From a virus: a stretch of 30,048 nt of DNA. The position numbers and the translations under genes were made by a program. The notes below the pieces were generated by a model. That model worked only from the letters and a program-made list of their open reading frames with translations, did no database searches and was not told where the DNA came from. Shown piece after piece: positions 1-30,048 of the stretch; positions within the stretch are counted from its first letter, which is position 1, and each line of letters begins with the position of its first letter. The stretch spans positions 1-30,048 of the IMG/VR virus record IMGVR_UViG_3300030333_000940. One strand, written 5' to 3'.

Positions 1-500
1 TTGCCAGTAGAAGAATTGAAACCTAATATTTTTCCTAGTCTACTAGCCTTGGAAGGTATCGTCATATCTATATCAGTAGGAGAGTATTCCGGGGCTATAA
101 GTGTACGGCTTTTAACTTCTCTAAAATCTCCAACTACTCGATGTAATCTATCAAAATCTGCCTCAAGAGATGCAGCCGTAATATTACCACCAGAGGAATA
201 TACAGATGATCTTGCTATAGACATAACTGACAGTATCGTAATTACTTTGTTATTGGCTGGTGTATAATCAGTAGGGCTAGTCTTAAACTTTACAACCCCG
301 GTTCCATTAGCATTTAACCCAGCACTAGCCGAACTGTCCACGATATCGTAGTGTGTTCCTTCAGTTTTTAAAGTACTATCTTCGTAAACTTTAATCTCAT
401 TTGTATTATTGACTTGGAATGAAAAACTAAAATTTACGTTAGAACCATCTCCAGTTCCTTGCGTTCTTTTTAATACATCATTTACATCTATGCTTGTCAT
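1..500 (-). CDS. Tail fibre protein, T7 gp17-like N-terminus (partial)
   Basis: The gene starts at ATG 500-498, with a GAGG ribosome site 9-10 bases upstream, and runs off the left edge after 166 codons. The visible part matches the N-terminal domain of the phage T7 tail fibre family. It begins MTSIDVNDVLKRTQGTGDG, has a 'YTPANN' turn near residue 90, and then carries the family signature around residues 110-160: ASLEADFDRLHRVV, followed by R(T/S)L.AP and IP..ASR.GK.LGF. In T7 this domain attaches the fibre to the tail near the adaptor/nozzle. The receptor-binding C-terminal part lies outside the window. It is the last gene of the minus-strand virion operon and follows the large internal virion protein after 55 bases. 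A CTTTGTACA element lies in that gap, so it may have its own regulation. The family call is by eye but strong. Confidence 0.88.
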   Translation of the reverse strand, partial: MTSIDVNDVLKRTQGTGDGSNVNFSFSFQVNNTNEIKVYEDSTLKTEGTHYDIVDSSASAGLNANGTGVVKFKTSPTDYTPANNKVITILSVMSIARSSVYSSGGNITAASLEADFDRLHRVVGDFREVKSRTLIAPEYSPTDIDMTIPSKASRLGKILGFNSSTG

Positions 501-517
501 AACTCTAGACCTCTATA

Positions 518-531
518 TTACCCTTTGTACA
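518..531. repeat. CTTTGTACA element, copy 1
   Basis: The 14-base string TTACCCTTTGTACA lies in the gap between the last large virion gene and the tail fibre gene. The same 14 bases occur at 24521-24534. The 9-base core also occurs at 13225-13233 and 19196-19204, always in plus orientation. Its position just before a ribosome site suggests a control element, but its function is unknown. Confidence 0.6.
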
Positions 532-555
532 CTAAGTTTGTTAAAAAGTCACTTA

Positions 556-3513
556 TCATCTTATAATTCTTGCCCTCAATCTTGGTGTTCTTTTGACTAA
601 ATAATCTCTAGCCTCGCTCATATACTCAGTAATAAGATCCTTAATCATCTTCATTCTTTCTTCTGCTAACGGTTCTAACTTATACATATCAGACTTTATT
701 AGTTTATCGAGAGAAGGGAGTATGGTAGTTGTAATATCATATCCTGCATCTTCTTGGAAACGTCCTCTACCGTCTACAGTATTAAATAATGTAATCATGT
801 CGTTATATTCTTGAGCCGTTAATAGAACCTTATCTATTTTCTTATTAGGCATTAATGGTCCACTTGCCCCGGCATTACCTAAAGCAATTATTTCTTCATC
901 AACAGCGTTATATTTTTTATCTCTTATATGTATAGGCGAATACCACTCCCATCCCATGCCATTACCTTGTATTCTAGTTTCGCCCCAAAGATTATATTTA
1001 GGTGGCAACTCTTCACTAAATAAAGGATTTCTAGATTTAGCTTTTTGAAGGGCTAGATAAAATCCTCTCATAGCCGGGGGCAACTCAGTATATCCTTCCG
1101 GTAGCATTGTATTTGAGGCTCTAGGATCGTTAATTCTTTCTTTAGTTGCTGACCATGATGAATTAGATGGTATATATGATTGTTGTGTTGGGGCTAGTGC
1201 AAAGGCTACTTGTGATACTTTTTCAGAAGTTAATTCAATTAATCTTTCAAACCTTTCTTCGCCAGACATATTAGGATTAGGCTTTGTAATAAGTTTAGTT
1301 AAATCAGCTAAACCTTGCATCATAGGATGCTGGTCCATGTAATCAGTAGTAGCTAACGCAAAAGCTGTAGCCATTTCCAATAAAACATCCGGGTCATCTT
1401 CATGCTGTACAAAGTAAGAATAATCTACAGCCATTGCTAATAAACCAGATACAGGGTCAAAGCGTGAAAAAGTTGCCGATCTCATTGTGCCGTCTTCCAT
1501 TTTAAAAGTACAAGAGTATCTAGGAATATTTAAACGCTCCATAGCTTGTTTAGCACCTCGGTCACTTGGACCAGATCCTGTACAGAAAAAGTCTTCGCTT
1601 GCAGTACCAGATACTAATTCAGATACAGTATAAGCCATTCCTAACCCTACCATTATTTTAGCCATAGCCTCGTCTTTTTCTCGCCCAGTTCCATTCCTAA
1701 ATTTACTATAAACATTAAAAGGTAGTGTACGATCAAAGACCTCGGTAAAAATATTAACTGGTGTTTTATAAAAAGGTACAAAAAGTTTGGCTATAGGATG
1801 GTTCATAGTAGGGGCTAAAGAACCAAAGAACCCATCTAGATCGCCTTGAAAAGTTAACTCTTTTGCCTCTTTAGCTGCTGCCTCAAATACGTCTGCCGGG
1901 GGATTATTAAATGTTTCAGCATAAACAGCCTTGGCTTTTTCCATAGCATCTGTTTTATTCATTCCACCCAGTAATGCATCATCATACGCTATGATAGATT
2001 TACGGTACGCCTGTTTAGCTATAGAGGCTCTCATGGCTATAACTTTAAAAAACTCATCTTCTGCCACTAAGGCTCTGCCAGACATTCTAAAATAAACGCC
2101 TAAAGCATCAACAAAGGCTGGTACATAATTACCATTTAATGATGCCTCATTTATATTTTTAATTACCTCACTAATATTGCCTGTAGATCCTATAGCACGG
2201 CTATGTGTCAGATCAAGTTTACTGCCATTTATAACAGGCTGTTCATCCCACAGAGCCTTGCTAGAAAGAATAACAGCATCAAAGATAGATGACTTGATAC
2301 CATGAATACTAGCCAGAGCCTCACCCATCAAAACACGGTCTGTATTATCAGCCCCGGTTAAAGTAGTTCTAACAGCACCAATGCCACCAGCTAATCCTGT
2401 TTCAAATACTTTTAAGCCTTGAAATATACTATTACCAGCCGTATTGACCATGTGCGTTACCGGGCTGGATAAAATAGAGTTGAGCCATATTTCTATAATA
2501 GCATCGGTACTTCTAGCCATAAGGGATTGTTTAGCAAAAGTGGGTCTAATATGTTTGGGCAATCTTACATAAAGATCGAGTAGGTTTTCTATGTCTTCGG
2601 GTTTTTCAAATCTTTCTAGTAAATTGCTTAACTCATTAGCGTACTCTTCAATATTGCCACTCGGTGTAATTTTTCCAGCCCATCTTACTGTTGCCATTCC
2701 TCTAGCGTATTCGCTAACATTGCCAGACAAGGATGCCGATAAGCGAGATTGAAAAGCGATAAGCCTTAACGCTATGGCTTGGTCAGTAGGATCTCCAGTT
2801 TGAAGAGCCTTCTCTGCGTGGTTCTTAGCCATTTGACCTATATTAACTAAACCAATAATAGAGCCTACCGTATCCTCTGCCGGAAGAACTTCACCGGGTT
2901 TACGTTGCAACATCTTCATTACAACATTATACAATCCATTATCTTCGGCTAGTTTGGTAGCTGCCTCAACGGTTACTTTATCTCGTCTAAGCTGTTTAAA
3001 TAACGGCTCATTCGCTTTCTTTACTTGCTCAAGGAAACTCGCTAAATTCTGATCGTATTGATCAAAAGCAAAGACAGCCCTTAAACTTTCATCGGTGGTT
3101 AACTTTTCTCCTAAAGATAAAAAATTTATTCCCGGATTACTGCCTTCATTTAATAGCCCAGTTAAATCACCTATCTCTAAATCTTCTGTTGGCTTAACTA
3201 AAAGATAACCACCCATATCGGTTATCTCTTCTTTAGGCTTTAGATTGCCGTATATTTTCTTCTCTGACTCTGTAACAATCTCAGAGCCTTTATTCATTAC
3301 TGCACCAAAAGCATCAGTAACAGCTTTGCCCCACCCAGCTACTTTTATTTCACCTTGGGTATTGTCAGTATTAACAAGGTTAACATCCTGTTCAGTAATC
3401 TGTGATGGATCTTCAATAACTACATCTTCTACTACAGGCTCAATAGGTTGCTCAACAGGAACAGCATCAAGTATATTCTTATCTATCGTAGGTTCGTCAA
3501 CTCGTATCGCCAT
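556..3513 (-). CDS. Large internal virion (ejection) protein, 985 aa
   Basis: No enzyme motif is recognised. The size, the position directly before the tail fibre and after two other large structural genes, and the acidic low-complexity start (residues 1-55, rich in V, E, P, D) fit the last internal virion protein of T7-like podoviruses (position of T7 gp16). Those proteins form an inner core and are ejected to help DNA entry. A segment near residues 590-640 (GSLAPTMNHPIAKLFVPFYK, then a PVNIFTEVFDRTLPF-type stretch) resembles a block I recall from large virion proteins of environmental podophages. No lytic transglycosylase motif like that of T7 gp16 was seen. The ATG at 3513 follows AAGGGTTAAAAA and overlaps the preceding gene by 17 bases, implying coupled translation. 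The role is inferred from context. Confidence 0.7.
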   Translation of the reverse strand: MAIRVDEPTIDKNILDAVPVEQPIEPVVEDVVIEDPSQITEQDVNLVNTDNTQGEIKVAGWGKAVTDAFGAVMNKGSEIVTESEKKIYGNLKPKEEITDMGGYLLVKPTEDLEIGDLTGLLNEGSNPGINFLSLGEKLTTDESLRAVFAFDQYDQNLASFLEQVKKANEPLFKQLRRDKVTVEAATKLAEDNGLYNVVMKMLQRKPGEVLPAEDTVGSIIGLVNIGQMAKNHAEKALQTGDPTDQAIALRLIAFQSRLSASLSGNVSEYARGMATVRWAGKITPSGNIEEYANELSNLLERFEKPEDIENLLDLYVRLPKHIRPTFAKQSLMARSTDAIIEIWLNSILSSPVTHMVNTAGNSIFQGLKVFETGLAGGIGAVRTTLTGADNTDRVLMGEALASIHGIKSSIFDAVILSSKALWDEQPVINGSKLDLTHSRAIGSTGNISEVIKNINEASLNGNYVPAFVDALGVYFRMSGRALVAEDEFFKVIAMRASIAKQAYRKSIIAYDDALLGGMNKTDAMEKAKAVYAETFNNPPADVFEAAAKEAKELTFQGDLDGFFGSLAPTMNHPIAKLFVPFYKTPVNIFTEVFDRTLPFNVYSKFRNGTGREKDEAMAKIMVGLGMAYTVSELVSGTASEDFFCTGSGPSDRGAKQAMERLNIPRYSCTFKMEDGTMRSATFSRFDPVSGLLAMAVDYSYFVQHEDDPDVLLEMATAFALATTDYMDQHPMMQGLADLTKLITKPNPNMSGEERFERLIELTSEKVSQVAFALAPTQQSYIPSNSSWSATKERINDPRASNTMLPEGYTELPPAMRGFYLALQKAKSRNPLFSEELPPKYNLWGETRIQGNGMGWEWYSPIHIRDKKYNAVDEEIIALGNAGASGPLMPNKKIDKVLLTAQEYNDMITLFNTVDGRGRFQEDAGYDITTTILPSLDKLIKSDMYKLEPLAEERMKMIKDLITEYMSEARDYLVKRTPRLRARIIR

Positions 3514-6500
3514 TTTTTAACCCTTCTTTTGCTAAACCAGCCGATAATAATACTGGACCAACTATTCCATATTTTTCTAATATTTCTATAACCTTGTCAT
3601 CAAATACAACAAATGTATCAGACGGTGTTTTTTTGGTAGGATGACTTAGCGTTTTATATCTTAGACCTTTTAACCCTTGGCTGTTCATATCTTGGGCAAA
3701 TTCTTTTGTCTTGCCATAGTTAACACTAGCCGGGTTATTAGGCATTGCTGCTATAAGATCACTTACAGGCTGGTCTTCAGATATACCATATTCATCGTAG
3801 TATTTACGCAAAGCATTCTGTACATTTTCTGGTTGCTGGCTAAAAGATGTTTCTACATCAATTAAGTCTGTATCTTTTACGTTAAGATTTACTTTGTAGG
3901 TTTTACCATCTTCGCCTCTAAAAAACGTAGCAATATCTTCATTAGCATCAAAGTACAAGCCGTAACCAAAGTTAGTTTCACCTTGTCCTGTGCCAACCTT
4001 TTCTATACTAAATTTTTTAAAATCTGCACCCGAACCAGAGTAAGCAGTTATGCCTTGGTTTGATCCTGTGGCTTGTCCTGTGGGTCCACCACTTGGTCCA
4101 TCTTTGGATTTGGCATTTTCGATTTGTTGTCTAAAGAAGTTCGTAAGTTCCTCCCCATCAGTATCGAGGTCTGTCCTACTTCCACCTTCGGCAGAAGATC
4201 GTCCGATGTTACGAATGTTTGTTTTGTAACTCTTCCCATCTTTACTCCTTTTCCAATTGTTACCAAGTTTTGTTAGTTCAATTTCAGATATAACAGTTTC
4301 TACATCAAAATTCAAGTCTTCTAACAAACCAGTTAAAGCACCCTCAGTTGATGTAAATTCATTAATATATTTTTTAGCTTGTTCAATTGTTAATGGTGAA
4401 TTTTTAATAGCATCTTTATCAATAATTATTCTTATACCCGGTCTACCATCTACAATAATAGGCTGGTATCCTCTAAATAATCCATTTGGATCTGCCTTTA
4501 TTATCCTTTCAAATAAATTTGTTAATGTATTAGTATCTCTTAAATTAGTAGAACCAGTATTTTCAATTATATCTAATCCATAATGGTTTGGATTTTTTGT
4601 TAATGTTTTTGCAGTATTAACCCATACTTCTGTTTGATTAAGCATATAGCCTAACCTTGCAGCCGTTTCTACAGCAGCCTCATGGGATTGAAAACCTTCC
4701 ATAACAGTTGATGGGTTTTGATACAGTTCCCATCCACCAGTACCGTGAACATTACCGTATAAATCTACACCAGTTCTTTTTGATACTATCTCTATCGCTT
4801 TAGATGTAGTTCTTTCATTTATTCTAAATTTATCTTCGTCTGATAAATTGTTATAATCTTCACCAAATTCTTTAGCCCAAGGAGATCCTTCACCGGGATC
4901 AACTTCCATAGATATACGTCTTAAATTTCTAGTTAATGCTGTGTCTATATTACCACCAGCTTGAACATCACCAGTAAGTCTTGTTAAGTTATTCCATCCT
5001 ATTGCTTGTATTTCTCTAGGTTTCCAATCTGACTTACCCATCCAATTAATACTATTTAAATGCTCGGTAAGTTCTCTTCCAAATATGGCTCTATTTTCAT
5101 ACATAGGACCTTTGATACCACCTTCACCAACATCAAGAATAATATCATCTGGTACATCATAACCTAATCTTTCTAAATGGTTTATATATTTTTGATCAAC
5201 CAATCCAGTTTCTCTAGCTGAATGAATGTCTATAACAAAAGGTGAACCACCTTCTGGAGCGTTACCCATAATTGATCTAACATCTTTAGTATATCCACTA
5301 TCAATAAAATCAGCTATTTTTTGACCAGCACCAGCCGTAACCTCTTTTCCATAAATGATATCAGCACCAATTCTATTTGCCATAGGCAGACCTTTACCTT
5401 TAACCTCTTCTATAGGAACACCTCTTTTAAACTGTTCGTATATAAATAAAACATTTTGCATTGCATTAGCTGGGCTTTCGTTTTGTTGTACTGAAAACCA
5501 TGCTGTAGCTAATCTATCAGTTAATTCTTTGTTACCTTCAGATACTTTTTCAAACTCACCAAACACTTCATCATACCATTTAGCATCTTTCATAATCTGT
5601 TCTGGTGATGATGTTTTTTCTACACGGTTTATCCAATCATCAAATGTAATATTTCCTATGGCTATATCGGGTAAATTATCATTAGGTGCTTTTAAAACAG
5701 TTCTTTCATTTTTAGGTCCACCCGGATACGCTTTTTCACTATTAATTCTTTGTAAATGTAATCTTAAATTTTCAGCACCTTTTTCTGGAGAAAATTCAAT
5801 TCCACCTTCTGTTATTAATTTTTGATTATTAGGAGCCAACTTAGCTAGTTGAGTGTTTATAGCTTTGTCTATTTCACCAGCACCTAATGCAGATAATGTT
5901 GTGCCACCACCAGCATCTAAACTTTCCTGTGCTTGGGTTCCAATATTTTCTAATGCTGTTTTAAGCCTTGGGCTATTTCTGACTAAACTATATACTTTAC
6001 CTATGCCTTCTATAGCCTTTCCAGCGTATTCACCTAAAAGACCACCTTCTAACATTCTTAATGGCATCCTTTGTATTTTTTGCATAAAATATGGTAAGTC
6101 TTTATTTGCTGATAAACTATTCAACATTGTTTCTGCAATCTGACTATCATCTTTAATTACTTGCAGACCCATTTCTATTAAAGCCTCATCTTCTGCTTTA
6201 AGACCTATAGCCTCTGCCGATCCATACCCTAAGACATTTCTCAGAAAAGTATTGCCATATCCATATACCTTTAAGGCTTTACTAATTAAAGCACCGGGAA
6301 CAACAATTTGACCACCAGCCTCTCCAAGCCCAGAAGATATTTCTTGTGCTGTTCCTTCTGGTTTTGTGGCATCTAAAAAATAATCATTTAAAGTATTATA
6401 ACCCGGTATAATTTGAAATGTTTCTTCAACCATATCTGTAATAGTACCACCTAAAACAGTTCTCATTGTTTCTTCGCCAAACTTTGCTACACCAACAGGC

Positions 6501-6718
6501 AATCCTTTTACAAGACCTACACCCATATCTGGTATTGATTTTACAAAACTTGTTCCAAGATCAGCAGCCGTTGAAAACATTTGTTTTATTTGTTGAGCAT
6601 CCTCATAACCTCTTAATACTTTTTCATTCGCAAATAATTTACCGTCCTTTATAAAGGTCTGGCTACCACCACTTCTTTTTCTTCTGCTATCCTGTATTTC
6701 TTGAAAAAGATCGTCCAT
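3497..6718 (-). CDS. Large internal virion protein with C-terminal ART-PolyVal-like domain, 1073 aa
   Basis: This is the second of three consecutive large virion genes, probably an ejected internal virion protein. Residues 50-250 are Gly/Ala-rich and partly hydrophobic, as in membrane-active ejection proteins. Residues about 365-583 form a separate globular block ending in the conserved-looking WMGKSDWKPREIQAIGW. Residues about 890-1050 look like the ADP-ribosyltransferase-like domain of polyvalent proteins (ART-PolyVal). They show AYSGSG, then FKKF, GTGQGE, FGYGLYF (917-923), and a closing FVVFDDKVIEILEKYG. A Gly/Ser/Pro-rich linker (around 870-889) separates it from the rest. The gene shares one base with the gene before it (TAATG) and 17 bases with the next. 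The virion role is from position. The ART call is by motif, and whether it is catalytically active is not known. Confidence 0.72.
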   Translation of the reverse strand: MDDLFQEIQDSRRKRSGGSQTFIKDGKLFANEKVLRGYEDAQQIKQMFSTAADLGTSFVKSIPDMGVGLVKGLPVGVAKFGEETMRTVLGGTITDMVEETFQIIPGYNTLNDYFLDATKPEGTAQEISSGLGEAGGQIVVPGALISKALKVYGYGNTFLRNVLGYGSAEAIGLKAEDEALIEMGLQVIKDDSQIAETMLNSLSANKDLPYFMQKIQRMPLRMLEGGLLGEYAGKAIEGIGKVYSLVRNSPRLKTALENIGTQAQESLDAGGGTTLSALGAGEIDKAINTQLAKLAPNNQKLITEGGIEFSPEKGAENLRLHLQRINSEKAYPGGPKNERTVLKAPNDNLPDIAIGNITFDDWINRVEKTSSPEQIMKDAKWYDEVFGEFEKVSEGNKELTDRLATAWFSVQQNESPANAMQNVLFIYEQFKRGVPIEEVKGKGLPMANRIGADIIYGKEVTAGAGQKIADFIDSGYTKDVRSIMGNAPEGGSPFVIDIHSARETGLVDQKYINHLERLGYDVPDDIILDVGEGGIKGPMYENRAIFGRELTEHLNSINWMGKSDWKPREIQAIGWNNLTRLTGDVQAGGNIDTALTRNLRRISMEVDPGEGSPWAKEFGEDYNNLSDEDKFRINERTTSKAIEIVSKRTGVDLYGNVHGTGGWELYQNPSTVMEGFQSHEAAVETAARLGYMLNQTEVWVNTAKTLTKNPNHYGLDIIENTGSTNLRDTNTLTNLFERIIKADPNGLFRGYQPIIVDGRPGIRIIIDKDAIKNSPLTIEQAKKYINEFTSTEGALTGLLEDLNFDVETVISEIELTKLGNNWKRSKDGKSYKTNIRNIGRSSAEGGSRTDLDTDGEELTNFFRQQIENAKSKDGPSGGPTGQATGSNQGITAYSGSGADFKKFSIEKVGTGQGETNFGYGLYFDANEDIATFFRGEDGKTYKVNLNVKDTDLIDVETSFSQQPENVQNALRKYYDEYGISEDQPVSDLIAAMPNNPASVNYGKTKEFAQDMNSQGLKGLRYKTLSHPTKKTPSDTFVVFDDKVIEILEKYGIVGPVLLSAGLAKEGLKNGDTS

Positions 6719-8562
6719 TATCTCATATCCCTACTTAAACGAGGTGAATAAGTTTGTAAGTTAAGCAAAGGATAATTTTTAAAGGTAGCATCTGCTGCGT
6801 GAACATTTTTGTCTGATATATATTCAGCAATGTCTTGGGCTTCAATTAACATCCCATCTAAATTACCATCGTTTACATTTTTAAATTTTTCAGATAGTTC
6901 TGGCTTATAATTAATTATTATAGCAGCCATTTCTTGTATTACTGTGATTGCATCGTTACGGTTATTTTGTATTCTTTTAGCCTCTAATTCAACGCCTTTA
7001 GTAGTCCATAACGATTTAGCTGTTTCGATAGCTGAAAAAGGTTTGTCCTCTAATTTTGCATTTAATTCAGCCTCAAAAACATCAGCCATGATTTCACGAA
7101 AGATTTTTTGCTTTAAACCAAGATCGCCATTTGGATCAGTAATTTCAATATCCGGGCTATGTCCTGTCTGATCTAAAATGTAAGTCCTAGCATCGCTCAT
7201 TTGTTGATTGCCTAATGAATTAATTTGATTAGACATAGAAAAGAAAGTGGCTTGACCAATTTTCCCATTTTCAAACTCAATAATTAATTCACCTAAAGTA
7301 AGAGGGTTGTTAATAGAAAATAATTTTTTTCTAAGTTTTGTTATTGTAAAAGTATTGTCTTTAAAATTTTTTATTTTATCCTCTTCGTAGGCTTTACTTA
7401 TTTTTTCCCAGCTAATTAATTCTTCACTTGTGCCGGATAATTTATCTGTTTGAAAAGGTAACATTATATCATTAGCACTATTTTGATCACCGTTAGCTAA
7501 AAAGGATATAGCTGATGCTATCGCAAAATTTATTTTTTCTTCGTTTTGTGCATCTTGTAATTCTTTTTCCTTTTCTTTGGCTTGAATTTTTGCATCATAT
7601 TGATCGTTAACTTGCTTTATAAAATCTTTACGGTTTATACCGTAGTCTTCAGCAAGTTTCATAGCCTTACCAATATTACCCGGTAGTTTATTAAACTCAC
7701 CAGCATACATCTCTGGCAAAAATTGTTTTGGTTTAGGATTAGCTAATAGTTCATTAACTACAATATTTTTAGCTGATGTTTGTATTGCCTCATTTAAACG
7801 ATTGTTAAATCCTACAACATCGACACCGTTCATTATAAGGCTAGACATTGCAAGTTTTGTGTCACCTTTTAGTAATTCAGTAGCATTTTCATTACGTTTA
7901 AAATAACCTTCTATAGTAGTGCCAATGTCATTAATAAATAATTCAGTAGTTGCTATTGCTTTAGCTTTTTCATATTTGTTATGCTCACCAATAAACTTAT
8001 CAGCGTAACTTAAATATTTAGAATTAGTTTCTCTACTTAACGTAGCCCTAAATTTTTTGGCATATCCCGGTGAAACTTCATCAAGTGTAGCTGCATATCC
8101 AGCAACAACCTCATCTAATTCGGTTGCAAAATTATCTGGAGATAATGATGTTTTTATTTCATTTGTTTGTTTGGCGTATTGTTCTACATTAGTATTATAA
8201 TTTTTTGTTATTTGAGCAATTTTATTTCTAGCCAAATATTCTAATTCATCGCTTACAGAAGACAGTTGAGCATTACGCAAAGCCGAACCATAAACACTAA
8301 ACTTATCACCACCTATTGGTATTTCTTCCCCAGCATTGTAGGCATCTTCTATTTGCTCTCTTGTAGGAGCATTTTTAGCACCGTACTCAGCACCCTCAAC
8401 TTTAGCCCTCTGTTCAGCAATCTTAAAAAAATAGTTACTCATGCTATCAAGATTAGCCGATAGTTCGCTCATTGCCTGTGCCTGTACACGGCTACCGACA
8501 AAATCAACTTGAGGTATTTTAAACTGTAATCCTGTAGGTTGTAATTTTAAACTTTCAGCCAT
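6718..8562 (-). CDS. Putative internal virion protein, 614 aa
   Basis: This lies between the gp14-like protein and the two larger internal virion proteins, the position of T7 gp15. It is mostly helical and charged, with a coiled-coil-like stretch around residues 330-350 (AKEKEKELQDAQNEEK) and no signal peptide or clear membrane segment. The first 30 residues contain KLQPTGLQFKIPQVDFVGSR, a start seen in podophage virion proteins of this position by my recollection. No catalytic motif was recognised. It is joined at both ends by one-base TAATG overlaps, so it is translated with its neighbours. The function as a core/ejection component is inferred only from gene order and size. Confidence 0.68.
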   Translation of the reverse strand: MAESLKLQPTGLQFKIPQVDFVGSRVQAQAMSELSANLDSMSNYFFKIAEQRAKVEGAEYGAKNAPTREQIEDAYNAGEEIPIGGDKFSVYGSALRNAQLSSVSDELEYLARNKIAQITKNYNTNVEQYAKQTNEIKTSLSPDNFATELDEVVAGYAATLDEVSPGYAKKFRATLSRETNSKYLSYADKFIGEHNKYEKAKAIATTELFINDIGTTIEGYFKRNENATELLKGDTKLAMSSLIMNGVDVVGFNNRLNEAIQTSAKNIVVNELLANPKPKQFLPEMYAGEFNKLPGNIGKAMKLAEDYGINRKDFIKQVNDQYDAKIQAKEKEKELQDAQNEEKINFAIASAISFLANGDQNSANDIMLPFQTDKLSGTSEELISWEKISKAYEEDKIKNFKDNTFTITKLRKKLFSINNPLTLGELIIEFENGKIGQATFFSMSNQINSLGNQQMSDARTYILDQTGHSPDIEITDPNGDLGLKQKIFREIMADVFEAELNAKLEDKPFSAIETAKSLWTTKGVELEAKRIQNNRNDAITVIQEMAAIIINYKPELSEKFKNVNDGNLDGMLIEAQDIAEYISDKNVHAADATFKNYPLLNLQTYSPRLSRDMR

Positions 8563-9089
8563 TAAAAACTTTCCATTGTTCTTCTAGGTGTAGGCATTAC
8601 AGCATTTGCGAATGATTGAAATGGCGTAAACTGATCACCGTAAATTTGTTTTGTAGTCATATAACCAGTAGCTATTTTACCTACCATCTGAAAAGGTGCT
8701 AACTGCCTTATTGTTTTTGCAGCCGTTAATTGCTGACCGGCTTGATACTTAGCCATCTCTTTAGCCATAGTCGCATTATCCCTAGCTATCTGAAATTCAG
8801 ATATGCCTAGCCTACGGTTATACATATTGCTCATTTCAATTACACCTTTACTTCCAAAGGGATTAATACCTCTAGCTGATCCTCTTGCAATGTTAGCTGC
8901 CATGACTTGGTTCATTCTTCGTAACACTTCATTGCCTTGCCTCTTATAAGCCACAGCATTTGCTCGACCTTGCAATTCTGATTGTGTTGCCTGTGCCTCT
9001 AATTGCTGTGCCTGTGCCTGTTTAGCCCTATAATCTGCTAATGCACCAACTGCCGTTAATGCCATTCCTATATAAGGTATTGCTTGCAT
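8562..9089 (-). CDS. gp14-like internal virion protein, 175 aa
   Basis: This is a small Ala/Gln-rich protein. A hydrophobic start (residues 2-18) is followed by a long helix with the pattern YRAKQAQAQQLEAQA, and then GRANAVAYKRQGNEVLRRMN. This is the usual look of T7 gp14-type internal virion proteins, which insert in the outer membrane when DNA is ejected. The middle GINPFGSKGVIEMSN segment is also typical of this group. The length (175) is close to T7 gp14 (196). It starts directly after the nozzle gene's stop and shares one base with the next gene. The family assignment is by pattern and position. Confidence 0.75.
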   Translation of the reverse strand: MQAIPYIGMALTAVGALADYRAKQAQAQQLEAQATQSELQGRANAVAYKRQGNEVLRRMNQVMAANIARGSARGINPFGSKGVIEMSNMYNRRLGISEFQIARDNATMAKEMAKYQAGQQLTAAKTIRQLAPFQMVGKIATGYMTTKQIYGDQFTPFQSFANAVMPTPRRTMESF

Positions 9090-11192
9090 TTACGCTCCCA
9101 CTGCTAATTTAAAGTCCATTGACAATACCGTAAAAAATACCGGCTTTGATTGACTTATGGTTATCTGTGCATCTGTGCTATAGCCTACTATACCGTGCAT
9201 CTTTTTTATCCCGGTTATAGTTGGAACAGTACCACCACCAGAATAGGGTAGGGTGGTTAAAGGTACTTCAAAACCATTTATAGTTAGGTTCTGTGTTCTG
9301 TACATAACAGGGGAAACTTCTAATATTCTTTTCTTTTGTGCGACAATACGACCACTAGGCAAGTTAGGCTCAACCGGGTTAGTCTTAACAGTAACAGTAA
9401 AGTCTAGACCAGCCTCTATATACCCATCGGATGGTGGCTGTGCAGATACCGTAATAGTTCCAGATGAATTAACATTAGATACATCACTTTCTACAATATC
9501 ATCTCTAATAACCTTTACAGTTTTAGCTTGTAAATGTGGTACCAGATTATAGCTAGTGCCACTAAAACTACTAATTTTCTGTACTGCACTATCGGTTGTA
9601 AAGTCATCGTCAAATACTTCTAGGTAATATTTTGTTGCTGAATTAATCGTTCTTTTAACAATGGTGTATATAACATCAAGATCAACACCAATGTCTATAA
9701 ATGTGCCATCTGTCTGAAGAAAAGAAGGGGCTACTATATTTTGCTGTTTGTGCAACATAAAACAGGCAAGCGTACCTTCTAAACCAGAACTGGCTGCTCT
9801 GTACCCTGTATCGCTTGTGCCATTAACAATTATTAATAAATCACCTTCGGTTGTATCAGTTGCTGGGCGTATAGCCATAGCTTTAGGATCAAGTATAAGA
9901 TGGCTTGCTAAGAGGCTGATATTATTAGCAACATAGGATAACTCAACATCACTAAACAGCATTTCCCTTAATGCCTTGCCTTGCCTCTGAATAAAAAAAG
10001 TTCCACCTTCAGTAGCGACAGGCTTTATACCATCTCTTGACCCTCTTTTTGTTGTACTTTTAACTGACACATTAGAAGGTGTAATTGGATCTAGATCAGC
10101 CTGTGGAATAAAAAATTCACCACCAGTAGTAAATATCTGTATATCTCTACCAGATCTTAATCCTACAATAGAATTAAGCGTGTCTGTTTCCATGTGTACA
10201 ACAAATGCATCATCATCAAGATTTTCAGATGGACTAAAATTTAATTCACCTACCTTGCTGGCAAACAATGTCATTGGTAATGTGTAACTTCCACCAAAAT
10301 ACAGCCTTCCTTCGTGAAACGTAACTGTGTGAGGATAGCCATTAGTGCTACTCCATGCATCGTGAAAACTGTTATCATAAGCCCATTCATCGGCAGATAA
10401 AGAATCTGTATTTGAAAATGGAATTAACACCACAGCCTCGGCAACTGTAGTTGATACAATCGCAGTTATTTTAGCTTTTCCAAACCCATTCCAAGTAGTA
10501 GTAGCTGACGAACCTTTAGTTGCAAAAACTTGCTGACCAATAGATGAACTGGTAAATGTATCGGCTACACTTGCAGTAATTTTTATATTTCCAAATGTTG
10601 CTGACGGTGTTATATGTGCATTTGGGTTTGTTACACTTTCTGATTGCCCTGTTAAATCTCCTCTTATTTTTGGTGGATTAAGAGTAGTTAGAGCAGTAAA
10701 AGTCCATGTTGTATCGCTTGCACCACGAACTAATTTAAAAGGGTTAACATTACGATTTGCAAAAATTATTGTATCTTTATTCTGAGTAAAATTTAATAGT
10801 TTTAAATCAAGTGTAGTTCCAGATAACAATGTTATCGTAAAATCAAGATAGCTATTACCACCACCGTTTATTCCAGTTTGTAATGTTCCATCTTTATAAA
10901 CCGATAACCTTAAATTTGTAGAACTTGTTAAAGCCAAAACAAGCAAATAGGTTTGCCCGGTAGAATATTCAAAAGGCACTAATTTTATTTGATCAGTAAC
11001 ACCAACATAGCTAGTAAAATCATTTACATATTTTAATCCCGGTCTACGGCTAAAACCACCCTGTGGCTCAAATATAACATTCTTAGCCTCGGCTACTGAA
11101 CTGTAGTATTGTTCTATATCTACACGCCCTCGTAATAGAGGATCTATTTCACCATGAGAAAAACTTGCTTGGTATTGTTGTAATCTGCTCAT
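9090..11192 (-). CDS. Tail nozzle protein (tail tubular protein B-like), 700 aa
   Basis: The N-terminus has the conserved pattern of podoviral nozzle proteins: SFSHGEIDPLLRGRVDIEQY, then A..KNV...P.GG.SRRPG..YV at residues 35-58. The rest is rich in beta strand and Gly/Ser/Thr, as expected of a beta-propeller-like nozzle. In T7 (gp12) six copies form the tail end, below the adaptor, through which DNA leaves. The gene follows the adaptor gene with a 4-base ATGA overlap, the same order as T7 genes 11 and 12. The length of 700 is a little below T7 gp12 (794). Confidence in the role is high; exact subfamily was not determined. Confidence 0.85.
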   Translation of the reverse strand: MSRLQQYQASFSHGEIDPLLRGRVDIEQYYSSVAEAKNVIFEPQGGFSRRPGLKYVNDFTSYVGVTDQIKLVPFEYSTGQTYLLVLALTSSTNLRLSVYKDGTLQTGINGGGNSYLDFTITLLSGTTLDLKLLNFTQNKDTIIFANRNVNPFKLVRGASDTTWTFTALTTLNPPKIRGDLTGQSESVTNPNAHITPSATFGNIKITASVADTFTSSSIGQQVFATKGSSATTTWNGFGKAKITAIVSTTVAEAVVLIPFSNTDSLSADEWAYDNSFHDAWSSTNGYPHTVTFHEGRLYFGGSYTLPMTLFASKVGELNFSPSENLDDDAFVVHMETDTLNSIVGLRSGRDIQIFTTGGEFFIPQADLDPITPSNVSVKSTTKRGSRDGIKPVATEGGTFFIQRQGKALREMLFSDVELSYVANNISLLASHLILDPKAMAIRPATDTTEGDLLIIVNGTSDTGYRAASSGLEGTLACFMLHKQQNIVAPSFLQTDGTFIDIGVDLDVIYTIVKRTINSATKYYLEVFDDDFTTDSAVQKISSFSGTSYNLVPHLQAKTVKVIRDDIVESDVSNVNSSGTITVSAQPPSDGYIEAGLDFTVTVKTNPVEPNLPSGRIVAQKKRILEVSPVMYRTQNLTINGFEVPLTTLPYSGGGTVPTITGIKKMHGIVGYSTDAQITISQSKPVFFTVLSMDFKLAVGA

Positions 11193-11821
11193 CCACGAAT
11201 ATCCGTTAATAGATAATCACCGACAACTGACGGTGTTTGACCACCGGCATCTATGTTGGCTGCCTGTCTAAAATATCCACCTCGTTGATTTTCTGTAGCT
11301 GTACCTAATGCAATTTCTCTCCAATACTGTGACTTGGCTGTTTGATCAGTAATAACTTCAGCTAAATGCCACGCCATCTGATATCCTAGTAACTGTACAA
11401 AATAATGAGGCATCAAAGTTTCACCTATAGCCTTCTGGTAATCAATAAAAATAGTAGTGCTTTCGGTCATCAAAACAGTTGTGCCATCGGCTGCTTGGGC
11501 TATTTCCCAGTTCTTATAAAGAGATGCTCCAGCCGAACTAGATGTTCTTACGGCTCTGGGAACACCATTTAGCATATCATTGGGTAACGTAAACTGATAA
11601 GTCCATTCGTTATTTGGTGTAGCTGTCTGTCTGGTTAAAGTAGCTTTAGCCACAGTAAAAGACCATTGATACATACCGAGCGTAGATCTTTTAACATCTG
11701 GGTATAAAGTAGAACAGGCACTCGCTTGGGGAGTGCCGTCAGAAAAACTTGTAATAGAAGTAGAGCCTAATAATAATAATGCTTTGTTACAGATTGATAC
11801 GTCAGTATCGCCACTTGCCAT
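11189..11821 (-). CDS. Tail adaptor (tail tubular protein A-like), 210 aa
   Basis: This shows the pattern of T7 gp11-type adaptors. It has SICNKALLLLGSTSITSFSD near residues 9-28, then A...YP.VK...L..Y.WSF..AKA.L at about residues 38-62, a WTYQFTLPNDML motif around 73-85, and a C-terminal helical part (LGYQMAWHLAEVIT). The length of 210 is near T7 gp11 (196). The adaptor ring sits between portal and nozzle and receives the fibres. It precedes the nozzle gene and overlaps it by 4 bases. The ribosome site GGAG lies before ATG 11821, just after a strong stem-loop in the leader. Confidence 0.85.
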   Translation of the reverse strand: MASGDTDVSICNKALLLLGSTSITSFSDGTPQASACSTLYPDVKRSTLGMYQWSFTVAKATLTRQTATPNNEWTYQFTLPNDMLNGVPRAVRTSSSAGASLYKNWEIAQAADGTTVLMTESTTIFIDYQKAIGETLMPHYFVQLLGYQMAWHLAEVITDQTAKSQYWREIALGTATENQRGGYFRQAANIDAGGQTPSVVGDYLLTDIRG

Positions 11822-11842
11822 ATATAAACTCCATTAATTGGT

Positions 11843-11885
11843 TTGGGCGAGGGGAGAAAGCCAATGCCTTGGGAACCTCGCCCAA
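11843..11885. other. Nested stem-loop between decoration and adaptor genes
   Basis: A perfect 10-bp inverted repeat (TTGGGCGAGG at 11843-11852, CCTCGCCCAA at 11876-11885) encloses a second small hairpin (CCAA TGCC TTGG). There is no T-run after it on the minus strand, so it is not a standard terminator. It lies 22 bases upstream of the adaptor start. It could be an RNA processing, pausing or stabilising structure that sets the ratio of capsid to tail proteins. Confidence 0.6.
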
Positions 11886-11896
11886 TCTCTATTTAT

Positions 11897-12181
11897 TTAG
11901 TCACTATCAGAAACAGCACCGATTACTGTACCATCTGAAATATCGACTACCGAACTGGCGTTACTGACTACAACGTGCATCGTTACAGTTCTAGTACCAC
12001 CAGTTGCACCGTGTACAATAATCATGTCTCCAACTCTTAAAGTGTCAGACAAATCATTAAAGTACCCACTTGCATCAACAGCAGTATGAGCGTCAGTTGT
12101 TGTATAGACATATAATGCCGGGGTTGTGCCAGCCTTCGCTTGACCACCTAATGGACCCCATCCAGATCTTGCAAACGCCAT
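11897..12181 (-). CDS. Putative capsid decoration / head protein, 94 aa
   Basis: This is a short protein, mostly Gly, Thr, Val and Asp, with an N-terminus AFARSGWGPLGGQAKAGTTP and a compact beta-rich body containing ASGYFNDLSDTLRVGDMIIV. Small proteins with this G.A..G..P.LY.Y.T.D....V...GYF......L..GD.I.V pattern often follow capsid genes in environmental phages and are annotated as head decoration or hypothetical proteins. It begins one base after the capsid stop with an AGGGAG ribosome site. Function is inferred from position and pattern. A head-closure role is also possible. Confidence 0.6.
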   Translation of the reverse strand: MAFARSGWGPLGGQAKAGTTPALYVYTTTDAHTAVDASGYFNDLSDTLRVGDMIIVHGATGGTRTVTMHVVVSNASSVVDISDGTVIGAVSDSD

Positions 12182-12182
12182 T

Positions 12183-13037
12183 TTAACTCTCCCTACAAGT
12201 AATGTCTACTAGACCAGCAGTATCAATAACACCGGCTCCAGCAGCAAGTTTAGCCGTTACCAGAAATGAAGTTTTCTCTGGAACGTAGTTAACCTCAATA
12301 GAAGGCATGATACCGACAGCCATCGCAACAGCATTTTTATGAAATGCAAAGCAAGTTCTGTCATTAGAACCGTCAATAGTTAGACCACCTTCATCCCGGT
12401 CACCGATCATATGTACGGTCATGCCCAAAAACGAATTTATTTCACCGGCTACTAAGGCACGAATATTGGCATAATCAGCCGATACAGCCCTCTCATCACC
12501 TAGTAATGCAGATAAGTTATTTGCATGAATTATAAGATGACGGTCTGTTGGTGGAACATTAGCAGCATCCAATGCTTTCTTGGCTGCCAATATCTTTCCT
12601 ACGCTTAGATCTGAAGCACTCGCACTGCCTGTGGTCACCACCGTGTTTGCAACAGTTGTTCCAGCACTCGCAGCTAGTAATGCATCTAGTAGAATTTGGT
12701 CTTGCCTTCTACCAATCGCACTTCCGACTACTTGAGCCAATTCACGCCTTTCGTCAAAGTTTACCTTTTGCTGATCGAATATGTCAGAATATTCTGAGGC
12801 ATTATAATTAGTTAATGTTACAGCCGTAGTTGCCGTACTAACATTTAGAGGCACTACGTCAGTTTGAGGGGTTCGTACTGTCGCTTGCCCCTTACCAATT
12901 GAAGGAAAATTGGCTTGAGAGCCAACTACCCCGGTTCGCATTCTACAAACGCCTGTTAGCTGAGCCGTGGCTTGATAAGCCTGTTTAACTTCAGCATCAA
13001 AAATTTGTACAAATGCAGTTGATAAATTAGTAGATAT
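12183..13037 (-). CDS. Major capsid protein, 284 aa, apparent AUA start
   Basis: The family is recognised from the body (TGVVGSQANFPSIGKGQA, then an SEYSDIFDQQKVNFDERREL stretch and AIGRRQDQ.LLDALLAA) and from the position after the scaffold gene. The first ATG in the frame (12941) would remove about 32 residues that look native: STNLSTAFVQIFDAEVKQAY, then QATAQLTGVCR. That stretch is in frame from an ATA codon at 13037-13035, preceded by GGGAG at 13050-13046 with an 8-base gap. An in-frame TAG at 13053-13051 closes the frame upstream, and there is no ATG, GTG or TTG between TAG and 12941 in frame. ATG 12941 itself has no ribosome site. I therefore place the start at ATA. A sequence error (ATG read as ATA) is the main alternative. 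Confidence 0.85.
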   Translation of the reverse strand: MSTNLSTAFVQIFDAEVKQAYQATAQLTGVCRMRTGVVGSQANFPSIGKGQATVRTPQTDVVPLNVSTATTAVTLTNYNASEYSDIFDQQKVNFDERRELAQVVGSAIGRRQDQILLDALLAASAGTTVANTVVTTGSASASDLSVGKILAAKKALDAANVPPTDRHLIIHANNLSALLGDERAVSADYANIRALVAGEINSFLGMTVHMIGDRDEGGLTIDGSNDRTCFAFHKNAVAMAVGIMPSIEVNYVPEKTSFLVTAKLAAGAGVIDTAGLVDITCRES

Positions 13038-13232
13038 TTTAAAATCTCCCTACATAAGTTAAAATTTAAAGCATTCGCCTTAAAGGTTATTGGGAGATCC
13101 CAGCCTTCTGACTACGTTATACGTTAACGCAACGATGAATTAATCATGTCAGATCGGCTCAAAGAGTTATCGATCATTTAACCCATAGCACAGATAATTA
13201 TTACTTGTAAACTGCTAATCTAGACTTTGTAC
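13038..13232 (-). promoter_or_regulatory. Capsid leader region
   Basis: About 195 bases between the scaffold terminator and the capsid start hold no gene that I can support. Since a terminator lies just upstream, the capsid message probably starts here or is extended by readthrough. A weak sigma70-like pair may be TTTACA with TATGGG 18 bases later (minus strand, about 13210-13180). A short dyad (TGGGAGATCCCA, near 13090-13101, flanked by AAGG and CCTT) could form a leader hairpin. The ribosome site GGGAG is at 13050-13046. The promoter is a guess; the rest is seen. Confidence 0.4.
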
Positions 13233-13233
13233 A
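13218..13233. repeat. CTTTGTACA element, copy 2
   Basis: ATCTAGACTTTGTACA lies immediately after the T-run of the scaffold terminator and matches 15 of 16 bases at 19189-19204, just after the initiator gene. The core CTTTGTACA is shared with 523-531 and 24526-24534. Lying at the start of the capsid leader, it could be part of a late promoter (read TGTACAAAG on the minus strand). Confidence 0.65.
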
Positions 13234-13277
13234 AAAAAAAGGGCTGGCAAATTAAGGGGAAACACTTTAACCAGCCC
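13233..13277 (-). terminator. Rho-independent terminator between scaffold and capsid genes
   Basis: On the minus strand the arm GGGCTGG (13277-13271) pairs with CCAGCCC (13247-13241), and inner TTAA blocks can extend the pairing. Eight T residues follow directly (13240-13233). This is a standard intrinsic terminator shape, located 27 bases after the scaffold stop. It would limit readthrough from the terminase/portal operon into the capsid gene, so capsid expression probably depends on a separate promoter or on antitermination. Confidence 0.85.
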
Positions 13278-13303
13278 CAGTTTATTCCCTAGGAGGAAAT
13301 ATT

Positions 13304-14095
13304 TTATTCGGGATACCTTTTCTCAAACTCGCTTTCAACTTTGCGTGTGTATGCTTGATCGTTGTACATTCGTGGGTCTTTCATAGCCTCGGACATACGA
13401 GAATCAAATTCTTCTTGGCTTTCGGGTAAATCTGTATTGGTAACAATAGGCAATGTATCTTTACCGTTAATCATCCCTCTAATAATTCTTAATGTAGTAT
13501 TGCCCATAGCATCAGAACCTAAATCCCTTATTTTTTGGGCTTGTTCTTCCGAGAAGATTTTTTTCCTTTCCATGCCTTCGAGCCACTCGATGTTTTGGTT
13601 GACGATTTCTTTGGCGTTGGGACCGAGTTTTTCCATTTCTTCTTCCGAGTTGAACTTAGCTTCCTGTTCTCTTTCTCCAGCCATTCCAATGATTTTTCCG
13701 GCAAGGTCATCGAATGCTTTTTGGGAAATCTTATTTTCTTTAGCCCATTCAGTATAGGCTCCAACCAATTCATCACTTTTATCGTAACCAGCATCAACCA
13801 AGATTTTATCATCATAATTCTCCGGGGCTTTATGTTTTCCTTGTGAAAATTGTTTTTCCAACTCACTTAACGATTTAAATACGTCCTGTTCTCGCAGTTT
13901 GCCTTTGTCCTTATCCCAAAACTTTTCTGGTACATAATCTGGTCTGTCGGCAATTTTTTCCTCTACATCCTCTGCCCTGTGAGGAATACTTTCCGGTTCA
14001 CCTACAGGCTCTTCCCTTGTAGCATTTACTTCTGCTTGGGCATTAGCTAATAGCCCTTTATCTTCTTCTACTGTTTCAGCTTGTTGTTGTTCCAT
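13304..14095 (-). CDS. Capsid assembly scaffolding protein, 263 aa
   Basis: This is a very acidic, Glu/Lys-rich, helical protein just before the capsid gene and after the Bbp19-like and portal genes. It has a disordered acidic N-terminus (residues 1-50). It then has the motif RPDYVPEKFWDKDKG (about 51-65), a common feature of podoviral scaffolds that I recognise, followed by a region suited to coiled coil and a C-terminal charged tail (VESEFEKRYPE). Scaffolds bind the inside of the procapsid and leave before DNA packaging. The gene overlaps the Bbp19-like gene by 20 bases and ends at a strong terminator. Confidence 0.82.
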   Translation of the reverse strand: MEQQQAETVEEDKGLLANAQAEVNATREEPVGEPESIPHRAEDVEEKIADRPDYVPEKFWDKDKGKLREQDVFKSLSELEKQFSQGKHKAPENYDDKILVDAGYDKSDELVGAYTEWAKENKISQKAFDDLAGKIIGMAGEREQEAKFNSEEEMEKLGPNAKEIVNQNIEWLEGMERKKIFSEEQAQKIRDLGSDAMGNTTLRIIRGMINGKDTLPIVTNTDLPESQEEFDSRMSEAMKDPRMYNDQAYTRKVESEFEKRYPE

Positions 14096-14384
14096 TGGCT
14101 CTCCTTACTCTGCTTTCTATTTCCATGACAATACTGTCCTGTCCTTCCCTAGACCATCCAAAAGATGCATCAGCACCCGGTGTCCATGAAGGCTGTTCAA
14201 TCGTCACACTACGCAAATACTTTAAAACTTTTTGCCCGGCATCAGTTGTAAAACAACGATGGAATAATTTATCAAGTTCCTTTTGGGCATCAAAATTATT
14301 AACCTTTAATTGCTGAACATTCGCATTTACACCATCCCAACCGGGAGAATTTATCGATCTTATTTTATCTGCTTGACTACTCAT
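14076..14384 (-). CDS. Bbp19-like phage protein, 102 aa
   Basis: This resembles the small conserved protein family named after Bbp19 of Bordetella phage BPP-1. The core is LFHRCFTTDAGQKVLKYLRS (about residues 40-59), then a variable loop, then GREGQDSIVMEIESRVRR near the C-terminus (the family pattern is .CF.T..G..VL.YL........GREGQ..LV..I...I). Its role in the virion or in assembly is not established. It lies between portal and scaffold, as in BPP-1-like phages, and overlaps both (4 bases with the portal gene, 20 with the scaffold gene). Confidence 0.75.
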   Translation of the reverse strand: MSSQADKIRSINSPGWDGVNANVQQLKVNNFDAQKELDKLFHRCFTTDAGQKVLKYLRSVTIEQPSWTPGADASFGWSREGQDSIVMEIESRVRRANGTTTS

Positions 14385-15940
14385 TGTGCTATTGCCTCTT
14401 CAATCGGTGCTGTATCCACGCCTTGCTGTTCGGCTACGGCTTGAGCCGTTGCTAACATCTGCTCTTGCATCGCAGCCCTTTCTTCTGGTGTTGTTCTCAA
14501 TTCTGCCGGTATCGATAGCATATCTGCTAAATAATCACCGATCTTATCCTGTTTAACTAATGTCTGACCAACTGGACCTAATGATTGTGCTATCTGTAGA
14601 TAGTTCATTACATCATTAACTTTTTCCATATTGTTAGCCATAGCCAATGGAGAAGTTGGAACAATTTGAACTTCTAAGCCGTTGATTTTTAATGGTAATT
14701 CTATCATGCCCATTTCGTCCATCAGTTCCAGAGTTCTTCGCACCATTGGTGTCATCGTTTCGCTGATTAAACGTCCAAAAGCACTTCCCAAGTTTTGGCT
14801 AAGTTCGCTGAGTTTAGCTTGAATTTCTGTTGCAGATCTAGCAGACATATTTTCTGGAGCAAGGCTTTCATCTAGCAATGTCTTCTTAATATTGGTTCTA
14901 AGATCATTCGCTACTAACTGCGATAAGTTTACATCACCCGATCGAGCAAGAGGAGCAAGTGATGCTCCCCTTGGTCCACCGTTTGAGGAAACTGAAATAA
15001 CTGCACCGGGAACTATTGATATTGTTTCGGGGTTTAGTACCCCGTCATCTACTGCCGTAAAGACCCCACCTATGGAAATACTTGCATTTTTTAATGTCAG
15101 TTCGGTTACCTTGTTTAAGGTTTTAATATCCGGCAATGCATACAATACTGGACCTCGCCCATAACGCTCATTACTTGCCTTCATATAGCGACTTATAACC
15201 CAAGGAAAACTTTTAAGAGTTCTAGACACTAATTTAATGTCATCTTCCATTGTTGCTACACAGTAGTAAATGTAACCGTCATTTGTGTAGGTTGCCTCTA
15301 AGAGTTCAACTTTTTCGGTTGGATCTTCTTTATATTTATCAAACAATTCTTTTGGTATATTGGCATCTGGAAATTCTTTTTCCAATACATTAAAAGGTCT
15401 TTTCATTTTTCGGTATACTGTATCTGGATTGCCATTTGGACCTTCCTCAAAAGATACTTGAAAACTTGGAACAGCCGTATAACGTATTCTGGTATTTTCA
15501 TCACCGGGTTGTATCAGCATACAACTTGTGCCAATAGCTAAGTCTAATAAAAATTCGCCCATAGCTAAGTCAAACCCGGATATACGCATAAGCTGAAACA
15601 TTCTTTTACCGTAAAAGTCCAAGGCTGTCTGTGCCTCAATCTTTCTTTCTTCTGGTATATCAGCACCCGGCATTAATCTGCACCACTCTTGCTGTGGTGG
15701 GAATAATGATGATTGCAAACGGTTGGCAAACCTAGCCGTAGAATGGACAGCCGTACTGTCAAAAACCCTTTTCATTTTATTCTGTCCGGGTACATTGTCT
15801 GCCTCATAGTAACCGTCATAAAGATTACGCATTGGCAAGGCAAACTCATAAGCCTCTTCGTAGATGGCTCGCCAATTGTCCTTATGAATTTCACATTTCT
15901 TAAATCTTTTTTTAAGATTTTTGATAGACAGTTCAGCCAT
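14381..15940 (-). CDS. Portal protein (head-tail connector), 519 aa
   Basis: This matches the podoviral head-to-tail connector family. The N-terminus is helical, with WRAIYEEAYEFALPMRN at residues 23-39. It continues FDSTAVHSTARFANRLQSSL (about 60-79) and PPQQEWCRL, and a mid-region FEEGPNGNPDTVYRK. A C-terminal stretch contains DESLAPENMSARSATEIQAK, typical of the family (...P...TATE......). Twelve copies form the ring through which DNA is packaged and released, and onto which the adaptor binds. The length fits T7 gp8 (536). It shares one base with the 42-residue gene before it (TAATG) and 4 bases with the Bbp19-like gene after it. Confidence 0.92.
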   Translation of the reverse strand: MAELSIKNLKKRFKKCEIHKDNWRAIYEEAYEFALPMRNLYDGYYEADNVPGQNKMKRVFDSTAVHSTARFANRLQSSLFPPQQEWCRLMPGADIPEERKIEAQTALDFYGKRMFQLMRISGFDLAMGEFLLDLAIGTSCMLIQPGDENTRIRYTAVPSFQVSFEEGPNGNPDTVYRKMKRPFNVLEKEFPDANIPKELFDKYKEDPTEKVELLEATYTNDGYIYYCVATMEDDIKLVSRTLKSFPWVISRYMKASNERYGRGPVLYALPDIKTLNKVTELTLKNASISIGGVFTAVDDGVLNPETISIVPGAVISVSSNGGPRGASLAPLARSGDVNLSQLVANDLRTNIKKTLLDESLAPENMSARSATEIQAKLSELSQNLGSAFGRLISETMTPMVRRTLELMDEMGMIELPLKINGLEVQIVPTSPLAMANNMEKVNDVMNYLQIAQSLGPVGQTLVKQDKIGDYLADMLSIPAELRTTPEERAAMQEQMLATAQAVAEQQGVDTAPIEEAIAQ

Positions 15941-16068
15941 TATTTTTTCTTTTTCTTAGGAAATCCAGCTTTCATATTTTTATAAGCCTTATTGGACACA
16001 GTAGAATTTTTTTTACTTCTTGAAGTTCCGGCTTTTTTTCTAGCATTTATATTTTTGTAAAGTGACAT
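15940..16068 (-). CDS. Small basic phage protein, 42 aa
   Basis: This reading frame starts at ATG 16068 and joins both neighbours by TAATG one-base overlaps. The product begins MSLYKNINARKKAGTSRSKK and ends GFPKKKKK. I recall very similar short proteins (MSLYKNINARKKAGTSR...) beside portal genes in environmental podophages. It is strongly basic with about 14 lysines or arginines, so it may bind DNA or acidic virion proteins. Function is unknown. The tight coupling and conservation make it a real gene. Confidence 0.8.
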   Translation of the reverse strand: MSLYKNINARKKAGTSRSKKNSTVSNKAYKNMKAGFPKKKKK

Positions 16069-16184
16069 TATTTCTTTTCCTCTTCATGGACAGGCTTTGT
16101 AAACTTTGGGTTTCTTCGCCAAACCTTCTGTGGTCTTTCAACATATGGCTCTTTTGGTTTTTCTTTTTTCTTTTCTTCAGCCAT
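16068..16184 (-). CDS. Small charged protein, 38 aa
   Basis: ATG 16184 overlaps the stop of the previous gene by one base (TAATG), and its stop overlaps the next start in the same way. The product is highly charged, with MAEEKKKEKPKEPYVERPQK first and then VWRRNPKFTKPVHEEEKK. It has no membrane segment and no known motif. The RP(Q)KVWRRNPK pattern is not recognised. Its place in a chain of one-base overlaps supports expression. Function is unknown. Confidence 0.68.
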   Translation of the reverse strand: MAEEKKKEKPKEPYVERPQKVWRRNPKFTKPVHEEEKK

Positions 16185-16432
16185 TAAGCTAAGTTCCTTG
16201 GATTACGAACACCACCACCTAGTTTCTGCTTTAAATTGCCTTCTGCATAATCGGGTCTAGTGCCACCAGAACCCATCATTAATCCTTGCATACCACCTTT
16301 TTTCTTCGATGCCATCGATGCTGAAATAGACTTTTGACGTAGACGTTCTTGTTCGGCTGCTTTTTCTTGAGCAACAAGTGCATCTGTTGATGGTGGTGGT
16401 GGGGCTTTTGGTTTTGAAAATAAACTACCCAT
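16184..16432 (-). CDS. Small Pro/Gly-rich virion-region protein, 82 aa
   Basis: The start MGSLFSKPKAPPPPSTDAL is followed by a short helix (EKAAEQERLRQK) and a Gly/Lys/Met-rich tail. Short proteins beginning MG..F.KPK.PPPP are common upstream of portal or tail genes in podophages and T7-like phages. I recognise the pattern but no function is known. It starts at the stop of the DUF2833 gene (one-base overlap) and is part of the terminase-portal operon. The disordered composition suggests a peptide that works by binding a partner. Confidence 0.7.
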   Translation of the reverse strand: MGSLFSKPKAPPPPSTDALVAQEKAAEQERLRQKSISASMASKKKGGMQGLMMGSGGTRPDYAEGNLKQKLGGGVRNPRNLA

Positions 16433-16926
16433 TAGTAATACCTCGCAAACATATAATAATCATTTCCATCTGGTCCATATTGTTTCATTGTACCTTCTTG
16501 ATTAAAGTAACACCTTTTTGCCCACCGTACTGCTTGAAAATTGGTTGAATGTACGGTGAATTGTAATCTTTTTAGGTCTTTTTTTTCTGCATAATAGTCA
16601 AAAAACAGTAATGATGCCCTGTGCATAGTGATAGTTTTACGCTTGATATGTCGTGATGGGATAAGCCAAGCCTCGGATACACCATGCCATAATGGAAAAC
16701 AGCCAAACATAGCGTAAACAATTCCATCACATATAGCCGTAAAGCTATCACCATGTGATGCAAAACTTGCTAGATACGATGGATAATCATAAAAGTTTTT
16801 AATTAGATCGTTGTGATGCTTATTAAGGTCAATCTGTTTATAATGTTCGAGTTCCCAACGTACAATCTGATGCCGTGGGTAGTCCATCCGGGTGACACGG
16901 TTTATTTCATTAAGCGAAAACATCAA
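16432..16926 (-). CDS. DUF2833 protein, T7 gp13-like / GNAT-fold, 164 aa
   Basis: This resembles the DUF2833 family, which includes T7 gp13 (internal virion protein A, or an assembly protein), and has a GNAT-acetyltransferase-like plan. Signs are SFTAICDGIVYAMFGCFP (about residues 60-78), then SEAWLIPSRHI and a helix, then LKRLQFTVHSTNFQAVRWAKR, and a final aromatic strand (DYYMFARYY). A usual GNAT acetyl-CoA loop (Q/RxxGxG/A) is not evident, so enzymatic activity is doubtful. It follows the large terminase with a 17-base overlap. In T7 the homologous protein is needed for correct internal virion assembly. Confidence 0.72.
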   Translation of the reverse strand: MMFSLNEINRVTRMDYPRHQIVRWELEHYKQIDLNKHHNDLIKNFYDYPSYLASFASHGDSFTAICDGIVYAMFGCFPLWHGVSEAWLIPSRHIKRKTITMHRASLLFFDYYAEKKDLKRLQFTVHSTNFQAVRWAKRCYFNQEGTMKQYGPDGNDYYMFARYY

Positions 16927-18436
16927 AGTCTAGTACCTTGGCTTTTGTTGTCTGTTTCCTTGTCCTGTTTCTCACCGTCATACGCCTGTGTTCGCCACCA
17001 CCTAACAGGCAGTAGCCCAAGGCATCCCCAACGTGGGAGTGTTCATTTTTATTGGGTGTATCTTTAAACCGTTCCTGTCCGGCTCCAATCGGCATACGTT
17101 TAAAATGATATCCACCAGCTAGGCTTTTTCTTAATCTCTGGCATTTACGATGAACCATAAAACCGGGTTTGCCATCGATTAATCGCCCCATCGGAATAGC
17201 ACAAGCCTCACGCCTCGTTCTAAAATCATTAGTCGCTGTCGGTTGTGCCATGATGCCATGTGTCTTTAGGTGGGAAAACGCAGTTGTCTCAAATATCTGA
17301 TCTCTCTGCATACCAGCCGGGTCACCCCATACAAAGGTATCGTATCCGGCAAACCTCATCTCAAGTTCGCTTTTAAGATATGAGCAGAACCGTTCCAGAC
17401 CAATATCAAACGTCACCAGTTCATGGAGTATATGCCATCTGCCATTCGGCATTTTCTGGGCAAAGATAGCAGCCGGTGTTAATCCAAAGTCCAAGCCAAT
17501 ATTAATCGGTATGCCTTTAACAGGCTCTAAGTCAGCCGACATAGTTGTATCATCATACTCTGACCAGACGGGTCTACCTTCCTGTACATAGGTGTATTTA
17601 CCTTCAGCGTAGCATCTGATCCAATCAAGGTTCTTGCCACCTAGCAACTGCAAATAATAATCTTCCGGCAAATTGCCGATATTCTCAGCCTTGTCATTGA
17701 CCTTCCACCATTTACTGGCTTGCTGAATAAACCCTTGAGCCTCTGGCATATCTTTAGGAACGTCATCGGTATTAGCCTCTGTTACGCCACCGGGCTGATT
17801 AAAGAACTCCCATTTAAACTTTCCTTTAGGTGTTTCTTTTTCTGCGAGGCGATACCACCAATGATCATCATCGCAAGGGTTGCTGTCCATTATAATTCCA
17901 TGCCAACTAGCAGATCCATCTGCCTTAGTAGGATATCTGCCGACACGGTGCGTTAGACCATCAATAACAGCTTTAGGTAACTCTTTAGCCTCATTAACAA
18001 ACGCCCCGGTAAGTTCTAAAGATAGCAATTTGCGAACATCCTTGGGAGCATCAAGTGCTAAAAAAATAATCTCACAATCAATACCACTCGCATTTTTTCT
18101 AGGGGGCAGTTTTAGATGATGCGTTATAGGTGGAGCATGGCGAACATTGCCCCAGATATGTTCCGGCAGTAATTCAAGCCAAGTCTTCAATGTCGTGGTC
18201 CTTAACATAGGATACGAGTTCCTAACCACGGCAAACCGGGTATAGCGTATTCCATCCCTCGGTGACGGTTTCTGCTGGACGGCTCGTCTAAATATTTCAG
18301 CACAACAGGCATAAGATTTGCCACTACCAACTGGACCCATGATACCTCTAACAAAGGCTTTGCTTTTAAGGAAATCGGCAAGGGTAGGTGAGCCGGAAAA
18401 ATCCAGTTTTAATCCAGAAGGAATATCTTCACTCAT
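16910..18436 (-). CDS. Terminase large subunit, 508 aa
   Basis: This is the packaging motor ATPase and nuclease. The Walker A motif GPVGSGKS is at residues 34-41. A Walker B-like segment with its acidic pair lies at about 142-151 (LTGAFVNEAKE). The nuclease domain shows the three expected acidic sites of the RNase H fold: LDFG (D316), GDPAG (D372) and HVGDALGY (D471). It uses ATP to push DNA through the portal and cuts concatemers. The gene overlaps the small subunit gene by 8 bases and precedes the DUF2833 gene. The length is in the normal range and all key residues are present. Cohesive-end or headful packaging cannot be told from the sequence alone. Confidence 0.92.
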   Translation of the reverse strand: MSEDIPSGLKLDFSGSPTLADFLKSKAFVRGIMGPVGSGKSYACCAEIFRRAVQQKPSPRDGIRYTRFAVVRNSYPMLRTTTLKTWLELLPEHIWGNVRHAPPITHHLKLPPRKNASGIDCEIIFLALDAPKDVRKLLSLELTGAFVNEAKELPKAVIDGLTHRVGRYPTKADGSASWHGIIMDSNPCDDDHWWYRLAEKETPKGKFKWEFFNQPGGVTEANTDDVPKDMPEAQGFIQQASKWWKVNDKAENIGNLPEDYYLQLLGGKNLDWIRCYAEGKYTYVQEGRPVWSEYDDTTMSADLEPVKGIPINIGLDFGLTPAAIFAQKMPNGRWHILHELVTFDIGLERFCSYLKSELEMRFAGYDTFVWGDPAGMQRDQIFETTAFSHLKTHGIMAQPTATNDFRTRREACAIPMGRLIDGKPGFMVHRKCQRLRKSLAGGYHFKRMPIGAGQERFKDTPNKNEHSHVGDALGYCLLGGGEHRRMTVRNRTRKQTTKAKVLDFDVFA

Positions 18437-18836
18437 TTTTTTCTCCCGGAAGTACCATCGTTACATCTACCACAGCCGGTTTCTCGCTTTCTTTTTCTTG
18501 GTCCAGCAACCCGGCACTCTTGGATAGCATCTGCAACACCCTTACCTTATCGATCATTTCAACTTCTATCTGATCACCAGAGCGTGTCGGTGTTACCTTG
18601 ATCTTCTTGATCGCCTGTAACGCCCTCTCTGGAATTTCCTTAATCTCTTTGATGCTGACATTATTCTCACTCCATTCTAAAACATCGGTTATATTCGCAC
18701 TTGCCAATCCTAATAGCTGATTAGCCAGTTCATCCCGGTTATCATAAATTATGCTGGACCCTCGCAACCGTTTCGTGATCGCACCAACACCGGCAAACCG
18801 TCCATTCATCTTCGGCAGTTTAGACTTTCTTTTCAT
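18429..18836 (-). CDS. Terminase small subunit, 135 aa
   Basis: The place directly before the large terminase (8-base overlap) and the sequence pattern both support this. The N-terminus is basic. A helical centre follows, with ITDVLEWSENNVSIKEIKEI at about residues 50-69 and then PERALQAIKKIKVTPTRSG, a short strand, and a helical stretch IDKVRVLQMLSKSAGLLDQE. That last part is typical of small terminase subunits (ALQ.L.KHLGL-like). It should recognise the phage packaging site and assemble as a ring. The C-terminal tail is acidic and probably contacts the large subunit. Confidence 0.82.
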   Translation of the reverse strand: MKRKSKLPKMNGRFAGVGAITKRLRGSSIIYDNRDELANQLLGLASANITDVLEWSENNVSIKEIKEIPERALQAIKKIKVTPTRSGDQIEVEMIDKVRVLQMLSKSAGLLDQEKESEKPAVVDVTMVLPGEKNE

Positions 18837-19045
18837 TAAAAAGGCTGGTCCTTTTCTTTCTTAGCCTCAAAGCATTGCAGCCATAAATCACCATCCTTAT
18901 TAGGTAAGGGAAGAGCATTCAGCTTAATAGAGCGTTTACCGTCAGCCTTCTCCAACAAAATGCCTAAACTCATCCACCGGGTTTTCTCTTCACCGTTAAC
19001 AGTAAAATTACCTTGGGATTGCATTACTAAATATGTTTTATCCAT
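18836..19045 (-). CDS. Conserved small protein of phages, 69 aa
   Basis: This is the first gene of the packaging/virion operon. It has a pattern that I recognise from short conserved proteins in phages and mobile elements: YLVMQSQ...GEEKTRWMSLGILLE..DGKRSIKLNALPL...GDLWLQCFEA (the shared core is TRW..LG........I.L.ALP...G...L). It is probably one small beta domain. Function is unknown. It shares one base with the small terminase gene and is preceded by AAGGAG 7 bases before ATG 19045, a strong ribosome site. Confidence 0.68.
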   Translation of the reverse strand: MDKTYLVMQSQGNFTVNGEEKTRWMSLGILLEKADGKRSIKLNALPLPNKDGDLWLQCFEAKKEKDQPF

Positions 19046-19089
19046 TGAAAAACTCCTTAATGAAATTGTGGAAAATATTTTTGTGATAG

Positions 19090-19115
19090 CCCCCCTCTAT
19101 ATACGCATGGGGGGG
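19090..19115. other. C6/G7 hairpin upstream of the packaging operon
   Basis: In the 165-base gap between the initiator and the packaging operon, six C residues (19090-19095) and seven G residues (19109-19115) face each other around a 13-base loop. No T-run follows on either strand, so it is not a usual terminator. The position directly before the terminase genes makes a cos or pac element, or a leader structure, possible. This is inference only. Confidence 0.5.
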
Positions 19116-19188
19116 AGGGCATAAGGTGCGTTCTGCGATACAGAGATTTTTTATACCGTATTGTGCGTGTTCCGATGCCTCTAGGAAC

Positions 19189-19204
19189 ATCTGGACTTTG
19201 TACA
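19189..19204. repeat. CTTTGTACA element, copy 3
   Basis: ATCTGGACTTTGTACA lies 6 bases after the stop of the initiator gene, before the packaging operon. It differs by one base in 16 from the element at 13218-13233. A TATAAA block about 40 bases further along the minus strand could be a -10 region, but spacing to this element is too long for a simple sigma70 promoter. Confidence 0.65.
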
Positions 19205-19210
19205 CTCTAG

Positions 19211-20440
19211 TCATAGTGATGCCTTTTTATCTAGGAAATACTGTAATGTATTAGGTGGCTGCTTGTTGTCCTGTAAAGATTGGTTAACTACCTTAGTAGC
19301 TAGTTCTTTAAACTGCTCAGTAGTGTATCCTAACTGTAATAGCTTATCAGCTACTACCTTATCATTCTCACTAGCCTTCCAATCCGAACCATAAGTCTGT
19401 TTCACTACATTCATGTAACTGTTGATTATACCATTAATTAAGATTTCCTTATTATATATATTATTATATATACTATTATTGTTAAGTGTAACACTCACCG
19501 TTACATCTGAGGGTTTAGGTGTAACGTTCATTGTTACATCTTTAGTTTGGTTGTAACGGTCATCGTTACATCTAGTATCTGAGGTGTAACCGTCATCGTT
19601 ACACCCTTTATAATACTTATTATAGTATTCTAATGGTATGCTGTGGTCTTTTTCATTCGGTGGACTTCCCCATGAAGTTGACCAGACACTGCCCGGTTTC
19701 CAGTTCTGTAATCGTGCCTTCCATTGTGCCTCATCATTGGTAATAACTTCCTTCTTTACCGGCTCTTTAGGCTTGTCCTGTGGCTTGTTAAAGTATCCCA
19801 GCTTGTAAGGTGATGCCATCTTATTATCGAGTGCTGTCCATGTTTCCTCTGTCTGTATGCCTGTCATCCATAATGCTACGTCATTATATATACGGTCAAA
19901 GGAATAGTCTGGGTTGTCCTTGGCGTACTTCTTGGTGATAACGTAGGCTAACTTCTCCTGTTTCTCTGTTAACTCACGCTCGTAATGTTTAGGCTTATAC
20001 ACCTTCTTAAGTGTTTCTTTAACCTTGTCATCATCTATCTCGGTAGTATCTGCCATCTGTTTATCGTAGTCTATTGATGGGTCCAGAATAACTCTGTACA
20101 CGCAGCCTTGGTGACCTAATGGTCTACGGTTGTCTGCCTTGCGTATCTTCTCTATGTATCCCCAGTCACATAAGTCATTCATGTAGTTTGTTACATGGGT
20201 TCTGGCTGTGCCGACTATCTTGCCAATGGTTGAATGATTAATAAAAAATGTATTGCCTCGCCTTTCATTCTGATGACCACAACAGATAGCCAGTATTCTA
20301 AATGCCTGTTTAGCCTTATTAAACCTAACGTCACCGTAGGCTCTAGCTGGCATGATTATAACTTGTCCGGGGCATTGGTATTCTCCATGACCTTTAGGTG
20401 GATCTCTGAGTGGGTCCGGTGTTACTTTACTTATCTTCAC
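19211..20440 (-). CDS. Replication initiator, winged-helix, lambda O-like in layout, 409 aa
   Basis: The frame is open from 20560, but I place the start at GTG 20440, with AAGGAA 8 bases upstream, because the first 40 codons overlap the zinc-ribbon gene out of frame and look unnatural. Residues about 34-120 form a winged helix (AFRILAICCGHQN, then NHSTIGKIVGTARTHVTNYM, then NDLCDWGYIEKIRKAD). A lysine-rich link and a middle domain follow (ELTEKQEKLAYVITKKYAKD). Residues 279-318 are a poorly folded Asp/Thr/Val stretch that is encoded by the four iterons. The C-terminus is helical. A DNA-binding N-terminus, origin repeats inside the gene and an A/T-rich flank are the plan of phage lambda O. It would bind the iterons and recruit the host helicase. 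The role is inferred from this plan; the fold is a motif call. Confidence 0.72.
   Translation of the reverse strand: MKISKVTPDPLRDPPKGHGEYQCPGQVIIMPARAYGDVRFNKAKQAFRILAICCGHQNERRGNTFFINHSTIGKIVGTARTHVTNYMNDLCDWGYIEKIRKADNRRPLGHQGCVYRVILDPSIDYDKQMADTTEIDDDKVKETLKKVYKPKHYERELTEKQEKLAYVITKKYAKDNPDYSFDRIYNDVALWMTGIQTEETWTALDNKMASPYKLGYFNKPQDKPKEPVKKEVITNDEAQWKARLQNWKPGSVWSTSWGSPPNEKDHSIPLEYYNKYYKGCNDDGYTSDTRCNDDRYNQTKDVTMNVTPKPSDVTVSVTLNNNSIYNNIYNKEILINGIINSYMNVVKQTYGSDWKASENDKVVADKLLQLGYTTEQFKELATKVVNQSLQDNKQPPNTLQYFLDKKASL
19451..19607. other. Probable origin of replication: four iterons plus A/T-rich element
   Basis: Four 22-bp repeats start at 19488, 19521, 19553 and 19586. Their consensus is TGTAACnnTCAyyGTTACAyC, each an interrupted palindrome of TGTAAC and GTTACA with a 7-base centre. 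The spacing is 33, 32 and 33 bases, close to three helix turns. They are flanked at 19451-19480 by a run of 30 bases with only one C, a likely DNA unwinding element. All this lies inside the initiator gene. The repeats keep their DNA sequence while the reading frame shifts between copies 2 and 3, so they are kept as DNA sites. Confidence 0.8.
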
Positions 20441-20585
20441 GCTTAACTTCCTTAATGGTTTCAGTAATGTAAACACCACAAGTGTAGCACTTACGTTCTG
20501 AGAAATTTTTCTCTGTACGCAATGTACTAAGTGCTGTCTTACAGCGTGGGCAGAAATCATCTTTTGTTCGTTTATTATCTGTCAT
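20427..20585 (-). CDS. Zinc-ribbon peptide, 52 aa
   Basis: This short frame (ATG 20585 to TAA 20427) encodes two CxxC pairs, FCPRCKT at residues 11-17 and KCYTCGV at about 32-38, separated by 16 residues. The Cys pattern is typical of a single zinc ribbon that binds DNA, RNA or protein. It overlaps the end of the preceding 84-residue gene by 11 bases and the start of the initiator gene by 14 bases. Its metal-binding pattern argues that this frame, and not the overlapping frame, is the coding one. The partner may be the initiator or host RNA polymerase, but this is unknown. Confidence 0.8.
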   Translation of the reverse strand: MTDNKRTKDDFCPRCKTALSTLRTEKNFSERKCYTCGVYITETIKEVKREDK

Positions 20586-20829
20586 TGGTTTTACTCGTAT
20601 GTGGAACGTATGCTTGATGCTTACTAAAGAAGTTTGACTTTAAGTTCATCTGCTTTAACTGCTTGTCCTGTGCCTCTTTATCGCCTCTATGGAATAAGTT
20701 AAGGTTGTCATTCTTTGCCATTACTTCCTCAAATGTAGTGAGGGATGATGATTGGTAAACATGAGTTTGTACTGGATAATATCGCCCATATTTATCGTAT
20801 TTATCTGCTATTGGATCATCCTCAAACAT
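20575..20829 (-). CDS. Hypothetical replication-region protein, 84 aa
   Basis: I do not recognise a family. The product is polar and Tyr/Asp/Gln/Lys-rich. It begins FEDDPIADKYDKYGRYYPVQ and has a lysine-rich second half (DKQLKQMNLKSNFFSKHQ). No membrane segment or metal site is seen. It starts in the stop region of the DnaA-like gene and overlaps the zinc-ribbon gene by 11 bases, so it belongs to the replication operon. It could be an accessory factor of the initiator, but nothing in the sequence proves this. Confidence 0.6.
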   Translation of the reverse strand: MFEDDPIADKYDKYGRYYPVQTHVYQSSSLTTFEEVMAKNDNLNLFHRGDKEAQDKQLKQMNLKSNFFSKHQAYVPHTSKTNDR

Positions 20830-21266
20830 TACGCTACGTCCAGTTCTTTCATAACATCATTATATATTCTACGCATTTTACGGCTGTCTTTAATCAGCTT
20901 TCTGCCTCGTTTGGCTCCCTGTACTATCGTTGTATGATCACGGTTGAGGGCATTGCCTATCTCTGTAAATGGCTGCCAAGTCTTTTCCCGGCAGACCAAA
21001 TACAACAAAGTTCTAAATGGCTGGGTGAGGTGGCTACGTCTTTTGTTTAACAATTCACTTGGTGGGCAGCCAGTTACTCTTGAGATGGCAAGGACCACTT
21101 CCCGGATTGATACTGCTTGGGTGAGATCTCTAAGATCTTCGTTCCTCGATATATAGCCTCGACTAGCTTTTTCTTTAGTCGGTAAACCGGGGTCTTGAAC
21201 CCTTTCACATCCTCGACTATCCTCTCTTTGTTTGTAAAGTATCGGAAATCTGCCATGTATTTGCAT
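20829..21266 (-). CDS. DnaA domain IV-like DNA-binding protein, up to 145 aa
   Basis: Residues about 53-140 match the C-terminal DNA-binding domain of DnaA. The helix SIREVVLAISRVTGCPPSEL is followed by KRRSHLTQPFRTLLYLV, then REKTW and the signature IGNALNRDHTTIVQG, with the basic end GRKLIKD. There is no ATPase domain, so this is a stand-alone domain, as in several phages. ATG 21266 has GGAG 7 bases upstream and would give 145 residues, but the first 45 or so residues are translated out of frame over the nuclease gene. No ATG, GTG or TTG that I can see lies nearer the domain. It may bind DnaA-box-like sites near the phage origin or compete with host DnaA. The domain is certain; the start is not. 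Confidence 0.78.
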   Translation of the reverse strand: MQIHGRFPILYKQREDSRGCERVQDPGLPTKEKASRGYISRNEDLRDLTQAVSIREVVLAISRVTGCPPSELLNKRRSHLTQPFRTLLYLVCREKTWQPFTEIGNALNRDHTTIVQGAKRGRKLIKDSRKMRRIYNDVMKELDVA

Positions 21267-21463
21267 ATCTTTACTCCATCAATTTTTATCTCATAGCTGG
21301 GATGGACTTCTAAATGTGTTATCTCACCACGCTCCAGCTTTGGTTTTAATGTGTGCCAGTAATGCTTTGCCTCGGCTTGACTATCGAAAGTATAACCATC
21401 TAATTTCACTTTTTTTGCTCGATATTTCAATGACTTAACCGTTATTAACCCTAGATGTAACAT
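21074..21463 (-). CDS. DUF1064-type nuclease, 129 aa
   Basis: This shows the DUF1064 pattern, a PD-(D/E)XK-like phage nuclease family thought to cut branched DNA. It has KYRAKKVKLDGYTFDSQAEA (residues 13-32), then Y...L.....GEI..LEVHPSYEI (L/H/P/Y at about 46-58), YMADFRYF (catalytic Asp region, about 69-76), VEDVKGFKTP (E/D.KG, about 84-93) and a final RLKKKLVEAIY...ILEI helix and strand. The family usually ends near ILEI, so about 17 extra residues follow it here. Start codon ATG 21463 has no clear ribosome site. TTG 21430 would give an N-terminus MKYRAKK, more usual in the family. It heads the replication operon. Confidence 0.8.
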   Translation of the reverse strand: MLHLGLITVKSLKYRAKKVKLDGYTFDSQAEAKHYWHTLKPKLERGEITHLEVHPSYEIKIDGVKICKYMADFRYFTNKERIVEDVKGFKTPVYRLKKKLVEAIYRGTKILEISPKQYQSGKWSLPSQE

Positions 21464-21545
21464 TTAGCACTTGTTTTTCACAATAAATAGGATTACATTA
21501 AGTACAAGTGAAAATTTGGTGTACGTTTTAAAAAAGGGGAATAAT
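21464..21545. promoter_or_regulatory. Divergent promoter and operator region
   Basis: This is the only divergent gap in the window. On the plus strand, TTGTTT (21471-21476), a 17-base gap and TACATT (21494-21499) form a fair sigma70-like pair. On the minus strand, TTGTAC (21507-21502), a 16-base gap and TATTGT (21485-21480) form another. The inverted repeat CACTTGT (21468-21474) and ACAAGTG (21504-21510) overlaps both -35 boxes, as an operator would. AGATGTAAC at 21453-21461 equals one arm of the origin iterons, so the initiator may also bind here. These are inferences from sequence pattern. Confidence 0.55.
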
Positions 21546-21740
21546 ATGAAAATAGATCAAAGAACTAAAAAGTCAGCATACATAGAATTAGATAATGGTT
21601 TAGTTGTGTATGTAGATACTTCAACTAGAGAAAATATTGTCCATATTTGGCAAGGTGAAGATGCAACTGAAGAAATTAAATTAATTGATGGTGTAATTTG
21701 TCAGAATAGCTTTCCATCAAATGTTGAAGGGAGAAAGTAA
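21546..21740 (+). CDS. Hypothetical early protein, 64 aa
   Basis: The start is placed at ATG 21546 because AAAAGGGG lies 7 bases upstream; the open frame upstream of it lies in the promoter. The product (MKIDQRTKKSAYIELDNGLV, then VYVDTSTRENIVHIWQGEDA) looks like a small all-beta protein and has no known motif for me. It is the first plus-strand gene and so probably one of the earliest expressed. It ends with the codons for GRK and the shared GGGAGAAAGTAAATAATG translation signal for the next gene. Function is unknown. A host take-over or regulatory role is possible for a first early gene. Confidence 0.65.
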   Translation: MKIDQRTKKSAYIELDNGLVVYVDTSTRENIVHIWQGEDATEEIKLIDGVICQNSFPSNVEGRK

Positions 21741-21743
21741 ATA

Positions 21744-21911
21744 ATGAAATATCAAGAGCAATATAAAAATTACTTATGGCTAATAAAAAAGACACAGCCA
21801 GACGTAGAGCCACTAAGTTATAACGATTTTGTTGCACAATATATAAAGGGCAAAAGCATCCTTACTAACATAAACCAGATAAAAGAAATTCATAAAATAG
21901 GGAGAAAGTAA
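21744..21911 (+). CDS. Hypothetical small early protein, 55 aa
   Basis: ATG 21744 follows GGGAGAAAGTAAATA, a strong ribosome site. The product starts MKYQEQYKNYLWLIKKTQPD and ends IHKIGRK. It is basic and helical, and I do not recognise it. It ends with exactly the same GGGAGAAAGTAAATAATG signal as the gene before it. The codons for VAQYI (21831-21845) are one copy of the TGTYGCACAATATATA repeat. Function is unknown. Confidence 0.62.
   Translation: MKYQEQYKNYLWLIKKTQPDVEPLSYNDFVAQYIKGKSILTNINQIKEIHKIGRK
21831..21845 (+). repeat. GTYGCACAATATATA repeat, copy 1
   Basis: GTTGCACAATATATA lies inside the 55-residue gene. Near-identical copies lie at 21917, 24224 and 24452, all on the plus strand in the early region. 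See the finding on this repeat. Confidence 0.5.
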
Positions 21912-21914
21912 ATA

Positions 21915-22199
21915 ATGTCGCACAATATATATAAAGATAAACCAGAAGAGGGCAAAGTATATGCCCTTACTGGTGGTCCTAAAGCTGCTTGTATTGCTAA
22001 TGGCAACACATGGGCTGATAGTGAGGTCAAACCTAAATATGACCAGATAACTAAAGCTGAATGGGCTAAAAAGCCTAAAGCATATAAATCAATTATAGAC
22101 GGTCAGAAGTATATCTTAGCACTAGATCCTAAAACTGGTGGCACTATACTCAAGCCTGTTGATGTTGTTGACAACCAAGTTGTACAGAGGGTAGACTAA
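21915..22199 (+). CDS. Hypothetical early protein, 94 aa
   Basis: ATG 21915 is preceded by GGGAGAAAGTAAATA. The product is hydrophilic, rich in Lys, Ala, Asp and Pro (NIYKDKPEEGKVYALTGGPK, then CIANGNTWADSEVKPKYDQ), with no cysteine pairs or membrane segments. No family is recognised. The stop shares one base with the serine recombinase start (TAATG), so the two are translated together, and it might be a cofactor of the recombinase. Its first codons form another copy of the GTCGCACAATATATA repeat. Confidence 0.65.
   Translation: MSHNIYKDKPEEGKVYALTGGPKAACIANGNTWADSEVKPKYDQITKAEWAKKPKAYKSIIDGQKYILALDPKTGGTILKPVDVVDNQVVQRVD
21917..21931 (+). repeat. GTYGCACAATATATA repeat, copy 2
   Basis: GTCGCACAATATATA overlaps the start codon region of the 94-residue gene. 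It is 86 bases from copy 1. Confidence 0.5.
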
Positions 22200-22975
22200 T
22201 GGTGTACGCAAATAATGGTTATGAGAGTGGTATGCCTATATTTAGGAAGGATCACGGTACTCAGCACAGGGGCAAGTATGCTTGCCTTGTGCGAGTTAGT
22301 ACTGATAAACAGGATGTGGAAAACCAAATCTATAATATAAAACAATATCTCAATGGTGGTGACCATGAGGTGAAATGGTTTAGGGAAGAGGGAGTGTCTG
22401 GGGCATTACCTTTTTCTAAACGACCAGTTTTAAAAGAGGCTCTGGACTACTGTAGAAAAGAGAAAGCTACTTTGGTTGTTTACAGCCTGTCTAGGTTTTC
22501 AAGAAAGATGTGGGAAACAACACGGTTTTTTGAGGAAGAAGTCCACAAGAAAAGATTTAAGTTTATTGTAGTAGACAATCCAATGCTGGATCATAAGACA
22601 ATCGGTTTCCATGCTCAGATGAACTATATCGAGCGTGAGCATATAAGGGAGCGAACTTCTGCATCCTTTAACCGTATCAAAGCTGAGATAGCAGAGAAGG
22701 GCTACTACAAATCGAAATCCGGGAATATTATTAAGAAACTCGGTGTACATGACAAGCTGCAAGAGGCTGGTCAGAAGGGTGCTGATACTGTCAAGAAAAA
22801 TGCTGATGACTTTGCAAGGGATAATTTGCCTCTGATAAAATCATTGCTAGATGATGGAAACAGCTACCGGGATGTTGCTCGTATACTTACTAAGAGGGGC
22901 ATTCCATCATTTAAAGGGGGCGAATGGTATGCCTCAACTGTATCTAACTTAATTAAAAGGGGAACAAATAAATGA
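22199..22975 (+). CDS. Serine recombinase (resolvase/invertase type), 258 aa
   Basis: The N-terminal catalytic domain is clear. YACLVRVSTDKQDV carries the nucleophile Ser34, and a basic YSLSRFSRKMWE motif follows at about residues 95-106 (Arg99 and Arg102). A long dimer helix has the usual IEREHIRERTSASFNRIKAE pattern (around 145-165). A C-terminal helix-turn-helix follows (LLDDGNSYRDVARILTKRG, then IPSFKGGEWYASTVSNLIKR), the usual end of small serine recombinases. It lacks the large zinc-ribbon domain of serine integrases. It joins and recombines two DNA sites through a phosphoserine link. Possible jobs are resolution of dimers, inversion of a fibre module, or integration. It has an extra polar N-terminus of about 25 residues. 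Confidence 0.88.
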   Translation: MVYANNGYESGMPIFRKDHGTQHRGKYACLVRVSTDKQDVENQIYNIKQYLNGGDHEVKWFREEGVSGALPFSKRPVLKEALDYCRKEKATLVVYSLSRFSRKMWETTRFFEEEVHKKRFKFIVVDNPMLDHKTIGFHAQMNYIEREHIRERTSASFNRIKAEIAEKGYYKSKSGNIIKKLGVHDKLQEAGQKGADTVKKNADDFARDNLPLIKSLLDDGNSYRDVARILTKRGIPSFKGGEWYASTVSNLIKRGTNK

Positions 22976-23592
22976 ACAATACTAAAAACATAACTTTAAA
23001 TTCTCAAATTACATATTGGAAAGGACAAAAGAAAACGATAAGCAGAAATGGCTTGGGGATGAACCCAAGAGAAGAAAGTGGAACAACTGATGCTTTACAA
23101 TCTGGCACTTTCAGAAATCCAATTAATGCTCCACCAAAGCATTTAGAAGATACTTGCAATTATGCCCTCGATAATATTGTCCAACTTTACGCTCAACGCT
23201 ACCAGAAAGTTTGGCAGAACATACAAACCCGAAAAGCCACCAGAATACAAAGATATATGAACTCATCCCAAGTCAATTTTCATTTTGGTATGTGGTGCGT
23301 ACGAACTTACGAGACAAAAAAACCTATAACCGTTTCCCAGATTGTTGAAGAAATGTACATAGCCAGAACAACAGCTAGACGCTTAATATCAGAATGTCTT
23401 GCTGAAAAATGGATTGAACAAAAAGAATTACCCGATGACAGATGCACAGGCTACGTTGCTACAGAAGTCATGTACAGTGCATTTCGTGATTTTACAAAAT
23501 ACCAGTTATTAACACTGAATTGGCAAAAATTTGAGGATAACTATAAAGCCTATAAATATTGCTTAGATCGCACTGGTACAAATTTTGATTAA
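22972..23592 (+). CDS. Winged-helix DNA-binding protein, 206 aa
   Basis: Residues about 100-175 have a winged-helix/MarR-like layout (NFHFGMWCVRTYETKKPITV, then SQIVEEMYIARTTARRLISE, then CLAEKWIEQKEL and GYVATEVMYSAF). The recognition helix would be the ARTTARRLISECL segment. The first 60 residues are polar and unfolded in appearance. The gene overlaps the serine recombinase by 4 bases (ATGA) and is followed by an operator-like repeat, so it may regulate this operon or act as a recombination accessory factor. The fold is a motif call; target and role are not known. Confidence 0.62.
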   Translation: MNNTKNITLNSQITYWKGQKKTISRNGLGMNPREESGTTDALQSGTFRNPINAPPKHLEDTCNYALDNIVQLYAQRYQKVWQNIQTRKATRIQRYMNSSQVNFHFGMWCVRTYETKKPITVSQIVEEMYIARTTARRLISECLAEKWIEQKELPDDRCTGYVATEVMYSAFRDFTKYQLLTLNWQKFEDNYKAYKYCLDRTGTNFD

Positions 23593-23696
23593 ATTTATGC
23601 ACTCTTCGTGTGCATATTTAATTTGAAATATGCACTTCTGACGAGCATTTTATTTTAAATTTATATCTATATATTAGTTAAACAGACGGTGATGAT
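23593..23696 (+). promoter_or_regulatory. Gap with TATGCAC repeats
   Basis: After the winged-helix gene, TATGCAC (23596-23602) and GTGCATA (23610-23616) form a perfect 7-bp inverted repeat with a 7-base centre. A third TATGCAC follows at 23629-23635. The rest is A/T-rich. The pattern suits an operator for a dimeric protein, perhaps the upstream gene's own product. A weak terminator is the alternative, as the hairpin is followed by only TTTAATTT. Confidence 0.5.
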
Positions 23697-24101
23697 ATGA
23701 GAAGACGAACAACATTAAAACATAACAAAACAATATTTGCTCTTAGGAGAGGTTTGATTAGGATGACTAAACGATTAACCATTCCTTGCGTACACATAGA
23801 TCAAATTAAAACGGCTGTTCGTGTTCTCAGAGAATTGGCTGACGAAATGGAAAGAACATTAAAACAAAATGAACCTTCCAACGTGGACAAGTGCATGATG
23901 GCACAAGGTCACATAATGACAGCCCATCACCGTCTACTTCGCCAATGGAATGATCCCAGAGGACATTACACCGGGGGCGAAAGATTAGACTGGTCTGATG
24001 GTAGTTTAACCCAGACAAAAGGTCACGATGAATTGAGAACTAGATTGGAAAAAGAAGAAGACGGCAGAACATTAAATGAGGAAGAACGCTTTACAGGATA
24101 A
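23697..24101 (+). CDS. Hypothetical protein, 134 aa (or 112 aa)
   Basis: I do not recognise it. The C-terminal half is charged and helical, with TKRLTIPCVHIDQIKTAVRV, then LRELADEMERTLKQNEPSNV, then an acidic end. Two starts are possible. ATG 23697 has GGTGAT just upstream and gives a basic extension of 22 residues. ATG 23763 has AGGAGAGG but 13 bases away. I keep the longer one with doubt. It follows an operator-like repeat, so it may begin a separate transcription unit. No metal site or membrane segment is seen. Confidence 0.55.
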   Translation: MRRRTTLKHNKTIFALRRGLIRMTKRLTIPCVHIDQIKTAVRVLRELADEMERTLKQNEPSNVDKCMMAQGHIMTAHHRLLRQWNDPRGHYTGGERLDWSDGSLTQTKGHDELRTRLEKEEDGRTLNEEERFTG

Positions 24102-24180
24102 AAAAAAAGTACCCTGTATACACCCTAGATGTTATACCGTAACTGGTCTGGAACTCGGAATAAATTGATGGAGAAAAAAA
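24102..24180 (+). other. Short gap with GTTA/TAAC dyad
   Basis: This 79-base gap between small genes begins with a run of A and contains GTTATACCGTAAC (about 24131-24143), a dyad that recalls one half of the origin iteron. It ends in GATGGAGAAAAAAA, the ribosome site of the next gene. No gene is seen here. Confidence 0.35.
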
Positions 24181-24438
24181 ATGAATAGTATTAGATACTT
24201 AATTGTTCAAACCCTAAACGTATGTCGCATAATATATATTAACTGTAATTTTCCTAGTCACTCTGATTACATTAACAGAGAGGAGAGGAAAGACAACCTA
24301 ATTAACTTAGTTAAACAGGCTTGTCTGTACATCCTATATGCAATTACTTTTGGTATGTCTTTGGTTTCAATATATTTTATTTTAATGATGGGCTGCGTTT
24401 TGAACGATAGCTGTTACTACTTTTACGGGGGATTGTAA
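24181..24438 (+). CDS. Small membrane protein, 85 aa
   Basis: ATG 24181 has GGAG 8 bases upstream. The N-terminal half is polar (SIRYLIVQTLNVCRIIYINC). A membrane helix follows around residues 46-71 (ACLYILYAITFGMSLVSIYF), and the C-terminal tail is rich in Cys/Tyr (MGCVLNDSCYYFYGGL). A second copy of the ATATATATT repeat is present in the coding region. No family is recognised. Small early membrane proteins of phages often act in exclusion or on host physiology, but nothing here proves this. Confidence 0.5.
   Translation: MNSIRYLIVQTLNVCRIIYINCNFPSHSDYINREERKDNLINLVKQACLYILYAITFGMSLVSIYFILMMGCVLNDSCYYFYGGL
24224..24238 (+). repeat. GTYGCACAATATATA repeat, copy 3 (one mismatch)
   Basis: GTCGCATAATATATA lies inside the small membrane protein gene and differs by one base from copies 2 and 4. 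It is read in a different codon phase from copies 1 and 4, so the similarity is not forced by the protein. Confidence 0.45.
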
Positions 24439-24439
24439 T

Positions 24440-24550
24440 ATGTATTATTCTGTCGCACAATATATAGTGAAGTCATTGATTTTATTTATTTTTTTCTATT
24501 GCAATGTCTATTCGTATGCTTTACCCTTTGTACAGAAGAGGAGAAAGTAA
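24440..24550 (+). CDS. Tiny hydrophobic peptide, 36 aa
   Basis: ATG 24440 follows GGGGATTGTAAT, and the frame ends at 24550, one base before the exonuclease start. The peptide begins MYYSVAQYIVKSLILFIFFY and ends in PFVQKRRK. Residues 8-22 are strongly hydrophobic with a basic tail, a signal-like or membrane-anchored peptide. It contains one repeat copy and a CTTTGTACA element. Conservation is not known to me; it could also be just a leader that couples translation to the exonuclease. Confidence 0.45.
   Translation: MYYSVAQYIVKSLILFIFFYCNVYSYALPFVQKRRK
24452..24466 (+). repeat. GTYGCACAATATATA repeat, copy 4
   Basis: GTCGCACAATATATA lies in the 36-residue gene and encodes VAQYI like copy 1. 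It is 228 bases from copy 3. Confidence 0.5.
24521..24534. repeat. CTTTGTACA element, copy 4
   Basis: TTACCCTTTGTACA is identical over 14 bases to 518-531 although the surrounding genes are unrelated and lie on opposite strands. It is 18 bases upstream of the exonuclease start, inside the small hydrophobic peptide gene. Confidence 0.6.
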
Positions 24551-24551
24551 T

Positions 24552-25475
24552 ATGCCTAAGTTTACTATCACTGGAAAAGAGTTAGGGGCAAGTGAATGTG
24601 GAGCAATTGTATTAGGCAAGACTGCATTTACCACTAGAGATAAAATTTTAGAAAACACTAAGAATGCCATCAAAGGTATTGAAGTTGATAAAGGCAACTT
24701 TAGTTCAGCTAGAGCAGAGTATGGCAATCGATATGAGGAAGTTACAGGCAGATGGGCTAGTGATATATTAGGAACATCTATTGTATTTCCAGATCATGCT
24801 CATCGTTATGAACATCTTAGGATGGGTGCTAGTCTTGATGCCATTATATCTACTGATACTTATGTAACCGTAACTTGTCCTATTACAGGCAAGCTACATA
24901 CCTTTGAAGGTCCAGAAGGTATCATGGAAATAAAGACCGATAACAACCATAGGGGAGTGCCTAAAGAAGAATGGATTATACAAGTCCATCATCAAATGAT
25001 TTGCTCTGGGTTAGATTGGGCAGTTATTGCAGTAGCTACGCAGAAGATGGGTGAACCAATTATATATCCTGTGCCTAGAGATGCAGTACTTATTGATAAA
25101 ATAAGAGGTAAGGTAGCAGAGTTTTGGCATTTAGTTGATACCGATGGTAGCTACCCACCATTAACACCACCCTCTAAAGAGAGTGTAGACTTAACTTTGC
25201 TATTAAAGAAAACCAATACAGACATGGAAATGTTATGTGCTGACTATCTAAGGCAATCGGCAGAGGCAAGGGAAAGTAAAAAACTAGCTGATGAAATCCG
25301 GGATAACATAGAAATAGCTATGCAATCGATGGACATCGAATTAGGTCATGTAGGCAGCTACCAGATCAAATGCGAAACAGTTAAAAAATTTAAACGCAAG
25401 AGTGTTCCAACAAATGAGGAATATGAAAGCATTTCATTTTCAGTAAAACAGACAGAGGTATATCAAGATGAGTAA
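24552..25475 (+). CDS. YqaJ/lambda-type exonuclease, 307 aa
   Basis: I place the start at ATG 24552, which has GAGGAG 8 bases upstream. It fits the YqaJ-like viral recombinase family (lambda exonuclease fold). The N-terminus is TGKELGASECGAIVLGKTAF, then YGNRYEEVTGRWASDIL (the conserved G...E helix). GASLDAII follows, with the catalytic Asp. Then comes IMEIKTDNNHRGV, with the E.K metal-binding pair, and EEWIIQVHHQMICSGLDWAV, the Q..H/Q...G helix. It digests one strand of double-stranded DNA ends so that RecT can anneal the other. It overlaps the RecT gene by 8 bases, the usual exonuclease/annealase pair. Confidence 0.88.
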   Translation: MPKFTITGKELGASECGAIVLGKTAFTTRDKILENTKNAIKGIEVDKGNFSSARAEYGNRYEEVTGRWASDILGTSIVFPDHAHRYEHLRMGASLDAIISTDTYVTVTCPITGKLHTFEGPEGIMEIKTDNNHRGVPKEEWIIQVHHQMICSGLDWAVIAVATQKMGEPIIYPVPRDAVLIDKIRGKVAEFWHLVDTDGSYPPLTPPSKESVDLTLLLKKTNTDMEMLCADYLRQSAEARESKKLADEIRDNIEIAMQSMDIELGHVGSYQIKCETVKKFKRKSVPTNEEYESISFSVKQTEVYQDE

Positions 25476-26382
25476 AGTAAGTATATTAGAGCCTACTAAC
25501 TTAGGCGAGGCAATGGAGTTTGCACAAAAAATATCTAGTTCTAGTATGGTTCCGAAACAATACCAAGGAAACCCAACTAATACATTGATAGCTATGCAAT
25601 GGGGATATGAGATTGGTCTAGCACCAATGCAAGCCCTTCAAAACATAGCCGTCATTAATGGCAAACCATCTATCTACGGTGATGCATTGTTGGCACTTGT
25701 AAGAAAAGATCCACGGTGCATGGGCATAGAAGAAAAGATGGAAGGTGAAAACGAAACCATGAATGCTGTTTGTATATTAAAAAGAAAGCACGTTGATGGT
25801 AGCTTAGAATTAATTAAGCGTGAGTTTAATATTCAAATGGCAAAGCGAGCCGGCTTATGGGGCAAACAAGGTCCGTGGACACAGTACCCGGAGAGAATGT
25901 TGCAGATGAGAGCCAGAGGAAATTGCCTTCGTGATGCATTTCCAGATGTTATTAAGGGAATTATTACTGTTGAAGAGGCTAACGATTATCCTGTCGAAAA
26001 ACAAAGCGATATGAAGACCGTACAAGGGGCAGAACCTACATCTAGTACTATGATCGATAGCAAAGAAGTAAAACATATCTCTCAGAGCCTTCCTATCAAG
26101 AATAAATACATATTGCAATTAACCAACGGTACAAAAAAGGAATTTGATAGTGCTGATACATGGGCAGTTGAATATGACAAGGTTTTAAGGGCTATTTTTG
26201 AATACGATAAAATGGAACACGCTGACAGGCGAACCAAAATGAAAGAACTAGAAAATCTTAATGAAGAATTTATAGATGATGTTCTGCCAGACTATCTTCG
26301 CCAGACAATTAAAGAACAGCGAATAAAATTTAATAAGGTTTTAAGTGTTGAGGGAAGGGAGCAAGAAAATGAAACAGGATAA
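25468..26382 (+). CDS. recT: RecT-family single-strand annealing protein, 304 aa
   Basis: The N-terminal half has the RecT pattern: EAMEFAQKISSSSMVPKQYQ, then P.N.LIAMQWGYEIGLAPMQ (about residues 38-54), ALQNIAVINGKPSIYGDALL (about 55-74). The centre ends in WGKQGPWTQYPERMLQMRARGNCLRDAFPDV, in which W...P..ML..RA......FPD is typical of the family. It binds single-stranded DNA and anneals it to complementary strands. The C-terminal third (from about 195) is charged and variable. The gene follows the exonuclease with an 8-base overlap. Such a pair supports concatemer formation and repair in phages that rely on host replication. Confidence 0.88.
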   Translation: MSKVSILEPTNLGEAMEFAQKISSSSMVPKQYQGNPTNTLIAMQWGYEIGLAPMQALQNIAVINGKPSIYGDALLALVRKDPRCMGIEEKMEGENETMNAVCILKRKHVDGSLELIKREFNIQMAKRAGLWGKQGPWTQYPERMLQMRARGNCLRDAFPDVIKGIITVEEANDYPVEKQSDMKTVQGAEPTSSTMIDSKEVKHISQSLPIKNKYILQLTNGTKKEFDSADTWAVEYDKVLRAIFEYDKMEHADRRTKMKELENLNEEFIDDVLPDYLRQTIKEQRIKFNKVLSVEGREQENETG

Positions 26383-26614
26383 TTATGGTTTAACTCCAGA
26401 CCAATCAGATTTATTAGCTTATATAACAATGTTTCATAAAGAGTTTAATCTTTATCCGACCATTAAGGAAATGATGTCCGGGCAAATTAACGGTAACCAG
26501 ATTATTAAGAAAAGAAACTATTCATACCCAATATCTAAAATGCTTTTTGCATTAGAACAGAGAGGAAGGTTAAGAAGATTAAAAGGTTATACTAGAGCAA
26601 TGGAGTTGCTTTAG
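26369..26614 (+). CDS. LexA DNA-binding-domain-like protein, 81 aa
   Basis: The start at ATG 26369 has GGGAAGGGAG upstream and overlaps the recT gene by 14 bases. The pattern is that of the LexA winged helix: LTPDQSDLLAYITMFHKEF, then YPTIKEMM (the P.P.T..E block), a helix, and YPISKMLFALEQRGRLRRLK, then GYTRAMELL (G..RA.EL close). LexA's Ser-Lys peptidase part is missing, so it cannot cleave itself. It may bind SOS-like boxes or be a small repressor or activator. It is the last gene of the plus-strand operon and its stop overlaps the endolysin gene on the other strand by 4 bases. Confidence 0.7.
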   Translation: MKQDNYGLTPDQSDLLAYITMFHKEFNLYPTIKEMMSGQINGNQIIKKRNYSYPISKMLFALEQRGRLRRLKGYTRAMELL

Positions 26615-27126
26615 TCATCTACGTTAACCAATGCGTGGCTCCGGGTTTCATTGTTTCTTCGGAGCCATCCTTTACCAAAATGTTTAAAGGTTTTTAATTT
26701 CCTGTAAAAAGTTTCTCTTTCTATAGCTATCATTTCTATTAATTCTTTAGGATCTTTCTTGCCCACTTCTTTTAATGTAAGTGGACCTAGACCACCATCC
26801 TGTGTAGCACCCACACATTTCTGTAATGCTTTGACAGCACGACCACAACCACTATTAACAGCCCAATCAAATACAGATATATCCAACCCGGAAGGCAGCT
26901 TATCAGCATTAACTCTATCCCAGTATTGTTTCTTATATATCTCAGCTACATGAAGATCCGGCATTGCTCGCATCTCTTGTTCTGTTGTTACCTTTTCCAT
27001 AAAAGCATCATAAACTTTTTTAGTAATGCCTTTGTTGGTCATGCCACCGGGGTCATGTTCCGAATTTACAAAACCACCTTCGTGTCTAAGCACCATAGCC
27101 AAGGCTCTTTCAAAGTTACCCTTCAT
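26611..27126 (-). CDS. Endolysin, GH108-type muramidase, 171 aa
   Basis: This matches the glycoside hydrolase 108 family with its C-terminal peptidoglycan-binding part. The catalytic motif is MVLRHEGGFVN at residues 11-21 (Glu16), then D.GG.TN.GIT at about 25-35. The second half has FDWAVNSGCGRAVKALQKCV, then D.GLG..T (about 112-119) and a basic C-terminus. It cuts the glycan strand of the cell wall at the end of infection. No signal peptide is seen, so it needs the holin. The start has GGGAG 6 bases upstream. It is the last gene of the lysis operon and meets the plus-strand operon head-on. Confidence 0.9.
   Translation of the reverse strand: MKGNFERALAMVLRHEGGFVNSEHDPGGMTNKGITKKVYDAFMEKVTTEQEMRAMPDLHVAEIYKKQYWDRVNADKLPSGLDISVFDWAVNSGCGRAVKALQKCVGATQDGGLGPLTLKEVGKKDPKELIEMIAIERETFYRKLKTFKHFGKGWLRRNNETRSHALVNVDD
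26636..26667 (+). other. Hairpin inside the endolysin gene at convergent junction
   Basis: TGGCTCCG (26636-26643) and CGGAGCCA (26660-26667) form a perfect 8-bp stem with a 16-base loop, 22 bases beyond the stop of the plus-strand operon. No other terminator is seen there. The downstream stretch (TCCTTTACC) is only partly T-rich, so it may act as a weak or factor-aided terminator of the early operon. Confidence 0.45.
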
Positions 27127-27127
27127 G

Positions 27128-27202
27128 TTAACTCCCTAAAAATAATAATAAAATTCCTAATAAATAAGACACAATCATTATGTCTATTTCCATCGTAGTC
27201 AT
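27128..27202 (-). CDS. 24-residue hydrophobic peptide between holin and endolysin
   Basis: ATG 27202 overlaps the holin stop (ATGA) and its TAA (27128) is one base before the endolysin start. The peptide (MTTMEIDIMIVSYLLGILLL, then FLGS) is a single membrane helix with an acidic N-terminus. The frame fills the gap exactly, so it is translated between the two lysis genes. It may be a lysis modulator, for example an antiholin-like or pinholin-like peptide, but no family is known to me. A simple translational linker is the alternative. Confidence 0.6.
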   Translation of the reverse strand: MTTMEIDIMIVSYLLGILLLFLGS

Positions 27203-27597
27203 TTTTTCTTGTTCAGTAGTTGCAGACCTTGCTTGCCAAAGCGATACCCAAAGCTACTGCCTATAACAATGTACAGCATATGATGAAACCAATCCGGTGT
27301 ATGTTCATCTAAAAAAATAAAACCTTCTTTAACATATTCTTGGGTCCACGGTAAAAAGCAGCAAGTCAGAACACCTATAAACCAAAGTGACCATGCCTCA
27401 TCCTTCCAGCTTTCACCCATCTGATCAGTAAGCGATCGTTCATTTAACATAGATGAGGTAGCCTCTGTTTCGTAAACTTTAGCCTCGGCTTTAGCCCTAG
27501 CTACCTTAACTTCTGTTTCTGCTTTAGCTTTATCTACTCTGCCCTGTAACCACGTTCCAGCTAGTGAACTGATTGGACCTATAATAGCACTAAACAT
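27199..27597 (-). CDS. Holin of the 3TM (GTA-type) family, 132 aa
   Basis: This resembles the 3TM holin family found in gene transfer agents and phages. The N-terminus has a short hydrophobic helix (FSAIIGPISSLAGTWL). A long charged Ala/Lys/Glu helix follows (residues 20-48), then ESWKDEAWSLWFIGVLTCCF (first clear membrane segment, about 69-85) and a second one, PDWFHHMLYIVIGSSFGYRF (about 101-121), then a basic tail. The WKDE.W and SFG.R motifs are typical of the family. It forms holes in the inner membrane at a set time and releases endolysin. It directly precedes the 24-residue peptide and the endolysin. Confidence 0.78.
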   Translation of the reverse strand: MFSAIIGPISSLAGTWLQGRVDKAKAETEVKVARAKAEAKVYETEATSSMLNERSLTDQMGESWKDEAWSLWFIGVLTCCFLPWTQEYVKEGFIFLDEHTPDWFHHMLYIVIGSSFGYRFGKQGLQLLNKKK

Positions 27598-27690
27598 ATC
27601 TTACTCCTTAATTTGGTGGGGGGATCAATCTGCAAAAATTTATTACATTTTGTTTTAACCATAATCAAAGGAGCCTTTCTTTAGTTAAAG
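27598..27690 (-). other. Holin leader gap
   Basis: This stretch holds an A/T-rich leader and the AAGGAG ribosome site of the holin (minus strand, near 27606). A small AAAGG/CCTTT dyad lies near 27667-27678. Runs of G6 (27617-27622) and C6 (27707-27712) could pair over about 85 bases. No promoter could be supported. Confidence 0.3.
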
Positions 27691-27756
27691 TTAAAATAAG
27701 CAGACACCCCCCATAATTGGTGAGGAAGGACAGCACCCATTGCAAACCTTCCCCAT
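27691..27756 (-). CDS. Possible Cys-rich micropeptide, 21 aa
   Basis: ATG 27756 has AAAAAGGG 6 bases upstream and lies 3 bases after the stop of the EF-hand gene. It encodes MGKVCNGCCPSSPIMGGVCL and a final F, with four cysteines (5, 8, 9 and 19) in a CxxCC pattern that might hold a metal or disulfides. The strong ribosome site is the chief support. It is too short to judge, and it may be a chance frame. Confidence 0.35.
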   Translation of the reverse strand: MGKVCNGCCPSSPIMGGVCLF

Positions 27757-27758
27757 AA

Positions 27759-28079
27759 TTAACCCTTTTTAGCCCAGCTACTAAAGCCAAAGAAGGTAGC
27801 AACGATAGCACACTGACTAACTAAAAATGTATTTAAAAAACCAGAGATAGAATTTAATCTTTCAATCTCAACTAATGGTGTAAACAAAACACCGACAGCA
27901 ATACATACAGATGCCATAGCTACCCACGCCATAGCCCTGTGTTGGTCTTGCATTTTATCAAGGTTATCTAACTGGACCAGTTCTTTATGAAGAGACATCT
28001 CACGGTCACTAATCTCACCGTCACCGTCTAAGTCAGCATCCTCATACATAGAACCTTTTTGTAATTTCTTTTGTGCCAT
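27759..28079 (-). CDS. EF-hand membrane protein of the lysis region, 106 aa
   Basis: The N-terminus contains a complete canonical EF-hand loop DADLDGDGEISDRE. The coordinating positions are D16, D18, D20, E22 (backbone position), S24 and E27. A helix follows (LHKELVQLDNLDKMQDQHRA), then two membrane segments (about 50-70 and 78-100) and a basic end. It may sense calcium at the membrane, perhaps for lysis timing, or stabilise a membrane complex. By position it lies in the lysis cassette between a membrane-anchored coiled-coil protein and the holin. It shares one base with the gene before it. Function is unknown; the motif is clear. Confidence 0.72.
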   Translation of the reverse strand: MAQKKLQKGSMYEDADLDGDGEISDREMSLHKELVQLDNLDKMQDQHRAMAWVAMASVCIAVGVLFTPLVEIERLNSISGFLNTFLVSQCAIVATFFGFSSWAKKG

Positions 28080-28540
28080 TAAACTGCTCCTTGTTTTTGC
28101 CAGATTAATATGCCAATAACTGCTAATCCCCCGGCTGCAACAACACTTAAAAATATTAAAATCATTTTACCTATCATCTCTAATCTTTCTCGTCTGGCTA
28201 CTTGCCTAGCTAATAATTCTTTACGCTTTCTTTCTTTTATGCTTGCCCTCAATCGTATCAATTCTTGCCAAGCCTCGTATCCTCTGGTTTCTAATATTAT
28301 CGCTCTTAGCTGGTCCTCATAATCTTTGGCTTTCTGTAGATTGACAAATGTCTCCATTGCCTCTTCTTCGGCTGACCCTCGGAATGGGCTGTTTCTCGCT
28401 GATGAATGATCTGACCTTGCTTGATCTATAGCACCCCAGAGTTTACCAATATCTTTTCCTAGTTCAGAAATTTCCTTGCCGTGATTAATACCAGCAACAA
28501 TAGCTTTGTAAGCTAAACCAGCGACCAGAATTGGCTCCAT
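28079..28540 (-). CDS. Membrane-anchored coiled-coil protein, 153 aa
   Basis: The first 30 residues are partly hydrophobic (LVAGLAYKAIVAGINHGKEI). Residues 60-123 are charged and helical, with the strongly basic IKERKRKELLARQVARRERLEM just before a single membrane helix (about 124-147), and a short tail WQKQGAV. I recall similar proteins next to lysis genes of environmental phages but no name or function. It shares one base with each neighbour, in a chain with the XhlA-like and EF-hand genes. A spanin-like or structural role is possible but there is no lipobox. Confidence 0.6.
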   Translation of the reverse strand: MEPILVAGLAYKAIVAGINHGKEISELGKDIGKLWGAIDQARSDHSSARNSPFRGSAEEEAMETFVNLQKAKDYEDQLRAIILETRGYEAWQELIRLRASIKERKRKELLARQVARRERLEMIGKMILIFLSVVAAGGLAVIGILIWQKQGAV

Positions 28541-28710
28541 TACGAACCCCTCATCAGAACGCCCACCAACAATAATATTGTCGTTCCAGCCGTACCTATA
28601 AGCACCCCCTCTAATCTTTTAATTCTCAAGATCGTTTCTTTCCATCTCTCATCAGAGACAGTTTCAAAGCTAGTCAACCTTTTATCTAAATTATGCAAAG
28701 TCGGTTTCAT
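28540..28710 (-). CDS. XhlA-like small membrane protein, 56 aa
   Basis: The product has a polar helical part (KPTLHNLDKRLTSFETVSDE, then RWKETILRIKRLEG) followed by a membrane helix around residues 36-53 (LIGTAGTTILLLVGVLM) and a basic end. Helix, then E..IKRLE, then one membrane helix is the plan of XhlA/haemolysin-type phage lysis proteins. ATG 28710 overlaps the stop of the previous small gene, and its TAA overlaps the next start (TAATG). The family call is by plan, without a strict motif. Confidence 0.62.
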   Translation of the reverse strand: MKPTLHNLDKRLTSFETVSDERWKETILRIKRLEGVLIGTAGTTILLLVGVLMRGS

Positions 28711-28823
28711 TTTTTCTTCTTGGGTTTTTCCTTCTTTTTAGGCTCTTCTTTTTTCGGTTCTTCTTTTTTCTTCCCCCAGCCCGGTGGGGCTAAGTGTGGG
28801 TTTAAATCATATATATGTGGCAT
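28707..28823 (-). CDS. Lysine/glutamate-rich peptide, 38 aa
   Basis: ATG 28823 has GAGGTGAC just upstream, a strong ribosome site. The product starts MPHIYDLNPHLAPPGWGKKK and continues as a Lys/Glu/Pro tail. The first part (PH..DLNPHLAPPGWGKK) looks like a short binding motif and the rest a disordered basic tail. It overlaps the next start by 4 bases. It is the first gene of the lysis group, after a gap with a GTGTACA string that resembles the CTTTGTACA element. Function is unknown. Confidence 0.62.
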   Translation of the reverse strand: MPHIYDLNPHLAPPGWGKKKEEPKKEEPKKKEKPKKKK

Positions 28824-28859
28824 ACGTCACCTCTAGGTTGTGTACAGTTAAAATAAATT

Positions 28860-29069
28860 TTATTTCCATTCTTCTGTTGGTATTGTTGGAAAAGTTGGAT
28901 TGCTTGGATTAGTTTTTCTAATTACTCTTAACTCTTTTCTGTATGTGACAAACTTTGCGATACAAGCATCCGTAAGTTCACAATCAGATAACTGTGTCCA
29001 ATCACTTTCATTTAATAATTGATGTGCTTTATATTCATTAGCTCTATTGTGAAGTCCTTTTATTGTCAT
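28860..29069 (-). CDS. Tail fibre/tape chaperone-like small protein, 69 aa
   Basis: The second half has the pattern of phage tail assembly chaperone proteins next to fibres: ESDWTQLSDCELTDACIAKF, then VTYRKELRVIRK, and P.FP.IP.EEW at the end (the family form is DW...D......W..YR..LR.I......P...WP). It probably helps fold or assemble the appendage protein encoded just before it, whose gene it overlaps by 4 bases. A similar but longer copy lies at 29661-29942, so there are two chaperone/appendage pairs in a row. Confidence 0.72.
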   Translation of the reverse strand: MTIKGLHNRANEYKAHQLLNESDWTQLSDCELTDACIAKFVTYRKELRVIRKTNPSNPTFPTIPTEEWK

Positions 29070-29650
29070 GCTTTTATCTCCATAAGTGTCAATGAACTTG
29101 TATATGTACCAGCTTGTCCATAAACTGATTCATTTCCTTGTGGGCGATTAATATGTTGTGTAACTACTCCCGAACTTGCATTTCCAGAAGCAAATTGAAC
29201 CTTATAAGTAAATTGATTTGTAGATGGAATTGTATCTAAATAAGTTGCAGTTATTGGTGAGCCAGTATCATACGCAGTTCCCAAAGTATGTTCATCAGAA
29301 CTCCAAAAAGAGCCATTTCTTACAAAATCATTAGAGGTTACAGTTGTACCAGCTACTGTACCAGCATTACCACCACCACTTGTTTCATATCTATATATTC
29401 TAAATCCACCATTGGTATTTGATTTTGCTAACCCAATGTTTGTTGTTACAAAAATTTTATTATTTGCACTTGAAGCTGTAATATTTACAGATAAACCCAC
29501 TACATCTGTCCAAGTTGATGTGCTGTCTATTTCTTGTTCTGTAAAACTATGAGCCGATAAACATTGAAGCACAGTACCAGACGGCATTTTAGCACTAGGT
29601 ACAGTAGTTGCAGTTCCTAAAAGGTTTGCTAAATTTCGTGCGTTGCTCAT
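29066..29650 (-). CDS. Tail appendage / fibre distal protein, 194 aa
   Basis: The start MSNARNLANLLGTATTVPSA is a well known start of short fibre-like proteins in environmental phages. The rest is beta-rich with Ser/Thr/Gly/Asn, including SVNITASSANNKIFVTTNIG and a Gly run (SGGGNAGT), and a closing SSLTLMEIKA. This kind of C-terminal jelly-roll-like domain is often at the tip of tail fibres and may bind receptors. It is followed by a chaperone-like gene (4-base overlap) and preceded by another. Confidence 0.72.
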   Translation of the reverse strand: MSNARNLANLLGTATTVPSAKMPSGTVLQCLSAHSFTEQEIDSTSTWTDVVGLSVNITASSANNKIFVTTNIGLAKSNTNGGFRIYRYETSGGGNAGTVAGTTVTSNDFVRNGSFWSSDEHTLGTAYDTGSPITATYLDTIPSTNQFTYKVQFASGNASSGVVTQHINRPQGNESVYGQAGTYTSSLTLMEIKA

Positions 29651-29660
29651 ATCTTATTCC

Positions 29661-29942
29661 TTAACTCGGTTTCGTTGGAAAAGTTACGTTATCCAAATCA
29701 GATGCTTTAGTAATGTCTCTAAGCTCTTGTCTATACTTTCGCCATGCAGTTGCATCACCATCACTATCTGTAAGTGTATTTATTTTATGGTCTGCTTCTT
29801 CTAACAATGGTTTTCTAGTATCTCTTAAAGTATTTTTTTTACGTTCAGTAGCACCATCAACCCAAGCCTTTTCTTCAGCTTCTCTTGCTTTAACTTCTTC
29901 TGAAGTCATTTCTACCAATAAATTATTAACCATTTTTTTCAT
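29661..29942 (-). CDS. Tail assembly chaperone-like protein, 93 aa
   Basis: The N-terminus is charged and helical (MVNNLLVEMTSEEVKAREAE), followed by a KPLLEEADHKINTL stretch. The C-terminal part reads DGDATAWRKYRQELRDITKA and ends VTFPTKPS. The W..YRQ.LRDI...........FP..P pattern is the known chaperone signature near tail fibres (XkdW-like group). It starts at the stop of the partial fibre gene (TAATG) and has AAGGA before the next gene. It would assist the fibre encoded before it. Confidence 0.75.
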   Translation of the reverse strand: MKKMVNNLLVEMTSEEVKAREAEEKAWVDGATERKKNTLRDTRKPLLEEADHKINTLTDSDGDATAWRKYRQELRDITKASDLDNVTFPTKPS

Positions 29943-30048
29943 TAGTCTTTAAGCCCATAAAGTTTAACTGATCCTGATGCAATATCTCCACTACTCATAT
30001 AAAATCTTATACCATTTACAACATCAGAAGCATTAGTTGAATTTATAC
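29942..30048 (-). CDS. Tail fibre/appendage protein, C-terminal fragment
   Basis: This frame is open from the right edge to TAA 29944-29942. The last 35 residues are visible: INSTNASDVVNGIRFYMSSG then DIASGSVKLYGLKD. The pattern G.RFY.SSG.IASG...(L/V)YG(L/I)K is a typical fibre C-terminus in environmental phages. The N-terminus lies outside. Joining it directly to the fibre fragment at the left edge gives an immediate stop, so the two are not shown to be one gene. Confidence 0.7.
   Translation of the reverse strand, partial: INSTNASDVVNGIRFYMSSGDIASGSVKLYGLKD

Follow-up and report, generated by a model that had tools for sequence, protein, structure and literature searches.

A conserved AUA codon as the start of the major capsid protein gene in a clade of MEP301-related phages, behind a strong Shine–Dalgarno sequence and a folded leader RNA

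Sequence comparison gives good support to an AUA codon (ATA in the DNA) as the start of the major capsid protein gene in the window, by which we mean the whole 30,048-nt stretch of viral DNA that was analysed. We take this codon as the capsid start because no other start fits the conserved N-terminus of the protein, and because the AUA is kept across a whole clade of related phages. It is probable that the AUA is the true start, read by ordinary fMet initiation, and that it serves as part of a translational throttle; the start itself is well supported, and the fMet reading and the regulation are what we infer. AUA starts behind extended Shine–Dalgarno (SD) sequences are known for regulatory genes; the major capsid gene of a phage is a new case. 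In this marine phage group the combination of AUA, a strong SD and a folded leader suggests that capsid synthesis is damped or switched. The leader of the capsid gene of MEP301-related phages is a covarying structured RNA without a match in Rfam 15, and is a separate finding. The features at the start of the gene are as follows.

12183..13037, minus strand: major capsid protein gene, putatively ATA-initiated, 284 codons plus stop (PF19821, phrog_3437, fold match)
13035..13037, minus strand: putative ATA start codon, opposite the ATG of relatives; ATA in 8/8 clade contigs
13046..13052, minus strand: extended SD stretch UAGGGAG, with 8 nt spacing to the ATA; includes the in-frame TAG; invariant in the clade
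13050..13055, minus strand: ATG-TAG start-stop pair, in frame, without an SD of its own; kept in 8/8 clade contigs
12939..12941, minus strand: first in-frame ATG (residue 33 counted from the ATA), not the start; in L003 and L007 the codon here is TTG

No stop interrupts the capsid frame on the minus strand between the TAG at 13052-13050 and the one at 12185-12183. The sequence across the site reads TAG GGA GAT TTT AAA ATA TCT (GGGAG at 13050-13046), with an ATG at 13055-13053 directly before the TAG at 13052-13050. The positions that an earlier note on this DNA had given for GGGAG, the ATA and the ATG at 12941 all check on the minus strand, as does the ATG-TAG pair that it had mentioned, and there is indeed, as it had stated, no ATG, GTG or TTG in frame from the TAG to 12941. 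The product of 12183..13037 is an HK97-fold major capsid protein. It matches the PF19821 (Phage_capsid_2) capsid profile with an E-value of 4.6e-68 (230 bits against a cut-off of 25) over residues 6-283 and profile positions 2-293 of 293, i.e. over the whole domain, and its PHROG match is phrog_3437. The best Foldseek match of the predicted fold (mean pLDDT of the model 75.9) is the LME-1 capsid (9eg4_A, E 1.8e-20); many tailed-phage capsids are also among the matches, and the predicted model has an HK97-like fold.

About 32 residues encoded 5' of 12941 had been described in the earlier note as native-looking, and they proved homologous to the N-terminus of related capsid proteins. When aligned (a comparison that it had proposed), I-S-T-x-L-S in the window stands against M-S-T-x-L-S in the relatives, so that the ATA falls on their ATG. 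Nine positions (F9, F13, E16, V17, Q19, A20, Y21, Q22 and R32) are invariant in 28/28 aligned sequences, and the model predicts a helix at residues 7-24 and part of a strand (32-35) within the N-terminal 32 residues. Over codons 2-33, dN between the window and other ATA-clade members is 0.05-0.10 against a dS of 0.40-0.97, which indicates purifying selection on this part of the protein. Among the homologous genes of the window, the capsid gene alone shows an excess of homology of 36 codons 5' of its first standard start. Smaller excesses of 12-26 codons were seen in a few window frames: those at 18839-19096 and 27762-28166 each have their own SD-ATG, and the plus-strand frames at 19090 and 21238 are antisense to genes. 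A stop-to-stop homology listing of the window frames was dropped as too noisy, antisense frames having matched too.

The UAGGGAG stretch can form seven pairs with the anti-SD tail (-8.9 kcal/mol), a value that ranks joint third among the 33 gene starts scored in the window, the other 32 of which are ATG. The SDs of the ATG-starting sister group are weaker than that of the ATA clade (-5.3 to -6.3 kcal/mol). However, 31 of 151 other capsid starts (contigs counted before the removal of duplicates) have a stronger SD, so that the SD of the ATA clade is strong and not exceptional. The site has the marks of the class of conserved AUA starts: a non-canonical codon at the homologous start is kept in 7/7 distinct genes, and it is preceded by an extended SD (UAGGGAG, seven pairs) at the correct spacing of 8 nt. 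The AUG of the start-stop pair, 18 nt 5' of the AUA, is kept in all eight contigs, in spite of variation in the bases immediately before it; the UAG of the pair is kept because it is part of the SD, which does not explain the AUG.

A scan of viral contigs with the capsid protein gave 510 relatives. The best 80 were retained, and the start region was examined in 78 of them (the contigs L030 and L075 begin inside the gene). Seven among the best 80 of 510 relatives have an ATA start (L002, L003, L005, L006, L007, L008 and L025), always in the context TAGGGAGATTTTAAA-ATA-TCTAC, and the sister group (L004, L009 and L010) has the context GGGAAAATCCT-ATG-AG. A pattern scan allowing any third base gave seven contigs, the same seven, and so did a scan with the leader pattern. 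The ATA clade thus consists of eight contigs including the window, with seven distinct genes (L005 and L006, from two metagenomes, have identical genes), and the search for the same ATA in related genomes that the earlier note had called for found it in 8/8 clade contigs.

Further scans covered the relatives of MEP301 (80/80 ATG), the relatives of L026 and L079, and genome assemblies (22 loci). After removal of duplicates there were 240 distinct genes, 231 with ATG, two with GTG and seven with ATA; L204, L205, L281 and L353, with matches inside the gene, were left out of the tally. Matches beginning elsewhere than at a standard codon were assigned the next standard codon upstream in frame as their start. 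The 231 ATG genes are 227 plus four rows printed as TTG (L267, L271, L272 and L282), in which the match ends internally and an ATG and an AGGAGG lie just upstream. The GTG capsid starts in the family are at L078:841 and L291:401. For HTVC010P and SI2, the match begins exactly where the record annotates the capsid start (the codon itself was unread), and the record of a Vibrio phage has just 69 nt before the capsid gene; that of EXVC031P was left out. In a tree of 36 rows, hand-chosen as representatives, the seven ATA genes form one clade (98/98) nested inside ATG relatives, recovered in 98% of 200 bootstrap trees. By this evidence AUA would have arisen once and then been kept.

One transition would restore AUG, and none has spread in the clade. 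Whole-gene dS between distinct clade members ranges pairwise from 0.25 to 1.7, and since it reaches 1.7, a single-base return to AUG has not been favoured. Mean identity within the clade is 98.7% for the 22-nt initiation site and 95.3% for the leader core, 79.7% for the gene (first 686 nt) and 75.8% for the region before the leader. Of the 13 twofold A sites in the capsid gene, however, eight are invariant over all seven lineages, so that mere drift could have preserved the A on its own, provided that AUA carries no cost.

The leader, which the earlier note had not mentioned, precedes the SD and shows its own conserved fold, with these elements.

13075..13175, minus strand: leader RNA core (P1, P1a, P2, P3, P4 and P5), from covariation and covariance model R1
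13152..13175, minus strand: leader helix P1, GATCG-AUAA-[CTC..GAG]-C-CGATC, from covariation
13091..13102, minus strand: leader hairpin P5 (TGGGATCTCCCA), whose ATCTCCC (13098-13092) is the complement of GGGAGAT in the SD

These elements lie between a terminator-like repeat and the SD. On alignment A1 (22 sequences, 21 distinct), which was built without regard to structure, the outer pairs of P1 are changed on both sides in 5/5 cases and 100% of the cells are paired; the paired percentage for P1 and P1a together was reached by 0 of 500 shuffles, and slid versions gave 23-46%. With P3 added, alignment A3 (18 sequences) was again matched by 0/500 shuffles. In A4, an alignment fitted to the model, 84.5% of the cells pair and 26 out of 29 pairs are changed on both sides, helix P2 being poorly supported (48% of cells paired). 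The pairings in a hand segmentation of P1 and P5 were picked by score and hence biased, so we rely instead on the covariation tests with A1 and A3. Covariance model R1 was searched against 60 sources (334,422 bases, E up to 1) and gave 18 matches, all just 5' of the capsid gene, with 42 of the 60 sources having none; the matches include L043 (2e-7), L058, L056, L023 and L015, which were outside its building set. Examples of leader loci just 5' of the capsid gene are L005:2865-2964, L026:228-331 and L059:1520-1619. Variants with most of the P3/P4 region missing and the P1 and P5 motifs kept are found at L056:2888-2962, L058:2892-2963 and L015:2884-2945.

One side of the last hairpin carries a C bulge and its other side a 4-nt NNNA loop; of 239 leaders, 184 have this motif, against 0/717 within-gene windows and 4/2,390 shuffles (which preserved dinucleotide steps only). 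P1 and P5 look like the same C/AUAA internal loop, with the order of the two strands swapped between them. No Rfam 15 family matched over its gathering threshold in the window or in 15 related loci; sub-threshold matches for the leader (E 0.12 or worse) are chance-like and were set aside. A literature search for structured RNA before phage capsid genes found none by title or by the beginning of the abstract.

The P5 hairpin of the ATA clade is predicted to pair, through its 3' side (AUCUCCC), with the SD (GGGAGAU) at -13.7 kcal/mol, the strongest of 35 groups; the value for the sister group is just -0.9. By simple folding, the unpaired probability of the SD is 0.00-0.11 in 7/7 ATA leaders against a median of 0.29 in 232 others, a difference whose computed p value overstates its significance because the seven ATA leaders are one evolutionary event, and the same prediction buries the SD in 43 of the 232 other leaders. 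For the window, the SD is paired in the minimum-energy fold (-38.7 kcal/mol) and free when P5 is imposed as a constraint (-32.8 kcal/mol). Sequestration of the SD by P5 as a family-wide property was rejected: the group test (190 of 240 leaders parseable) gave p=0.054 when all 35 groups were counted, the ATA clade supplying two of them; leaving these two out gave p=0.33, i.e. no better than shuffled, and the 25 groups outside the STN/STG branch gave p=0.67; a p of 0.005 from 11 hand-made groups did not hold up in this wider test. The eight groups of the STN/STG branch without ATA gave a marginal result (p=0.037). As the family-wide test failed, we claim SD pairing for the ATA clade alone. The ATA clade is characterized by an SD stronger than that of its sister group, a predicted SD-pairing hairpin and a weaker start codon.

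The genes and elements next to the capsid gene are as follows.

13304..14095, minus strand: upstream gene, ATG start; probably capsid assembly or scaffold by position, as MEP301 gp32
11897..12181, minus strand: downstream 94-aa gene, ATG start; its SD, TGTAGGGAGA, is nearly the same as that of the capsid gene
13233..13278, minus strand: inverted repeat resembling a terminator, with T8, in the gap that separates the assembly gene from the capsid leader; 23-nt loop; read directly

The gene at 13304..14095 has no PHROG match. Six distinct clade sequences extend to the downstream gene (the window, L002, L003, L005, L007 and L008; L025 ends before it), and it has ATG in every one of them. Its ribosome-binding site (12181-12205, minus strand) is inside the last capsid codons and is a near copy of the capsid SD. 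The loop of the repeat at 13233..13278 is beyond the range of the terminator scan, and the repeat is absent from the list of that scan; at the corresponding place the sister group carries another repeat, also followed through the text by a T-run. Elsewhere in the window, the gene at 16432-16926 (minus strand), with a weak acyltransferase PHROG match, has TTG as its first standard start and occupies the position of the putative acetyltransferase of MEP301.

Other ways of starting the protein fit these data less well. Amber readthrough, with a start at the ATG at 13055 and the UAG read as an amino acid (M-x-G-D-F-K-I-S-T), could account for an ATG-TAG pair kept in 8/8 clade contigs, but the ATG has no SD upstream, the UAG is the 5' part of the seven-pair SD, which accounts for its conservation, the ATG sister group lacks a matching extension, and 10/10 records (several of them fragments) contain no suppressor tRNA, nor any tRNA. 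A readthrough gene would have its coding sequence conserved 5' and 3' of the stop, with an SD-bearing start upstream; here only an ATG precedes the TAG, and the four codons between the TAG and the ATA show zero variation in the clade, as expected of a ribosome-binding site. We consider readthrough very unlikely; the earlier note had also ranked it lower, and the missing SD and the role of the 'stop' within the SD bear this out. An internal start at residue 27, 30 or 33, where standard codons are present, is highly improbable, as these codons vary among clade members (TTG27, GTG30, and ATG33 or TTG33; in L005, L006 and L008 the first standard codon is TTG at residue 27), the 20 bases 5' of them contain no convincing SD by eye, and the predicted helix at 7-24, with residues invariant in 28/28 relatives, would be lost. 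Hardly any weight can be given to an out-of-frame start at AUU (13045-13043), from which ribosomes would reach the capsid frame by -1 slippage on U-UUA-AAA. This heptamer (TTTTAAA) lies in the spacer between SD and start and never varies in the clade, but the AUU, in that frame the sole start-like codon shortly before it, adjoins the SD with zero spacer, and the frame has no ATG, GTG or TTG after its last stop. A sequencing or assembly error, for which we found no point in favour, is practically negligible, since the same codon occurs in the window and seven contigs, with names pointing to six metagenomes and gene identities down to about 73%. A phage-encoded initiator tRNA for AUA was rejected, with zero tRNA genes in the window and zero matches in the 10 records, several of them fragments. 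The AUA as start is thus supported by its position, the SD spacing, the homology of the N-terminus and conservation through the whole clade, as the earlier note had proposed from the window.

It is also conceivable, if somewhat unlikely, that AUA is the start and has no regulatory meaning, the codon having drifted in a host that tolerates near-cognate starts, or with strong transcription from the leader as compensation. The invariant twofold A sites (8/13) in the same gene agree with this, a single origin of the ATA fits one chance fixation, and the capsid gene may be transcribed separately, behind the terminator-like repeat. On the other side, 32 of the 33 scored starts in the window are ATG (one further gene has TTG as its first standard codon), so this phage is sparing with weak starts, and conservation is higher at the initiation site than over the gene. 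Against any weak start weighs the fact that capsid protein is needed in hundreds of copies, and highly expressed genes are usually expected to use AUG.

If AUA initiation acts as a throttle, the extended SD with its 8-nt spacing would hold the host ribosome on the AUA, and ordinary fMet-tRNA would initiate there via a third-position mismatch, giving a protein that begins Met-Ser-Thr; the predicted N-terminal peptides are STNLSTAFVQIFDAEVK or STGLSTAFTQIFDAEVK, with or without Met. Initiation would be slower and the yield lower than with AUG, and IF3 and the accessibility of the SD would be able to modulate both, with the clade-specific SD-pairing hairpin in the folded leader as a second brake. 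The likely purpose would be to hold back capsid synthesis, or to set its timing, in relation to the assembly protein and the downstream AUG gene. More doubtfully, AUA and leader might together form one translational switch for capsid synthesis. The leader RNA, in that case a new class of phage leader with its two C/AUAA loops in opposite order, would then bind a protein or another signal (our guess for a ligand, if there is one, is the capsid or the assembly protein), the conserved fold would free the SD, and the alternative would pair AUCUCCC with it; the weak AUA would keep the leak low and make output sensitive to IF3 or the state of the ribosome late in infection.

A weak start on the gene of the most-produced protein runs against the expectation of AUG, and if the throttle is real, phages can tune the ratios of structural proteins at the start codon. 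Such capsid proteins are cut short by gene callers that accept only ATG, GTG and TTG. The same gene, found in AUA and in AUG clades, provides a natural test set, as do the adjacent capsid and downstream genes, a natural AUA/AUG comparison with near-identical SDs and different start codons.

Phage T4 baseplate gene 26 has an internal AUU start; it is like the capsid gene in being a phage structural gene with a near-cognate start, and unlike it in the codon (AUU), in the internal position and in the smaller product. The capsid protein of Methylophilales phage MEP301 (PF19821, phrog_3437) is 58.5% identical to that of the window, and MEP301 shares a similar order of head genes and a leader hairpin of the same motif type (seen via L090, 100% identical), whereas MEP301 and its relatives have an ATG capsid start. 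We found no capsid-gene case in the literature searched for AUA or ATA starts in phages, and no natural phage AUA start in the available portions of PMC10158994 and PMC11497404 on initiation; the terms start codon, untranslated, RNA structure and riboswitch are all absent from the MEP301 paper (PMC8024684). In Streptomyces, according to an excerpt of PMC5472188, the GTC start of sigR is repressed by IF3, which resembles our case in that a non-canonical start is a level of translational control; it differs in the codon and in the gene (a bacterial sigma factor), and dependence on IF3 is a property of sigR that we only infer for the capsid AUA. The closest parallels are infC and ccpN of Staphylococcus aureus, which, in the excerpted text of PMC13009471, have conserved AUA starts behind extended SDs with good spacing; the non-canonical sites measured there reached about 10% of the AUG level in poor medium, and the ccpN AUA up to 30% of it in rich medium. 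The capsid gene shares the conserved AUA, the extended SD and the good spacing with them, but those genes encode bacterial regulators or factors, and here the product is the main virion protein of a phage, known from sequence.
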